Shown: piece after piece, positions 1 to 64,000 of the stretch
Numbering within the stretch: position 1 is the stretch's first letter
Layout: every line of letters starts with the position of its first letter
From: Colwellia sp.
Lineage (GTDB): Bacteria > Pseudomonadota > Gammaproteobacteria > Enterobacterales > Alteromonadaceae
Assembly: GCA_029938115.1 (NCBI GenBank)
Contig: JAPYOP010000002.1
Coordinates: 68,216 to 132,215 of the forward strand
Direction of reading: 5' to 3'
DNA: 64,000 nt
The notes under the pieces: generated by a model
Told to the model about the DNA's origin: nothing
The model's database searches: none
The model's input: the letters and a program-made list of their open reading frames with translations, nothing else
Program-made: the position numbers and the translations under genes

Positions 1-944
1 TAGCGCGTGGCGAGCAAGTATTGGTTTTTTTAAATCGTCGCGGTTATGCACCCGCGATAAACTGCCAAGAATGTCACTGGCTATGTGATTGTGCACGATG
101 TGACAAACCTTACACCTTTCATCAAAAACAACAATTATTAATATGCCATCATTGCGGTAGTCAAAAGCGGGTTCCTAAACAATGCCCGAGCTGTGGTAGC
201 GTTCGTATTGCACCTGTAGGTCAAGGCACTGAACAGCTAGAACAACGTATCAGTGAGATATTTCCCGATGCGAGTGTTGTTAGAATAGACCGAGATAGTA
301 CACGTAAAAAAGGTGAGTTAACAAAATTATTACAGGAAATTACCGATAAGAAACATCAACTTTTAATAGGCACTCAAATGCTTGCCAAAGGCCACCATTT
401 CCCTGATGTTACCTTGGTGGCAGTACTTGATGGCGATGGTGCATTATTTAGTTTCGATTTTCGCGCTAGTGAACAAATGGCACAGTTACTTATTCAGGTG
501 GCTGGTCGTGCGGGTCGCGCTAGCAAACCAGGTCAAGTATTGGTGCAGACTAATTATCCAGATCATCCTCTGTTACAAGATTTAGTTCATAACGGTTATC
601 AGCACTTTGCCAAGCAAGCACTCGTTGAGCGAAAACAAGCATTGTTACCTCCTTTTAGCTTTCAAGCCTTGTTTCGTGCTGAAGCAAACTACCCTAGTTA
701 CCCTGAAAAATTTTTACGGTTGTTAACTGAACTTGAGATAATTAATTGTCAGTTTGCCGGTCCCGTACCCGCAGCAATGGAAAAGAAAGCGGGGAAATTT
801 CGTTATCATTTGATCTTACAAGCAAAATCAAGAAAAGAATTACACCTAGCCATTTTACAACTACTCGCAGCAATCCCCAATAATGAGTGGCAAAGCAAAG
901 TACGTTGGAGTTTAGACATAGATCCTATTGATTTAAATTGGTGA
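1..944 (+). CDS. priA: Primosomal replication helicase PriA, C-terminal part (5' truncated by window edge)
   Basis: Restart helicase that reloads DnaB at stalled forks. The frame is open to the left edge (first full codon at position 3, reading A-R-G-E-Q-V), so the TTG at 21 is not the start and the N-terminal half lies outside the window. Visible are the NRRGYAP segment, the PriA zinc-binding cysteines (CQEC, CDCARC, CHHC, CPSC) and the late helicase motifs GTQMLAKGHHFP and QVAGRAGR. The order priA-ftsN-hslV-hslU resembles the E. coli arrangement, where rpmE and cytR intervene. Identification is secure; only the missing N-terminus limits it. Confidence 0.97.
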   Translation, partial: ARGEQVLVFLNRRGYAPAINCQECHWLCDCARCDKPYTFHQKQQLLICHHCGSQKRVPKQCPSCGSVRIAPVGQGTEQLEQRISEIFPDASVVRIDRDSTRKKGELTKLLQEITDKKHQLLIGTQMLAKGHHFPDVTLVAVLDGDGALFSFDFRASEQMAQLLIQVAGRAGRASKPGQVLVQTNYPDHPLLQDLVHNGYQHFAKQALVERKQALLPPFSFQALFRAEANYPSYPEKFLRLLTELEIINCQFAGPVPAAMEKKAGKFRYHLILQAKSRKELHLAILQLLAAIPNNEWQSKVRWSLDIDPIDLNW

Positions 945-987
945 GTCGTTAGAATAACCAGAACTTCCCGCTATTTATTTCCCGTTC

Positions 988-1551
988 ATGTCAAACCAAG
1001 ATTATATTTCTCGCACGCCTTCAAAAAAGAAAAAGAATAGCCCTTACAAAAAAAAATCGGCTGAGCCAGCACCTAAATTACCTGTTAAAACTAAGCTTAT
1101 TAGTGTTCTAGTTCTATTATTAGTTACTGCATTTAGCTACGGTTTATGGTTTTTAAAAACAAGTCCAATAACCAAAGAGCCAATAAAAGTTCAAAACCAA
1201 GTAGCGGTAAAAGAAGATAAACACCTACCTGAACCACCAAAAGAAAAATGGACCTATGTTGAACATTTAAAGACTAAAGAAGTTGAAGTGGGTCAATATG
1301 AAGTAAAACAAAATGGTCCATATAAAATGCAATGTGGCTCTTTTAGAACAAGTGCACAAGCAGAGTCAGTTAAAGCCAAAATGGCTTTTGTTGGTATCGA
1401 AAGTAAAATTCAAACAGCTCGTGGCAAAACGAGTACTTGGTATAAAGTTGTTTTAGGCCCCTATCCAAGAAAACGCACAGCAGAGCAAGACAAACATAAA
1501 CTCAGAAAGAATAATATCAATGATTGTCAAATTTGGTTGTGGAGAGATTAA
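988..1551 (+). CDS. ftsN: Cell division protein FtsN-like, SPOR domain
   Basis: A 187-residue single-pass inner-membrane protein. Residues 1-36 are a basic cytoplasmic tail rich in lysine; residues about 37-56 form one hydrophobic segment; a charged periplasmic linker follows; residues about 108-180 match a SPOR peptidoglycan-binding domain (YKMQCGSFRTSAQAESVKAK, then WYKVVLGPYPRKRTAE). FtsN activates septal peptidoglycan synthesis and SPOR domains bind denuded glycan at the septum. Position between priA and hslV supports FtsN rather than another SPOR protein. It is shorter than E. coli FtsN (about 319 residues), mainly in the linker. Sequence similarity outside SPOR is low, as usual for FtsN. 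Confidence 0.85.
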   Translation: MSNQDYISRTPSKKKKNSPYKKKSAEPAPKLPVKTKLISVLVLLLVTAFSYGLWFLKTSPITKEPIKVQNQVAVKEDKHLPEPPKEKWTYVEHLKTKEVEVGQYEVKQNGPYKMQCGSFRTSAQAESVKAKMAFVGIESKIQTARGKTSTWYKVVLGPYPRKRTAEQDKHKLRKNNINDCQIWLWRD

Positions 1552-1574
1552 TCTGCAATAAAGTCAATTCTATC

Positions 1575-1602
1575 CTTGAAAAACACTTAAAAAACCCCAC
1601 TT
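1575..1602 (+). promoter_or_regulatory. Sigma-32 (RpoH) heat-shock promoter of hslVU
   Basis: CTTGAAA at 1575-1581, a 13-nt spacer, then CCCCACTT at 1595-1602. This matches the RpoH consensus CTTGAAA-N(11-16)-CCCCATNT with one mismatch, 35 nt upstream of the hslV start. E. coli hslVU is also an RpoH operon. Confidence 0.8.
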
Positions 1603-1637
1603 AAGTTACAACAAAAATGTAATTATTGAGGTTTAAT

Positions 1638-2156
1638 GTGACTACTATCGTTTCAGTTAGACGCAATGGCAAAGTAGCTATTGGTGGTGATGGTCAAGTA
1701 TCACTGGGTAATACCGTAATGAAAGGTAATGCCAAGAAAGTTCGTCGTTTATACAACAATAAAGTATTAGCCGGTTTTGCTGGTAGCACTGCCGATGCCT
1801 TTACTTTATTTGAACGATTTGAAAGTAAGCTTGAGCAGCATCAAGGACATTTAACTAAAGCGGCCGTTGAGTTAGCTAAAGATTGGCGTAGTGATCGTGC
1901 CTTAAGAAAGCTAGAAGCATTACTTGCCGTTGCTGATGAAACAGCCTCATTAATTATTACCGGCAACGGTGATGTGGTGCAACCTGAGCACGATCTGATC
2001 GCTATTGGCAGTGGTGGTAACTTTGCCCAGTCAGCAGCAACCGCCCTATTAGAAAACACCGATTTAAGTGCCAAAGAAATTGTTGAAAAGTCATTAACAA
2101 TTGCCGGCAACATTTGTGTTTTTACTAATCAATCACACACAATAGACGAATTGTAG
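1638..2156 (+). CDS. hslV: ATP-dependent protease subunit HslV (ClpQ)
   Basis: Proteasome-like peptidase that forms a double hexamer capped by HslU and degrades misfolded and regulatory proteins. The true start is the GTG at 1638, with GAGG at 1628-1631. An in-frame TTG at 1626 would add four residues before the nucleophile. From GTG the protein reads [19 protein letters not shown], so Met removal exposes the catalytic Thr, as required in this family. The conserved [20 protein letters not shown] and the HTIDEL end are present. Length is 172 residues, close to E. coli HslV (176). It lies downstream of a sigma-32 promoter and upstream of hslU. Confidence 0.96.
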
Positions 2157-2193
2157 GTCGTAGCTTGCTGCGACAATTTTCAAAGCAAGCTAC
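2151..2193 (+). repeat. REP-like palindromic repeat, copy 1 (GTAGGTCG type)
   Basis: TTGTAGGTCG followed by an inverted repeat: GTAGCTTGCT (2160-2169) and AGCAAGCTAC (2184-2193), a perfect 10-bp stem with a 14-nt loop. It overlaps the hslV stop codon and lies in the hslV-hslU gap. The core (TTGTAGGTCG, GCTTG, CGACAA) recurs in reverse orientation near 51016-51041. It resembles the GTAGGTCG-type extragenic palindromes common in gammaproteobacteria and could tune hslV/hslU expression. Confidence 0.5.
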
Positions 2194-2218
2194 AATTTAA
2201 GAATACGAGGAATAAAAC

Positions 2219-3562
2219 ATGTCAGATATGACTCCCCGCGAAATTGTCCACGAATTAGACACACACATTGTTGGACAAAGTGATGCTAAACGCGCAGTAG
2301 CTATTGCCTTAAGAAACCGTTGGCGTCGAATGCAGCTAAACGAAGCACTGCGCAATGAAGTCACACCAAAAAATATCTTAATGATAGGCCCTACGGGTGT
2401 TGGTAAAACCGAAATTGCTCGCCGCTTAGCTAAATTAGCCCGTGCTCCTTTTATTAAAGTTGAAGCAACAAAGTTCACTGAAGTTGGCTATGTTGGTAAA
2501 GAAGTAGAGACTATCATTCGTGACCTTGCCGACATGGCGATTAAAATGGTTAAAGAAGATGAAATGAGTCGCGTACAGCATTTAGCTGAAGAAGCAGCTG
2601 AAGAGCGTATTTTAGACGTATTACTGCCTCCTGCTCGTGATGGTTTAGGCAATGCTGAAAAATCTGATACTGAAAATGACAACAGTAGTACTCGGCAAAT
2701 TTTCCGCAAAAAATTACGTGAAGGTAAGTTAGACGATAAAGAAATTGAACTAGACCTAACGGCTCCACAAGTGGGTGTTGAAATAATGGCTCCTCCGGGC
2801 ATGGAAGACATGACTTCACAGTTGCAAAGCATGTTCCAAAATATGTCTAGTGACAAAACTAAAAAGCGTAAATTAAAAATTAAAGATGCCTTTAAAGCAT
2901 TGCAAGAAGAAGAAGCCGCTAAAATAGTTAATCAAGATGATATTAAGCAAAAGGCTATTTATGCTGTTGAGCAAAACGGCATTGTATTTATTGATGAAAT
3001 TGACAAAATTTGTAAACGAGCTGGCAGCAACAGCGGCGGTGATGTATCACGTGAAGGCGTGCAGCGAGACTTATTACCTTTAGTTGAAGGCTGTACGGTA
3101 AGCACTAAGCATGGCATGATTAAAACAGACCATATTCTGTTTATTGCCTCAGGCGCATTCCAGATGGCTAAGCCATCGGATTTAATCCCTGAATTACAAG
3201 GGCGTTTACCTATTCGTGTTGAACTAAAAGCACTGACAACTGAAGATTTCGTCAGAATTTTAACAGAGCCTTTTGCCTCATTAACTGAACAATATATTGC
3301 CTTGTTAGCCACTGAAGGTGTTAATATTGAATTTAGTGATGATGGCGTTCAAGCCATTGCAAATGCTGCTTGGCAAGTGAATGAAACAACTGAAAACATT
3401 GGAGCTCGTCGTTTACATACCATGATGGAGCGATTAACTGAAGAGTTATCTTTTCACGCTGATGAGCGCTCTGGTGACACAATAGTCATTGATAAGAATT
3501 ATGTTGATAAAACCTTAAACGACGTTATTAAAGACGAAGATTTAAGCCGTTTTATTTTATAA
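2219..3562 (+). CDS. hslU: ATP-dependent protease ATPase subunit HslU (ClpY)
   Basis: AAA+ unfoldase that feeds substrates to HslV. A 447-residue protein with the N-terminal [11 protein letters not shown] segment, Walker A GPTGVGKT at residues 57-64, the inserted I-domain at about 110-240, Walker [11 protein letters not shown], sensor-2 region [10 protein letters not shown], and the C-terminal tail DEDLSRFIL that docks into HslV. Length matches E. coli (443). A GAGGAAT ribosome site precedes the ATG. Co-transcribed with hslV, 62 nt downstream across a palindromic repeat. Confidence 0.97.
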
Positions 3563-3582
3563 ATAATGAACGTTAAGTACTT

Positions 3583-3942
3583 ATGATCATAAAACAATTA
3601 GCCATTAACAATAATGCAAAAAACCTTACCATTGATTTAATAAATGGTAAGGCTGTGTGTTTAAGTTTCGAGTATTTACGCGTTTTTACACCAACGATAA
3701 GTAGCCCATCGAAACAAACACCTTTGGTCACTCATAAAAAGATGATCATGCTAGTTGCCATAGAAAATGTTGGTAAACACGGATATAGACTGGTTTTTGA
3801 TGATCAACACAGCGCTATATATTCAGCTGAATATTTAGCGCTACTTATAAAAGAATATGAACAACGTTGGCTGCATTACTTAACTGAAATACAAGCCTCA
3901 GGACATTCTCGCGAAGCGATGATAAACATAACTCAATTATAG
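3583..3942 (+). CDS. DUF971 (gamma-butyrobetaine hydroxylase N-terminal-like) protein
   Basis: A 119-residue protein of the DUF971 family, a fold also found at the N-terminus of gamma-butyrobetaine hydroxylase. Seen: LTIDLINGKAVCLSFEYLRVFTPT near residue 15, then VAIENVGKHGYRLVFDDQHSAIYSAEYL, matching the family pattern ending in D.H..G-type segments, although the usual final glycine is replaced (HSAIYSAEYL). Stand-alone versions directly downstream of hslVU are widespread in gammaproteobacteria. Function is unknown; roles in iron or Fe-S biology have been suggested for related proteins. It is 20 nt after hslU, so probably the last gene of the heat-shock operon. Confidence 0.75.
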   Translation: MIIKQLAINNNAKNLTIDLINGKAVCLSFEYLRVFTPTISSPSKQTPLVTHKKMIMLVAIENVGKHGYRLVFDDQHSAIYSAEYLALLIKEYEQRWLHYLTEIQASGHSREAMINITQL

Positions 3943-3973
3943 GTATTGCTTACATATTTACGCAATACCTATA
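3938..3973 (+). terminator. Perfect 12-bp hairpin after the hslVU-DUF971 operon
   Basis: TATAGGTATTGC (3938-3949) pairs perfectly with GCAATACCTATA (3962-3973) around a 12-nt loop and includes the stop codon of the DUF971 gene. No clear U-run follows, so it may stabilise the 3' end or act as an imperfect terminator between convergent genes. Confidence 0.5.
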
Positions 3974-4048
3974 CAACAAAACTCAACATACTGTCATTAA
4001 TTTAACAATTGGAAATATGTTGAAATTAGGTATTTTATACAAAGTAGG

Positions 4049-6055
4049 TTATTGGCTTTTTCTAGATAGATATTTAATTAGTTTTTCTTCTGGTAATGGC
4101 TTGTCGATGAAAAAACCTTGCACTGCATCACACCCTAAATTTCGTAAAACATTAAGTTGATCTTTGTTTTCAACCCCTTCCGCAAGTACACGCTTACCCA
4201 GGCCATGAGAAAGCTTTATCATGGATTTAACGATCGTTAAATCAGAATCATTCGTTGCAACTTCAGTTATAAAACTACGATCAATTTTAATTTTATCTAT
4301 GGGTAACTTACGTAAATAAGCCAAAGAAGAATAACCGGTGCCAAAGTCATCAATAGAAACTTTAATACCCATATTCTGCAACGTTATAATAGTATCCATG
4401 GCCATGTTTATATCTGTCATCAATACGTTTTCTGTAATTTCGAGCTCTAAATATTTTGACGGTAAATTATTTACTAGCAATAAGTTTTGAATTTTATCAA
4501 CAAATTGCGGATCTTGAAACTCAACTGCCGTAACATTAACCGCAATAGCAACTCTTCGTTTGAATTGCTGATACCAACGAGCAGTCGCGCTACAGGCCTT
4601 ATTTAATATATAAATATCAAACTCACTATTCATGTTTAAGGCATCTATATCATCTAAAAAACTAGCCGGTGACAGTAAACCTTTCTCTGGATGTTGCCAA
4701 CGTGCTAAAGCTTCAACGCCTTCTAACTTATTAGTTAATAAGTTTAATTGTGGTTGATAGTATAAAACAAATTCATCATTGGTAATGGCTGTCCTAAGTT
4801 CATTTTCTTTTAATAATAAACGTCGCCCTTCAGCTTGCATACCTGACTCAAAAGCGATGGTAGGAATGTTATTTGTTTCTGCATGATGCAAGGCAAGGTT
4901 AGCTTTTTGTAGGAGGTCTTCTGCTTTTTGACCATTTTTTGGAAAAGTACAAAAACCAATACTTGCTTGAATATGTACTTCCTGATTTTCATATCCATAC
5001 GCTCGGTTAATAACCTGATGAAGGTGTTCAGGCACTCGATTAATTGAAGATGCATTTTGGTATTCAATAACAAACATAAATGAATCCCCACTTAGGCGCC
5101 CTACCGCTTTAGGTAATAATATGCTGTTATTTAAGCGTTTTGCTATTTCACCAAGGATATAGTCTCCTGTTTTCAGGCCGTAAGTATCATTAATAAATTT
5201 AAACTGTTTAATATCAATTAAAAATATAGCTAATTGACATGACTTTTTACCAGCAAAAACAATAGCCTCTGACAGCTTTTCCATAACTTGGACACGATTC
5301 AAAGCCCCCGTTAATGAATCATGTTTACCTAAGTATTGTGCGCGACTAATGGCATGTACAGCCATATTACGCTCAGATCCCTGCATCCAAATAAGTAGAA
5401 TAAAACCTAAAACACTATGGGAGCCAATATCAAAATATAACAAAAACAATGAAAATTGGTTAAACCATTGCTCTGTTACAGCGACAATTGAAATAAAGGA
5501 ATAGAGTAAATAACGTATCCCTAGTAGCAAGCAAAAAGCTAATAATATTTTACTCGAAAAATGAGGTCTTTCATCAATAAATAGGTAGAAACTTGTACCT
5601 AAAAAACAGCAAGCAAAAATAAAACTCTGCAAGCTAACTTTCAGATAAAAACGATTAAACACATTGTATTCATCAAAAGAGAATAGGGTTGCAGCACTTA
5701 AGCCAATAAATATAGCTGTACCCAAAACCACGATAATAATACGCTTTGATGGCTGTTTTTTCATTTTGGCGCTATAAAGACCAAATAATAGAAAAGCTAC
5801 AAATAGATAAAATCCAACCTGTTGAACTTGTCCATAAAACAACTGCCAATAACCACTAACTTGGTATGTTCCTAAACTAGGCAGCATAGCACTACTAGCA
5901 TAATAACAACTCAGAAAAACTAGACTAAATAGCCAGTATTTCACATATTCTCGATTGAAAGCTCTAAAATACATAAAGAGAACAAATGACAAAATAGCAA
6001 AAACTATTGCTTGGGTAGCAAATAAAAAAGCTATTGAGTCTACATTCGCAAACAT
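4049..6055 (-). CDS. Membrane GGDEF/EAL protein, probable c-di-GMP phosphodiesterase
   Basis: A 668-residue inner-membrane signalling protein. The first about 230 residues hold roughly seven hydrophobic segments (7TM-type sensor). A GGDEF domain follows at about 245-400 (HDSLTGALNRVQVMEKL), but its active-site loop reads RLSGDSF rather than GG(D/E)EF, so cyclase activity is doubtful. The EAL domain (about 415-665) keeps its signature residues: EGVEALARWQHP, ELEITENVL, DDFGTGYSSLAYLRKLPID and EGVENKDQL. The likely role is c-di-GMP hydrolysis controlled by a membrane or lipid signal, with the degenerate GGDEF perhaps binding GTP allosterically. Transcribed alone; its upstream region carries MITE copy A. 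Confidence 0.88.
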   Translation of the reverse strand: MFANVDSIAFLFATQAIVFAILSFVLFMYFRAFNREYVKYWLFSLVFLSCYYASSAMLPSLGTYQVSGYWQLFYGQVQQVGFYLFVAFLLFGLYSAKMKKQPSKRIIIVVLGTAIFIGLSAATLFSFDEYNVFNRFYLKVSLQSFIFACCFLGTSFYLFIDERPHFSSKILLAFCLLLGIRYLLYSFISIVAVTEQWFNQFSLFLLYFDIGSHSVLGFILLIWMQGSERNMAVHAISRAQYLGKHDSLTGALNRVQVMEKLSEAIVFAGKKSCQLAIFLIDIKQFKFINDTYGLKTGDYILGEIAKRLNNSILLPKAVGRLSGDSFMFVIEYQNASSINRVPEHLHQVINRAYGYENQEVHIQASIGFCTFPKNGQKAEDLLQKANLALHHAETNNIPTIAFESGMQAEGRRLLLKENELRTAITNDEFVLYYQPQLNLLTNKLEGVEALARWQHPEKGLLSPASFLDDIDALNMNSEFDIYILNKACSATARWYQQFKRRVAIAVNVTAVEFQDPQFVDKIQNLLLVNNLPSKYLELEITENVLMTDINMAMDTIITLQNMGIKVSIDDFGTGYSSLAYLRKLPIDKIKIDRSFITEVATNDSDLTIVKSMIKLSHGLGKRVLAEGVENKDQLNVLRNLGCDAVQGFFIDKPLPEEKLIKYLSRKSQ

Positions 6056-6085
6056 TAATGGTTATCTATTTTTGGTGAAAAGTGT

Positions 6086-6349
6086 ATACCCATGTTACCT
6101 CAAGATGCTGGATTCAGCGAGAATTAAAAGGCTTAGAGACAAGGCATTGATTGAAGAGAATGGTTGTTCCCTTGTCAAAATCAATAACGCTGCATATATG
6201 CCTTTTAAACTCGCCCTTTGGGGACTGCTGAGAAAATCACACTCGTCGTTGCATCTATTTTTAAGGGAATAACCATTAATAAAGAGATTCACCTTGATTA
6301 TGAATTGCTCAGCAGTCCTGAAACTAGCATTTTGAAGTATCATCGGTAT
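6086..6349. repeat. MITE-like inverted-repeat element, copy A
   Basis: A 264-bp element bounded by imperfect inverted termini: ATACCCATGTTACCTCAAGA at the left and, on the complement of the right end, ATACCGATGATACTTCAAAA. Internally it shares a stretch of about 100 bp with copy C (CAGCGAGAATTAAAAGG through CTTTTAAACTCGCCCTTTGG). Its right half is different, containing GGACTGCTGAG and its complement CTCAGCAGTCC. It fills most of the 6056-6454 gap between the divergent GGDEF/EAL and rraA genes; the short ORFs inside are not genes. No clear target duplication was seen. Confidence 0.75.
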
Positions 6350-6454
6350 TAACCTATTAAAGAGAGTTTTACCCTAAAATACAAGTCGCTATATTATTTT
6401 CATTACAACAAGTTATACTGTAATTATTTTATTGCCTATATAAAGAGCACTTTT

Positions 6455-6940
6455 ATGGAATATGATACTTCACAGTTGTGTGATACTTATGCTGACCTAG
6501 TTGATGTCCTTGATCCCATCTTTAGTAATTATGGTGGTCGGCATTCTTTTGGAGGCAAAGTTGTTACGATAAAATGTTTCGAAGGTACCGGATTAATTGA
6601 AAAAACAGTAGCTACAGACGGCACAAGTAAAGTGCTCGTTATTGACGGTGGCGGCTCAACTAGAAGAGCACTGATTGATATTAATATTGCACAAATTGCT
6701 GCAAATAATGGCTGGGAAGGGATAGTTTGTTACGGTAGCGTGCGTGATGTTGATGCCATAGAAGAGATAGAGTTAGGTATTCAAGGGTTAGTTTCAATTC
6801 CCGTTGGAGCTAACGATAATGAATTCGGCGAAAGTGATGTTGCTATAAATTTTGCAGGTGTCACTATATTACCTGACGATCATATTTACGTGGATAATAC
6901 TGGTATTATTTTATCAGCTGAGCCATTAGATATTGAGTAA
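6455..6940 (+). CDS. rraA: Ribonuclease E activity regulator RraA
   Basis: A 161-residue protein, exactly the length of E. coli RraA and closely similar along its length ([78 protein letters not shown]). RraA forms a trimeric ring that binds RNase E and its degradosome scaffold region, lowering mRNA turnover. The protein fold is shared with aldolases but RraA lacks that activity. It stands alone between two c-di-GMP-type proteins. A weak AAAGAG ribosome site lies upstream. Confidence 0.95.
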
Positions 6941-7030
6941 TATACGTTAGTTAAGTTTGTGATCTTGTTGTGTAAAGTGAAAACTAATCAGGATAGCGCT
7001 ACCTTTTTATCCATTTATCTTGGATGTATA

Positions 7031-8668
7031 TCATTGCTCATTAATAGGTTTTGCTGATGAATGCTGAGCAAACCAGCTTTTAAGCCATACCTCTATTTCA
7101 TCAGGCACAACACCTCGATTGATAATATCGCCCTGCACTAAATTTCCGCCCATAGCTTTATAACTATTTGCTATTTCATCTTTATCTATATGTGTACCGA
7201 TTAAAGGTAACTTCATACTACGAGTTAGCGTAACCAAAGCATTAATTATGGCTTTATCAGCTCTATTATCTTCTTTATTAGCTAACTTCTTACAGTTTAT
7301 TTTCACCTGATGAATTGCCATTTTACGCAAATAGCGCAAAGACTCATAACTACCAGAAAAGTTATCAATAGCAATGGCAATATCTAATGATTTTAATTGG
7401 TCAATAGTATTCTTAGCTCGCTGACATGAAGAGAGCATAACTTGCTCATTCAATTCTATCATCAAGTATTTACCGGCAATGTTAAAGTTTTTCATCTGCT
7501 GCTCAAGATAGTCAACTAGAGCGGGTTCAAGTAAATTTTTACTCGACAAACTAACTGAAACACGTTGATATACCCCAAGTTTCTGCAATGAAGATAAGAC
7601 ATTAAAAGCTTGCTTGAACATTTGCTTGGTTAATAAATAAAGCTCGCCGCTGTGCTCAGCAGTATCAATAAAATCACACAACTCTAATGGCTCTTCATCA
7701 GTGACATACCAATGAACCTTTAACTCAAAACCAATAATGGAATTATCGTTAAGATCTATTTGTGGTTGTAAAAACCAGCGTAACTCTTCTGATAAAATAT
7801 CTTCACGTAAACGCTCCATTAACAATAGTTGTTGCTCTGTATACAAAACAGCACTGTTATCAAAATATTGAATAACTTGCTCATTAGCTGCGCCTTTTAA
7901 TAACGCATCGGTCGCATGTGAGACTATTTCACTAACGCTATTACCATGTTCGCCACTAATAGCGACCCCAAAAGCCAATTCAAAATTTAAAGAGAAGCTC
8001 TTAAAACTCATAGCATCAGGCACTGCTTTAGCTAACTGCTGACATAGATTGTCAATAACATCTTTAACATCATGCTTAGTTGTTGATAAATCAAAAACAA
8101 CCAGAAAATCTAACCCTTGCAACCGAGCTAATCTTACAGGCTCAGGGCTATGGTCAAAAATAATTAAGTTAGTATTCTCTTCAATATTCTTTTTCAAACA
8201 AAAGGCTAATTGCAATAATAAAATATCAGAATTATGGTGGCCTAATACTCTATTTACTTGCTGGAAATTCACTGGTTTAAATACAACAGCCGCCAACTTA
8301 GAGTTTTTAGTTGCTTTCAATGCTTGCTCAAATTTATTCAATGCATACTGAGCTGTAGGTAAATTCGTCGTTAAATCATGAGAGTAATTAAATAATTGGT
8401 CTTGATCTGCTTTTGAAGTGGCTGACGAATCATCATTTCGATTGATAATTTTACTCAGTAGTTTCCAGCAAATAAAAGTAACAATGGGTAAGCTTAAGCC
8501 AATGAAGAATGCTTTAATACTAACGGGAGAAAATATGGACTCTTGTGCTGCTGAAGCGGAAAAGGAGAGTAATGAAAATAGAACAATCGATATCATACAA
8601 GACTTTCTTTTCACACAAGTAAAAATACCACCTACAATAGAGAAAATAGAGCCTTTACAACAATCCAT
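7031..8668 (-). CDS. Degenerate GGDEF/EAL-domain protein, probably catalytically inactive
   Basis: A 545-residue protein with a hydrophobic N-terminus (about 24-40) and a second membrane segment (about 50-70). A GGDEF-like domain follows at about 90-270; its signature loop reads LQGLDFLVVF. The EAL-like domain (about 285-535) has lost the catalytic residues: GFELKVHW replaces the EAL motif and DNFSGSYESLRYLRKM replaces DDFGTGYSSL. The family likeness is clear, but neither synthesis nor hydrolysis of c-di-GMP is expected, so a binding or protein-interaction role is inferred. The start could also be the Met of MISIVLFSLLSFSASA, about 24 residues in, which would look like a signal peptide. Convergent with rraA. 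Confidence 0.85.
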   Translation of the reverse strand: MDCCKGSIFSIVGGIFTCVKRKSCMISIVLFSLLSFSASAAQESIFSPVSIKAFFIGLSLPIVTFICWKLLSKIINRNDDSSATSKADQDQLFNYSHDLTTNLPTAQYALNKFEQALKATKNSKLAAVVFKPVNFQQVNRVLGHHNSDILLLQLAFCLKKNIEENTNLIIFDHSPEPVRLARLQGLDFLVVFDLSTTKHDVKDVIDNLCQQLAKAVPDAMSFKSFSLNFELAFGVAISGEHGNSVSEIVSHATDALLKGAANEQVIQYFDNSAVLYTEQQLLLMERLREDILSEELRWFLQPQIDLNDNSIIGFELKVHWYVTDEEPLELCDFIDTAEHSGELYLLTKQMFKQAFNVLSSLQKLGVYQRVSVSLSSKNLLEPALVDYLEQQMKNFNIAGKYLMIELNEQVMLSSCQRAKNTIDQLKSLDIAIAIDNFSGSYESLRYLRKMAIHQVKINCKKLANKEDNRADKAIINALVTLTRSMKLPLIGTHIDKDEIANSYKAMGGNLVQGDIINRGVVPDEIEVWLKSWFAQHSSAKPINEQ

Positions 8669-8715
8669 ATTAAACCCACCAGATGATACTAATTACAAAG
8701 TAAATTATAGACTAA

Positions 8716-8795
8716 TAAAAAAGCCCTGTATTGTACAGAAATACTAGCTATAACTTACATTATATAACACTCTCTCGACAAAGAAATACAGAGCT
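8716..8795 (-). terminator. Possible terminator after the amidohydrolase gene
   Basis: On the minus strand AGCTCTGTATT (8795-8785) can pair with AATACAGGGCT (8732-8722; one G-U pair), followed by six U (8721-8716). The loop is long, about 50 nt, so confidence is limited. It sits between two co-directional genes. Confidence 0.35.
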
Positions 8796-8826
8796 TAATA
8801 TGATTAATTAAGCTCATGGAGATAGA

Positions 8827-11800
8827 TTATTGCTCAAAATAGAACTTAGCGCGTTTGTTATCATAATTACCTATTTCATTCATAGTTTCAGCATTATATA
8901 AACGGCCATTGACCATGGTGTATCTCACTTTATCACTCAAACGGATATCTTGACTAACATCGCCATCAACAACAATTAAATCGGCTAATTTACCAACTTT
9001 AATAGAACCAAGTTGCTCTGCCAAACCTAAAGTTTGTGCCGGAGAAATGGTTGCTGTACGTAGCGCTTGTAGTGGCGTCATTCCCCCTTGTGCCATCATC
9101 CACATTTCCCAGTGCATAGCTAAACCTTCACGCTGACCATGACCACCAGCATTCACTTTTATGCCTAAGTCTTGCATTTCTTTTGCTACTTTGGCGACAT
9201 TTATATGGTTATAGTGATGCAAAGGCGCTTTAGGACGTCTCATAGAGCGAGGCTCTAAAAATTCACTCGGTACGTACTTACTTAAACGCGGATGCAGCCA
9301 TACGTCAGTTGTGTCATACCAATAGTTCTCTCCTGAAATACCACCGTATGCTACGCCCAATGTTGGCGTGTATGCCATTTCAGACTGTGACCATAACTGC
9401 TTGATATCATCATATACTTTAGCTGTTGCAATAGAATGCTCTAAAGTTGTATGACCATCAACCACCATGGTTAAGTTGTGTTGTAATAAAGATCCGCCCT
9501 CAGGTACTACCAACATTTCTAATTCACGTGCTGCTTGTATAAACTGCTGACGTTGGTTTCTACGCGGTTGATTATAACTTTTAACACTAAAAGCTCCTGC
9601 GGCTTTTAAACGCTCAACATGAAATTTAGCATCCTCAAGGTTATCAACATGGGCAGTGTAACCTGCTACCGTTGCACCATATAAAATAGTACCCGTTGAA
9701 AATAACCGTGCTGCTACTATTTTTCCTGAACGTTGCATTTCACTTGCAGCAAAAAATTCAGTGGTGTCATTAGATGGATCATGAATAGTTGTTACGCCAA
9801 GCGCTAAACCGGCATAGTTCATCCAATTTTGTTGCGGTATTATTTCATTACTCCCTTGAGAGCCATGCGCATGCGCATCAATTAACCCTGGCATAATACT
9901 ATTGCCTGATATATCAATTACTTTTGCTGACTTAGGAATGTTAACTTGCGCTTTACTACCCACAGCCTTAATCACATTACCTTCAACGAGTACAACACCG
10001 TTGTCGATAATTTGCTCACCCTCCATAGTGATTATTTTACCATTTACAAAAGCAATCAACCCTGAAGGTTTATCAACTGCAACGCTAAAACTAAGATCAG
10101 TGGTGATAACTTTCGTTTGCGCTAATGCGGCAACGTCTTTACTTTCATCTTCACTCGCTTCTGTAGAGTCACTATCTGCTTCTTTGATTTTAATCTCAAA
10201 TAACTCATCAACGTCTGCTTGATATAAGTCAGCACCTAAACTCCAGTACAACTGTTTAGAGCTGCCATGCCAATTAATGCCCTCACCTGCTCTAATTGAT
10301 AATTGTTCAACAGGTAGGTTAGTGGCTTTAGGGCCAATAGTTATCACGTCACCACGCTCAACAAAAGGGGTAACAAAAACTTTAAAGCGCTCTGCGAAAG
10401 CTAAATACTCTCCATTAGGGGATACTCGATATTCAGTAGAAAACTTACCTTGATAAAGGGCGTCATCATCTTTACCATCTAAACTCACTCGAGCTAATTG
10501 CGGTTTTTCGCCATCACGAATGACATAAATAGTCTCGTTACTTTTACCAAAATGAGCTTGTGTACCATCTTCAGTAATTAAAACAGGCTTGCCTTCTTTA
10601 CGTTCACCTCTTGCTGAAACAGCATAAATACCTGTATTTAAATCCCACGTTGGCTTAGTGATGTAACCACCTGAAATTTTACGATAAACTACGGTTTTTC
10701 CATCAGGTGAAAAGGTTGGCTCAATATATTTACCTTGCTCTTTTAATAACGCTTTACCTTTGCCGCCACGACTCGCAACAATACGTATTTGCCCTTGTCG
10801 CTCATCATTCCAAGTGGCGTAAACAATTCTTTTTCCATCGCGAGCAAAGCTAGGGTTTAATTCAAAATGTGACTTTTGTTTAGTTAAACGCTTAGCTTTT
10901 CCTGTCACTTTGCCATTAGCAATACTGCGGGTGTATATGTGTCCCATTGATTCAAAAACAACTTTTTTACCGTTTGGAGATACTTCAACATCTCGTAGCA
11001 TTTTAACGTCAAAACTATCTTGGGGTAACTGTTGCTTAAACTGCAAAGCTTGTTGAATTTTCTTGGTGGTTTTAACATGAAATTTAATTACTTCAGCTTT
11101 ATTATCATTTAGCGTCAGGCGATTTATTTTGCCGTCATCCCAAAACACAATACTTTCACTATCTGGTGTCCAAGCAATGGTTGGATAAACACCATGAATT
11201 GCCCAAGTTTCTTGCATATCACGTTCTAGGTCATCATAAATCTTAGTCTCTGCACCACTTTTAAGATCGTACAAATATAAGTTTGATTGGAAATCATCTC
11301 GGCTAATAAAAGCAAGGTATTTACCATCAGGAGATGGTGTTGGCCTTATGGCACCACCTTTACCTGATATTATCGTTTCAATTTCACCTGTGGCTAATTC
11401 AAGACGTTTAATTTTATAAATGCCTTTTACAGAATCCTTTGAATAATGAAAGCTTTTTCCGGGTGTTGCATCTTGTGAGAAATAGACATACTTGCCATCA
11501 ACAGAAAAAGCTGGTTCACCTAAATCTTTTTGTTCATTTGGACGTTTAGTTAACATCACGCCATTACCGCCCGTTTTGTGATACATCCACACTTCACCGG
11601 CACCTAATGAACGCGAGCCAGTAAAATGTTTACGACCAACAATATAATTACTATCGGGCGACCATGCTGGGCTATTAAGTAATCTGAAAGTCTCTGTTGA
11701 TACCGCTTTGCCATTACTGCCATCACGGTTCATTATCCATAAATTATCGCCGCCATCTTCATCCGAGGTAAAAGCAATGTACTTGCCGTCTGGACTAAAA

Positions 11801-12129
11801 CGTGGCTGCATTTGCCATGCTATATCTGTCATTAGCGGCTTAGCTTCACCGCCCTTTATCGACATGGTGTAAATATCACCAAGTAAGTCGAAAGCTAGCA
11901 TTTGACCGTCTGGGCTAACATCAACATTCATCCATGTGCCTGAAGTTACATCAATATTGGCATCTTTAAATTGTCCTTGCGGTGCATTCACTGACCACTT
12001 TTCTTTTTTCTCTGACTCATTTGCGCTTTCTTTGCTCGTATCCACTGCGCTAACTGGCATAGCAATCGGTAGCGTTATACTGGCAACAAGTAGTGATATT
12101 ATTTTTATTTGTTTTAATTTTTGGAACAT
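8827..12129 (-). CDS. Exported TolB-like beta-propeller / amidohydrolase fusion protein
   Basis: An 1100-residue exoprotein. It has an N-terminal signal peptide (about 1-28, ending MPVSAVD), then many WD40-like PD40 repeats from about 65 to 640 (for example FSPDGKYIAFTSDEDGGDNL, ASPDG-type repeats), and an amidohydrolase domain at about 690-1095. The metal-binding signature GLIDAHAHG is present, as are LEHSIA, NAGGHGQREG and the closing GKLADLIVVDGD, all as in imidazolonepropionase/dihydroorotase-like hydrolases. Such fusions are common in Alteromonadales and Bacteroidetes. The substrate is unknown; periplasmic hydrolysis of a cyclic amide or peptide is likely. Transcribed alone, with its start near 12129 followed upstream by an AT-rich promoter region. 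Confidence 0.85.
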   Translation of the reverse strand: MFQKLKQIKIISLLVASITLPIAMPVSAVDTSKESANESEKKEKWSVNAPQGQFKDANIDVTSGTWMNVDVSPDGQMLAFDLLGDIYTMSIKGGEAKPLMTDIAWQMQPRFSPDGKYIAFTSDEDGGDNLWIMNRDGSNGKAVSTETFRLLNSPAWSPDSNYIVGRKHFTGSRSLGAGEVWMYHKTGGNGVMLTKRPNEQKDLGEPAFSVDGKYVYFSQDATPGKSFHYSKDSVKGIYKIKRLELATGEIETIISGKGGAIRPTPSPDGKYLAFISRDDFQSNLYLYDLKSGAETKIYDDLERDMQETWAIHGVYPTIAWTPDSESIVFWDDGKINRLTLNDNKAEVIKFHVKTTKKIQQALQFKQQLPQDSFDVKMLRDVEVSPNGKKVVFESMGHIYTRSIANGKVTGKAKRLTKQKSHFELNPSFARDGKRIVYATWNDERQGQIRIVASRGGKGKALLKEQGKYIEPTFSPDGKTVVYRKISGGYITKPTWDLNTGIYAVSARGERKEGKPVLITEDGTQAHFGKSNETIYVIRDGEKPQLARVSLDGKDDDALYQGKFSTEYRVSPNGEYLAFAERFKVFVTPFVERGDVITIGPKATNLPVEQLSIRAGEGINWHGSSKQLYWSLGADLYQADVDELFEIKIKEADSDSTEASEDESKDVAALAQTKVITTDLSFSVAVDKPSGLIAFVNGKIITMEGEQIIDNGVVLVEGNVIKAVGSKAQVNIPKSAKVIDISGNSIMPGLIDAHAHGSQGSNEIIPQQNWMNYAGLALGVTTIHDPSNDTTEFFAASEMQRSGKIVAARLFSTGTILYGATVAGYTAHVDNLEDAKFHVERLKAAGAFSVKSYNQPRRNQRQQFIQAARELEMLVVPEGGSLLQHNLTMVVDGHTTLEHSIATAKVYDDIKQLWSQSEMAYTPTLGVAYGGISGENYWYDTTDVWLHPRLSKYVPSEFLEPRSMRRPKAPLHHYNHINVAKVAKEMQDLGIKVNAGGHGQREGLAMHWEMWMMAQGGMTPLQALRTATISPAQTLGLAEQLGSIKVGKLADLIVVDGDVSQDIRLSDKVRYTMVNGRLYNAETMNEIGNYDNKRAKFYFEQ

Positions 12130-12218
12130 ATCTCAGTACCTTAAAGAGGATTAATACGATTTAAACTACATTCTTCATTGCATACAATATAATGTAATTT
12201 GGCTTAAACTAAAACAGT

Positions 12219-12851
12219 TTAAATTTGATAGCCCCAACGCGGCATAATTGTCTGTTCAATGCCGAGATGATCTAAGATTCGACCGACCATAAAATCGACC
12301 AAGTCATTGATTGATTTAGGTTGATGATAAAAACCCGGTGCAGCAGGCATAATGGTTACGCCTTGTTGAGAGAGACTAAGCATATTAGTTAAATGAATAG
12401 TCGAAAAAGGCGTTTCTCGCACCATTAAAATAAGTAGCCCTCGCTCTTTAATAACCACATCAGCAGCACGCTCTATCAAATTATCACTCATGCCTTGGCT
12501 AATGGCAGCAAGCGTCCCCGTTGAACAAGGGCAAACCACCATTTTTTTTGGTGCTGCAGAGCCCGAAGCAACAGGCGAAAACCATTGCTCTTTACCAAAA
12601 ACTGTAATTTGCCCCGCTTTAGCTTGGAGTTTTTCAATTAATAAATCACTCGCAGCATCTGGAGATGCGGGTAATTTAAAGTTTAATTCCGTATCTAGGA
12701 CTATTCGACCAGCACTAGAGCACAATAAATACACTTGATAATTTGCCGCGATTAAACACTCTAATAATCGTAACGCATAAGCTGAGCCGGAAGCACCGGT
12801 AATCGCAATCGTAATTTTTTCACTAAAATCTTCTACTTTATTACTTGTCAT
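12219..12851 (-). CDS. ubiX: Flavin prenyltransferase UbiX
   Basis: A 210-residue enzyme that attaches a dimethylallyl group to FMN, making the prenylated-FMN cofactor of the UbiD decarboxylase in ubiquinone synthesis. Seen: the FMN-binding [17 protein letters not shown] near residue 15, the conserved [19 protein letters not shown] segment, [15 protein letters not shown] and the [10 protein letters not shown] region. Length is near E. coli UbiX (189), with a slightly longer N-terminus. It lies 22 nt downstream of mpl on the same strand, so the two are probably co-transcribed; an mpl-ubiX pairing recurs in related genomes. Confidence 0.94.
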
Positions 12852-12873
12852 ATTTATCTCTCGAATTAAGAGG

Positions 12874-14253
12874 CTAACTTGCTAATGCCATTAATATTTT
12901 ATCGTGAATATTACCAAAGCCGCCATTACTCATCACCACGATAGTATCGCCGGCTTGGCTTTGCTCGATAATTTTTGAAACCAAATCATTAATAGATTTT
13001 TCAACAAAGCAAGGGGGTTGACACTGATTAATTAGCTCATCAACAGACCATTTAATCCCTTCATCTTGAAAAATAAAAACTTGATCCGCTTGCTTCAATG
13101 CCAAAGGTAAGGCGTCTTTATGCACACCTGATTTCATCGTGTTAGAGCGCGGCTCAAGTACCGCTAATACTCTACCTTGCGCGTTGCTACTATCAACCTG
13201 CGTGCGAACACCCGCGAGCGTTTTTGCTATTGCGGTAGGATGATGAGCGAAATCATCAAAAACTCTGATGTTATTAACTTCGCCTTTGAGTTCAAAACGA
13301 CGCTTGGTATTAATAAACTCAGCCAAAGCTTCAATAGAAATATGACTCGGCACTCCAGCATGACGTGCGGCAGCAATTGCCATCAAGCCATTATCAATAT
13401 TAAAATCGCCAATCAGAGACCATTTAACTATGCCATGCTCAACACCGTTAAAAGTTACTTTAAACTCACTGCCATCAGCACTAATTTTTTCCGCCTGCCA
13501 ACCATTTGAACAAGCACTTTGCTCTGTTGGCGTCCAGCAACCCATAGCTAAGGTGTCATTTATAGCGGCTTCATTTTGTGGAGATAAAATCAAACCATTA
13601 CTTGGCACCATTCGAATAAGATGATGAAACTGACGTTGAATGTCGGATAAGTCGTTAAAAATATCACCATGATCAAATTCTAAATTATTTATCACTAAGG
13701 TTCGTGGACGATAATGAACAAACTTAGAGCGCTTATCAAAAAAAGCAGTGTCGTATTCATCGGCCTCAATAACGAAAAAAGGTGCGTTACCTACTCGCGC
13801 TGAACAAGAAAAATTTTGCGGTACACCACCAATTAGAAACCCAGGTGACAACTGTGCATATTCTAAAATCCACGTGAGCATACTACTGGTAGTCGTTTTT
13901 CCATGAGTACCAGAAACAGCTAATACCCAGCAGTCTTTGAGCACATTTTCTAATAGCCATTGTGGACCAGAAATATAGGGAATATTGCGGTCAAGCATAT
14001 ACTCCACCATCACATTGCCTCGCGACATAGCATTACCCACAATCACTAAGTCTGGTTCATCATCAAAATGCTGCGTTTTATAGCCTTGCTTTAGCTCAAT
14101 ACCCAGCTGTTCTAACTGTGTACTCATGGGTGGATAAACTTGCGTATCACATCCCGTTACGCGAAAACCAAGCTCCTTTGCTAAAGCAGCAATGCCGCCC
14201 ATAAAGGTGCCGCAGATACCAAGAATATGTAAATGTTGGGTTTTATTTGTCAT
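12874..14253 (-). CDS. mpl: Murein tripeptide recycling ligase Mpl
   Basis: A 459-residue Mur-ligase-family enzyme. It joins the recycled tripeptide L-Ala-gamma-D-Glu-mesoDAP to UDP-MurNAc in peptidoglycan recycling. The N-terminal [20 protein letters not shown], the ATP loop [13 protein letters not shown] at about 115, the [11 protein letters not shown] segment, the [11 protein letters not shown] motif and the C-terminal [11 protein letters not shown] are all as in E. coli Mpl (457 residues). First gene of the minus-strand mpl-ubiX pair, divergent from the MOSC fusion gene. Confidence 0.95.
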
Positions 14254-14343
14254 GAATAAGAAAAAACACTGAAATAGGATGAAAAGTTATAAGTGTTAAT
14301 ATACCTTAGACCGAAAGGACAAGTAAAAAAATATTGGAAAAAC

Positions 14344-16326
14344 ATGTCAATCACAAAAATTAGTAGTCTTTATATTTATCCGGTCAAATCAACTGCGGGG
14401 ATCCGCCTACCTCATGCAAACGTTGAAGAAATGGGCTTAGCCTTTGATAGACGCTTCGTTGTTAGTGAGCCATCAGGGCAGTTTATCACCGCAAGAACTC
14501 AGCCTAAGTTATGTTTAGTACAATCTACATTGGTAGAACAAGGGTTAGCGTTATCGGCTCCTAATATGCCAACACTCACGTTATCTCATAAAACCTTTAG
14601 CAATAAATACCAGAACGTAATTGTTTGGGGAGATGAAATTTCAGGGCAACTTTGTTCAAGCCAAGCAGATGCATGGTTTAGTGAATACTTGCAACGTCCA
14701 TGTCAGTTGTTATTTTTTGGACAAAATTCACATCGTGAAAGGAAAGCAAATACAGACAAAGCCAGAAAAGTTGCTTTTGCAGATGGTTATCCGCTGCTGC
14801 TAATCTCTCAAGCATCATTAAACGATCTCAATGAACGTTTGATGAGCAACAATTACCACACTGTATCTATGGCGCAATTTCGTCCAAATATTGTCATTGA
14901 GAATACCCTGCCATTTGCCGAAGATGGTTGGCAACATATTCGCATTGGTGAGGTTGAATTCAAAGTAAGTAAACCTTGCGAGCGTTGTATATTTACCACC
15001 GTCGACCCAAAAAGTGCTGAAAAACATCCAGAGCAGCAACCATTACGCACGCTAAAATCATTTAGGCAAACCAGTAAAGGCGAAGTGTTATTTGGTCAAA
15101 ATTTAATTCCCTTAAATGAAGGGCAAATAAAACAAGGTGATCCGGTGTTTGTCATAAGCAAGCAAAAGCCGCCCGTTTTTAATGTATTGAAACAAAATTC
15201 AACTACACTCATAGAGACACAAACATCAAAAGAAGTATCACAAGGACAGAAAATGCAGCTAACCTGCCAACAGATAATCATTGAAACTCATGATGTAAAA
15301 ACTTTCGTATTCACTTGGTCTGGTACACAAAAAATTAAACAGCTAGCGGGTCAGCACATTAACTTGCTTATCAATATTTTTGGTAAAGAACAGCCTTGTT
15401 GCTACACCATAGCTTCATGCCCAACAACAAAAAATCAAATAAGCCTAACCATCAAGCGTGTGCCTAACGGTAAAGTTTCTAATTTTTTTCACGACCATTT
15501 CAGCGTTGGTGATACCGTAAAAGCACGTGCTCCTAGTGGCAACTTTCACCTTCCTAAAACGATCCCTAAAAAGGTATTACTTTTATCCGCTGGCAGTGGT
15601 ATTACACCTATGTTGTCAATGCTTCGCTTCATGGCTGAACAACAAACGAAGAATCAACAAAGCAGCGATAAAATAACTTTTTTGCATAGTGCCCACAGTG
15701 AGAGTGACATTATTGCCTCAGATGAAGTTTACGCTTTAGCGAAACAACATGGAAACTGCCAAGTTATTTACACGTTAACCAAACAAACTAGCCCACAATG
15801 GCTGGGATATAAAGGCCGCCTTAGTGCGCAAATGCTAACTAACATTAATGATTTAATTCACTATGATATTTATGTTTGCGGCCCTGAAGGATTTAGAGAA
15901 ACTGTTCAACTACATTTGCGCCAACTAGGCTTAAATAGAGAGCAATATCACTATGAGAGTTTTGGTAGTAAAAAAACAAATATCGCTACTCAAAAAAATG
16001 ATAACTCCAAAAAAGAAGAACCCAAAAGTGCGGTAAAAACAGTCAATAAAAAGCTAAGTATTTATTTTGATAAATGGCACAAAAATCACCAAGTCAACTC
16101 TCAAAATAAAGAGCAAACAACAATATTAGAGCATGGTGAAGAGGCCGGATTAATTTTACCTTATTCGTGCCGCGCTGGAATGTGCGGAAACTGCAAAGCC
16201 AAACTTGTCAGCGGTGAGGTTGAGCTTTCATCAAGTGATGGTTTAACAGCACAAGAAAAACAAGCAGGTTATATTCTATGTTGCTCAGCTATCGCAACAA
16301 CAAACGTAGTGATTAAGCATGAATAA
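14344..16326 (+). CDS. MOSC domain - flavin reductase - 2Fe-2S ferredoxin fusion protein
   Basis: A 660-residue three-part redox enzyme. The start is taken as the ATG at 14344 (GGA about 5 nt upstream; the protein then opens MSITKISSLYIYPVKS, as MOSC_N domains do) rather than the GTG at 14293. Order: MOSC_N barrel (1-120); MOSC core (about 120-265) with the conserved cysteine segment KPCERCIFT, expected to hold a molybdenum cofactor; ferredoxin-reductase FAD domain (about 315-430; CCYTIAS) and NAD(P) domain (about 430-540; LLSAGSGITPMLSML, CGPEGF); C-terminal plant-type 2Fe-2S ferredoxin with CRAGMCGNC and a later ILCC. E. coli YcbX is MOSC plus ferredoxin and detoxifies N-hydroxylated bases with CysJ as reductase. 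Here the reductase is built in. The substrate is inferred, not seen. Confidence 0.88.
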   Translation: MSITKISSLYIYPVKSTAGIRLPHANVEEMGLAFDRRFVVSEPSGQFITARTQPKLCLVQSTLVEQGLALSAPNMPTLTLSHKTFSNKYQNVIVWGDEISGQLCSSQADAWFSEYLQRPCQLLFFGQNSHRERKANTDKARKVAFADGYPLLLISQASLNDLNERLMSNNYHTVSMAQFRPNIVIENTLPFAEDGWQHIRIGEVEFKVSKPCERCIFTTVDPKSAEKHPEQQPLRTLKSFRQTSKGEVLFGQNLIPLNEGQIKQGDPVFVISKQKPPVFNVLKQNSTTLIETQTSKEVSQGQKMQLTCQQIIIETHDVKTFVFTWSGTQKIKQLAGQHINLLINIFGKEQPCCYTIASCPTTKNQISLTIKRVPNGKVSNFFHDHFSVGDTVKARAPSGNFHLPKTIPKKVLLLSAGSGITPMLSMLRFMAEQQTKNQQSSDKITFLHSAHSESDIIASDEVYALAKQHGNCQVIYTLTKQTSPQWLGYKGRLSAQMLTNINDLIHYDIYVCGPEGFRETVQLHLRQLGLNREQYHYESFGSKKTNIATQKNDNSKKEEPKSAVKTVNKKLSIYFDKWHKNHQVNSQNKEQTTILEHGEEAGLILPYSCRAGMCGNCKAKLVSGEVELSSSDGLTAQEKQAGYILCCSAIATTNVVIKHE

Positions 16327-16331
16327 TAAAT

Positions 16332-17432
16332 TTAAAATTGATAAGCAACACTGAACACCAAACGATAATCATTTGGCTCAGGTGTATCCTGACTAATAGT
16401 CGTTACAGGTTCGGCTATTCTATCAAGGAAAAATAGCAAGTCTATTTCTAAATCATCTATAAACTCAAACTCAAAGCCGGTTTTAAAATGATGACTTCTA
16501 GCGCCCGATTCCTTACTAACAAACTCCATTTGGTAGTCCAAGGTGTAATCAATTTTGCTGGAAATTTGATACTCAAATAAGGTACTTAGGCTTAACGCAG
16601 CACTTTCATCCGACTCACCACCTGCATCAGCATGGTATCGAGTTGACTGATAACTAGGGCCTACAGTGAAATCCCACTCTATGCGCTTATTATTCATAAC
16701 ATGGTAACCTAGACTAGTACCAAGGCTATGACGCTCTTTTATATTTTGCTGTAAGTCACTAAAATTTTCATACTCAATAACACGAAAGAAAATATTCGCG
16801 CTGTAAAACCAATCAAAATAACTATTAAATCGCCTAGTGTTTACAGTAACATTTGATTCTTCGTCATTAGATGATTCACTGTAATTAAAAATGAAATCAG
16901 CTCTTAAACGATTAATAGGTGTTCTGCGTTGCGCTTCAACTGTTATCAAATAATCCAGTTGATTTGAGTTACCTTGGTTAACATCAACACCAAGACCAAC
17001 TTTTGCACTCCAAAGATCATTTCTTGTATCTGCCGCAGACGTAATGGAAAGTAAATCAGATAGAGGAAACTTTTGCTCAGTTCCTCCACTAATCAAGATT
17101 ACTTGACCATTTTTAACAATAAGAAAGCCTTGCACAATTTTACCATCAGATAAGCGAATTTGTTGATCGAAGCGACTTCTTAGTTCACTGACATCTTCCC
17201 AATCAAAAAACTTTATGCCAAATTCATCACTGTCAAATTCAAGCTCATCATCGTACATTGAGATGATGTCACCTTTTAACCATTCATCTGAGGTAAGCTT
17301 TAACCAATCAAATTCTTGACTAAAAGTAGGTGTTGGTTTTTGCCAAACAGCCCTGTTTTCATCATGGTTTTGGGCGAAAACAATGCCGCTACAACAACAT
17401 AAAAAACTAATAACAAATAAAAATTTAACCAT
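16332..17432 (-). CDS. DUF481 outer-membrane protein (second of tandem pair)
   Basis: A 366-residue protein with a signal peptide (residues 1-20, ending VFA-QNH). An N-terminal conserved segment contains DWLKLTSDEWLKGDI and a small beta domain (RFDQQIRLSDGKIVQGFL). The rest is rich in alternating beta strands typical of DUF481, a predicted outer-membrane barrel of about 200-260 residues ending YRLVFSVAYQF with a terminal aromatic residue. Function is unknown; some DUF481 proteins are salt-stress induced. The N-terminal 150 residues are strongly similar to the upstream neighbour, from which it is separated by 26 nt, so it is a tandem duplicate. Convergent, 5 nt from the MOSC gene. Confidence 0.8.
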   Translation of the reverse strand: MVKFLFVISFLCCCSGIVFAQNHDENRAVWQKPTPTFSQEFDWLKLTSDEWLKGDIISMYDDELEFDSDEFGIKFFDWEDVSELRSRFDQQIRLSDGKIVQGFLIVKNGQVILISGGTEQKFPLSDLLSITSAADTRNDLWSAKVGLGVDVNQGNSNQLDYLITVEAQRRTPINRLRADFIFNYSESSNDEESNVTVNTRRFNSYFDWFYSANIFFRVIEYENFSDLQQNIKERHSLGTSLGYHVMNNKRIEWDFTVGPSYQSTRYHADAGGESDESAALSLSTLFEYQISSKIDYTLDYQMEFVSKESGARSHHFKTGFEFEFIDDLEIDLLFFLDRIAEPVTTISQDTPEPNDYRLVFSVAYQF

Positions 17433-17458
17433 TAATTCAAAAGCTTCTATCTAATATT

Positions 17459-18556
17459 TTAAAAATCATATCCCAAACTAACTACAAAACGATAATCATT
17501 CTGCTCTGGTATATTATCGTGTTCATCTGGGTGAGGAGTCTCAGTTCTATCAATATATAAGGTTAAATCTAAATCAAAACCACTAGATAATTCAATTTCT
17601 AGACCTGTTTCAAAATGATGCAAATACTCACCCGAAGCTTCATTAACAAATGTTACTTGATAGGACGCTTCGTAATCGATTTCATTACTTATTTCATAAC
17701 TAAAATCTGTTCCCAAAACTAAACCTGGCGAAGTTTCACTGTTACTTTCACCTTCGGAAACATTGTTAAATAATGTTTTTTGATAACTTGGACCAGCATT
17801 TACATCCCATGACGTTCGACTTGAATCAATGAGGTGATAACCAACACCAATACCATAACTTAACCGATAATCAACATTGAGAAATTCATCACTGAAATAT
17901 TCAAAATCCATCGCTCTAAGGAATATTTTTTGGCTGAAAAACCAATCATAAGTAGAAGTCAACCTTGTGCTATTAGCCGTAACCGATTGAACATTAGTTT
18001 CTTGGTCTTCAAATTTGCTGTAGTTTGCGGTGTAATCAACTTTGAAGCGACTACTTGAGCTTCTTCTTTGAACGCCAGCTCCAACGGTATAATCAAATTG
18101 AATAGTATTACCACGACGAAAGTTTGCGCCAAGGTTAAGGTAACCACTCCATAAATCTCTTTCTTTTTCACTCGAAGAGGCTATAGAAAGTAACTCACTT
18201 AAAGCAAAGTTTTTACCGATACCGTTATTTACTAAAATCAACTTACCATCGCTAATAACTAACTGACCTTCAGCAATCGTGCCATCAACTAGCCGAATAC
18301 TTAACTTACCTTTACTTCGTAACTCTAAAACATCTTCCCAATCAATAATTTGCAAATCTAAATTGTCACTTTCAAACTCTAGCACTTCATCATACATAGA
18401 GACAATATCACCTTTTAACCATTCATCAGAAGTGAGCTTGAGCCAGTCAAATTCTTGTTTAAATGAAGGTTGGTGGGTATCTTCAGTTGCTTGAGCGGTA
18501 TAAGGAGTTAATAATAAAAAAACAAATATTACTAAGGACAAAATATATTTATTCAA
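17459..18556 (-). CDS. DUF481 outer-membrane protein (first of tandem pair)
   Basis: A 365-residue paralogue of its downstream neighbour. It has a signal peptide (about 1-23, ending AQA-TED), the shared DWLKLTSDEWLKGDIVSMYD segment, and a DUF481 beta barrel to the C-terminal phenylalanine (RFVVSLGYDF). The N-terminal 130 residues of the two copies are much more alike than their barrels, suggesting that the periplasmic domain is under tighter constraint. Probably co-transcribed with the next gene. Function is unknown. Confidence 0.8.
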   Translation of the reverse strand: MNKYILSLVIFVFLLLTPYTAQATEDTHQPSFKQEFDWLKLTSDEWLKGDIVSMYDEVLEFESDNLDLQIIDWEDVLELRSKGKLSIRLVDGTIAEGQLVISDGKLILVNNGIGKNFALSELLSIASSSEKERDLWSGYLNLGANFRRGNTIQFDYTVGAGVQRRSSSSRFKVDYTANYSKFEDQETNVQSVTANSTRLTSTYDWFFSQKIFLRAMDFEYFSDEFLNVDYRLSYGIGVGYHLIDSSRTSWDVNAGPSYQKTLFNNVSEGESNSETSPGLVLGTDFSYEISNEIDYEASYQVTFVNEASGEYLHHFETGLEIELSSGFDLDLTLYIDRTETPHPDEHDNIPEQNDYRFVVSLGYDF

Positions 18557-18706
18557 TGTGGATATCCTGAGAAAAAAGAATCTAATTTGATCTTAATTTA
18601 GTGCAGTTTAGTCTAGCAAGTTATGCCGCTTGCAGCGAGGATTTAATAACGGTCAAAAAAGTTTAACAGTTATACTAATTAAAGGTCGGAATTCAGTGTG
18701 AATACA

Positions 18707-18937
18707 TTAATCTCTTATTTTTATTGATGAGTTATGATCTATTTCACCTTCTTCGTCAATGGTGATTGATGCATCTCCTAGTTGTACAACTGCTAATTTT
18801 CCTTCAGGAGTTTGTCTTACAAAAGATAAGGTATAACCAAAGTGACTAATTTCGCTTAAAGAACATTGCTGAGCAACACTTAACTCTTTAAGTAGCTTCT
18901 TTATTCTAGCTTCAACTTTACGTCTTTCTTCAGCCAT
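18707..18937 (-). CDS. Small uncharacterised protein, 76 residues
   Basis: Not recognised. A charged, probably helical start (MAEERRKVEARIKKLLKELS) is followed by a beta-rich second half ending TIDEEGEIDHNSSIKIRD. No signal peptide, cysteine pair (only one Cys) or membrane segment is seen. A ribosome site (CAGGAG) lies just upstream of the ATG on the minus strand, which supports translation. It stands between the DUF481 pair and a porin gene, separated from each by more than 100 nt, so it is probably a monocistronic cytosolic protein. Confidence 0.6.
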   Translation of the reverse strand: MAEERRKVEARIKKLLKELSVAQQCSLSEISHFGYTLSFVRQTPEGKLAVVQLGDASITIDEEGEIDHNSSIKIRD

Positions 18938-19081
18938 TCACTACTCCTGATGATTCCATTTTATCAATAAGTCATATTGATTTTATTATAATTAAAAGAT
19001 AGCAAGATAATCAATATAAACCAAATTAAAGTTTTTAAAATAACAAAACAAGAAATTGAACTAGACTAGTGAGGTAAAACC

Positions 19082-19095
19082 TTGACGTAAATCAA
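19082..19095 (+). promoter_or_regulatory. Upstream FNR-type box of the porin gene
   Basis: TTGAC-GTAA-ATCAA, one mismatch from the FNR/EtrA consensus TTGAT-N4-ATCAA. Its centre is 49 bp upstream of the second box. It lies in the 18938-19251 gap, where no other gene was seen. Confidence 0.6.
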
Positions 19096-19130
19096 CATAC
19101 CTTTGCTATTTTAAAGGTTAATTTGAGAAA

Positions 19131-19144
19131 TTGATTTAAATCAA
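19131..19144 (+). promoter_or_regulatory. Perfect FNR-type box of the porin gene
   Basis: TTGAT-TTAA-ATCAA matches the FNR consensus exactly, centred about 114 bp before the porin ATG. With class II spacing the start of transcription would be near 19179; a TAAAAA at 19167-19172 is a possible -10. Confidence 0.7.
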
Positions 19145-19251
19145 CTCTTCACATTGAACAGAATGTAAAAATTGTCCCATAGAGTACAAACAATAAAAAT
19201 TTAAAGTGCTAACACAAATTTAAAATAGAAACATAAAATTGGGATAAAACT

Positions 19252-20439
19252 ATGAAAACAGAAAATAGAAATAAATTCGCCCTCTCTTTACTTGCTACAG
19301 CAATTTTATCTGCACCAGTAGCTTTTGCGGCTGATCCCGTTCATGGTGAAGGTATTGCAGATGCTTTAGCTGATAGTAAAGTTAACCTATCATTTCGTGC
19401 TCGTTACGAAGGCGTCGATCAAGATGGTATTGATAATACCGCTGACGCTTTAACAATAAAGAGTCGTTTGACCATCAAAACAGGAAGTTACAGTAACTTC
19501 TCACTTGGATTAGAAGTAGATAATGTTAGCGCATTGATTGATGACTATAATAGCAAAACTAATGGTAATACCGATTACCCTGTTGTTGCTGATCCTAAAG
19601 GTACTGATGTAAACCAAGGGTATGTAAAATATTCTAACAATGGTTTTAGCGCTGTAGCGGGCCGTCAACGTATTTTACATAACAACCAACGTTTTGTTGG
19701 TGGTGTAGGTTGGCGTCAAAACGAGCAAACCTATGATGGTATTCGTGCACAATATAAAGCTGGAGCCTTATCAGTAGACTACAGCTACATCCATAATGTT
19801 AACAATATTGTTGCATCAAACAATACCGGTGAATTTCACTTAGCAAACGTTGGCTATACATTATCTAAAGCTCACAAAGTTGCAGCCTTTGCTTATATTT
19901 TAGACTTTAATACCGGAGCCACAAACTCAAGCACCACCTTTGGTGGTCTTTATAATGGTAAGTTTGGTCCTGTTATTGTTAATGCTAGCGCAGCAAGCCA
20001 AAGTGATAATGGTGACAACCCTAACAGCTACACGGCTTCTTATTTAAATGCTGAAGTGGGCTCTAAATTAGGTCCTGTGACTGTGTTAGGTGGTTATGAA
20101 TTACTCGGTAGTGACAACGGTGTTGCTTTTAACACGCCTTTAGCTACTAAGCATAAATTCCAAGGTTGGGCTGACAAATTCTTAGGCACACCTGGTGACG
20201 GTATTGAGGATGTTTATATTACTGTAAAAGGTGCTGTATCAGGTGTTAAATTGAGTGCAACTTATCATAATTTAACCTCAGATGTGAATGGCATCGACTA
20301 CGGAAGTGAATTAGATTTAGTGGCTAACTACAAAGTTAACAAAAACTATAGCGTGTTGGCTAAGTTTGCAAGCTACAGTGCCGATGAACATGCCACTGAC
20401 ACCAGAAAATTATGGTTGCAAATTGCCGCTAAATTTTAA
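19252..20439 (+). CDS. Outer-membrane porin, alginate-export-like beta barrel
   Basis: A 395-residue protein with a clear signal peptide (about 1-26, cut after PVAFA). The first mature strands NLSFRARYEGVDQDG and ADALTIKSRLTIKTG, and the GRQRILHNNQRFVGGVGWRQNEQTYDG stretch, resemble the alginate-export/AlgE-like porin family in which that arginine- and asparagine-rich segment forms part of the pore. It ends in a terminal phenylalanine (LWLQIAAKF), as outer-membrane barrels do. A general or substrate-specific porin is inferred; the substrate is unknown. Two FNR-type boxes upstream point to oxygen-dependent control. Followed by a strong terminator. Confidence 0.82.
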   Translation: MKTENRNKFALSLLATAILSAPVAFAADPVHGEGIADALADSKVNLSFRARYEGVDQDGIDNTADALTIKSRLTIKTGSYSNFSLGLEVDNVSALIDDYNSKTNGNTDYPVVADPKGTDVNQGYVKYSNNGFSAVAGRQRILHNNQRFVGGVGWRQNEQTYDGIRAQYKAGALSVDYSYIHNVNNIVASNNTGEFHLANVGYTLSKAHKVAAFAYILDFNTGATNSSTTFGGLYNGKFGPVIVNASAASQSDNGDNPNSYTASYLNAEVGSKLGPVTVLGGYELLGSDNGVAFNTPLATKHKFQGWADKFLGTPGDGIEDVYITVKGAVSGVKLSATYHNLTSDVNGIDYGSELDLVANYKVNKNYSVLAKFASYSADEHATDTRKLWLQIAAKF

Positions 20440-20463
20440 ATAATCGCAACTATAAGATCACAT

Positions 20464-20500
20464 AAGGGATACTTAACTTAAGCTAAGTGTCCCTTTTTAT
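20464..20500. terminator. Rho-independent terminator between porin and FadL-like genes
   Basis: AAGGGA-T-ACTTA (20464-20475) pairs with TAAGT-G-TCCCTT (20484-20495), an 8-nt loop, then a T-rich tail. The stem can serve both convergent genes. Confidence 0.85.
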
Positions 20501-20522
20501 TTTACCTGTGACAAATCTAAAC

Positions 20523-21866
20523 TTAAAAGTCTAAACTTAAAAAAAGTACTAATGTTTTTTTCTTCGCTTGTGCAATATCATCATTACCGTTATCAGGGTA
20601 CAAAGGTAATCCAACAATATTTTCCACTGAACGAATATCAGCATACCTAACATCACCAACACCTTGTTTATAATACAAACCAAACGTTAGTTTTTTACCA
20701 ACAAAGCTAGTTTCGACTGATGAGGATACACCGAGTAAATCAATATCTTCAATGCGCTGATAATCTATTTCTCTATTAATATCGCCATTAGCATTATCGG
20801 TAAATAAGCCAAAACGAACTGATGTATCTTGTGATATTTTATATTCAAAACCTAAAGACCAATTGATGACCTTAGTTAAATCTCGAGTAGTAGGAGAGCC
20901 AATAATAGCTAAAGGATTACTACTAGAATCCACTTTAGAGAAATAATTTACATCGCCAGATACCAAAATATTGTGAAACTGATAACTAGCCCCTACCCCT
21001 AATTCAAAGGGTAGTTTTTGTTGCTCACTTGACGTTTCAGTAATTCTTGAAACGGGTTGTATTTGTGGCGGCAAAGGTACAATGCTTGATAAAAATATTG
21101 AAGCTGTCGATACATAATCTCTTTTTACAGGAATTTCATAAGCTAATTTACCACCGAGAGATAATTTGTCGCTATGCCAAAGTATTCCTATTATAGGCTG
21201 CACTGACATTTGCAAGTCAGTAATTCTTCTTGATGCGTTAAACCCTGCCTCCAGATTTCCATCGGGGATAAAAATAGTTGTTGCAATACCTGAGCCTTGT
21301 GCCGTGGTGAATTCTTTATACTGAAAATATAAAGATGTTCCAACAGAAAAGCTTTCCGAATATTTATAAGATACTGAAAGGCCAAATTTATAAGCACTGT
21401 TATCTAAGTCTATATAAACAAATTCATTTGTTGTTTGAGGGGGAATAGGACCATTTTGGGGAATATCCGTAATCACATCGGTAGACGTTCGCTCTTTACC
21501 AAAATCCGTTACCGCAAAAGAAATACCAAAATCCCATTTATTTTTTTTTTGGCGAAAAGCAAAAAAGCCAGGAACAACGGTAAAAGATTCTCTATCAAAA
21601 TCAGAGCCATCACTAAAGACCTTATTAAACTCAGTTTTCTCCCATGACAGTACATTCACAGATGCGGTTGAATTCATCTGACTAAAAGACAGGCCCGCTG
21701 GATTATAAAGCATCGCCGTTAAATCATCAGACACAGACAAAAATGCTCCGCCAAGACCTGGCGCTTTAGAGCCATTAAGAAGGTTGACATAATGATACTC
21801 ATCAGCAACAACCTTTAAGGTTAATATAATTAATAAAATAAAGGTTATAATTATTTTTTTATTCAT
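20523..21866 (-). CDS. FadL/OmpP1/TodX-family outer-membrane transporter
   Basis: A 447-residue protein with a hydrophobic signal (about 1-21). The FadL hallmark opening is visible: GSKAPGLGGAFLSVSDDLTAMLYNPAGLS at about 33-61, which includes the conserved NPAG turn. Many amphipathic strands follow (for example QKLPFELGVGASYQF, NWSLGFEYKI), ending in FLSLDF with a terminal phenylalanine. FadL-type proteins carry long-chain fatty acids or other hydrophobic molecules across the outer membrane; the substrate here is not known. It is shorter on conserved FadL features than E. coli FadL and is probably a paralogue. Divergent from pabA. Confidence 0.85.
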   Translation of the reverse strand: MNKKIIITFILLIILTLKVVADEYHYVNLLNGSKAPGLGGAFLSVSDDLTAMLYNPAGLSFSQMNSTASVNVLSWEKTEFNKVFSDGSDFDRESFTVVPGFFAFRQKKNKWDFGISFAVTDFGKERTSTDVITDIPQNGPIPPQTTNEFVYIDLDNSAYKFGLSVSYKYSESFSVGTSLYFQYKEFTTAQGSGIATTIFIPDGNLEAGFNASRRITDLQMSVQPIIGILWHSDKLSLGGKLAYEIPVKRDYVSTASIFLSSIVPLPPQIQPVSRITETSSEQQKLPFELGVGASYQFHNILVSGDVNYFSKVDSSSNPLAIIGSPTTRDLTKVINWSLGFEYKISQDTSVRFGLFTDNANGDINREIDYQRIEDIDLLGVSSSVETSFVGKKLTFGLYYKQGVGDVRYADIRSVENIVGLPLYPDNGNDDIAQAKKKTLVLFLSLDF

Positions 21867-22034
21867 TCTATTCTTCCTTAAATTGACTTTTCAACTATAA
21901 CTCAAAAAAACTTGTATAAAAACTATTCATCTTTTATTTCCTAACTCATTTGAAAGCTATAAACAAAATTGTGATTGTCCTGAGCTTACTGAAAGATTAG
22001 AATGGCCACGTTTTTTCCTTGTTAGGTTATCTCT

Positions 22035-22637
22035 TTGTTATTAATGATCGATAATTACGACTCATTTACTTTTAATCTAGTGCATTATTTTCAGGCATTA
22101 GGTCAGACCGTAAAAGTTTTTCGTCATGATGAAATTAGCTTAAATGATATTGAGAAGCTCAAGCCTGAGTATTTGGTTATTTCTCCCGGGCCATGCGATC
22201 CTGATAGTGCTGGCATATCATTAGCGGTGGTTGAGCATTTTTGTGGAAAAATTCCTTTGTTAGGCGTTTGCCTAGGGCATCAATGCATAGCTCAGCACTT
22301 TGGTGCTAAGGTGATAAAAGCTAAAAAGTTAATGCATGGTAAAACCAGCCTTATCACACACAGTGGCACGGGCTTGTTTCAACAGCTAAAGCAACCTTTA
22401 CAAGTAACCCGATACCATTCATTGATAGTAGACAAAGAATCCCTTTCTAAGGACTTAATTATCACCGCATGGAGTATTGATGAACAAGGGAATAAGGATG
22501 AAATAATGGCTTTACAGCATAAAGAACTTGCGCTTTGCAGTGTTCAATTTCATCCTGAGTCTATTTTAACTGAGCAAGGAAAAGCTCTGTTGAAAAACTT
22601 TTTAACTATGTACCCAACAAAGCCGCTGTTGAAATAA
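22035..22637 (+). CDS. pabA: Aminodeoxychorismate / anthranilate synthase glutamine amidotransferase
   Basis: A 200-residue class-I glutamine amidotransferase that supplies ammonia for aminodeoxychorismate (folate) and often anthranilate (tryptophan) synthesis. It shows [10 protein letters not shown], the catalytic cysteine in [10 protein letters not shown] (about residue 79) and the QFHPESI His/Glu pair. The TTG at 22035 gives [12 protein letters not shown], a start seen often in this family; an ATG three codons later (22044) is also possible. Location upstream of argD parallels E. coli pabA-fic-argD, so PabA is preferred over TrpG. Confidence 0.9.
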
Positions 22638-22691
22638 TAAAATAAAATGGTTCTATAACGTTAATGCTTTGATAACATAGACCGATAACCT

Positions 22692-22717
22692 GAGTATAAA
22701 CATTAAATTTTATACTC
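22692..22717. promoter_or_regulatory. 9-bp perfect inverted repeat between pabA and HDOD gene
   Basis: GAGTATAAA (22692-22700) and TTTATACTC (22709-22717) flank an 8-nt loop. It may be the pabA 3' hairpin (AAATCATTT follows rather than a U-run) or an operator before the HDOD gene. Confidence 0.35.
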
Positions 22718-22761
22718 AAATCATTTCAATATCTGTGCTTACGAGACACTAACTAAACTTT

Positions 22762-23907
22762 ATGCAATTTTTTGATAACAACGACACGCTTTCCTCTATA
22801 CATCATCAAGCAATCAGCTTAACTATGAGTAAAGATTTTGCTGAAAAACGCCGTGGTAAAATCGATATTGTCGAATTTCAGGGCAGTGAGCAAGAAAATC
22901 GTCGCAGAGAATTATTATCCGTTGAAGTTGAAGCACAACAAGAAAAAATAGTTGCTGCCCATGGAGAAGAGCATTTTCGTAAACAGGTAATGACAGCTTT
23001 CTTTGCTCAAGTTAAGAAACAAGTAAATGAAGAGTTTGATAATAAAGCTTATGTTTATAATAACGTACTCAGTATTGAAGATGCTGCACCGACAATATTA
23101 GAATTACTTTCTTTACGAGCAACATCCGTTAATAAGATTAAACCGCTCGCCACCTCATTGACTTGGCTTGCCACTGACTTAGTTAGCTTAGTTAACAAGC
23201 CGCAATATAGAAAACGCGCTGATGTACAAGTTAATGATGCAAAACTTGCTCTGAGCTATATTGGTTTAGATAACTTAAAGTTAGTAATGCCTACATTTAT
23301 TCTTAAACATTGGTTGCCCTCCTCGACAGCGCCTTTTAATTTAATGAAGCGTAAACTTTGGAATGATAGTTTATCTATCGCATTAGCTGCAAGCGTGCTA
23401 GCGGACCATTCAGGTGCCAATCGTTACGCTGCATTTACTACCGGTATGTTATCTAATATTGGTCAATTAGCGATTACACGCTGCTTTTTGAACACTTATA
23501 ATCGAATGTATAAGCAAGAATTACGTAAAGCCTTTAATGCTAAAGATAAACGTTTACACAATATTTTATCTAAAATTGAAAACTCACCAGAATTATTACT
23601 TGAACAATTGGTTTTACGAAGCAGTAAATTATCAGCTGACTTAATTGAACTGATGAACTTTGAGCGCCTGCCTATAACCGAGGCAATGTTTGATTTAGCT
23701 TATGCTGAAACAATAGACACAATGAACCCAATTGCTAAAATAGTCACCAAAGCTAAAGTTTATATTGATTATCGTAATCTAGCAAAAGTGAACCTGATTA
23801 GTGAAGAAGATAAGCTGTCTTTATTTGAGGCCGCAAAATTAACTAAAACTGAAATTTCATTACTTAATAAAAGTGACATAGACCACATAAAATTAAAATT
23901 TAACTAA
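22762..23907 (+). CDS. HDOD-domain signalling protein
   Basis: A 381-residue cytosolic protein. The N-terminal third is charged and mainly helical. From about residue 100 to 300 is an HDOD (HD-related output) domain, with LLSLRATSVNKIKPLATSL, VNDAKLALSYIGLDNLKLVM, LWNDSLSIALAASVLADHSG and TGMLSNIGQLAI; the canonical HD metal-binding histidine and aspartate are largely absent, as in HDOD proteins, which bind partners rather than hydrolyse phosphate esters. Found in stress and c-di-GMP networks; the exact role is unknown. Monocistronic between pabA and argD. Confidence 0.82.
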   Translation: MQFFDNNDTLSSIHHQAISLTMSKDFAEKRRGKIDIVEFQGSEQENRRRELLSVEVEAQQEKIVAAHGEEHFRKQVMTAFFAQVKKQVNEEFDNKAYVYNNVLSIEDAAPTILELLSLRATSVNKIKPLATSLTWLATDLVSLVNKPQYRKRADVQVNDAKLALSYIGLDNLKLVMPTFILKHWLPSSTAPFNLMKRKLWNDSLSIALAASVLADHSGANRYAAFTTGMLSNIGQLAITRCFLNTYNRMYKQELRKAFNAKDKRLHNILSKIENSPELLLEQLVLRSSKLSADLIELMNFERLPITEAMFDLAYAETIDTMNPIAKIVTKAKVYIDYRNLAKVNLISEEDKLSLFEAAKLTKTEISLLNKSDIDHIKLKFN

Positions 23908-24022
23908 TTTTTATAACTTTCAAACAAAGTATTTTTGATTATTTATGAAAATGCTGACAAATTCGCTTTATTGAAACAAGCTCAATGTATTAAACAGAAG
24001 CCTCTTTATAGAGTTTTTCATA

Positions 24023-24061
24023 TCAAAATAAATATTCATTATATTTGAATAAAACCTGCCA
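24023..24061 (+). promoter_or_regulatory. Candidate ArgR operator (two partial ARG boxes) before argD
   Basis: Box 1 core AAAAT-AAAT-ATTCA (24025-24038) and box 2 core TGAAT-AAAA-CCTGC (24046-24059). The inner half sites are perfect and are 7 nt apart, the spacing of tandem 18-bp ARG boxes separated by 3 bp; the outer halves are weak. The rest of the 23908-24238 gap shows no gene. Confidence 0.4.
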
Positions 24062-24229
24062 AGTCATTGTTTTTACTAGCCTGCAACATAGCCATACAAG
24101 ACAGAGTTGCTTTTTTCTGTCATAATAGTCGCCTATTTTTTATCACTGCCTTATATTTTCAACATAAAATTTATATTACTTATATACTAAAGTCAGTGTT
24201 ACCAATACACATAAGCCAGTTAATTTTAG

Positions 24230-25450
<1,221 letters not shown>

Positions 25451-25461
25451 ACGATCAGTAT

Positions 25462-25498
25462 GAGTAGCGAGTATTGAGTAACTAATTACTCGCTACTC
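25462..25498 (+). repeat. GAGTAGCGAGTA inverted repeat between argD and astA
   Basis: GAGTAGCGAGTA (25462-25473) and TACTCGCTACTC (25487-25498) form a perfect 12-bp stem with a 13-nt loop. Similar short motifs recur near 52013-52046 and, more loosely, 38909-38945. It could act as an intercistronic stabiliser or attenuator. Confidence 0.6.
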
Positions 25499-25528
25499 GT
25501 GTATTTCTTTCCCTTTTCGAGACACTTT

Positions 25529-26554
25529 ATGATTATCATCCGTCCTATTAGAACGACTGATTATGACGATTTATATCGCATTGCCATTGAATCTGGTCAT
25601 GGGTTTACTTCGTTACCTGTTAATGAAGACATATTAAGAAAACGTATTAGCCATTCCGAAGACTCTTTTAAGGCTCAGGTGAGTCAACCGGGTGAACAAG
25701 GCTATTTATTTGTTATGGAAGACACACAAACAGGCCAAGTGGTTGGTACAACAGGCATTGAAGCGGCTGTTGGTTTGGATAATGCTTTTTACCATTATCA
25801 TTTAGGAAAAGTTGTTCATAGTTCTCGTGAGTTAGATATTCATAACACTGTTGAAACCCTTGCACTTTGTAATGATTACACCGGTGCAACTGAAATTTGC
25901 ACCTTGTTCTTACAAGAAAGCCATCGGAAAAATGGCAACGGTAGATTCTTATCTCGCTGCCGCTTTTTATTTATAGCCGAGCATGCTGAGCGTTTTTCTG
26001 ATTGTGTTATTGCTGAAATGCGCGGAGTTAGTGATGAAGACGGTAGGTCACCTTTTTATGACTGGCTTGAAGAGCACTTCTTATCTATTGAATTTACTAA
26101 AGCTGATTACTTAACCGGTATAGGCAATAAAGACTTTATTGCTGAATTAATGCCTAAATACCCTGTTTATGTCAATTTACTAAGTAAAAAAGCACAACAA
26201 GTGATCAACAAAGTTCACAGCAATACTGTGCCGGCATTACGCTTACTTGAAGCTGAAGGTTTCTCTCGCCGAGGATATGTGGATATTTTTGATGCTGGCC
26301 CTACAGTTGAAGCTGAACGTAGTCAAATCAGAGCCGTGCGCGAAAGTAATAAATACCAAGTATTAATTGACGATGCATGCGGTAGTGAAAGCAACCAAAA
26401 ATACATTCTATGTAACACTAAGGTGGAAGATTTTAGGGCAACACAAGTCAAAGTAACGCTGCGTGAAACCGCAAATCAAGTGGTTATCACTAATGATGTA
26501 GCACTCGCATTACAAGTACAACAAGGTGATTGGGTTCGCCTTTTAAGTAATTAA
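25529..26554 (+). CDS. astA: Arginine N-succinyltransferase
   Basis: A 341-residue GNAT-superfamily enzyme. It transfers succinyl from succinyl-CoA to arginine, the first step of the AST catabolic pathway. The ATG at 25529 gives [19 protein letters not shown], matching E. coli AstA (MMVIRPVERSD); the GTG at 25499 would add ten residues and is rejected. Strongly conserved segments include [51 protein letters not shown] and [15 protein letters not shown]. Probably one transcript with argD and astD; its stop is 25 nt before astD. Confidence 0.95.
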
Positions 26555-26579
26555 TAGCCTAATTAGAATAGGAAAATTT

Positions 26580-28049
26580 ATGTCAAATGTTCAATTTATC
26601 AATGGTCAATGGTTAGCAGGTCAAGGTCATGAAGTTACTTCAGTGAACCCTGCTCGAAATGAAGTTATCTGGCAAGGTAAAACAGCATCACCTGAGCAAG
26701 TAGATCAAGCCATTAGCAGTGCACGTACTGCCTTTGAAACATGGTCAACTATCAGCTTTGAAGCGCGTGTAAGCATTATAACAAGGTTTGCTGAATTACT
26801 TGGTGAAAACAAAGAAGCCTTAGCAAATACCATCGCCCTAGAAACAGGTAAACCTCGCTGGGAAACCTTAGGTGAAGTTGGCGCTATGATGGGTAAAGTC
26901 AACATTTCCCTTAATGCTTATAAAGAACGTACCGGTACAGTTGAAAACCCTATGCCCGGCGCTAAAGCTTTTATTCGCCATAAGCCTCATGGTGTTGTAG
27001 CCGTATTTGGTCCATATAATTTCCCTGGCCACTTACCTAATGGTCATATTATTCCCGCGCTTATCGCTGGCAATACCATTGTATTTAAACCAAGTGAACT
27101 AACACCTAAAGTTGCAGAAGATGTACTGAAAATTTGGCAAGCTGCCGGACTTCCTGTCGGTGTTATCAACCTTGTACAAGGTGAAATTGAAACAGGTAAA
27201 GCATTAGCAAGTAATAAAATGATCGACGGCTTATTTTTTACGGGCAGTTCAACAACAGGTCATTTGTTACACGAACAATTTGGCGGCCAACCAGGTAAAA
27301 TTTTAGCCCTAGAAATGGGTGGTAATAATCCGCTTATCGTTAAAGATGTTAGCGACATTACGGCTGTTGTTCATGACATCATTCAATCTGCTTTTGTTAC
27401 CACAGGACAACGCTGTACTTGTGCTCGTCGTTTATTCATCGAACAAGGTGAGCAAGGTGATGCGATTATGGCTAAGTTAATAGAAGCCACACAAGCATTA
27501 ACCATCGGTTATTATGATGACGAAGAGCAACCATTTATGGGCTCGATGATTTCTGAAAAAGCCGCTTTAAGTTTAGTTACCGCGCAGCAGAAATTACTTG
27601 ATTTAGGCGCCAATTCACTTCTTGAGTTAAAGCATTTAGAAGCAAACACTGGCTTTATTTCACCGGGTATTATTGATGTGACGGATATTATTGCCGATAT
27701 ACCTGATGAAGAGTATTTTGGACCGTTATTAAAAGTATACCGTTACACTGATTTTGATGAAGCCATCAATGAAGGTAACAATACTGGTTTTGGCTTATCT
27801 GCTGGTTTATTAAGTGATAGTGAAGATCTATACAATCACTTTTTTACCCGTATTCGTGCTGGCATCGTTAATTGGAACAAGCCAATTACAGGTGCAAGTA
27901 GTGCCGCACCATTTGGTGGTATTGGTGCTAGTGGTAATCACAGAGCTAGCGCATTTTATGCTGCAGATTACTGTGCATACCCAATCGCCTCAGTTGAAGC
28001 GGAAAAAGTAAGTTTACCTGCAACCTTAAGCCCTGGTATCAAACTTTAA
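26580..28049 (+). CDS. astD: N-succinylglutamate 5-semialdehyde dehydrogenase
   Basis: A 489-residue NAD-dependent aldehyde dehydrogenase, fourth step of arginine succinyltransferase catabolism. Seen: the opening [38 protein letters not shown], the [11 protein letters not shown] loop, catalytic Glu in [11 protein letters not shown] and catalytic Cys in [12 protein letters not shown], and [13 protein letters not shown]. Length matches E. coli AstD (492). The genes for the dihydrolase AstB and the desuccinylase AstE are not in the window and must be elsewhere if the pathway is complete. Confidence 0.96.
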
Positions 28050-28097
28050 CGATTCAATATAACCATGCCACATCAAGATACTTATATTTTTGCAATC

Positions 28098-28130
28098 AAA
28101 AGAGAAGGGGGGGTTCGCCCCTGCTTCTTT
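28098..28130 (+). terminator. G/C-rich imperfect hairpin after astD
   Basis: AAAGAGAAG with a G-run (28098-28113), loop TTCG, then CCCCTGCTTCTTT. It is the first of two hairpins in the 28050-28252 gap and, without a U-tail, may act as an attenuator rather than a full terminator. Confidence 0.4.
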
Positions 28131-28147
28131 AAAAGTATCGATCAACT

Positions 28148-28185
28148 TTAATTTTGATGGTAGCAAGTGCTGTCATCAAAATTAA
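28148..28185 (+). promoter_or_regulatory. Long hairpin upstream of DUF1338 gene
   Basis: TTAATTTTGATG (28148-28159) pairs perfectly with CATCAAAATTAA (28174-28185), enclosing an inner AGCA/TGCT stem with a 2-nt loop. It lies about 67-105 nt before the DUF1338 start; it may be a leader structure or an operator. Confidence 0.45.
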
Positions 28186-28252
28186 CCACCATTTTCAGAC
28201 CTTCATTTGCTGCCTTTTAATGATTTATTTTTATTAATTTATAGGAAGCATT

Positions 28253-29053
28253 ATGACCACCCAAGTAGCTCAACTTTTTAATAATATTTGGCAACAATAT
28301 ATTGAAGTAACCCCGTCAGCCGACAAAATTCACCAACTACTAGGAAGTGGTAATGACGTGATCAATGATCACGTTGCTTACCGCACCTTCAACGTAGCAA
28401 AGATAAACTTAGAAAAGCTAGCTAGTCACTTAACCAATATTGGCTACACTGAATGTGGTCAATATGATTTTGCTGCTAAAAAACTAACGGCTAAGCACTT
28501 TGAGCACAGCAATACAACTATGCCAAAAGTATTTATTAGTGAATTACGCGTTGAAGAGTTTTCACCCGAAATACAAAATATAATCCATAATTTGGTAGAG
28601 CAATTACCTGAAAGCATCAGTGATCAAGAAGATTTCTTGTATTTAGGACGACCTTGGCAAGTTAGCTCAACCGATTACCAAACTTTACTAGCGACAAGTG
28701 AATATGCTGCTTGGTTAGCAGCCTGGGGTTATCGTGCGAATCACTTTACAGTGAGTATTAACCATTTAGATAACTTTGATTGTATTGTTGCGGTAAACGA
28801 CAGCCTTAAAAAAGCTGGCCATACGCTAAATAGCACCGGTGGTGAAATTAAGGGTGATGAAGCAGTTAAATTAGAGCAGTCGTCAACGCTTGCAGATAAA
28901 GCAATTGTTGAATTTTCAGATAAGCGCATGGAAATACCAAGCTGTTTTTATGAATTTGCTAAACGTTACCCTCAAGCTGATGGTGAGCTTTACACAGGTT
29001 TCGTTGCCGCTTCTGCCGATAAAATTTTTGAAAGTACCAATGCGATAGCATAG
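28253..29053 (+). CDS. DUF1338 protein, 2-oxoadipate dioxygenase/decarboxylase (HglS)-related
   Basis: A 266-residue DUF1338 (VOC-fold) protein. In larger members (HglS/YdcJ, about 450 residues) the iron is held by His, His, Glu and the enzyme turns 2-oxoadipate into D-2-hydroxyglutarate in lysine breakdown. Corresponding residues can be seen here: His40 in NDHVAYRTF, His164 in RANHFTVSIN and Glu234 in CFYEFAKRYP. The shorter length suggests only the core domain, so the same reaction is likely but not certain. It follows astD, suggesting use in amino-acid catabolism, and is bounded by a strong terminator. Confidence 0.8.
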   Translation: MTTQVAQLFNNIWQQYIEVTPSADKIHQLLGSGNDVINDHVAYRTFNVAKINLEKLASHLTNIGYTECGQYDFAAKKLTAKHFEHSNTTMPKVFISELRVEEFSPEIQNIIHNLVEQLPESISDQEDFLYLGRPWQVSSTDYQTLLATSEYAAWLAAWGYRANHFTVSINHLDNFDCIVAVNDSLKKAGHTLNSTGGEIKGDEAVKLEQSSTLADKAIVEFSDKRMEIPSCFYEFAKRYPQADGELYTGFVAASADKIFESTNAIA

Positions 29054-29082
29054 TTTCAGTAACAGAATTAAATAACACAAAC

Positions 29083-29117
29083 AAAAATGCCATTCACTTT
29101 CATGAATGGCATTTTTT
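29083..29117. terminator. Bidirectional rho-independent terminator
   Basis: AAAAATGCCATTC (29083-29095) pairs with GAATGGCATTTTT (29104-29116) around an 8-nt loop and has a T-run on one side and an A-run on the other, between the convergent DUF1338 and subtilase genes. Confidence 0.9.
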
Positions 29118-29153
29118 ATTCAATAATTAAACTAATCAATTAATTGATTAAAT

Positions 29154-32100
29154 CTATTTATTTGCTTTTTTACGACGTACCCAAACTAATGGTAATAAAG
29201 CTAATGATAACCAACCCATAGAACCACCAGAATTAGTTGCAGGTACAACCGGAGCTACTGTCACAGGTTGCTCTGATGCTTCATCGCTTAAGTTATTTAC
29301 CATAACCATAACCATTTCTACATCAGAAATATTACCAGCACTATCAACAGCTACCACTTCTAACGTGATAGTTGTTAAACCAGCATCGTAATCAAGTAAT
29401 GTTGAATCAGCTACTTTAATAGTACCATCTTTGTCCATCATTACTGCAGCCGATGTAGATGACTGAATGATATATTCAGTTACAGGGCTAGTTAATAAAT
29501 CACGATCTGTCGCTGTAACCATACCAATAACAGTACCATTTTCAGTATTCTCATCTACGCTAAACTCTAGCCCAGAGGTAACCACTGGAGCTGAACCTGT
29601 AACATCTAAAGGTGTAGCTACAAATGGCATTGAACCAGAATCTGAAAGCATTACAAAATTATCGCCAGAGAAAAGAAGTTGCGCTTTTTCGCCTACCGCT
29701 AATGTATCAACAGCTTCGTCTTCGTCATCAACTAACATAGTTAATGTATTTGAAAGAGCAAAATCAACACCTGATACTGTTGCTAAATCTATGCCTGAAT
29801 TTCCATGGAATTCCCATTGAGATTCACCAATACGGAATCTAACTGTTGAATTCATGTTACCTAAGTCTGCAGCAGTTAAACCAACTTCTTCAATACAACT
29901 TTGTAATGTTGTAAAGTTATTTCCTGATGTAAAGTATAGATTACCAATATACTGCTCAGCCCAATTCCATGACGAAGTGAATGTAACTGTATACCCTGGA
30001 GCATCATAACCAAATGCATCTAAAGGTAATGCTTGTGCAGAATAATCGTATACTCCATCACTATCCAAATCAATATCGGCATAGAAACCACCTGTATTGG
30101 TTGATGCAAAACCGTCAGCCATAGTAAACGTTGTGAATACTGAGTAGCCTGATGCACAGAAACTAGTTGGCACTTCCAATACTTCAATAGAGCCTGCTTG
30201 TAGATCTAAATACGGGCTATCACCCACAGCATCTTCAACAGTCAAAGGAACAGTAAAGGCTTCTAAATCTACAACGCCATTATTTGAAACATAGTACTCT
30301 ATACCTTCTTCTGTGATTTCTGAGCTAAGCTCAACAGAAGCAGAAGCTTTCGGCAATATATGATAAACAAGGTGGAAACTTTCATCTCCTTGCTTGAACA
30401 TAATTGCACCATCAAACTCTACAGAAGTTAAATTGTCTGTACCTTCAACACTTGATAAAGCATCAGAGTCTAAAGTCCACTCAGGAAGTCTTGAAGGATC
30501 AACGGTTAAAGTAACATCAACATCAACTGAGCCACCCGCTGGAACTTCTACTATTGGAGGAAGACTAAATTGAACAGCACCAGAGCTTTCATCATCGGCA
30601 AAGCGTTGGTGTATTGAAGAGATATAACGCTTGGCTTCTGAAGAGAAGTTTTTAATAGTAATGGTTTTAGTCATCACTGTTGTAGCTGATAAGTTTTTCA
30701 TACCATAAGCAAGTGCTGCTTGCTTAGTATCTTTATCCCACGCTGCAACAGAAAGCATTGATGCTTTTTCTACATCAACCAAACCGGCACCAATATAACT
30801 AATAGGCGCTAGAGCTGCATCAGGATTAAGTGAACGAGCTTCCATTGTTACATCAAGGTTAGCCGAGTTCATTAGTGTTGCTTTAAGCTCAAGAGCAGAA
30901 CGGTTAGGTAGCGCCTCTTTAAGTAAAGCCATTGCACCAGCGGTCATTGGGCTTGAGAAAGAAGTACCACTGATAGGTGATAACTGATCGCCGCCGCCAG
31001 GATATGCCGTCATAATAGCAACACCAGGAGCCGTGATTTCAGGTTTCAACCAACCGTCAGATGATGGACCACGAGAAGTAAATGAAGCAATAGCACCCGG
31101 AGTTGCGATGAGTTCAGAAGTAAATGAGAAAGTAAGCGCAGTCTCATTCATTAATGCATCTTTAATAACTAAACCATCTTCCATTGAAATACCAACAGAA
31201 GGGATAGTGACATCAGCATCAAAACCGCCTAAGCCCATTGCACCGCCACCTTCAACGTTATTAGCGATAATAACAAATTTAGCGCCTTTAGCTTGAGCGT
31301 TTAGAACTTTACTAGTAAATGAACATGCACCACGGTCAATAAGTACCACAAGGTCAGTAAAATCTACACCTTCACCAAATTCAGCACAACCATCTTGATT
31401 TTCATCAGGATAAGCCATTGTTGAATTAGCATTGGTAAAATCTAACTCTTGAGGACCAAAACCTGCTGAACCTGCATCGATATCTGCACCATTAAGTGAA
31501 GAGCTGATAATGTTACTTTCAACAACCGGATGAGTCATTGCGCCAACTGACATGACATTTTTAGTTGTACTAGGGCCACCAACAATAAATGGCGTTGGAC
31601 CATCGTTACCTGCAGAAATTGCTGAGATAACGCCTAACAACGCCGCTTTATCTAGCATTTCTTGGACTGCACCACCACGAGTGGTACCAAAACTTCCACC
31701 TAGAGACATGTTGATAACATCAACACGGTCAGAGATATCACCATCGCCATTTGGATCCATTGCCGCTTCTAAAGCCATTAACTGTGCAAGGCCTGGACAA
31801 CCACTATTACATACAGAGTATACATATAATTCAGCATCTGGCGCTAAGCCAAGTACAGAATGTGATACGTGAGTACCATGGCTTGTACCGAAATCGATTG
31901 GATCAGGATCGCCATTAACAAAATCATAACCGCCAATAACACGACCTTGTGGCCAAACTGGCGTATCTGCCGTGTCAGCTGCCGCATCTTCATATGCTTC
32001 TTCAGTACCTTCGCCGCCCATTGCAGCATGTGTATAATCAACACCTGTATCTAAAACAGCTACACGGATTCCTTGACCTGATGCTACGCCGCTATTTACA

Positions 32101-32588
32101 AGCGCCGTACCTTTCATATATTCAGCACTATCAACAACATTTAATTCATAATCATAAACTGGCAAAATATCTGCAACTAAAGGGTTATTCAACAATGATG
32201 ATAACGATTGACCTTTAGATTTTACAACAATACCGTTGGTTAAGTTTCTAGTTTGCGCTAAAACGTCAATATCAGCTGATAATGCATGAATCGCTGAAAG
32301 TGCATTTTCTTGTGATTGATTAATACTAGCAACAGCTTGGGTAGCAACTGTTTTTGAAAGCTTACCGTTTGTTGCACGTTCAGCTAAAGAAGGAGTATTT
32401 AACTTAATTAACCATGCACTTGGCTTGTTAATATTTTTTTCTAAATCAATAGTGCCTGTTTTAATAGTAACAGGGGCTTGGTTAGTAAAATTGTATTTTT
32501 GATATTTATCAGCAGCAAAGGCTGTGGCTGTTAAACTAGCGGTAATTGCTAGAGCAACAGCAGATTTTTTAATTAAATTTGCAGTCAT
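29154..32588 (-). CDS. Secreted S8 subtilisin-like protease with PA insert and GlyGly-CTERM-like tail
   Basis: A 1144-residue exoprotease. In order: signal peptide (1-26, cut near AFA-ADK); an N-terminal propeptide; a subtilase domain with Asp in RVAVLDTGVDYTH (about 180), His in SHGTHVSH (about 237) and Ser in SGTSFSSPMTAG (about 547); a PA domain inserted before the Ser (DLVVLIDRGACSFTSKVLNA); Fn3/ beta-rich repeats; a cadherin-like region (SVDENTENGTVIGMVTATD); and a C-terminal GGSMGWLSLALLPL followed by VRRKKANK. That tail fits GlyGly-CTERM sorting signals, which a rhombosortase removes. Likely a nutrient-scavenging or surface-linked protease. Preceded by a long AT-rich promoter gap. Confidence 0.9.
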   Translation of the reverse strand: MTANLIKKSAVALAITASLTATAFAADKYQKYNFTNQAPVTIKTGTIDLEKNINKPSAWLIKLNTPSLAERATNGKLSKTVATQAVASINQSQENALSAIHALSADIDVLAQTRNLTNGIVVKSKGQSLSSLLNNPLVADILPVYDYELNVVDSAEYMKGTALVNSGVASGQGIRVAVLDTGVDYTHAAMGGEGTEEAYEDAAADTADTPVWPQGRVIGGYDFVNGDPDPIDFGTSHGTHVSHSVLGLAPDAELYVYSVCNSGCPGLAQLMALEAAMDPNGDGDISDRVDVINMSLGGSFGTTRGGAVQEMLDKAALLGVISAISAGNDGPTPFIVGGPSTTKNVMSVGAMTHPVVESNIISSSLNGADIDAGSAGFGPQELDFTNANSTMAYPDENQDGCAEFGEGVDFTDLVVLIDRGACSFTSKVLNAQAKGAKFVIIANNVEGGGAMGLGGFDADVTIPSVGISMEDGLVIKDALMNETALTFSFTSELIATPGAIASFTSRGPSSDGWLKPEITAPGVAIMTAYPGGGDQLSPISGTSFSSPMTAGAMALLKEALPNRSALELKATLMNSANLDVTMEARSLNPDAALAPISYIGAGLVDVEKASMLSVAAWDKDTKQAALAYGMKNLSATTVMTKTITIKNFSSEAKRYISSIHQRFADDESSGAVQFSLPPIVEVPAGGSVDVDVTLTVDPSRLPEWTLDSDALSSVEGTDNLTSVEFDGAIMFKQGDESFHLVYHILPKASASVELSSEITEEGIEYYVSNNGVVDLEAFTVPLTVEDAVGDSPYLDLQAGSIEVLEVPTSFCASGYSVFTTFTMADGFASTNTGGFYADIDLDSDGVYDYSAQALPLDAFGYDAPGYTVTFTSSWNWAEQYIGNLYFTSGNNFTTLQSCIEEVGLTAADLGNMNSTVRFRIGESQWEFHGNSGIDLATVSGVDFALSNTLTMLVDDEDEAVDTLAVGEKAQLLFSGDNFVMLSDSGSMPFVATPLDVTGSAPVVTSGLEFSVDENTENGTVIGMVTATDRDLLTSPVTEYIIQSSTSAAVMMDKDGTIKVADSTLLDYDAGLTTITLEVVAVDSAGNISDVEMVMVMVNNLSDEASEQPVTVAPVVPATNSGGSMGWLSLALLPLVWVRRKKANK

Positions 32589-32928
32589 GATCTCTCCGTG
32601 TGTTTTATATTTTTATCTCTTTTATAATACTTTGTTTATACTATGTATTGTTTTAGGACAAACAACACTAAGTGCATACATTACACTACACCAACAATGA
32701 CAAACAAGTAGTAAACATAAAAATTACATATTTTTTACATGTATTACGTATAGAAATGTATCAAAAAATGAACAGTTCTTTAAATTTATATAACAAAATT
32801 ATGCAATTGAGAATCACCTCCAAGTTTACATCACATTAACATTTGAATATTGATACGCCTAATTTTTGATAGTTCATTAAACACATATGTTCTAATTGAT
32901 TTTTACAATCAAAAAATTGTACAGTTAC

Positions 32929-32937
32929 TGCTATAAT
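32929..32937 (+). promoter_or_regulatory. Extended -10 promoter for the 116-residue gene
   Basis: TG-C-TATAAT at 32929-32937, 38 nt before the ATG. No good -35 is seen. The rest of the 32589-32974 gap is AT-rich promoter DNA shared with the divergent subtilase and shows no gene. Confidence 0.5.
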
Positions 32938-32974
32938 CTAGTTATCACAATATAAAGTTACTCTGAATATTATT

Positions 32975-33325
32975 ATGGTTACAGACACTGAAGGTTACAT
33001 TCATATAATCGAGTATTTAACTGAGCATTTGAGTTTATTCGAAAATAGTATCGCCCCAGATAAAACTACTGATACGGTTATGGCGGTTATTGAGATAGAG
33101 TTAAGTGAACAAATAATATCTGTTTGTAGCCAAAATGAAGCACTAACGTTCAATCAGCGAAATGCCATTATTCGTGAAGTTGATGCTATTGTTTACGATC
33201 TTGAGGAAATATTATCAGGTGTCGTAAATAATCCCGTGACTGAGCAACAAAACATTTTTATTAAAGAGTTTGCTACGCTAATTAAAAATTTGTTCGATAG
33301 TGAACTAAATAACTTACCGGCATAA
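32975..33325 (+). CDS. Small conserved protein, probably DUF3802
   Basis: A 116-residue acidic, helical, cytosolic protein. The opening MVTDTEGYIHIIEYLTEHLS and the ending FIKEFATLIKNLFDSELN resemble, from memory, a conserved Shewanella/Vibrio family, DUF3802, of unknown function; I cannot confirm the name without a search. No signal peptide, cysteine motif or DNA-binding motif was seen. It is preceded by an extended -10 promoter and followed by MITE copy B, so it is probably transcribed alone. Confidence 0.7.
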   Translation: MVTDTEGYIHIIEYLTEHLSLFENSIAPDKTTDTVMAVIEIELSEQIISVCSQNEALTFNQRNAIIREVDAIVYDLEEILSGVVNNPVTEQQNIFIKEFATLIKNLFDSELNNLPA

Positions 33326-33403
33326 GGGACATTGTTTCAGCTCCACTTAACAATCCAAGTTTACGACCATCTATAACATTTATTATTGCCAACCATAGAG
33401 ATA

Positions 33404-33585
33404 ATACCAATTTGATTAAATTTCTTCCCAACTCAGAGCTATGCTCGATGTTCAATAACAAGGCGAATTTGTTTAGGTCTAGTCACTCTAAATCAAATAA
33501 ATTTAACGATGTTAGTGGTCATTGAGTAATCTCCCGAAGGGCGAGTTTACACGCTGAGTGGGAAAGAACTTAATCAACTTGGTAT
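33404..33585. repeat. MITE-like inverted-repeat element, copy B (short form)
   Basis: A 182-bp element. Left terminus ATACCAATTTGATTAA and, complement of right terminus, ATACCAAGTTGATTAA, extended by TTCCCA and CTCAG on both sides (about 33 bp with few mismatches). In reverse orientation it matches copy C through GCCCTT, ATTTGATTTAGA, TGACTAGACC and GAGCATAGCTCTGAG, but lacks the AATTAAAAGG-GGCAAGGC module present in A and C. It fills most of the 33326-33646 gap; no gene is seen there. Confidence 0.8.
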
Positions 33586-33646
33586 AAGCCTTTTTTTTAG
33601 TTAAAATGTCCCTTTTAAATAATTAGACAACAAAGCGAGTAGTACA

Positions 33647-34051
33647 ATGAAAGCACAAGTTAAATGGATTGGTGAAGAACTTTTTTTAGGTACTTCTGAA
33701 AGTGGTCATACGCTACTATTAGATGCCAATGATGGCAATTTAGCTCCAAGTCCATTAGAAAGTGTACTTATATCACTTGGTGGCTGTTCTTCTGTTGATG
33801 TGGTTAGTATTTTGCGAAAAGCACGTCAAGATATTCAGGGTTGCACTGTAAGGATCTCTGGAAAACGTGTCGATACTGTACCTAAATTATTTTCAGACAT
33901 TCATCTACATTTTGTTATCACAGGCTGTGATGTTAAAGAAAAACATGTTCAGCGCGCTGTCGCTTTATCTGCTGACAAATATTGCTCTGTTGCCTTAATG
34001 CTAAGCGGTAATGTCAAAATAACTCATGATTTTTCAATAACAGATAAATAA
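33647..34051 (+). CDS. OsmC-family protein, YhfA-like
   Basis: A 134-residue OsmC/Ohr-fold protein. The family pattern includes PSPLESVLISLGGCSSVDVVSIL (Cys at about 47), a helix that carries the peroxidatic cysteine in OsmC, and a later cysteine in SADKYCSVALML (about 112). This matches the YhfA subgroup rather than OsmC or Ohr; thiol-dependent hydroperoxide handling is inferred. In E. coli yhfA lies near prkB and crp; here prkB follows two genes downstream, so part of that neighbourhood is conserved, and crp is not present. Confidence 0.85.
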   Translation: MKAQVKWIGEELFLGTSESGHTLLLDANDGNLAPSPLESVLISLGGCSSVDVVSILRKARQDIQGCTVRISGKRVDTVPKLFSDIHLHFVITGCDVKEKHVQRAVALSADKYCSVALMLSGNVKITHDFSITDK

Positions 34052-34063
34052 AGCAAGTGATCA

Positions 34064-34816
34064 ATGAACAGAATTCCTCTCTATGGTTTTAACAATTTAA
34101 CAAAAAATTTAAGTTTTTCGTTATATAAATTACATTACCTCGATAACCCACAGTCTCAACGAAATTATAATACTTATATAAACGAATGCTTTGGTGCTGA
34201 AAAACTAACTGCGCTACTTGTGGAAATTTGCCATACCATAGGTGGTAATGTACTTAACATCGCTGAACAAAATTATCAGCCGCAGGGAGCGAGTGTCACT
34301 TTAATGATTTCTGAAGAAGCACAACCATTACCCAGAGCAGAGTCATTAGTTGCACATTTGGATAAAAGTCACCTTTGCATTCACACCTACCCTGAGGAAG
34401 CACCGCAAAGCAATATCGCTATTTTTAGAGCGGACATTGAACTATCTACCTGTGGCGTTATATCTCCATTAAAGGTGCTTAATTATGTTATTGAGGAGTT
34501 TGATGCTGATGTAGTAGATATAGATTATCGTATTCGTGGCATGACCCGAGATAAACAGGGTAACAAATTATTCCTTGATGCTAATTTGAATAATATTAGT
34601 GATTATTTTAATGCTGAACTTAAAAGAAGTTTTAAAGTAGAAAATAATAACTTAACCGTACACAACTTATTTCATACGAAATTATGTAAAAATGAGATCA
34701 CAGTGAATAATTACTTGTTCGAGCATAATAGCAGTGACTTAAGCACTACCCAGAAAAATGAAGTCAAAACTCAAATAGAACGAGAGTTACAACAGCTGTA
34801 TACAAACTCTGCATAA
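34064..34816 (+). CDS. speD: S-adenosylmethionine decarboxylase proenzyme (E. coli type)
   Basis: A 250-residue pyruvoyl enzyme that makes decarboxylated AdoMet for spermidine synthesis. The self-cleavage site is HLDKS-HLCIHTYPE: cleavage between Lys101 and Ser102 would turn Ser102 into the pyruvoyl group, as at Ser112 in E. coli SpeD. The segment SNIAIFRADIELSTCGVISPLKVLNY and IDYRIRGMTRD are conserved in this gammaproteobacterial form. speE (spermidine synthase) is not next to it here. Only 12 nt after the OsmC-like gene, so probably co-transcribed. Confidence 0.93.
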   Translation: MNRIPLYGFNNLTKNLSFSLYKLHYLDNPQSQRNYNTYINECFGAEKLTALLVEICHTIGGNVLNIAEQNYQPQGASVTLMISEEAQPLPRAESLVAHLDKSHLCIHTYPEEAPQSNIAIFRADIELSTCGVISPLKVLNYVIEEFDADVVDIDYRIRGMTRDKQGNKLFLDANLNNISDYFNAELKRSFKVENNNLTVHNLFHTKLCKNEITVNNYLFEHNSSDLSTTQKNEVKTQIERELQQLYTNSA

Positions 34817-34847
34817 CTGTAACTAACAATCCGGTACTCCAACTGTT

Positions 34848-35747
34848 TTATAGGTCACTCATCCAATCGAGTTGTTTGTTTGCCTGTGTTTTACGCTCTA
34901 TTAAATCTCGAATAAGGGGTGTTAATATCAACTCCATTGCTAAGCTCATTTTACCGCCGGGTACAACAAGCGTACTCACTCTAGACATGAATGAACCGTC
35001 AATCATGCGTAAGTAATACTGAAAATCAACATTTTTAACTTCACGAAATCGAATAACAACAAAGCTTTCATCTAAGCTTGGAATTGCTTTTGCGCTAAAT
35101 GGGTTTGAAGTATCAACGGTTGGCACTCGTTGAAAATTAATATGTGTGCGAGAAAATTGCGGAGTAATAAATGAAATGTAATCTTCCATACTGCGTACAA
35201 TACTCGCAGTGACAGCCTCGCGACTGTGGCCACGCTTCTTGGTATCTCTAATGATTTTTTGAATCCACTCTAAATTCACTATCGGTACCATGCCAATGAG
35301 TAAATCTACATGTTTAGCAACATCATTATCATCGGTGACTACACCGCCATGAAGTCCTTCATAATATAAAAGATCGGTACCCTCCCCTAATTCCTCCCAA
35401 GGTGTAAAAGTGCCCGGCATTTGGTTATAAGGCACTGCTTCATCGAAAGTGTGTAAATAACGACGTATATTGCCTTGACCTGTTTCTCCATAATCACGAA
35501 ACAATTTTTCTAGGGCGCCAAAGTCGTTGGCTAGATCACCAAAATAACTAATGTTTGTACGTGCTTCTTTGGCCTTTCGTTTTTCTAAATCCATTTCTTG
35601 TCGAGAAAAACGATGAAAGCTGTCGCCTTCTACATTAACGGAGTTAATACCTAGGGTACGAAATATATGTTCGAATGCAGCAGTTGTGGTGGAAGTACCT
35701 GCACCTGACGAGCCTGTGATAGCAATAATAGGGTTTCGTGATGACAT
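34848..35747 (-). CDS. prkB: Phosphoribulokinase-like kinase PrkB
   Basis: A 299-residue P-loop kinase of the phosphoribulokinase/uridine kinase fold. The nucleotide loop AITGSSGAGTSTTT (about residues 9-22) has the GxxGxGTS pattern of bacterial PrkB, with EGDSFHRFSR, YEGLHGG and the IVRSMEDYISFI segment following. In non-photosynthetic gammaproteobacteria this protein occurs without RuBisCO and its physiological substrate is unclear. Start ATG chosen where MSSRNPIIAITGSSG begins. It is preceded by the alpha-operon terminator and is convergent with speD. Confidence 0.9.
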   Translation of the reverse strand: MSSRNPIIAITGSSGAGTSTTTAAFEHIFRTLGINSVNVEGDSFHRFSRQEMDLEKRKAKEARTNISYFGDLANDFGALEKLFRDYGETGQGNIRRYLHTFDEAVPYNQMPGTFTPWEELGEGTDLLYYEGLHGGVVTDDNDVAKHVDLLIGMVPIVNLEWIQKIIRDTKKRGHSREAVTASIVRSMEDYISFITPQFSRTHINFQRVPTVDTSNPFSAKAIPSLDESFVVIRFREVKNVDFQYYLRMIDGSFMSRVSTLVVPGGKMSLAMELILTPLIRDLIERKTQANKQLDWMSDL

Positions 35748-35837
35748 ATAAATAAGTTTAAACGATGGAGTTAGAATATAGCTATTTTATACGGGGAATT
35801 AGCGTTAAGGTCAAGTTAGACTCTTTGCTTTAAAAAT

Positions 35838-35865
35838 AAAAAACCCAGCCGAAGCTGGGTTTTTT
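35838..35865. terminator. Alpha-operon rho-independent terminator
   Basis: AAAAAACCCAGC (35838-35849), loop CGAA, GCTGGGTTTTTT (35854-35865). On the minus strand the loop reads UUCG closed by C-G, an ultrastable tetraloop, with a U-run after it, just past the rplQ stop. Confidence 0.95.
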
Positions 35866-35886
35866 AGAAAAAACTTAAACTAGTGC

Positions 35887-36291
35887 TTAAGCTTCTGCTG
35901 ACTCTTCAACTTCTTCAGCAACTTCTTCAGTTACAGGACGGTCTACTAATTCAATATAAGCCATAGGCGCTTTATCACCAGTACGGAAACCACATTTTAA
36001 AATGCGAGTGTAACCACCTGGACGTTCTTGGTAACGTGCACCAAGTTCGTTGAATAAAATACCTACTACTTCTTTATCTTGTGTACGAGCAAATGCTAAA
36101 CGGCGATTTGCAACACTGTCGGTCTTAGCCAATGTAATCAATGGCTCTACTACCATACGAAGTTCTTTAGCTTTAGCTACAGTCGTTTTGATAACGCCGT
36201 GCTTAACTAAAGAGCTTGCCATATTGCGGAACATCGCTTTACGATGACTGCTATTACGGTTTAACTGGCGACCACTTTGACGATGACGCAT
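35887..36291 (-). CDS. rplQ: 50S ribosomal protein L17
   Basis: A 134-residue L17 that lines the peptide exit region. [20 protein letters not shown] at the start and [27 protein letters not shown] near the end are diagnostic. The C-terminal [11 protein letters not shown] acid tail is lineage variable. Last gene of the alpha operon, 44 nt downstream of rpoA and followed by a strong terminator, as in E. coli. Confidence 0.98.
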
Positions 36292-36335
36292 GTGTTAATC
36301 CTTCTTAAAAAACTATTAAAAAAACGATGATCGAA

Positions 36336-37325
36336 CTAGTCGTTGTCAACGATGCTTTCTGGTGGCCAGTTTTCTAGGCGCATGCCTAGTGACAAACCAC
36401 GCGACGCTAACACGTCTTTAATTTCAGTTAGAGACTTCTTACCTAAATTAGGCGTTTTAAGAAGCTCAACTTCAGCACGTTGTACTAAATCACCAATATA
36501 TTGAATTGCTTCTGCTTTTAAACAGTTTGCTGAACGAACAGTTAGTTCTAAATCATCAACTGGACGAAGCAAGATTGGGTCGAATAATGGTTTTTCTTCC
36601 ACTTGTTCAACTTCTTTAATATCACGTAACTCAACAAACGCATCTAGCTGCTCAGCTAAAATAGTTGAAGCGCGACGGATAGCTTCTTCCGGATCCAATG
36701 TACCATTGGTTTCCATGTCTAGAACTAATTTGTCTAAATCTGTGCGTTGTTCAACACGTGCAGATTCAACATCATAAGCAATTCTTACTACTGGGCTGAA
36801 TGAGGCATCAACCAACAAACGACCAATAGCACGATCTTCTTCCTCGGCATCACGACGCGCTGAAGCAGGAACGTAACCACGACCCATTTCAATTTTAATG
36901 CGCATGCTGATAGCACCTTCACCCGTTAGGGTGCAAATAACATGGTCAGGATTTGTAATAGTTACATCTCCATCATGTTGGATATCAGCTGCCGTTACAG
37001 GGCCTTCACCAGACTTAGTTAAAGTCAGAACGGCTTCATCTTTGCCTTCTAAAATTACTGCAAGCCCTTTAAGGTTTAACAATATTTCGATGATGTCCTC
37101 TTGAACACCTTCTTTACTACTGTACTCATGTAATACACCATCAATTTCAACTTCAGTTACGGCACAACCCGGCATTGAAGATAAAAGAATGCGGCGTAAC
37201 GCATTACCTAAAGTGTGACCAAAACCACGTTCTAATGGCTCTAAAGTTACTTTAGCGCGACGAGGATTGATATTTTCAATACCAACCATTCGTGGTCTAA
37301 GGAATTCGGTTACAGAACCCTGCAT
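36336..37325 (-). CDS. rpoA: DNA-directed RNA polymerase alpha subunit
   Basis: A 329-residue alpha subunit, the same length as E. coli. The N-terminal assembly domain ([35 protein letters not shown]), a flexible linker near 235-250 and the C-terminal UP-element/activator domain ([41 protein letters not shown]) are all present. Fourth cistron of the alpha operon (rpsM-rpsK-rpsD-rpoA-rplQ), so polymerase assembly is coupled to ribosomal protein synthesis. Confidence 0.99.
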
Positions 37326-37353
37326 ATATGTCCTCTCTTAAAGTGCAACTTTA

Positions 37354-37974
37354 CTATTTAGAGTAAAGTTCTACAATTAACTGTTCATTAATTTCAGCAG
37401 ACAAGTCAGCTCTATCAGGAACACGTTTAAACGTACCTTCAAGTTTCTTATTATCTACTTCAACCCAAAGTGGTTTTTCACGTTGATCGGCTAAATCTAA
37501 AGCAGCGATGATACGCGCTTGAGTTTTAGATTTCTCACGAACAGAAACCACATCTTCAGCTTTAACAGTGAAAGATGGAATATTTACTACACCGCTATTT
37601 ACCACGATAGCCTTATGGCTAACTAATTGACGAGCTTCAGCACGAGTGCTGGCATAACCCATACGGTAAACTACGTTATCTAAACGCGTTTCAAGAAGTT
37701 GTAACAAGTTTTCACCTGTATTACCTTTTTGACGCGCAGCTTCTTTGTAGTAATTACTGAATTGTTTTTCAAGTACGCCATATATACGACGAACTTTTTG
37801 TTTTTCACGAAGTTGAACACCGTAATCAGACAAACGACCGCGACGGGCGCCGTGTTGACCTGGTATTGTTTCGATTTTACATTTAGTGTCAATTGCTCTA
37901 ACACCGCTTTTAAGGAACAAATCTGTACCTTCGCGACGACTAAGCTTTAACTTAGGACCTAAATATCTAGCCAT
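37354..37974 (-). CDS. rpsD: 30S ribosomal protein S4
   Basis: A 206-residue S4, a primary 16S rRNA binder, and in E. coli the translational repressor of the alpha operon. [35 protein letters not shown] and the S4 RNA-binding domain [27 protein letters not shown] (about 98-125) are seen, ending VELYSK. Length equals E. coli (206). A candidate S4-type leader structure lies before rpsM. Confidence 0.99.
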
Positions 37975-38005
37975 TTTCTTTCTCCAACTATCCTAAAAAG
38001 AGCGA

Positions 38006-38395
38006 TTAAACGCGACGTTTCTTAGGAGGACGACAACCATTATGAGGAATAGGTGTAACGTCAGTAATGTTGGTGATTTTAAAACCAGCAGCATTTAAGG
38101 CACGGATAGCAGATTCACGACCTGGACCTGGACCTTTAACGAAAACTTCAATATTCTTCAAGCCAAACTCTTTTGCAGTAGCGCCTGCGCGGTCTGCAGC
38201 TACTTGCGCAGCAAAAGGGGTAGATTTACGTGAACCACGGAAACCTGAACCACCTGCAGTCGCCCAAGATAATGCATTACCTTGACGGTCTGTAAGAGTC
38301 ACGATTGTGTTGTTGAAAGAAGCATGGATATGAGCCATGCCATCAGCAACTTGTTTTTTTACGCGTTTACGCGAACGAACTGGTGTTTTAGCCAT
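38006..38395 (-). CDS. rpsK: 30S ribosomal protein S11
   Basis: A 129-residue S11 of the platform, contacting the Shine-Dalgarno duplex. The conserved [36 protein letters not shown] and C-terminal [16 protein letters not shown] are present; length equals E. coli. It is 12 nt downstream of rpsM and 31 nt upstream of rpsD. Confidence 0.99.
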
Positions 38396-38407
38396 TGTTA
38401 GTTCCTC

Positions 38408-38764
38408 TTACTTCTTAATTGGCTTACGAGGACCTTTACGGGTACGCGCATTTGTTTTAGTGCGTTGACCACGTAGAGGAAGACTGCGACGGTGACGGAT
38501 GCCACGGTAACAACCTAAATCCATAAGACGTTTAATATTCATTGAAACTTCACGGCGCAAATCACCTTCTACGGTAAATTTGTCCACTTCAGCACGAAGC
38601 AAATCAATCTTTGCTTCGTCTAATTCACTGATCTTCGTTGATTCTGGGATACCAGCTGCCGCACAAATAGCTTTTGCACGGGTAGCGCCGATACCGTAAA
38701 TCGCAGTAATGGCGATTACTGCATGCTTACGATCAGGGATGTTAATGCCAGCGATACGGGCCAC
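38408..38764 (-). CDS. rpsM: 30S ribosomal protein S13
   Basis: A 118-residue S13, first gene of the alpha operon. An in-frame ATG nine nt upstream has AGGAG directly against it, leaving no spacing, so the GTG at 38764 with a 9-nt spacing is taken as the start. It yields [20 protein letters not shown], the standard S13 beginning. [17 protein letters not shown]-type and [11 protein letters not shown] end segments are present. Its leader carries an inverted repeat and a promoter with a GC-rich discriminator. Confidence 0.97.
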
Positions 38765-38798
38765 TAAACACATCTCCTATATTTATTTAAAATTACTT

Positions 38799-38829
38799 TG
38801 GTTGGAAAGCCCGTTAGGATACCCAACCA
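38799..38829 (-). promoter_or_regulatory. Hairpin in the alpha-operon leader (possible S4 operator)
   Basis: TGGTTGG (38799-38805) and CCAACCA (38823-38829) form a 7-bp stem, 35-65 nt before the rpsM start on the transcript. In E. coli S4 binds a folded leader at this location; similarity to that pseudoknot was not verified. Confidence 0.35.
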
Positions 38830-38845
38830 TTCTCTTTTTCGCAAT

Positions 38846-38860
38846 CGAAGCGGCATTATA
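38846..38860 (-). promoter_or_regulatory. Alpha-operon promoter with GC-rich discriminator
   Basis: On the minus strand TATAAT (38860-38855) is followed by GCCGCTTCG, a GC-rich discriminator. A clear -35 was not found. It would give a leader of about 85 nt before rpsM. Confidence 0.5.
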
Positions 38861-38908
38861 CAGAATATTCCGGATAATACCAGTTCAAAAAGATCTAAGC
38901 ATTAACTC

Positions 38909-38945
38909 GTTACTAATCTATAGCTTGAAACTTTAGATTAGTAAC
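38909..38945 (-). terminator. 12-bp hairpin between rpmJ and the alpha operon
   Basis: GTTACTAATCTA (38909-38920) and TAGATTAGTAAC (38934-38945) pair perfectly around 13 nt, starting 15 nt after the rpmJ stop on the minus strand. No U-run follows, so read-through or attenuation between spc and alpha is possible. Confidence 0.45.
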
Positions 38946-38960
38946 TCGTAGCTAAGGCAA

Positions 38961-39074
38961 TTAGCCTTGTCTTTGTTTGTGCTTTGGTTCAGTACAAAGA
39001 ACGCGAATAACGCCTTTACGCTTAACCACTTTACAGTTACGACAAATCTTTTTTACGGATGCACGTACTTTCAT
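38961..39074 (-). CDS. rpmJ: 50S ribosomal protein L36
   Basis: A 37-residue protein: [20 protein letters not shown] at the start and KHKQRQG at the end. Cys11, Cys14, Cys27 and the following histidine form the zinc ribbon of the C+ form of L36. Located between secY and rpsM, as in E. coli. It is the last cistron of the spc operon, 29 nt after secY. Confidence 0.97.
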
Positions 39075-39103
39075 ATCATTTTCTCCGTGTAATCTTATTG
39101 GCC

Positions 39104-40432
39104 TTAGCCTTTAAGATTAGCTTTTTTAAGTACATTGTCATATTGATGAGACATCATATGCGTTTGTACTTGTGCCATAAAATCCATAATCACAACCACG
39201 ATAATCAATAAAGATGTACCGCCGAAATAGAACTGGACGTCCCATGCCATGATCATAAACTGTGGAACCAAACAGACAAAGGTAATATACATCGCACCAG
39301 CTAAGGTTAAACGAGTCATTACTTTATCTATGTATTTGGATGTTTGTTCACCCGGGCGAATCCCTGGAATGAATGCACCTGACTTTTTCAAGTTATCTGC
39401 TGTTTCACGCGGATTGAAAACCAATGCCGTGTAAAAGAAACAGAAAAATATAATTGCTGCTGCTAGCATCAATACATACAAAGGTTGTCCAGGCGACATG
39501 GCCTGAGAAACACCTTGTAAGAAATCAGCTAAAGGGCCATCACCTTGTCCGAACCAGCTCGCAAGCGTGCCAGGGAACAAGATAATACTTGAGGCAAAGA
39601 TTGGTGGGATAACACCCGCCATATTCACTTTCAAAGGTAAATGTGTACTTTGCGCTGCAAAAACCTTACGGCCTTGTTGGCGTTTAGCGTAATTAACGAC
39701 AATACGTCGTTGACCACGTTCCACAAATACTACTAAGAAAGTTACTGCAAATACCACAACACCAATAAGCAATAATACTAATAAGGGCAATTCACCTTGA
39801 CGCGCCATCTCAGCTGTTTGACCAACCGCTGATGGCATGCCAGCAACAATACCTGCGAATATAATGATTGAGATACCATTACCGATACCACGTTCAGTAA
39901 TTTGCTCACCTAACCACATTAAAAACATGGTGCCGGTAACCAAACTAACTACTGCGGTGAAATAGAAACCAAAGCCAGCATTTATAACTAAGCCTTGCAT
40001 CATATCCGGTAAACTTCTCGCAATCGCTATCGATTGTACTGTTGCTAGAACTAATGTGCCGTAGCGTGTGTATTGACTGATTTTACGACGTCCAGCTTCA
40101 CCTTCTTTCTTAAGCTCTGCAAATTTCGGTGACATCACCGTCATTAGCTGCATAATAATTGAAGCTGAGATGTACGGCATAATCCCTAAAGCCAATACCG
40201 AGGCTCGCTCAAGTGCACCACCAGAGAACATGTTAAACATCTCTACAATGGTGCCCTTTTGCTGTTCAAAGAACTGAGCTAATACAGCGGCGTCAATACC
40301 AGGGATTGGCACAAATGATCCTAAACGAAGCACGACAAGTGCTACGAATACAAACCATAATCTTTGTTTTAGCTCAGACAAACCGCCTGCGCCTTTACTT
40401 CCCTTTTGAGAAGCCATTCCTGGTGTAGCCAT
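39104..40432 (-). CDS. secY: Sec translocon channel subunit SecY
   Basis: A 442-residue membrane protein with ten membrane segments that forms the SecYEG protein-conducting channel. The start is the ATG at 40432 ([17 protein letters not shown]), 7 nt after the rplO stop with GAGGAA upstream; a longer frame to 40486 overlaps rplO and is rejected. Seen: plug-containing [15 protein letters not shown] near residue 37, [12 protein letters not shown], and the [21 protein letters not shown]5 loop used by SecA and ribosomes. Length matches E. coli (443). Confidence 0.98.
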
Positions 40433-40439
40433 ATCTGTA

Positions 40440-40874
40440 TTATTCCTCGATGTTACCACCGGCAGCTTCAATAGCTGCACGAGCACCTTTAGTTACGCCT
40501 AAACCGCGTACAGTAATCTTGCGTGTAATCTCGCCCGAAAGCATGATTTTTACAGCGATAATGTTACGGTTAATTAGCCCAGCATCTTTCAACGCATGGA
40601 TATCAACAACATCACCTTTAATAAGGTTCAATTCATGTAAACGAACTTCAGCGCGAACTAAAGATTTACGTGAAGTAAAACCAAATTTAGGTAAACGTTG
40701 TTTCAATGGCATTTGACCACCTTCAAAACCAGGACGTACACTACCGCCAGAACGAGACTTCTGACCTTTGTGACCACGACCACCAGTTTTACCGATGCCT
40801 GAACCAATACCACGACCACAGCGTTTTCTAGCTTTGTGAGATCCCGGTGCAGGGGATAAAGTATTTAAATGCAT
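40440..40874 (-). CDS. rplO: 50S ribosomal protein L15
   Basis: A 144-residue L15, a 23S rRNA binder near the exit side. [20 protein letters not shown], the basic [20 protein letters not shown] loop and the C-terminal [15 protein letters not shown] are diagnostic; length equals E. coli. Its last codons contain the ribosome site of secY. The gene is 2 nt after rpmD. Confidence 0.98.
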
Positions 40875-40876
40875 TA

Positions 40877-41056
40877 TTAATCCTCCACCTTAATCATGTA
40901 ATAAACCTTGTTGATCATACCACGTACAGATGGAGTATCTTCTAACTCAACTGTATGATTGATACGACGTAGACCAAGGCCCTTTAATGTAGCTCTATGC
41001 TTCGGTAAACGACCAATAGAACTTTTTACTTGAGTTACTTTAACTGTTTTTGACAT
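40877..41056 (-). CDS. rpmD: 50S ribosomal protein L30
   Basis: A 59-residue protein reading [20 protein letters not shown], then [20 protein letters not shown] and ending MIKVED. This is the short bacterial L30, the same length as E. coli. Lies in the 41063-40874 gap between rpsE and rplO, with 6 nt and 2 nt spacing, so all three are co-translated. Confidence 0.97.
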
Positions 41057-41062
41057 GCTGAA

Positions 41063-41572
41063 TTACCCCAGTATTTCGTCAACGCTTTTGCCACGTTTAG
41101 CTGCCATGCCTTCTGGCGAATGCATATTCGTCAGGGCAGAAACAGTAGCGCGAACTACGTTGATTGGGTTAGTAGAACCGTATGCTTTTGACAATACGTT
41201 CTGAACGCCTGCAACTTCAAGTACTGCACGCATCGCGCCACCGGCGATGATACCTGTACCGTCTGAAGCTGGTTTCATGAAAACCTTAGAACCAGAATGC
41301 TTGCCAGTAATAACATGTTGAAGAGTAGTACCCTTCAAGTCAATCGTTACTATGTTACGACGTGCTTTTTCCATTGCTTTTTGGATTGCAGCAGGCACTT
41401 CACGTGCTTTACCGTAACCGAAACCAACGCGACCAGCACCATCACCGACTACAGTAAGAGCGGTGAAACTGAATATGCGACCACCTTTAACCACTTTTGA
41501 AACGCGGTTAACGGCAATTAGCTTTTCAGCCATATCACTTTGTTGTGAGTTATCTTGATTATAATTAGCCAT
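41063..41572 (-). CDS. rpsE: 30S ribosomal protein S5
   Basis: A 169-residue S5 that shapes the mRNA entry helicase and decoding accuracy. Following the variable N-terminus ([13 protein letters not shown]), [38 protein letters not shown] and [18 protein letters not shown] are conserved. Length is near E. coli (167). Only 10 nt from rplR. Confidence 0.98.
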
Positions 41573-41582
41573 ATATCAACCC

Positions 41583-41936
41583 CTAGAATTGAAGACCAGC
41601 TTCACGAGCTGCTTCTGCTAACGCTTTCACGCGACCATGGTAACGAAAACCTGAGCGGTCAAATGCAACAGACTCAATGCCTTTTGCTTTTGCACGTTCA
41701 GCAATTGCTGTACCAACTGCAGATGCAGCGGCAACATTACCGGTTTTTTCCAATTGAGCTGCAACGTCTTTGTCTAAAGTAGACGCAGATGCGATTACTT
41801 CAGAACCTGTCGGAGCGATCAATTGAGCGTATATGTGACGAGGAGTACGGAATACAACTAAACGATTCGCACCCAACTCGCTAATTTTTGCACGAGAGCG
41901 TTTAGCTCTGCGCAAACGAGATGTTTTCTTATCCAT
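41583..41936 (-). CDS. rplR: 50S ribosomal protein L18
   Basis: A 117-residue L18 that binds 5S r[40 protein letters not shown] and the C-terminal [20 protein letters not shown] are diagnostic. Length equals E. coli. It is between rplF and rpsE with about 10-nt gaps. Confidence 0.98.
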
Positions 41937-41945
41937 AGTATTACC

Positions 41946-42479
41946 CTACTTCTTCTTAGCTTCTTTACGACGAACGTATTCATCAACGTAACGTACACCT
42001 TTACCTTTATATGGCTCTGGTTTACGGTATGCACGAATGTTCGCAGCGGTTTGACCAACTAACTGCTTATCAGCACCTTTCAGTGTTATTTCAGTTTGGC
42101 TAGGAGTCTCACAAGTAATTCCTTCAGGAATTGCATGTTTGATTGGGTGTGAAAAACCTAAAGATAAATCTAAAGACTTACCAGCAGATTTGGCACGATA
42201 ACCAACACCTTGTAAAACTAATTTCTTTTCATAGCCTTTACTTACACCTTCAACCATATTATTGATTAAAGCACGTGAAGTACCGGCTTGAGCCCAAGCA
42301 TTTTTGTCATCACATGCGATAGTAACTTTGATTTGGTTCTCTTCTTGAGAAACCGCAACAAAGCTATGAATCGTACGTGATAATTCACCTACTGGACCTT
42401 TAACTTTTATGTCTTGACCTGATAACGTAATGGTAACGCCAGCAGGAACAAGGACTGGTGCTTTTGCAACACGAGACAT
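41946..42479 (-). CDS. rplF: 50S ribosomal protein L6
   Basis: A 177-residue L6 near the factor-binding site. [40 protein letters not shown] and the ending [20 protein letters not shown] with KEAKKK are as in E. coli (177 residues). Ten nt downstream of rpsH. Confidence 0.98.
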
Positions 42480-42489
42480 AGTATTCTCC

Positions 42490-42885
42490 TTACTCTACGA
42501 AACCAAGAACTTCACCGCCAATACCCGCAGAGCGAGCGGCACGATCCGTCATCAAACCTTTAGAAGTAGATATGATCGCAATACCCATACCTGCAAGAAC
42601 TTTAGGAAGTTCATCACAGCTTTTGTATATACGAAGACCAGGACGTGAAACACGTTTGATCACTTCAATTACTTCTTTACCTTCAAAATATTTCAGAACT
42701 ACATCTAACTGAGGCTTAGCATCAGCTGTAACTGAAAAATCTGAAATATAACCTTCTTCTTTAAGTAAGTTGGCAATTGCAACTTTTAACTTAGAAGATG
42801 GCATTGCTACTGCAACTTTTGCTGCAGATTGACCGTTGCGGATGCGTGTAAACATGTCCGCGATAGGATCAGTCATCATAACCAT
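42490..42885 (-). CDS. rpsH: 30S ribosomal protein S8
   Basis: A protein of 129-131 residues. S8 is a primary 16S binder and, in E. coli, the repressor of the spc operon. Three ATGs lie close together: 42885 (MVMMTD, GGGAG only 3 nt away), 42879 (9-nt spacing) and 42876; either of the first two may be used. [20 protein letters not shown] and the C-terminal [15 protein letters not shown] are diagnostic. Confidence 0.96.
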
Positions 42886-42898
42886 TTACTCCCGTGAA

Positions 42899-43204
42899 TT
42901 ACCAACTAGCTTTCTTAAGACCTGGAACTTCACCACGCATCATAGTTTCGCGTAATTTAATACGGCTTAAACCAAATTTACGTAAGAATCCATGTGGACG
43001 ACCAGTAATATTACAACGGTTACGTTGACGACTACTGCTTGAATCACGAGGTAAACTTTGAAGTTTCAATACAGCATCCCAGCGTTCTTCTTCAGAAGAA
43101 TCAACACCAGAGATGATTGCTTTTAACGCAGCACGCTTTTCAGCATATTGTGCTACTAACTTGGTTCTTTTAGCTTCACGAGCTTTCATTGACGTTTTAG
43201 CCAT
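42899..43204 (-). CDS. rpsN: 30S ribosomal protein S14
   Basis: A 101-residue S14 of the long, zinc-free (C-) type. The start is the ATG at 43204 ([13 protein letters not shown]), which follows the rplE stop by 4 nt; the longer frame to 43255 overlaps rplE. Conserved [20 protein letters not shown] and the ending VPGLKKASW match E. coli, also 101 residues. Confidence 0.97.
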
Positions 43205-43208
43205 AACT

Positions 43209-43754
43209 CTACACCTTCTTCTTGAACGGGAAACCAAAGGCAGACAATAATGCATGTCCTTCTTCGTTATCTTTCGCGCTAGTAGTAATAGTGATATCTA
43301 ACCCACGGATTTTATCGATTTTATCGTAATCGATTTCAGGGAAGATAATTTGCTCACGAACGCCCATGCTGTAGTTACCGCGGCCATCAAATGACTTTGG
43401 ATTTAAACCACGAAAATCACGGATACGCGGAATAGAAATAGAGATTAAACGCTCTAAAAATTCCCACATACGCTCGCCGCGTAGAGTTACTTTCGTACCT
43501 ATAGGATAGCCTTCACGAATTTTGAAGCCCGCAACTGATTTGCGTGCTACTGTCGTGACCGGCTTTTGTCCTGAGATTGCAGTAAGATCATTTGTGGCGT
43601 GTTCTAGCACTTTCTTATCAGAAATTGCTTCACCAACACCCATATTAAGGGTGATCTTTTCAATCCGAGGGACTTGCATGACACTTTTGTAACCAAACTT
43701 CTTCTGAAGTTCAGCTGCAACTGTATCTTTGTAAAAATCATGCAGTTTCGCCAT
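43209..43754 (-). CDS. rplE: 50S ribosomal protein L5
   Basis: A 181-residue L5 that binds 5S rRNA and the P-site t[61 protein letters not shown] and the end [12 protein letters not shown] are as in E. coli (179). In E. coli S8 represses at the rplX-rplE junction; no attempt was made to fold that region here. Confidence 0.98.
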
Positions 43755-43766
43755 CGTTTACTCCAA

Positions 43767-44081
43767 TTAAATTAATTCGTTATCAGATTTAAAGAAACGA
43801 ACTTTTTTGCCGTCTTCAAATCTAAAACCAACGCGGTCAGCCTTGCCCGATTTCGGGTTAAGGATAGCTACGTTAGACACTTGTAAAGATGCTTCTTTCT
43901 CAACAATTCCACCAGGCTGCTGTAACTGAGGTACAGGCTTAGTGTGTTTCTTGATTAAGTTAACGCCTTCTACGAATACTTTGCCGCTTTCAACAAGAAC
44001 TTTAGTAACTTTACCAGTTTTGCCCTTGTCTTTGCCTGCAAGTATAACTACTTCATCATCACGACGAATCTTAGATGCCAT
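43767..44081 (-). CDS. rplX: 50S ribosomal protein L24
   Basis: A 104-residue L24, an assembly initiator on 23S rRNA. The KOW motif [20 protein letters not shown] at residues 5-24, [13 protein letters not shown] and the terminal [12 protein letters not shown] are conserved; length equals E. coli. It lies 12 nt before rplE and 12 nt after rplN. Confidence 0.98.
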
Positions 44082-44093
44082 TATCGTGACTCC

Positions 44094-44462
44094 TTATAGT
44101 ACTTCTGGTGCAAGTGAAACGATTTTCATGAACTTCTCATTACGAAGTTCACGAGTCACAGGACCGAAAATACGAGTACCAATTGGTTGTAAGTTAGCAT
44201 TTAACATTACAGCCGCGTTTTCATCAAAACGGATGGCAGAACCATCTGTACGACGAACACCTTTCTTAGTGCGCACCACTACCGCAGTGTGAACATCACC
44301 TTTTTTTACTTTACCGCGAGGACTTGCTTCCTTCACGGCAACTTTGATGATATCACCAATGCGTGCATAGCGACGGTGCGAGCCACCAAGAACCTTTATA
44401 CATTGAACACGCTTAGCGCCACTGTTATCAGCAACATTCAGCTGTGATTGCATTTGGATCAT
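44094..44462 (-). CDS. rplN: 50S ribosomal protein L14
   Basis: A 122-residue L14. The ATG at 44462 ([19 protein letters not shown]), 9 nt after GGAG, gives the family length; the ATG at 44477 would add [25 protein letters not shown] and SEKFMKI-type ending segments are present. First gene of the spc operon. The usual upstream S10 operon (rpsJ to rpsQ) is not next to it; dksA lies divergent instead. Confidence 0.97.
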
Positions 44463-44625
44463 TGATTTTTGCTCCATTATTATCTTTTTTATATCGAAAA
44501 ATAAATTTTCATATAAAACAAAAAGATACGTTATAATTCAAGGCCAGAAATTTGACCCGTCACTGCCTAAAAAGACTACCCAATCACTTAAAACTTAGGC
44601 ATAAAGCCAACCACTCAAAGTTAAT

Positions 44626-44642
44626 GGGCGCGAGATTATAAC
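44626..44642 (-). promoter_or_regulatory. spc-operon promoter with GC-rich discriminator
   Basis: On the minus strand an extended -10, TG-T-TATAAT (TATAAT at 44640-44635), is directly followed by CTCGCGCCC (44634-44626), the kind of GC-rich discriminator found at stringently controlled ribosomal promoters. The leader to rplN is about 165 nt. No clear -35 was seen. Confidence 0.65.
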
Positions 44643-44929
44643 ACCACTAAGAATAAAGTGGTAGTTTAATTAACTAAAAAACAAACAGTCTTGTCTCATC
44701 ACTTTTGTTAAGACAAGAAAAAGATAACTTAAATGATATTATTATTGCCATCAATCAAGAAAATCATTGACGAACACTATCAAAACTTGCTAAAAAAGCT
44801 TGCTCATAAGAAAAGCCTATATAGTAGGTCGAGTGTAAAATGTTTCAATTACTAATAACACACTGATAATAAAGATAAATAATTTTATTTTTTATTTTAT
44901 TAGTCGAAAACATTGATTTTCATCCAATG

Positions 44930-44938
44930 TGATACAAT
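44930..44938 (+). promoter_or_regulatory. Candidate dksA promoter (extended -10)
   Basis: TG-A-TACAAT at 44930-44938, about 140 nt before dksA. The remaining 44463-45078 gap holds only the two divergent promoters and AT-rich leader sequence; no gene was seen. A CCAAGG (45000) / CCTTGG (45049) long-range pair occurs in the dksA leader. Confidence 0.5.
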
Positions 44939-45078
44939 ATAGTCCTGATATTTTAGGTCTATATTAAATATGTTACGTAGTTGATATTGGCAATTACAAC
45001 CAAGGGAAAAGTTAACTGGTATTATTACTATAATAAATATCAAACAACCTTGGTCTTTGTAGTATTAGGAGATTCAGC

Positions 45079-45525
45079 ATGCCAACAAGTAAAAGCAAAA
45101 CATTAGGTATTTTAGCATTAGCGGGCGTAGAGCCATACCAAGAAGTAGCTAATGAAGAATACATGGGTGAGCCCCAACAAGAGCATTTCAAAAAGATTTT
45201 AGATGCATGGCGTATGCAGCTTCGTGAAGAAGTAGACCGTACCGTAACACACATGCAAGATGAAGCCGCTAATTTCCCAGACCCTGTGGATAGAGCAGCG
45301 CAAGAAGAAGAGTTTAGTCTTGAATTACGTACCCGTGATCGTGAACGTAAACTCATCAAAAAAATTGAAAAAACATTACAATTAATTGAAGAAGATGAAT
45401 TTGGTTATTGTAAGTCTTGTGGCATCGAGATAGGCATTCGTCGCTTAGAAGCTAGGCCTACAGCTGATCTTTGTATTGAATGCAAAACGTTAGCTGAAAT
45501 TAAAGAACGCCAAATGGCTGGCTAA
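45079..45525 (+). CDS. dksA: RNA polymerase-binding transcription factor DksA
   Basis: A 148-residue coiled-coil protein that inserts into the RNA polymerase secondary channel and, with ppGpp, represses rRNA/r-protein promoters and activates amino-acid genes. The coiled-coil tip contains [19 protein letters not shown] (catalytic-like Asp pair DxxD), and a four-cysteine zinc finger ends the protein (YCKSCG, LCIECK). Length is close to E. coli DksA (151). A good ribosome site (TAGGAG) precedes the ATG. Divergent from the spc operon and 20 nt before gluQ. Confidence 0.97.
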
Positions 45526-45544
45526 GTCATTAGCTTCTTAAACT

Positions 45545-46486
45545 TTGCAACAAAGTATTCTTCGTTCTGGGCGATCAGGAATAGCTATTAATAGCTATCG
45601 TGGTCGCTTTGCTCCATCTCCCTCAGGTTTTCTTCACTTCGGTTCGTTAATTGCTGCACTAGCTAGCTTTTTAGATGCTAAATCAACGGTTGATTCATTA
45701 GGGAATCAGGGAATTTGGCTAGTTCGCATTGAAGATATTGATCCACCACGTGAACAAATGGGCGCAAGTTCAGCCATTTTGTCTACTCTTGAAGTTTTCG
45801 GCCTGCACTGGGACGAACCAGTACTTTACCAAAGTCAGCAGTCTGAACTGTATCAAGATACATTAGCTGATCTTAAACAGCATAAGCTAAGTTATTTTTG
45901 TCGATGTACACGCGCGACAATAAAAGCGCTTGGTGGTATGTACCAAGGTCATTGCCGTACTTTAAATGTGTCTGAACAAAACAGTGCTATTAGGTTAATC
46001 AATCAACATGGTCTTTATCAGTTTAATGATATTTTTCAAGGTCAGGTAAGTTGTAATAAAAACTTGGCTCAAGAAGATTTCATTATTCATCGCAAAGATG
46101 GTTTGTTTGCCTATCAATTAGCCGTTGTTGTTGATGATATTTATCAAAATATTAACCACATAATTCGCGGTTGTGACTTACTTGAACCGACAGCAAGACA
46201 GCTAAGTTTATTTAAGTCCTTCAATAAACAAGCCCCTCAATACGGTCATATCCCATTAGCCGTTACTAATGATGGCTATAAGCTCAGTAAGCAAAACAGA
46301 GCTCCCGCTATTGATAATAAAAACCCACAGCCAGCTCTCATTAAAGCCCTTGAGTTTTTAGGTCAAATGCCCGAGCCTTATTTAGCCCATGAAAGTATTC
46401 CTAATATTATCAGTTGGGCGATTAAACATTGGTGCAGAGAAAAAGTTCCTGCTGTTACCGAACTTAAACCATTAAACAAGTTGTAG
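45545..46486 (+). CDS. gluQ: Glutamyl-Q tRNA(Asp) synthetase
   Basis: A GluRS paralogue lacking the anticodon-binding domain; it attaches glutamate to queuosine in tRNA-Asp. HIGH-like GRFAPSPSGFLHFGSLIAAL, DIDPPREQMGA, YQLAVVVDDIYQNINHIIRG and the KLSKQN loop are present; zinc site CRCTRATIKALGGMYQGHC. The frame from the stop at 45539 contains no ATG or GTG. TTG at 45545 is the only canonical codon but has no Shine-Dalgarno; ATT at 45587 with AGGA 6 nt upstream is an alternative. Follows dksA as in E. coli. Confidence 0.93.
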   Translation: MQQSILRSGRSGIAINSYRGRFAPSPSGFLHFGSLIAALASFLDAKSTVDSLGNQGIWLVRIEDIDPPREQMGASSAILSTLEVFGLHWDEPVLYQSQQSELYQDTLADLKQHKLSYFCRCTRATIKALGGMYQGHCRTLNVSEQNSAIRLINQHGLYQFNDIFQGQVSCNKNLAQEDFIIHRKDGLFAYQLAVVVDDIYQNINHIIRGCDLLEPTARQLSLFKSFNKQAPQYGHIPLAVTNDGYKLSKQNRAPAIDNKNPQPALIKALEFLGQMPEPYLAHESIPNIISWAIKHWCREKVPAVTELKPLNKL

Positions 46487-46492
46487 ATTATA

Positions 46493-47131
46493 ATGAACTT
46501 AAATTTTACTGACTTTTCCGCTAACCAGCGTTACCATTTAATGACGCAAACTATCATTCCACGCCCTATCGCTTGGGTATTAACTGATTCAAACACTGAC
46601 GCTGACAACAGTAATTTTAACCTAGCCCCTTTTTCTTATTTTACTGCAGTTTCTAGTGCGCCACCTATACTGATGTTATCAGTAGGAAAAAAGGCAAATG
46701 GTGATGACAAAGATACCTTAGTCAATGTACGTAAGAATAATGAGCTCGTCATTCATATACCATCTCAGCATCAAGCTGAATTAGTTACCAAAACAGCAGC
46801 AACTTTAGATCATGGCGATTCTGAATTACAAGCGACTAAATTAGCAACCACAATGTTTGAGGGCTTTCCTCTACCCAGATTAACTGATTGTGCGATTGCT
46901 TATGGCTGTGAACTCTATGAAATTAAAGGGCTTGGCGATGTACCGCAAAGTTTAATTTTTGTTGAAGTTAAGCAGGTTTACCTTAATGACAAGGTTGCTA
47001 CTATTGATATTGATGCTCATGGAAAAGAACGAATTAAAATTCATGCCGATAAAGTAAAACCCTTAGCACGTCTTGGTGGTGGAGAATATGCAGGTATAAC
47101 CACTCCTTTTGCACTAGCAAGACCTAAATAA
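46493..47131 (+). CDS. Flavin reductase-like FMN-binding protein
   Basis: A 212-residue split-barrel flavoprotein of the flavin reductase-like (DIM6/NTAB) family. IIPRPIAWVLTDSNT near residue 20, NLAPFSYFTAVSSAPPILMLSV and VIHIPSQHQAELVTKTAA are characteristic FMN-binding segments. The substrate is unknown. It begins 6 nt after gluQ and is followed 30 nt later by an SDR gene, and both are inserted between gluQ and pcnB compared with E. coli; a small redox pair on the same transcript is likely. Confidence 0.85.
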   Translation: MNLNFTDFSANQRYHLMTQTIIPRPIAWVLTDSNTDADNSNFNLAPFSYFTAVSSAPPILMLSVGKKANGDDKDTLVNVRKNNELVIHIPSQHQAELVTKTAATLDHGDSELQATKLATTMFEGFPLPRLTDCAIAYGCELYEIKGLGDVPQSLIFVEVKQVYLNDKVATIDIDAHGKERIKIHADKVKPLARLGGGEYAGITTPFALARPK

Positions 47132-47161
47132 CTTGTTAATAATATCAAAAAGGAAAAAATC

Positions 47162-47827
47162 ATGTCTAAAACAATCGTAATTACCGGTGCAAACCGAGGC
47201 ATAGGTTTTGCAATGGCGAAAATTTGCAAACAGCGTGGCGATAAAGTTTATGCGCTTTGCCGACAAAGCAGTGCGCAACTTGTGGCACTAGACGTAAATA
47301 TTATTGAAAATATTGATATTGCCCAAGATGAAGGTATAGCTAAAGCCGTAACCGCCCTTAACAATATCCATATAGATTTATTAATCAACAACGCTGGCAT
47401 TTTACGAGATGAAAGTTTACAAGATTTCAATAAAGACACCATTCTTGAACAATTCAATGTTAATGCTTTAGCGCCATTAGCGTTCACACAGGCACTATTA
47501 AATAACGTTAACGCTGGCAGTAAAATCGCTTTTATCACCTCACGCATGGGTTCAATTTCCGACAACGGTTCCGGGGGGCGTTATGGTTATAGGATGTCCA
47601 AGGTGGCATTAAATATCGGTGCTATGTCATTAGCTAAAGACTTAACCGCACAGAAAATTGCTGTAGGTATTTATCATCCAGGTTATGTACAAACAGATAT
47701 GGTTAACCATGGTGGCGATATTAGCGCAGATGTTTCAGCTGGTCGGCTTTTAGGTCTAATGAATGAGTTAACTATGAGTGAGTCTGGTGTTTTCAAACAT
47801 TCTAATGGTGAAGTCTTACCTTGGTAA
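47162..47827 (+). CDS. Short-chain dehydrogenase/reductase
   Basis: A 221-residue classical SDR with a Rossmann fold. The cofactor loop TGANRGIGFAMAKIC is at about residues 7-21, NNAGILRD at about 80, the catalytic Ser in ITSRMGSISDN and the YxxxK in YGYRMSKVALN. The substrate is not predictable from sequence. It belongs with the preceding flavoprotein gene and ends with a rho-independent terminator. Confidence 0.88.
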   Translation: MSKTIVITGANRGIGFAMAKICKQRGDKVYALCRQSSAQLVALDVNIIENIDIAQDEGIAKAVTALNNIHIDLLINNAGILRDESLQDFNKDTILEQFNVNALAPLAFTQALLNNVNAGSKIAFITSRMGSISDNGSGGRYGYRMSKVALNIGAMSLAKDLTAQKIAVGIYHPGYVQTDMVNHGGDISADVSAGRLLGLMNELTMSESGVFKHSNGEVLPW

Positions 47828-47857
47828 GGATTTATAGTTTAGGTTAACACTTTAATT

Positions 47858-47885
47858 GCAGCGCTCTGAAAAAACGCTGCTTTTT
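47858..47885 (+). terminator. Rho-independent terminator after the SDR gene
   Basis: GCAGCG (47858-47863), an 11-nt loop, CGCTGC (47875-47880) and five T. It separates the gluQ-SDR unit from pcnB. Confidence 0.8.
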
Positions 47886-47960
47886 CATTCTCTTTTCAGC
47901 TGGATTGCTGTATCATTGCGCCAATATTTTCTATAAGATTCAGCCAAAAAGGTCTGCACT

Positions 47961-49367
47961 ATCAAACGCGTTATTAACCTATGTAAAAAGGTTTTCACTA
48001 AAAAAACTAGTAAAAAAACCAAAACCAGCAACCACGTCGCGACACTTGAGCAACCTATTGTCCTTTCGCGTGATCAGCATCCTGTCTCTCGTCAGCTCAT
48101 TAGCCCAAGTGCACTTAAAGTTTTATATCGCCTCAATAAAAGTGGCTTTGACGCTTATCTAGTCGGTGGTGGTGTCCGTGATATTTTGCTTGGTCTTAAG
48201 CCAAAAGATTTTGATATTGCCACCAATGCTACTCCAGAAGAAATTAAAGGCTTGTTTAGAAATTGCCGTTTAATTGGTCGTCGCTTTCGTTTAGCCCATA
48301 TTGTCTTTGGCAGAGAAATTATTGAAGTGGCCACCTTTCGTGGTCATCATGATGAAAAAGATCAACAAGATAAGAAAACTTCAAAGCAATCTGAACATGG
48401 CATGTTATTGCGTGACAATATTTATGGCAGCATTGAAGAAGATGCCCAGCGCCGTGACTTCACTATTAATGCCCTTTATTATTCCACCAAAGACTTTAAA
48501 GTATTTGATTTTGCCAACGGCGTTAAAGATGTTGAAAATAAAGTTATTCGCTTAATTGGCGACCCTGAAACGCGTTATCGTGAAGATCCTGTGCGCATGT
48601 TACGCGCTATTCGTTTCGCCACTAAGCTTGATATGAAAATTGCGGATGAAACTCGCGCTCCTATTGCTGAATTAGCACCGTTAATGGCTAATATACCTGC
48701 AGCACGGTTATTTGAAGAATTTTTGAAAATGTTCATCTCTGGTAAAGCCGTAGCCAACTATGAACAGTTAAGAAGCTATAATTTATTTATCTATTTCTTT
48801 CCGGCTGTTGAACAAGAGCTCAATAATAATAACGAACTACTCGAGCGCTTTATTCTACTCGCGATGGGAAACACCGATAAGCGTATTAATAATGAGCAAC
48901 GAGTGACGCCTGCTTTCTTGTTTGCCGCTATGCTTTGGTACCCTCTGCAAAAAGCTATTCAACAAATCAATGCTATGAATCAGCTTGCACCTCAAGATGC
49001 ATTTTTCGCAGCCTTAAGTGAAATAATGCCTGAGCAGCAACGCAGCATTGCCATTCCTAAACGCTTTCAAGCCATGATGAAAGATATTTGGATTTTGCAA
49101 GAAAAACTGGCTCGTCGCGAAGGGAAAAAATCATTCAAAACATTTGAGCACCCTAAATTTAGAGCCGGTTATGATTTTTTATTGTTACGCGCTGAAATTG
49201 AAACTGACAATCCTCACTTGAGCGAGTTAGCTAAATGGTGGACAGATTTCCAAGAAGTTTCTAATGAAGCACGCCTGCAAATGATTAAAGGTATTAAAAG
49301 CCCTCCGAGCAGTAAACGACGTACCCCAAGAAAGCGTCGTAAGCCTGCAACACCAAAAGCTGACTAG
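47961..49367 (+). CDS. pcnB: Poly(A) polymerase I (probable AUC start)
   Basis: A 468-residue class-II nucleotidyltransferase that adds 3' poly(A) tails and marks RNA for decay. The frame runs from a stop at 47934 and contains no ATG, GTG or TTG until a TTG at 48186, which lies inside the catalytic site. Upstream residues ISPSALKVLYRLNKSGFDAY and VGGGVRD plus the DFDIATNAT pair are needed for activity and match E. coli PcnB, so the start must be upstream. ATC at 47961 has AAGG 8 nt before it, and its product KRVINLCKKVF aligns with E. coli TRVANFCRKVL just after the E. coli start, which is AUU. The C-terminus is basic (KRRTPRKRRKP), as expected for RNA binding. Confidence 0.9.
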   Translation: MKRVINLCKKVFTKKTSKKTKTSNHVATLEQPIVLSRDQHPVSRQLISPSALKVLYRLNKSGFDAYLVGGGVRDILLGLKPKDFDIATNATPEEIKGLFRNCRLIGRRFRLAHIVFGREIIEVATFRGHHDEKDQQDKKTSKQSEHGMLLRDNIYGSIEEDAQRRDFTINALYYSTKDFKVFDFANGVKDVENKVIRLIGDPETRYREDPVRMLRAIRFATKLDMKIADETRAPIAELAPLMANIPAARLFEEFLKMFISGKAVANYEQLRSYNLFIYFFPAVEQELNNNNELLERFILLAMGNTDKRINNEQRVTPAFLFAAMLWYPLQKAIQQINAMNQLAPQDAFFAALSEIMPEQQRSIAIPKRFQAMMKDIWILQEKLARREGKKSFKTFEHPKFRAGYDFLLLRAEIETDNPHLSELAKWWTDFQEVSNEARLQMIKGIKSPPSSKRRTPRKRRKPATPKAD

Positions 49368-49370
49368 ATA

Positions 49371-49859
49371 ATGGTAATCGCATATATTGGCTTAGGTAGT
49401 AATTTATCTGAGCCAATTAAGCAGGTTGAATCAGCCATATTAGCAATTGGAAAAACTCCTCACAGCCAAATCATTCAAGTATCCTCACTTTATCTTAGCA
49501 AGCCGATGGGGCCACAAGATCAAGGTGATTATATCAACGCTGTTTTAGCTCTTGAAACCTCACTATCTGCTATTAAACTACTTGATGCTTTGCAAGCGAT
49601 AGAAAACAAAGCAGGTAGAATACGCAAAGAAAATCGTTGGGGCGCACGCATATTAGATCTCGACATTATTCTATTTGGTAATGACATTATTAATACTGAC
49701 CGTTTAACAGTGCCGCACTACGGCATGTGCGAACGTGAGTTTGTTTTATTACCATTAGCAGAAATAGCCTCAAAATTAAATTTGCCCAATGGCGATAGTG
49801 TAAATTTTTTAAGCCAAAACATTGCGAATAATGGCATAACAAGACTAATACCAAGTTGA
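49371..49859 (+). CDS. folK: 6-hydroxymethyl-dihydropterin pyrophosphokinase
   Basis: A 162-residue HPPK of folate synthesis. AYIGLGSNLSEPIKQVESAI at the start, VSSLYLSKPMGPQDQGDYINAV, and RWGARILDLDIILFGNDIIN, which holds the ATP/magnesium site, are present. It starts 3 nt after pcnB, as in E. coli pcnB-folK. Its last codons, ATA-CCA-AGT-TGA, lie in the left terminus of MITE copy C, which supplies the stop. Confidence 0.95.
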   Translation: MVIAYIGLGSNLSEPIKQVESAILAIGKTPHSQIIQVSSLYLSKPMGPQDQGDYINAVLALETSLSAIKLLDALQAIENKAGRIRKENRWGARILDLDIILFGNDIINTDRLTVPHYGMCEREFVLLPLAEIASKLNLPNGDSVNFLSQNIANNGITRLIPS

Positions 49860-50113
49860 TTAAGCTCTTTCCCACTCAGCGAGAATTAAAAGGTTTAGAG
49901 GCAAGGCATTAATTGAAGATAATGGTTATTCCCTTTTCAAAATAAATAACGCAGTATGTAAGCCTTTTAAACTCGCCCTTTGGGAGCTTACTCGATACTC
50001 ACTAACTTCGTTAAATTTATTTGATTTAGAATGACTAGACCAAAACAAATTTGCCTTGTTATTGAATATCGAGCATAGCTCTGAGTAGGGAAGAGGTTTA
50101 TTCAAATTGGTAT
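49848..50113. repeat. MITE-like inverted-repeat element, copy C (full form)
   Basis: A 266-bp element. Left terminus ATACCAAGTTGATTAAGCTC; right terminus, complement, ATACCAATTTGAATAAACCT; both continue into TTCCC and CTCAG. It contains both the AATTAAAAGG/GGCAAGGCATTAATTG module shared with copy A and the ATTTGATTTAGA/GAGCATAGCTCTGAG module shared with copy B, so it looks like the complete form. It fills most of the folK-panB gap and overlaps the folK stop codon. Confidence 0.85.
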
Positions 50114-50212
50114 ATGCTAAGCTCTTGCGCTAAAATTTCAATTATGCGACAGTAGCGCAACTGAGTAATTACTCAATTAACTATTTAACTCAACAAGCGT
50201 ATTTGAAACACT

Positions 50213-51010
50213 ATGGCTAAAATAACCACATCGACTTTAATAAAAATGAAGCAACAAGGCGAAAAAATCTCAACGATTACCGCTTATGATGCTAGCTTTG
50301 CTAAAATTTTTGACCAAGCAGGTATTCACGCTATTTTAATTGGCGACTCGCTAGGCATGGTGCTGCAAGGCCAAGATGACACCATACCTGTCTCTATTGA
50401 AGATATGGCCTATCATACTCAATGCGTAAAAAGAGGTGTTGAAAACACACTGATCATCGGCGATATGCCTTTTATGAGTTATGCCACGACTGAACAAGCC
50501 CAAATCAATGCAGCTAAATTAATGCAGGCAGGAGCGAGTATGGTCAAAATGGAAGGCGGAGCTTGGTTAGTTGATACGATAAAATCTTTAGTTGAACGTG
50601 GTATTCCTGTTTGCGCGCACTTAGGCTTAACACCACAGTCTGTGAATGTTTTTGGCGGCTTTAAAGTTCAAGGTCGTGATGATGCACAAGCGCAACAAAT
50701 GATTAAAGATGCACAAGCGTTAGAAGTAGCTGGTGCACAATTATTAGTTTTAGAATGTATTCCCGCGCCATTGGGAAAATCTATCTCTGAAGCTATTTCT
50801 ATACCAACAATAGGCATTGGGGCAGGTAAAGATACTGACGGACAAATATTAGTAATGCACGATGCTTTAGGCATCTCTTGTAGTTACATGCCAAAATTTT
50901 CTCGAAACTTCATTAAAGAAACTGGCGATATTAAAAAAGCGATTGAGCTTTATATAAGCGAAGTCACTAAAGGTAATTTTCCCGGTGAAGATCATATATT
51001 TAAATCATAA
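50213..51010 (+). CDS. panB: 3-methyl-2-oxobutanoate hydroxymethyltransferase
   Basis: A 265-residue (beta/alpha)8 enzyme making ketopantoate. [20 protein letters not shown], the metal-binding [14 protein letters not shown], the catalytic region YHTQCVKRG and [18 protein letters not shown] are conserved. Length equals E. coli PanB (264). Order folK-panB-panC as in E. coli. No ribosome site closer than GAAACACT was obvious. Confidence 0.96.
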
Positions 51011-51013
51011 TGC

Positions 51014-51042
51014 CGTTGTCGAGACAAGCATCGACCTACAAC
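51014..51042 (-). repeat. REP-like palindromic repeat, copy 2 (GTAGGTCG type)
   Basis: Read on the minus strand it is TTGTAGGTCG-AT-GCTTG-TCT-CGACAA, sharing the TTGTAGGTCG, GCTTG and CGACAA blocks with the copy between hslV and hslU. It lies in the panB-panC gap. Confidence 0.5.
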
Positions 51043-51093
51043 AATAAATCAAGTAGATCGTCACGAGCGAGGCCTATAAGGATACAGGTCACT

Positions 51094-51120
51094 TAGGTTA
51101 TGTCTGGAACATATAACCTA
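51094..51120 (+). promoter_or_regulatory. Hairpin upstream of panC
   Basis: TAGGTTATGT (51094-51103) pairs with ACATATAACCTA (51109-51120), allowing a 2-nt bulge, 29 nt before the panC start. A leader or processing structure is possible. Confidence 0.35.
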
Positions 51121-51148
51121 GAGTGAGGCACGACAAAAGAGAACTAAA

Positions 51149-52003
51149 ATGAATACAGTTGAAAATATTAAAGATTTACGTGCTCAAGTTAAAGCATGGC
51201 GCATGCAAGACTTAACCGTTGCTTTTGTACCAACCATGGGCAATTTGCATGAAGGTCATTTAGCATTAGTAAAAGCAGCTCATCGGTATGCAGATAAAGT
51301 CATTGTTAGTATTTTTGTCAATCCAATGCAATTTGGTTTAAGTGAAGATATTGACAATTATCCAAGAACGTTAGCACAAGACAAAGCCAGTTTAATTACA
51401 GTTAATACTGATTTATTGTTTACTCCAACCGCCGATATTATTTATCCAAAAGGGTTTGGCGAAAATAGCTACGTTGAAGTGCCTAATATTTCAGAATTGT
51501 ACTGTGGTGCTAGCCGTCCCGGACATTTCCGTGGTGTGGCAACGGTAGTTTGCAAATTATTTAACCTAGTACAACCTGATGTTGCCTGTTTTGGCTCAAA
51601 AGATTATCAGCAACTACAAGTGATCAAAACAATGGTTGAAGATTTATCTATGCCAGTTGATATTATTCCAGTAGAAATTATTCGCGAAAAATCTGGTTTA
51701 GCGATGAGTTCACGTAATGGCTACTTAACCTCTGAAGAATTAGCGATAGCACCTGCGTTTTATAAAACCCTACAATGGTTGAGTGAGCAATTGCGCGCCA
51801 GCCATCAGCCAAGGGATTACGCTGCACTGGTAATGCAGGCGAGTGAAAAAATCGATAACGCCGGTTTGAAAACTGATTACCTTAATCTATGTCACGCACA
51901 AACTTTAGCACCTGTAACACCAAACGATAAAGATATCGTTATTTTAGCCGCCGCCTATTTAGGTAAAGCAAGGCTGATAGATAACTTACCAGTGAACTTA
52001 TAA
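51149..52003 (+). CDS. panC: Pantothenate synthetase
   Basis: A 284-residue enzyme joining pantoate and beta-alanine with ATP. HIGH-like [40 protein letters not shown], the [16 protein letters not shown] segment and [12 protein letters not shown] are conserved. Length equals E. coli (283). It is 138 nt after panB and convergent with panP, which supplies beta-alanine. Confidence 0.96.
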
Positions 52004-52099
52004 ATGGAGTTACGAGTAAACAAAGTAGCGAGTAGCAAGTAGCGAACACACTTTAAGCACAACAATTTGTCTTCGTAATTAAAGCTCGCCACACCCGAT

Positions 52100-53734
52100 T
52101 TAGAGCTTTGCCGCAATTAATAACTGCGGTAATAATTTTTCACTTTCTTGCGCTAATAAACACTGCTCGGTTAATATGTCTTGTAAATTTTCTTTGCTAG
52201 TTAACGGATTAGCCAGCACGACTCGAAAAACAATAATTTTCTCTCCGCCATAACGAGCCACTTGAATACGGGTTCTTGATACAAAAGATCGACCATCTTC
52301 ACGCTGACGTTTTTGAATGAACTCAGTGAGTTTACCTAACAACTCATTAAGTAAAGACTGTTGTTCTTCATCAGCTCGTTTAAGTAAAGCATGCACAGCT
52401 TTAGGGACGTATCTGTAGGTTAATAAACACAACTCTGGCTTGGTAATTAATTCAAAGTCTTCATGTTTATTAATAATATCGGCAAAGTACTGTGCTTTTT
52501 CTATGGCTTGATTAATCAACAGTTCATACCCAGGACGGCTAATAATATGTAGGCTGGCGTACAATAACATCGCCATACCCGGTCGAGAACCTTCTAAAGT
52601 ATGACTTCCTAAATCTTTTGATCCTTTGCGCAAAATATATTCTGCATGATGCTCAATATCAGCGACAGAAGAAGGGTCTTTAAATAAAACCACCCCTGCC
52701 CCCATAGGTACATACATTTGCTTATGAGCATCAATAGTCACCGAATCGGCGCGTTCAATTCCATCAAGTAAATATTTGTGCTTATTAGATAATAAGGTTG
52801 CTCCTCCCCATGCGGCATCAACATGAAAATGACACTGGTATTGGTGCGCAATATCTGCCATTTTATCTAAGGGATCAACATTGCCTGTTTCTGTCGTGCC
52901 GGCAACACCGACAATAGACAAAATCTTGATGTTTTTCTCTTGCAACTGCTGACATTTTTGCGCCAACTTTTGACAATCTATTTTATTATTTTCATCAGTT
53001 TCTATAGCAATAACACTGTCTTGACCAATACCCAGAATATCGGCTGATTTCTTCAAAGAGTAATGACCACGCTCAGAAACTAAAATGACTAAACCTTGAT
53101 AATCGTAATGCTGTAAGGCAGAAAATAAGCCAGAGCGAGTTATACCTTTGAAATCACCGTCCGCTTTAAGTAACTTGTTACGGGCAACCCAAAGCGCTGT
53201 GATATTAGCAACAGTGCCACCTGAGCAAAAGGCACCTAAAGAATGCTCAGCGCTATGCATCCAAGTGTGATAGAAACTGTCGTCTTTGTGATAGACCAAG
53301 TTATGCATCATACCTAACACTTGGCGCTCTAATGGCGTGAAAGCTTTAGATGTTTCCACTTTTACTAAGTTTTGGTTTAAGCCAACCATCAGCTTAGATA
53401 AGGGTAAAATAAAAGCAGGTAATGCTGAGGTCATATGACCAATAAAACTAGGACTTGCAGTGTGTACAGACTGCGCCACTAACTTATCTAACAAGTGATG
53501 CATGTGATCAGAAACAAATTCTGGCTGTTCAGGTATGTGAGGACAAATAAAGTCTTGTTCAATATCAGTTAAAGCATTATTACTTGCAACAATATGATTA
53601 TTAAGAAAGCCAACAAGGTTTTGCGACATTTCTTGCTCGATTCGTCCTAAAGTTGAATCGGGTGCTTCGGCCATAGTAAAAATTCTATGCAAAGATTCAT
53701 TTGTTGCTTGTGCTGTGCGCTTAGCGAAAGCCAT
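52100..53734 (-). CDS. panP: PLP-dependent aspartate 1-decarboxylase PanP
   Basis: A 544-residue group-II PLP decarboxylase. GGTVANITALWVARNK, HVDAAWGGATLLSNKHKYLL, the PLP lysine in TIDAHKQMYVPMGAG and FRVVLANPLTSKENLQ are diagnostic of the glutamate/tyrosine decarboxylase fold. The N-terminal MAEAPDSTLGRIEQEMSQNL and the PSFIGHM stretch are as in the PanP group of Vibrio and Alteromonadales, which replaces pyruvoyl PanD as the beta-alanine source for pantothenate. Convergent with panC, which strongly supports this role; no panD is seen here. Confidence 0.88.
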   Translation of the reverse strand: MAFAKRTAQATNESLHRIFTMAEAPDSTLGRIEQEMSQNLVGFLNNHIVASNNALTDIEQDFICPHIPEQPEFVSDHMHHLLDKLVAQSVHTASPSFIGHMTSALPAFILPLSKLMVGLNQNLVKVETSKAFTPLERQVLGMMHNLVYHKDDSFYHTWMHSAEHSLGAFCSGGTVANITALWVARNKLLKADGDFKGITRSGLFSALQHYDYQGLVILVSERGHYSLKKSADILGIGQDSVIAIETDENNKIDCQKLAQKCQQLQEKNIKILSIVGVAGTTETGNVDPLDKMADIAHQYQCHFHVDAAWGGATLLSNKHKYLLDGIERADSVTIDAHKQMYVPMGAGVVLFKDPSSVADIEHHAEYILRKGSKDLGSHTLEGSRPGMAMLLYASLHIISRPGYELLINQAIEKAQYFADIINKHEDFELITKPELCLLTYRYVPKAVHALLKRADEEQQSLLNELLGKLTEFIQKRQREDGRSFVSRTRIQVARYGGEKIIVFRVVLANPLTSKENLQDILTEQCLLAQESEKLLPQLLIAAKL

Positions 53735-53829
53735 AGGTATTTTCTAACCTGATACTAATTCCAAGGCAGAACTTTAATAAAAAAACACCCAAATGTCTTC
53801 TGTTTTAAGTGATATTGATTATCATTTAA

Positions 53830-53925
53830 TTAATTAACAAACGAGCTTGCGTAAATTAATCCTGCCTGTGAAAACATTACTAAAGAGATTATTGTCATCA
53901 ATATTTTATTTTTCATCGCTTTCAT
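53830..53925 (-). CDS. Possible 31-residue signal-peptide-like small protein
   Basis: A short frame on the minus strand: MKAMKNKILMTIISLVMFSQ at the start, then AGLIYASSFVN. A basic end, a hydrophobic core and an IYA-SS cut site make it look like an export signal with only about five residues beyond. AAGG sits 8 nt before the ATG. It may be a small membrane peptide, a leader or chance; no homologue is known to me. It lies in the 53735-54080 gap. Confidence 0.35.
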   Translation of the reverse strand: MKAMKNKILMTIISLVMFSQAGLIYASSFVN

Positions 53926-54036
53926 GATTATTGCCTTTAAATATAACTATTCTAATTAGTTACACTCAACAGTCATGCCAAATAATTAATCACTTGATTT
54001 AAAAGAAAATAATATTTTATATTTTTTCAGCGTTTT

Positions 54037-54059
54037 AAAAAAGTGGTGAATATAACCAC
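54037..54059 (-). terminator. Terminator of the ABC-transporter/methyltransferase operon
   Basis: On the minus strand GTGGT (54059-54055), a 7-nt loop, ACCAC (54047-54043) and six U (54042-54037), about 20 nt past the methyltransferase stop. Confidence 0.6.
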
Positions 54060-54080
54060 AAAATAACGATTTAAAGAGAT

Positions 54081-54794
54081 TTAATGACCATAACAAGCCG
54101 TCTCAACAATGAGTTGCCAACATTGTTGACCACTAGCTTGGTATTTAGCTTCAAAGGGCGTTAATGGCTCATCATCACTGACTTTCATTATATTGCCAAT
54201 CAAACCAGCAATATCTGCCGCCAATTGAAATTCTTCTAAATATATAAGCCAGTTGCTGCGCAAAATAATTTGATCACCAATAGATATCAAGGTAGGAAAT
54301 ACCGCACTACCATGCCAACGTCTTTGTACATGCTTAGATTTAGGCCAAGGATTAGGGTATAAAATATAATGCTTTTTAACAGGCCAATTAGCGGTTTTCA
54401 CTAAGCGATAAAAATCATTAAGATCTGCACGAACTAAATGAAAATTTTCAACCGAATAATCATCTCTACTATCAAAACCTTCAACATTACGTTCAATACG
54501 ACTCGATGATTTATCAACGCCAATAATTAACGCATCGGGATATCGTTTTGCTAATAAACGGGTGCTTTGCCCAACCCCACAACACGAATCAAGAATAATT
54601 TCGCCATCGGAGTTATCGGCTAAAAAGGCTTGCACAAATTGATTAACATCACCAAAAGCTTGTTTAGTGTGACTCTGATAAGGTTTTTGAAAAGGGTGCG
54701 AAAAATGTTTTTCAACAATCAACTCTAGTTTTTCATGGATACCTGTTTGATTGGTAACAATCGCCTTTGAATCACCGGTTATTTCAATAGTCAT
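54081..54794 (-). CDS. TrmB-like SAM-dependent methyltransferase
   Basis: A 237-residue class-I methyltransferase. SAM-binding LDSCCGVGQSTRLLAKRYP at about residue 73, GVDKSSSRIER, and the tRNA m7G46-methyltransferase hallmark ILYPNPWPKSKHVQRRWHG at about 142 place it in the TrmB family. The canonical motif has PDPWPK(K/R)RHxKRR, so this is a divergent paralogue whose target may not be tRNA position 46. It is 15 nt after an ABC permease gene and likely shares its transcript. Confidence 0.78.
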   Translation of the reverse strand: MTIEITGDSKAIVTNQTGIHEKLELIVEKHFSHPFQKPYQSHTKQAFGDVNQFVQAFLADNSDGEIILDSCCGVGQSTRLLAKRYPDALIIGVDKSSSRIERNVEGFDSRDDYSVENFHLVRADLNDFYRLVKTANWPVKKHYILYPNPWPKSKHVQRRWHGSAVFPTLISIGDQIILRSNWLIYLEEFQLAADIAGLIGNIMKVSDDEPLTPFEAKYQASGQQCWQLIVETACYGH

Positions 54795-54809
54795 TAACTT
54801 CTCTCTTCA

Positions 54810-55574
54810 TTAACTTCGTAAACCTATACCTTTGCTAATCAAGGTCATAGCAATGATAAACAAGGTAACAATAAAAAAGCCAATAACAGTAAAAGCCGTT
54901 GTTATACTGACATCAGATATACCTAAAAACCCGTAACGAAAAGCATTAACCATATACACTATTGGATTAATTTGAGAAACACCTTGCCAAAAATCAGGCA
55001 ACAAACTAATTGAGTAAAAGACTCCGCCAAGGTAAGTAAGTGGCGTTAACACAAAGGTTGGAATAATTGAGATATCATCAAAACTATTGGCAAATATTGC
55101 ATTGATTAATCCACCTAAAGCAAAGGTTGCAGAAGTTAATGAAACCGTGGCTATAATCACCCAAATATTGTGAATTTGAATATCAACAAAAAATAGCGAG
55201 ACTAAAGTCACAATCAAACCAACGAGCATACCGCGCGTCATACCGCCGCCAACATAACCAGCAACGATGACCCAATTAGGTACAGGAGCCACTAACATTT
55301 CTTCAATATTTCGTTGCCACTTAGCACTAAAAAATGATGAGGCAACATTAGAGTATGAATTGGTAATAACACTCATCATAATCAAGCCAGGTACGATGAA
55401 CGACATATAATCAAAGCCGCCCATTTCACCAATACGCGAACCAATAAGAGAGCCAAAAATGACAAAATATAAGCTAATAGTAATGGCAGGTGGTACTAAG
55501 GTTTGCACCCATATACGTAGAAAACGTTGAGTTTCTTTGGTTAAAATACTTTTTAAGGCGATAGAATTATTCAT
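54810..55574 (-). CDS. yadH: ABC-2 type exporter permease, YadH-like
   Basis: A 254-residue inner-membrane protein with about six hydrophobic segments. The N-terminal TKETQRFLRIWVQTLVPPAI and the middle VSSFFSAKWQRNIEEMLVAP and TFVLTPLTYLGGVFYSIS match the ABC-2 permease YadH. It pairs with the YadG ATPase encoded immediately upstream, 4 nt away. The substrate is unknown. In E. coli yadGH also lie near pan genes. Confidence 0.87.
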   Translation of the reverse strand: MNNSIALKSILTKETQRFLRIWVQTLVPPAITISLYFVIFGSLIGSRIGEMGGFDYMSFIVPGLIMMSVITNSYSNVASSFFSAKWQRNIEEMLVAPVPNWVIVAGYVGGGMTRGMLVGLIVTLVSLFFVDIQIHNIWVIIATVSLTSATFALGGLINAIFANSFDDISIIPTFVLTPLTYLGGVFYSISLLPDFWQGVSQINPIVYMVNAFRYGFLGISDVSITTAFTVIGFFIVTLFIIAMTLISKGIGLRS

Positions 55575-55578
55575 AATA

Positions 55579-56547
55579 TTAAACTTCTACTCCTGCTGGT
55601 TTTTTGGTTTTGTTATTACTTTTTTTATTAGCGATTCGACTCACAAACAACGCTTCTAATCTATTACTTTTATTACGCATACTTAACACACCAACACCTT
55701 GATTTGATAGCTGCTCAAACACTTGATTTAGCGTTTGTTTTCTACTTAAGTCAACTTCTAATGTGTGGTCATCAATTACTCTGTGCTCAATATTTTCAAG
55801 CTCAATTTGTTTATCTTTACAGTCTAAATCTAGCACAAAAGTTTCAATATCTAACTGCGATAATAAAGCTTTCATACTTGTGTTTTCAACAATTTCGCCA
55901 CCGTCAATAATAGCGATATTTCGACACAACATCTCTGCTTCTTCTAAATAGTGTGTGGTGAGAATAATGGTAATACCTTCATTATTTAGCGCTCGTAAAA
56001 AGTCCCACATGCCGCGACGAACTTCAATATCAACACCGGCGGTTGGCTCATCTAAGATCAACATTTTGGGTTCATGCATTAATGCTCGTGCTATCATTAA
56101 ACGACGTTTCATACCACCAGATAATGTACGTGCCGCAACATTACGTTTTTCCCACAACTCTAATTGCTTTAGATATTTTTCAGCACGTTCTATAGCAACT
56201 TTTCGAGTAACACCATAATAACCCGCTTGATTGACTAAAATGTTCATCAAAGGTTCAAACTGATTAAAGTTAAACTCTTGCGGCACTAGGCCAATAAAAG
56301 ACTTCGCTTTTTCTAAATCAGTATCTATGTCATAACCATGAACTTTTACTTGTCCTTGAGTTTTATTTACTAACGAAGTAATAACACCTATGGTAGTCGA
56401 CTTTCCTGCACCGTTAGGGCCAAGCAAAGCAAAAAAGTCTCCTTGCTTAACGCTTAAATTAATACCTTTAAGCGCTTGAAAACCGCCTTTATAGGTTTTT
56501 GCAAGTGAGCTTATTTGCAAAGCATAAGTTTCTGATGCATTAGTCAT
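55579..56547 (-). CDS. yadG: ABC transporter ATP-binding protein, YadG-like
   Basis: A 322-residue ATPase. The start ATG at 56547 (MTNASETYALQISSLAKTYK) has AAGG 7 nt upstream; a longer frame to 56577 is rejected. Walker A GPNGAGKSTT at about 52, Q-loop LVPQEFNFNQF, signature LSGGMKRRLMIARAL, Walker B MLILDEPTAGVD and H-loop TTHYLEEAE are seen. First gene of the yadG-yadH-methyltransferase operon. Confidence 0.9.
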   Translation of the reverse strand: MTNASETYALQISSLAKTYKGGFQALKGINLSVKQGDFFALLGPNGAGKSTTIGVITSLVNKTQGQVKVHGYDIDTDLEKAKSFIGLVPQEFNFNQFEPLMNILVNQAGYYGVTRKVAIERAEKYLKQLELWEKRNVAARTLSGGMKRRLMIARALMHEPKMLILDEPTAGVDIEVRRGMWDFLRALNNEGITIILTTHYLEEAEMLCRNIAIIDGGEIVENTSMKALLSQLDIETFVLDLDCKDKQIELENIEHRVIDDHTLEVDLSRKQTLNQVFEQLSNQGVGVLSMRNKSNRLEALFVSRIANKKSNNKTKKPAGVEV

Positions 56548-56709
56548 GGTTTTACCTTTGAGGATAACAAATAACAATAAATGTTGAACAAGACAGATTG
56601 ATTGAATACATATGGTGCTATTAATTATAATTTCAACTGTTTTAAGATTCTATAAGAAAAGAAAAACCGGTGCTATTTTTAGAAAGTGTATTAAATTAAA
56701 AAAGTTTTT

Positions 56710-58221
56710 ATGAGCTGTTCTTTTAAAATTTTCTTTGTATTCATATTATTATCAACCCATGTTATTTCAGTCAAAGCATCGGAAGAGATAGATCTGTTTG
56801 CTTATAGTTTACAAGACCTACTGAATATGAAAGTGACGACTGTTTCCAAACAAGAGCAAAGTTTAGATGAAAGTCCCGCTTTTAAAGAAATAATCACTCA
56901 AGATGATATAAAACGCAGAGGCTACAAGGATTTAAACTAAATGAAAAGGCAAGTATTAAAACATTGCTGCGCTATAGAAGCAGTAATATTGATAATAATT
57001 CCTTTTTTCATTGATGCCTTCTTAGTTAATAATGCTGAAACCAATAGCCAAAAACGCTTAGTGGAAGCAAATTATTGGGAGTCAACTAACAACAGTTGGA
57101 CAGGTTCAACTGAGCTAAACTGGCAATTTAACAGTAAATTAAATATTGTTGCAGGTTTAGAATATGAAGCTAAAGACTTACAAAAAGCGTACAACATCAA
57201 CTTTGGTCCTTTGTTACCACCTGAATTAATAAATGAGAACTATAATTTCCCATCACCACCGACACAAGATAGTGTCGCCAATAATCGTATAGATACAAAT
57301 CAACGGGGTTTATATCTGCTATATCAATATCAATTGGCAACAAGTTCAAGCACACTAAAACACGCTTTACATTTTGGTTTACGTAATGATAAACATTCAG
57401 TGTTTGGCGCTGAAACTACTATTCGAGCAGGTTATGTGGGGCAATGGCAGAAAACAACATTAAAGCTTTTTTATGGGCAAGCATATCAAGAGCCATCTGC
57501 TCGTTTACTTTATGGTGGTTGGCAAGGATCAGGTAGCGCCCCTCAGTTGAAGCCAAGAGATGCTAATACTTTCGAATTTAACATTAATTATAAAATGAAA
57601 AACATTTTACTCTCTAGTAACTATTTTTACATACAGAGCAAAAATTTATTTAACACCACTGACTTAGGCGAAATTAATTCGGGTAACGGCTTAGTCAATG
57701 GTGGTGATTTTAGAATTAAATATCAACGAGCTCATAGTGCGGTTTCAAACCTATCGCTTTGGACTACTCTTTCATGGCTAAATTCAAAAGAACAGCATAA
57801 TAACGAACAAGGTAAACTTGCTTGTGAAGATGTTGGTGATCTCGCAGACTATACCTTACATGGTGGCGCTTACATCACCTTTAATAGCAGTTGGCAACTC
57901 AACTTAAGGGGACGTTATTACGATGAAAGAGCCACGGTTAAAACAAATGAAATTGAGCGTATTGAAAGCTTTATCAGTGTCGATACAAATATTATTTATC
58001 GACCGCCGTACTTTAAAAAATTAACACTCTCATTAAATATTTCTAATTTATTCAATCAAGGTTACTTTCATCTCGGCGTTCGCAGTGCTTCCGCGAGCAC
58101 AACCAACCTTGGTGAAGTAGATGAAAATGGTGTTTGGATTGGCAATGGCAGCTTTTATAATGCTCAAATACCACAACCCGATAGAGAGCCTTGGTTAGCG
58201 GCTCATTGGCAATTTGATTAA
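56710..58221 (+). pseudogene. Decayed TonB-dependent receptor (plug deleted, frameshifted)
   Basis: Remnant of an outer-membrane siderophore/vitamin-type receptor. The first part (56710-56940, 76 codons) has a signal peptide and the opening of a TonB-dependent receptor plug (LFAYSLQDLLNMKVTTVSKQ, ITQDDIKRRGYKDL), then a TAA at 56938 exactly where the plug should continue. From 56941 a frame resumes in which barrel strands are clear to the C-terminus (LNISNLFNQGYF, ending WLAAHWQFD). The intervening plug is missing. Just after 56941 the sensible reading (ASIKTLLRYRSSNIDNNSFF) is in another frame and shifts at the T6 run 57003-57008. So two lesions are visible, and expression as one protein is unlikely. 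Confidence 0.82.
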
Positions 58222-58229
58222 TATAAACA

Positions 58230-59135
58230 TTAAGGTGCTATCACATGCATATAACCGCGCTTATAATCAATTGTCACCACAAAATGCTTCAATACATCAT
58301 ACCCCAAAAGCCCTCTAACTTTTTTACCCTTGATATGTGACCATTTAATATCTGATTGATGAGTGATGTTGGTTGATTGGTTTTCACCCGGCACAGACGT
58401 TAATACATTTTCTAACTCATACGGACCAAATTTAATACTAGGCAACCTGAAGACTTCAGTAAAACCAACAGTATTTACTCCTCTAGAGACACTTGATTTA
58501 CTTGAATACTTCTCAAGCCATTGTTTATTTTTAGCAACTTTTCTGTCAATCATAATGCCGCCAGCATTACCTGTATCTAACAATAACCAAGCAGACATTT
58601 CATTATTTAGTTTCACTCTAACAATTGGCTTACCTGTGCCTATGTCTGGCTGCATTTTGACATTCTTAATATCTTTTAAATTGATTGCATCTCTAGACAT
58701 AATACGCATTTTACTTTGTGGGTAATCAATTTGAACAACAAAGCGACTAAAAAATCCTGCCCCTAATATTATCTGATTATTAGGATGACCGAATGGAGCT
58801 GAAACAAGGTTATCTAAAATAAACTCAGTGTCAAAGATACTAACTGGCACTTTATTAAAGCTAGAGCGGCTATTTACACCAAATACCCCCTGAATTTTAT
58901 ATTTTTTACCATGAGAAAAATCAAGTTGGTTTTTACTAATAAAAACAGAGTTTATAACATTGATTTGTGAACCTGTGTCTAAAATAGCCTTACCTTCAAT
59001 ACCATTAATAGTGACTGGAATTTTGATGTGACCGCTATTCGCTTCAAAGTCAATCCATGGAGTCACCCCCGCAATAACCGAGGAAGAAAAAAACAAGCTA
59101 AAATAAAAAAGTATATTTTTGATTTGCATGAACAT
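58230..59135 (-). CDS. Retropepsin-like aspartic protease with two DTG motifs
   Basis: A 301-residue exported protein (signal 1-22, cut near VIA-GVT). Two aspartic protease motifs, KAILDTGSQINVI (Asp53) and WLLLDTGNAGGIMI (Asp187), give a bilobal pair, unlike single-lobe retropepsins. An RGLLGYDVLKHFVVTIDY segment at the end fits the family. Function is unknown; periplasmic or surface proteolysis or peptide binding is inferred. Convergent with the decayed receptor gene, 8 nt apart, and divergent from the acyltransferase gene. Confidence 0.82.
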   Translation of the reverse strand: MFMQIKNILFYFSLFFSSSVIAGVTPWIDFEANSGHIKIPVTINGIEGKAILDTGSQINVINSVFISKNQLDFSHGKKYKIQGVFGVNSRSSFNKVPVSIFDTEFILDNLVSAPFGHPNNQIILGAGFFSRFVVQIDYPQSKMRIMSRDAINLKDIKNVKMQPDIGTGKPIVRVKLNNEMSAWLLLDTGNAGGIMIDRKVAKNKQWLEKYSSKSSVSRGVNTVGFTEVFRLPSIKFGPYELENVLTSVPGENQSTNITHQSDIKWSHIKGKKVRGLLGYDVLKHFVVTIDYKRGYMHVIAP

Positions 59136-59238
59136 TAATCCTTTAATTGTTGTTCACATAATATAAAAACTATTGACCGATAAAGCAAACTTTGAAAGTA
59201 CTTAATAGTACGCAGATTAAGTTATAATTTTCCCCTTA

Positions 59239-59247
59239 TGCTATAAT
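59239..59247 (+). promoter_or_regulatory. Extended -10 promoter of the acyltransferase gene
   Basis: TG-C-TATAAT at 59239-59247, 39 nt before the ATG. It lies in the 150-nt gap between divergent genes. Confidence 0.5.
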
Positions 59248-59285
59248 TATTCTCATAACTTTTTTCCTCTTTGCATATCTGACTC

Positions 59286-60158
59286 ATGATTAAAAAAACA
59301 CTCTCCATTTGTGAAAAAACTATCTTCGACGGTATCTTTACTAAGTACTTTTTAAAATCTCTATTTTCATTGTGGTTTAAAATCGCAGGCTGGAAGGTCT
59401 GTAAATTTCCACCCGAAGGGGCTGGTGTTGCTATCGCCGCACCGCATACTTCAAATTGGGATTTTATTTATGCCCTTGGCGCGGCAATACTCCAAGATGT
59501 GAAAATTTACTTCTCTATAAAAGACAGCATGTGCCGTATACCCGTTTTAGGTAGATGGTTAATGTGGTTAGGCGCTATGCCAATAGACAGATCGTCAAAA
59601 GGTGAAGGACAAGTTGAGCAAATAAAAGCTTTCATTGATTCACAAAAAGGCAATCGGGTGTTTTTCTTATTTACCCCAGAAGGCACACGTGGCGCAGTAA
59701 CAAAATGGAAAACAGGGTTCTATCATGTAGCCCAAGGTTGTGATTTACCTATTTTTCTTGCCAAAGTTGATTACTTAAGTAAAGAAACTGGTGTTTTTCA
59801 CACCTTTAAATTAACGGGTAACAAAGACAATGATATTCAAGCAATTCAGGCATCATACAAGAGTATTCACGGAAAATTTATCAAGGATCAATATCCTCCC
59901 TATGTTGGTAAATTACCTTCAATATCTGAATCAGAAGCAGCCGTCATTAGAGCGCTTTATTCTTTTAAAGGCGTAGCCACTAAAATGGAAATTAATGCCA
60001 AGGCTAAATTAGCTGAGTTGTCTAGTAATATGCTTTCGCTATTGATAGATAAAGGGTTGTTAGAAAAGAATATTGTTAGCGGTAGCACTACTGAAAGTAC
60101 ATACCAGCTAACATTTGCAGGAAAAGGTTATTTTTTACATCTAACGCCTCAGTACTAG
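59286..60158 (+). CDS. PlsC-family acyltransferase with possible winged-helix C-terminus
   Basis: A 290-residue protein. The acyltransferase signature H-X4-D is at residues 54-59 (HTSNWD), with FTPEGTRG near residue 131, as in 1-acylglycerol-3-phosphate acyltransferases. From about residue 215 to 285 a basic, helix-rich region (EAAVIRALYSFKGVATKMEI, LSSNMLSLLIDKGLLEKN, then TYQLTFAGKGYFL) resembles a winged-helix fold, an unusual addition to this family. No signal peptide. The substrate is unknown. Its stop overlaps the pullulanase stop. Confidence 0.82.
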   Translation: MIKKTLSICEKTIFDGIFTKYFLKSLFSLWFKIAGWKVCKFPPEGAGVAIAAPHTSNWDFIYALGAAILQDVKIYFSIKDSMCRIPVLGRWLMWLGAMPIDRSSKGEGQVEQIKAFIDSQKGNRVFFLFTPEGTRGAVTKWKTGFYHVAQGCDLPIFLAKVDYLSKETGVFHTFKLTGNKDNDIQAIQASYKSIHGKFIKDQYPPYVGKLPSISESEAAVIRALYSFKGVATKMEINAKAKLAELSSNMLSLLIDKGLLEKNIVSGSTTESTYQLTFAGKGYFLHLTPQY

Positions 60159-62968
60159 TACTTCACAAACACCACACTTGATAACGCTGGTACAGTAAAA
60201 CCTTTTTTATCTGTTTGACTTTGTTTGCTCACTTCATCAACACCATTTTTTTGAATTGGATGGAGTTGGTATTTATCAGCTTCAGCAAAAGCAAATGTTT
60301 GTACTTTATTACTGGTATTAAAAATAACCATCAGGCTTTCAACATTACCGTCTACAGGTATGCCTTGACGATCCTCAAGCTTCATTACCAAGAGTCCAAG
60401 TTGTTTATTCTCAGTATTTAAAAAGCTTACTTTGCTATTAATCTCTTTTGCTGTAGTTAACCTAAATAACGGTGAACTCATGCGTAATGCCAGCATTTCT
60501 TCAAATACTTTTGCACTAAAAGCAATGTGTTTTGCTTGCACTTGATCTCGACCTTGATGCCCGTTAAGTACTGCTTTGATCAACGGCCAGTTACCTTTGT
60601 CTTTATCTGCTGGTGGTAAACCAATATTGTAGTAATTATCTTGCTTGGTAAAATCTACACGATTGAACCAATCACCGTAATCGTAACTATCACGAAGGTA
60701 AGATTTTGAACGTAGAAACTCACTGCCCATGTGTAAAAATGGAATACCTTGTGCGAATAAAGTAAACGATAAACTTTGTAAGTGCATTCTCACGCGATCA
60801 TCTGTAGAGACATCAAAAGGTAAACGATATTGGCTGTTATCCCACAATGTTTGGTTATCATGTTTAGATACATAATTAATAGTGTCCGCGGGATCTAAGG
60901 CATAACCTGTGGGCTGATCGCCATAAGGAACATCTTTACCTAATACTTGTTCGCCATTCATTTGTTTAAGTGGAAAAGTTGATAAATTACCGGCTAAACC
61001 AATACGTAATTGATCCATACGAACATCGTATTCTTGACGCGACTGCTCCTTCGTTTGTTTCTCATTAGGTTGTGTCAGTAAACCATTGCCAAGTCCTTGT
61101 GAATCACGGGTGTTATTACCGCCACCACGTACCGCATCGCGCAATCTGTCGCTATAGGTACCTATTTCTGTGCCACCTAAGTTTAGCTGACTCGCTTGCT
61201 TAAAACGGCTATTATTAGCCACTTCACCAAAGTTCCAGCCTTCTCCATAAAAATAAGTATCGGCATCGACAACGCGTACAGCTTCTCGCGCAGCTAACAT
61301 GGCTGCTTTATCTTGGTGCCCCATTAAATCAAAACGGAAACCATCAATCTTATAATCTTGCGCCCAAACAACCAATGAATCAGACATTAATTTTGCCATC
61401 ATCACCCGCTCAGTTGCAGTATTACCACAGGTATAACACGTTGACTGTTCAACTACCCCTGTGGTGATATTTAAACGGTGATAATAACCTGGTACTATTT
61501 TATCAAGTACCGATTTTTCTTTTAAACCAAATTGAAAAGTATGGTTATAAACCACATCCATAATCACTCTAAAACCTAAGTTATGAATGCTTTGCACCAT
61601 CTCCCTAAATTCAATTAAACGCGCTGCCCCTTGAGGGTTTATCGCGTAACTTCCTTCTGGCACTGTGTAATGGAATGGGTCATAACCCCAGTTAAAGTTA
61701 TCAAATTGGCGTAGTTCACTCACAATTAATTGTGCTTGCTCATCACTCACATCAAAGCTTGCTAATAACGACTTTAAGCTTTGCTGCTGTTCGGTAGGAG
61801 TATAGTCAGCAGTACAAACAGTGATCATTGGCGCACTGTCACATACTTTAGTTTTAACCTGTTCAATAGTGTCGTTGATATCAACTGACTGCGAGGCATC
61901 TTCATTTATACTCGCCAAGTCATAGGTAGGTAATAAATGAATATTATTTAAACCTGCTTTTTTTAACGATTTTAAATGCTGTATGCCATGAGATTCTTGC
62001 TCACTAAAAGCTTTATACTTACCACGGTAGTTGCCATTAGAAAGTGCTTTGTCATCAGAGCTAAAATCGCGAATGTGTGTTTCATAAAAAATGTTATCTT
62101 CGACATTTTTAACCGTGGGTACACTATGACTTTGCCAGTTATTCGGCTGTGTTGAACGGTCGTTCAAATCAACAATCTGTGAGTACTTACTATTTACCGA
62201 CAGGCTTAGAGAATAAGGGTCGGTGGTAATAAGTGTTTCTATTTGTTTTGACTCAGGGTGATAAACAGTCACTTGATATTGATAATATGCGCCCTTAAGA
62301 GACCTATCACCCGCAACCGACCAAATACCCGTACTACTATCTTCTACCATAGTTAGTGTGCTTGGCTTAGCTGCTTGTAAATCATCATCAAACAATAATA
62401 CATTTACGTGTTGTGCCGTTGGTGCCCACAACTTAAAGCTAACGCCCTCAGTAGTAACCGTTGCGCCTAAATCATTAGCTTCATCGGCGTCATTTTCACC
62501 TTCAGTGTATAAGGAATCTAATACTGCTCCGGTTTGTACAAAGGAAACGTTTTGTGTTTTCTGCGCTTTATCAAGGGCAATAACCATCAATTGCTGCTTT
62601 AACCATGCTTTGGTTTGAGACGCTGACAAATCGACTTTATAGGCTTGAAAATCAGCTAGGTGAGGAAATTTATTCGCTAACTGAATAGGCAAAGCAACTT
62701 GAGACAAAGTAACTGCATCGAACTCACTTGTTGAAGCTTTGATTAGCTGATAAAGAACCTTTTTGTCAGACTTAGGAAATGCTAATAACTCAGGCGTTAA
62801 CCAATGAACCGAACTATCACTTGCTTGATTTGCTAATTCACTCGCTATAATTGAATTCTGCTCAGCGACAGCTGAGGAAGTGTCTTGTTTTTGAGTGTTG
62901 TCACCACAAGCAGCCAAAAATAATGAAGCTGACAAAAGTGAAATAGAGGTAACATTTACGGTGCGCAT
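60155..62968 (-). CDS. pulA: Pullulanase-type alpha-1,6-glucosidase (lipoprotein)
   Basis: A 937-residue GH13-family debranching enzyme acting on alpha-1,6 links in starch, glycogen or pullulan. The lipobox LFLAAC (Cys21) marks an outer-membrane-anchored lipoprotein. A CBM48-like domain (about 160-255) precedes the (beta/alpha)8 core. Catalytic Asp in KIDGFRFDLMGHQ, Glu in FYGEGWNFGEV and Asp in VSKHDNQTLWD are seen, with a DUF3372-type C-terminal domain. A large hairpin covers its ribosome binding site. No malT-type regulator or other starch genes are seen in the window. Confidence 0.94.
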   Translation of the reverse strand: MRTVNVTSISLLSASLFLAACGDNTQKQDTSSAVAEQNSIIASELANQASDSSVHWLTPELLAFPKSDKKVLYQLIKASTSEFDAVTLSQVALPIQLANKFPHLADFQAYKVDLSASQTKAWLKQQLMVIALDKAQKTQNVSFVQTGAVLDSLYTEGENDADEANDLGATVTTEGVSFKLWAPTAQHVNVLLFDDDLQAAKPSTLTMVEDSSTGIWSVAGDRSLKGAYYQYQVTVYHPESKQIETLITTDPYSLSLSVNSKYSQIVDLNDRSTQPNNWQSHSVPTVKNVEDNIFYETHIRDFSSDDKALSNGNYRGKYKAFSEQESHGIQHLKSLKKAGLNNIHLLPTYDLASINEDASQSVDINDTIEQVKTKVCDSAPMITVCTADYTPTEQQQSLKSLLASFDVSDEQAQLIVSELRQFDNFNWGYDPFHYTVPEGSYAINPQGAARLIEFREMVQSIHNLGFRVIMDVVYNHTFQFGLKEKSVLDKIVPGYYHRLNITTGVVEQSTCYTCGNTATERVMMAKLMSDSLVVWAQDYKIDGFRFDLMGHQDKAAMLAAREAVRVVDADTYFYGEGWNFGEVANNSRFKQASQLNLGGTEIGTYSDRLRDAVRGGGNNTRDSQGLGNGLLTQPNEKQTKEQSRQEYDVRMDQLRIGLAGNLSTFPLKQMNGEQVLGKDVPYGDQPTGYALDPADTINYVSKHDNQTLWDNSQYRLPFDVSTDDRVRMHLQSLSFTLFAQGIPFLHMGSEFLRSKSYLRDSYDYGDWFNRVDFTKQDNYYNIGLPPADKDKGNWPLIKAVLNGHQGRDQVQAKHIAFSAKVFEEMLALRMSSPLFRLTTAKEINSKVSFLNTENKQLGLLVMKLEDRQGIPVDGNVESLMVIFNTSNKVQTFAFAEADKYQLHPIQKNGVDEVSKQSQTDKKGFTVPALSSVVFVKY

Positions 62969-62971
62969 ACC

Positions 62972-63016
62972 ATTTCCAAAAAAGTAAATTAATAACTGAT
63001 TAATTTACTTGGAAAT
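62972..63016 (-). promoter_or_regulatory. Long hairpin covering the pulA Shine-Dalgarno
   Basis: On the transcript ATTTCCAA-GTAAATTAAT, loop CAGTT, ATTAATTTAC-(TTTT)-TTGGAAAT form an 18-bp AU-rich stem with one 4-nt bulge. The last strand holds GGAA, the ribosome site, 5 nt before the start codon. A thermosensor-like or regulatory leader is possible; alternatively the palindrome is an operator for a repressor. Confidence 0.6.
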
Positions 63017-63086
63017 TGAATATTTAAAAAGCCACTTTACTCATTTGCATACGTATTCAAGAGTCAAATAGCTATATCAACAGTTT

Positions 63087-63683
63087 TTATTGCTTCTTGT
63101 ACTCTTTAATTACCCTAATTTCTGATAGTGTCGCTTGCTTAGACAAAATAAGTTTGTCTGATGAAAAGTCTGAGGGAGTATATTCACTCGAGGTCTTTAT
63201 ATCGTTATTTGGCAATAATCCTAAGGCTTGGTATGAAGCGGCAATAAGCTCACTACAAAAAAGAGACGATAAATCTTCTTTATTATGACCAAATGGACCA
63301 TCATAATTCGCTTTAACCATTTGTAAAATGCTTCGCTCGAATGCTTTACCTTGCAAGGAGCTTTTCAATGTTGAAAAGCTTTGGTGATTTAAATCTTGAT
63401 CAGCGACATTAGTCAATCGTCGATAACCAATACTGCCAGGATAAACTTTTACCTTTTCATGAAAAGGCACCATTTGTACTCCCTGCGTTATTTTCCCAGT
63501 ATCCAAATCAATCAAACCATCAGAGTGAGTTGACTCATATAAACAAGGAAAATCATAATTGCTATCCATCACAATCATGCCAATATGAGACCAAGTATTT
63601 CGTTGTAATACTTTAATAAGCTTCCCAACACGACAAGATCCAGAAAATAAAACTATGTCTCCTGTTCTCATATTTTTAATCAT
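63087..63683 (-). CDS. YiiX-like permuted NlpC/P60 hydrolase
   Basis: A 198-residue protein of the YiiX/YebB permuted papain-like group. GDIVLFSG at the start, His33 in NTWSHIGMIVMD and Cys143 in SSLFCSELIAASYQALG are the expected catalytic pair in the permuted order. Such enzymes cleave amide or ester links in peptidoglycan or lipids; the target here is unknown. No signal peptide is seen, which suggests cytosolic use. Start Met at 63683 or the internal MRTGDIV at 63671 are both possible. Confidence 0.8.
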   Translation of the reverse strand: MIKNMRTGDIVLFSGSCRVGKLIKVLQRNTWSHIGMIVMDSNYDFPCLYESTHSDGLIDLDTGKITQGVQMVPFHEKVKVYPGSIGYRRLTNVADQDLNHQSFSTLKSSLQGKAFERSILQMVKANYDGPFGHNKEDLSSLFCSELIAASYQALGLLPNNDIKTSSEYTPSDFSSDKLILSKQATLSEIRVIKEYKKQ

Positions 63684-63815
63684 TTTATTCAGCTTTCCAA
63701 TTGGAGGTATGTACTAATATCTGTAATTTTAGCATGTGAATGTATGCGCTGCCATACTCCCTCTGCTATAGGTTATTGATTTTAGTTATTTGATAGACTC
63801 CTTGGTTATTTATCT

Positions 63816-63998
63816 TTACCGGCAAAACTGAATTGTCATTGTTTTGTTTACAGGCAACATACTGGTTTTCAAGGTTAAATCCCCAGTGTCATTTGAAATT
63901 GTAGCACTTATTAATTTGCTAAACTTGCCATTCAACAAGACACAAATAGAATGTTTTTCTACTTGTTTAACAGAAAAGCCAATAAAGTTTATTTCATA
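63816..63998 (-). CDS. C-terminal end of an unidentified gene, cut by window edge
   Basis: A frame open to the right edge on the minus strand for 60 codons before TAA at 63818-63816, reading YEINFIGFSVKQVEKHSI and later TLKTSMLPVNKTMTIQFCR. It has a plausible amino-acid composition with no early stop; no family was recognised. The stretch 63684-63815 between it and the YiiX-like gene shows only AT-rich sequence. Confidence 0.4.
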   Translation of the reverse strand, partial: YEINFIGFSVKQVEKHSICVLLNGKFSKLISATISNDTGDLTLKTSMLPVNKTMTIQFCR

Positions 63999-64000
63999 TT

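Follow-up and report, generated by a model that had tools for sequence, protein, structure and literature searches.

Translation of pcnB, the gene for poly(A) polymerase I (PAP I), very likely begins at an AUC codon in Colwellia sp., judging from a 64,000-nucleotide stretch of its DNA (the window) in which this ATC occupies positions 47961–47963 of the + strand. The pcnB frame is closed upstream by an in-frame TAA (47934–47936, +), and from this stop to a TTG at 48186–48188 (+) the window contains no ATG, GTG, or TTG in frame. The segment between the two encodes the PcnB N terminus together with VGGGVRD, and no canonical codon in frame fits as the start of the protein. Around the start the frame reads DSAKKVCT-IKRVINLCKK...VGGGVRDILLG, and its stop codon ends at 49367. 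A Shine-Dalgarno (SD)-like AAGG (47949–47952, +) lies 8 nt before the ATC; thus, a triplet of the AUU/AUC/AUA kind stands at a working distance from an SD, albeit a weak one (SD energy at the ATC −3.4; genus median −3.2). An earlier note on this DNA had placed the TAA, AAGG, ATC, and TTG at the same coordinates and had claimed that no ATG, GTG, or TTG precedes the TTG at 48186; reading of the frame bore out both.

Read from the ATC, pcnB (47961–49367, +) encodes 468 amino acids. The product scores 530.7 bits against TIGR01942 (pcnB), above the cut-off of 305.65, and 622.9 bits against the PcnB equivalog NF008634, below the cut-off of 702, though this is its best-scoring family. A profile alignment pairs residues 2–463 with positions 3–463 of NF008634, which, like the conservation described below, supports the AUC start that the earlier note had proposed. 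The head, RNA-binding, and Arg-rich C-terminal domains are all present (Pfam PF01743, PF12627, and PF12626, respectively). On these profile matches the product is predicted to be a poly(A) polymerase, and it falls within the subfamily TIGR01942 and not within the narrower model NF008634. It is the single full match in its own genome, a draft of 5.2 Mb in 278 contigs (99.64% complete); a second stretch, 35% identical to PcnB and located on a separate contig, is possibly cca. The claimed alignment with the N terminus of E. coli PcnB holds, apart from a one-codon ambiguity directly after the start (M-F-T-R-V versus I-K-R-V). The best solved structures, which we take to be those of E. coli PAP I, match the product only from residue 33 or 34 onward. 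The first ∼30 residues of PcnB may therefore be dispensable for catalysis; no canonical start is found at the ∼30-residue point of the window pcnB either.

The start of pcnB is present in 38 of the 39 Colwellia genomes that were searched, and every one of the 38 has ATC at the start position; the remaining genome (G027, 76% complete) gave no pcnB match. Most named loci whose start regions are identical carry the name Colwellia, and one carries the name Litorilituus. This comparison of relatives' upstream regions at 47961 had been proposed in the earlier note, and the agreement of all 38 genomes makes an assembly error unlikely. A sequencing or assembly error, or a pseudogene, was accordingly rejected as an explanation, the frame being open as well. 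On a tree of the 38 loci, built from the rest of the pcnB fragment and 6.2 substitutions per site in length, the third base of the ATC underwent 0 changes, compared with 3–12 changes at each of 13 other conserved Ile codons. Elsewhere in the fragment, Ile is mostly encoded otherwise, with ATC at 135 of 612 Ile codons. We conclude from these substitution counts that the third base of the pcnB ATC is under constraint, in support of the earlier suggestion that the start codon is under selection, with the caution that some conserved Lys codons, including the one after the ATC, are unchanged as well.

To look beyond the genus, 246 family, 120 order, and 140 class genomes were searched. The loci read were up to the best 30 matches per search plus regions hand-picked across genera and families (60, 40, 40, and 20), and the sample is therefore not random. 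A motif served to label the loci: AUU or AUC occupies the homologous place in 67 loci of the family, 48 of the order, and 38 of Colwellia. Another 30 were ambiguous and were set aside, 2 had no motif, and 10 order loci were labeled AUG by hand. Most labeled family and order loci carry AUU or AUC there, usually behind an SD, and in E. coli MG1655 the AUU at the homologous place is the annotated start. The earlier note had spoken of a conserved non-AUG start, with a codon different from the E. coli AUU, in a distant genus. Conservation and difference both stand, but “a distant genus” understates the spread over 67 family and 48 order loci. In several family loci, such as L089, L111, and L143, two AUU/AUC codons stand side by side at the start. 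Judged by SD distance, the first codon of such pairs is favored in some genera but the second one in Colwellia, and the start may therefore slide by one codon.

A codon-blind test was also applied, in which the longest SD match was taken and the in-frame codon 5–7 nt further on was read. With an SD of at least 5 nt, AUU/AUC was found at 32 of 41 assigned order loci and at 22 of 32 assigned family loci, with canonical codons at 0 in either group (order: 79 loci, 34 without SD, 4 ties; family: 79 loci, 36 without SD, 11 ties); the background share of AUU/AUC codons in this test is 7%–9%. The test is weak when restricted to Colwellia: at 5 nt, the 10 assigned loci included 2 AUC, 2 canonical, and 5 AAA, and at 4 nt, AUC was read at 15 of 23 assigned loci, with 2 canonical and 15 ties. 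Class loci outside the order gave no signal (at 5 nt, 2 AUU/AUC and 1 canonical among 21 assigned; at 4 nt, 7 AUU/AUC and 1 canonical among 35), and an extension of the AUU/AUC start to the whole class was set aside. Among 68 unique class loci, the RxEH anchor was present in 64, of which 9 have no ATG, GTG, or TTG between the upstream stop and RxEH (L237, L253, L297, L299, L303, L305, L306, L308, and L314). Several of these carry ATT or ATC 7–8 codons before RxEH. Outside the order, the class may contain another non-AUG architecture, a short one.

The median SD energy is −6.0 at 153 AUU/AUC starts and −1.0 at random places; by group, the medians are −7.2 (order), −6.1 (family), and −3.2 (Colwellia). 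No clear trend in SD strength was seen between AUU and AUC starts (medians −5.4 and −6.95, respectively, in the family, and −7.2 and −7.2 in the order). Ten order loci from three lineages seemingly start at AUG, mostly with little SD (median energy 0.8, range −3.2 to 2.2). A PcnB tree with 163 loci has AUU/AUC at its root and requires three changes to account for these ten loci. The clearest case lies within one family, where L193 reads AGAGGTTAGCT-ATC-CTT and its sisters L194, L195, and L349 read ...TTC-ATG-GT; that the ATG is the true start is less certain in the other two lineages. A trade-off between start codon and SD strength is suggestive only. L195 and L349, with AUG, reach −3.2, the Colwellia level, and three of the loci set aside combine a canonical codon with a good SD (L217, ATG, −6.6; L208, GTG, −7.2; and L218, TTG, −8.3), which would contradict the trade-off if those codons are the true starts. 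L217 contains an ATT TTT ACT stretch that resembles the E. coli start and has no SD, and its ATG with the good SD lies 16 codons before the anchor; it may represent a lineage that moved to a strong start.

We consider it probable that AAGG-guided translation of pcnB from the AUC at 47961, a triplet disfavored by IF3, leads to few initiations and keeps PAP I scarce. The AAGG would guide the ribosome to the AUC, where the initiator tRNA would be used, presumably giving a protein with Met at its N terminus. AUC would pair with this tRNA at two of three positions, its third base mispairing with the CAU anticodon. A review places AUC in a class of triplets discriminated against by IF3 (PMC4611024); initiation at such a codon would be rare, and PAP I would be scarce as a result. 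In E. coli, deregulated PAP I has been tied to slow growth or lethality (PMC3997798), and selection for scarce PAP I would be explained by the harm that deregulated PAP I does. What selection acts on, we infer, is low output.

A different reading, which we regard as rather unlikely, holds that IF3 sensing itself was selected, the AUC being kept so that a shortage of IF3 raises PAP I, in the manner of E. coli infC. The discrimination by IF3 against AUC and the retention of AUU/AUC in most labeled loci fit this reading, as does infC, which is autoregulated and has an AUU start in E. coli and an AUC start in Streptomyces (PMC5472188). In S. aureus, infC starts at AUA (PMC13009471), and all three triplets belong to the same IF3-discriminated class as the Colwellia pcnB start. 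The start codon of infC serves autoregulation, whereas no feedback for pcnB is described in the literature searched. Against IF3 sensing, and against the monitoring by IF3 that the earlier note had suggested, ten order loci seem to use AUG, so the sensing codon is not always kept. Colwellia infC itself reads GGAGG-AAC-ATG-GCT-AT[T/C]-AAA-GGT-GGA in 27 of the best 30 matches (L260–L289; 3 not parsed; 36 of 39 genomes matched). The AT[T/C] two codons after this ATG is presumably at the position of the E. coli infC AUU start. Since all 27 parsed loci carry the ATG, a loop of the E. coli type cannot be assumed, and the loop may differ: infC autoregulation may have been lost in Colwellia, or initiation may still occur at the inner codon.

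Taken across the order, scarcity through rare initiation can be extended to a wider scheme, which we put forward tentatively. PAP I dosage would be held low order-wide through two interchangeable initiation designs, the ancestral AUU/AUC behind an SD, or an AUG whose SD is slight or absent, with three switches between them. The third base would be tuned within a design, the Colwellia AUC not being exchangeable with AUU; the codon would thus act as a quantitative dial and IF3 sensing would be a side effect.

Alternatively, something other than initiation could preserve the third base of the ATC, for instance an RNA structure, a site in the DNA, or an N-terminal context that has to stay fixed; we regard this as very unlikely. 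The AAA right after the ATC is likewise unchanged, but it is nothing special, as 4 of 10 conserved Lys columns, this one among them, show no change. No Rfam family was found near the pcnB start at gathering score. The ungapped leader columns −14 to −10, where the SD lies, underwent 1, 1, 0, 3, and 0 changes, whereas columns −9 to −1, between SD and ATC, changed 2–8 times each. This pattern in the leader and the ATC resembles what an SD with its start codon would leave.

A start elsewhere near the ATC, whether at a GTG two codons upstream, at the codon just before the ATC, or by a frameshift from a TTG open reading frame at 47905–48162, is highly improbable. The GTG is found in 20 of 38 genus genomes, but the window and 17 other genomes lack it, and it lies only 3 nt after the AAGG, too close for normal use. 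No ATG, GTG, or TTG occurs between the upstream stop and the ATC in 14 of the 38, and in 4 canonical codons occur elsewhere, at least 8 codons from the ATC; L019 has a TAA three codons before the ATC. The codon preceding the ATC varies within the genus (ACT, ATT, ATC, GCT, or CCC) and therefore is not a general start. The TTG frame exists, but its 47905 start lies upstream of the transcript start inferred by eye. A short PcnB made from the TTG at 48186, the first canonical start in frame, with the upstream reading due to chance, has a negligible probability, as it would cost the Pfam head domain its first 11 positions, VGGGVRD included, and the residues upstream are conserved among relatives.

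The AUU start of E. coli pcnB was reportedly described by Binns and Masters in 2002. Elsewhere, E. coli is said to have two genes of this sort, pcnB among them (PMC9410913). The Colwellia start resembles it in being a non-canonical codon behind an SD and differs in that the codon is AUC, the SD is weaker (genus median −3.2 versus −7.2 in MG1655), and the start is about one codon off relative to the protein. Of rare starts in other genes, the GTC of Streptomyces sigR likewise keeps a dose-sensitive protein low and is IF3-sensitive, in a different codon, gene, and phylum (PMC5472188). S. aureus cvfC1 (AUU, conserved among Staphylococci) and ccpN (AUA) are also non-canonical, with an extended SD, unlike the short one of Colwellia pcnB (PMC13009471). 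The E. coli pcnB AUU and IF3-discriminated starts as a kind are thus already known; new, as far as we searched, are a pcnB start at AUC, the absence of variation in this codon across the genus, and the wide spread of AUU/AUC over the order. The literature searched, to which Binns & Masters 2002 and Hecht 2017 did not belong, contained no report on the pcnB start codon of an organism other than E. coli; the conservation may have been noticed earlier.

Our comparison points to a trait that is probably old and widely retained and that contains its own natural experiment, so that IF3 regulation versus plain low dose as the role of rare starts becomes testable through swaps of codon and SD. Gene finders restricted to ATG, GTG, and TTG are unable to place the pcnB start; sigR and infC have been misannotated in the same way, according to an mBio paper (PMC5472188).

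Upstream of pcnB, alignment of the 38 genus regions revealed conserved blocks such as ATTCTCTTT and TATCATTGCGC at 47890–47922, which are probably its promoter. Within a conserved block, GTATCATTGCGCC (47910–47922, +) was noted by eye as a possible −10 region. A consensus scan for promoters and terminators around pcnB returned no + strand site of either kind; a terminator-like inverted repeat with a T run, recognized by eye after the upstream SDR-like gene (47858–47885, +), has a loop that exceeds the scanner's limit. The window pcnB sits between this SDR-like gene and folK, the latter named by its position in the gene order (49371–49859, +). The neighbors are partly shared with E. coli (dksA, gluQ, pcnB, and folK), where pcnB directly follows gluQ; in the window, two extra genes, flavin-reductase-like and short-chain dehydrogenase-like by eye (46493–47827), lie between gluQ and pcnB.
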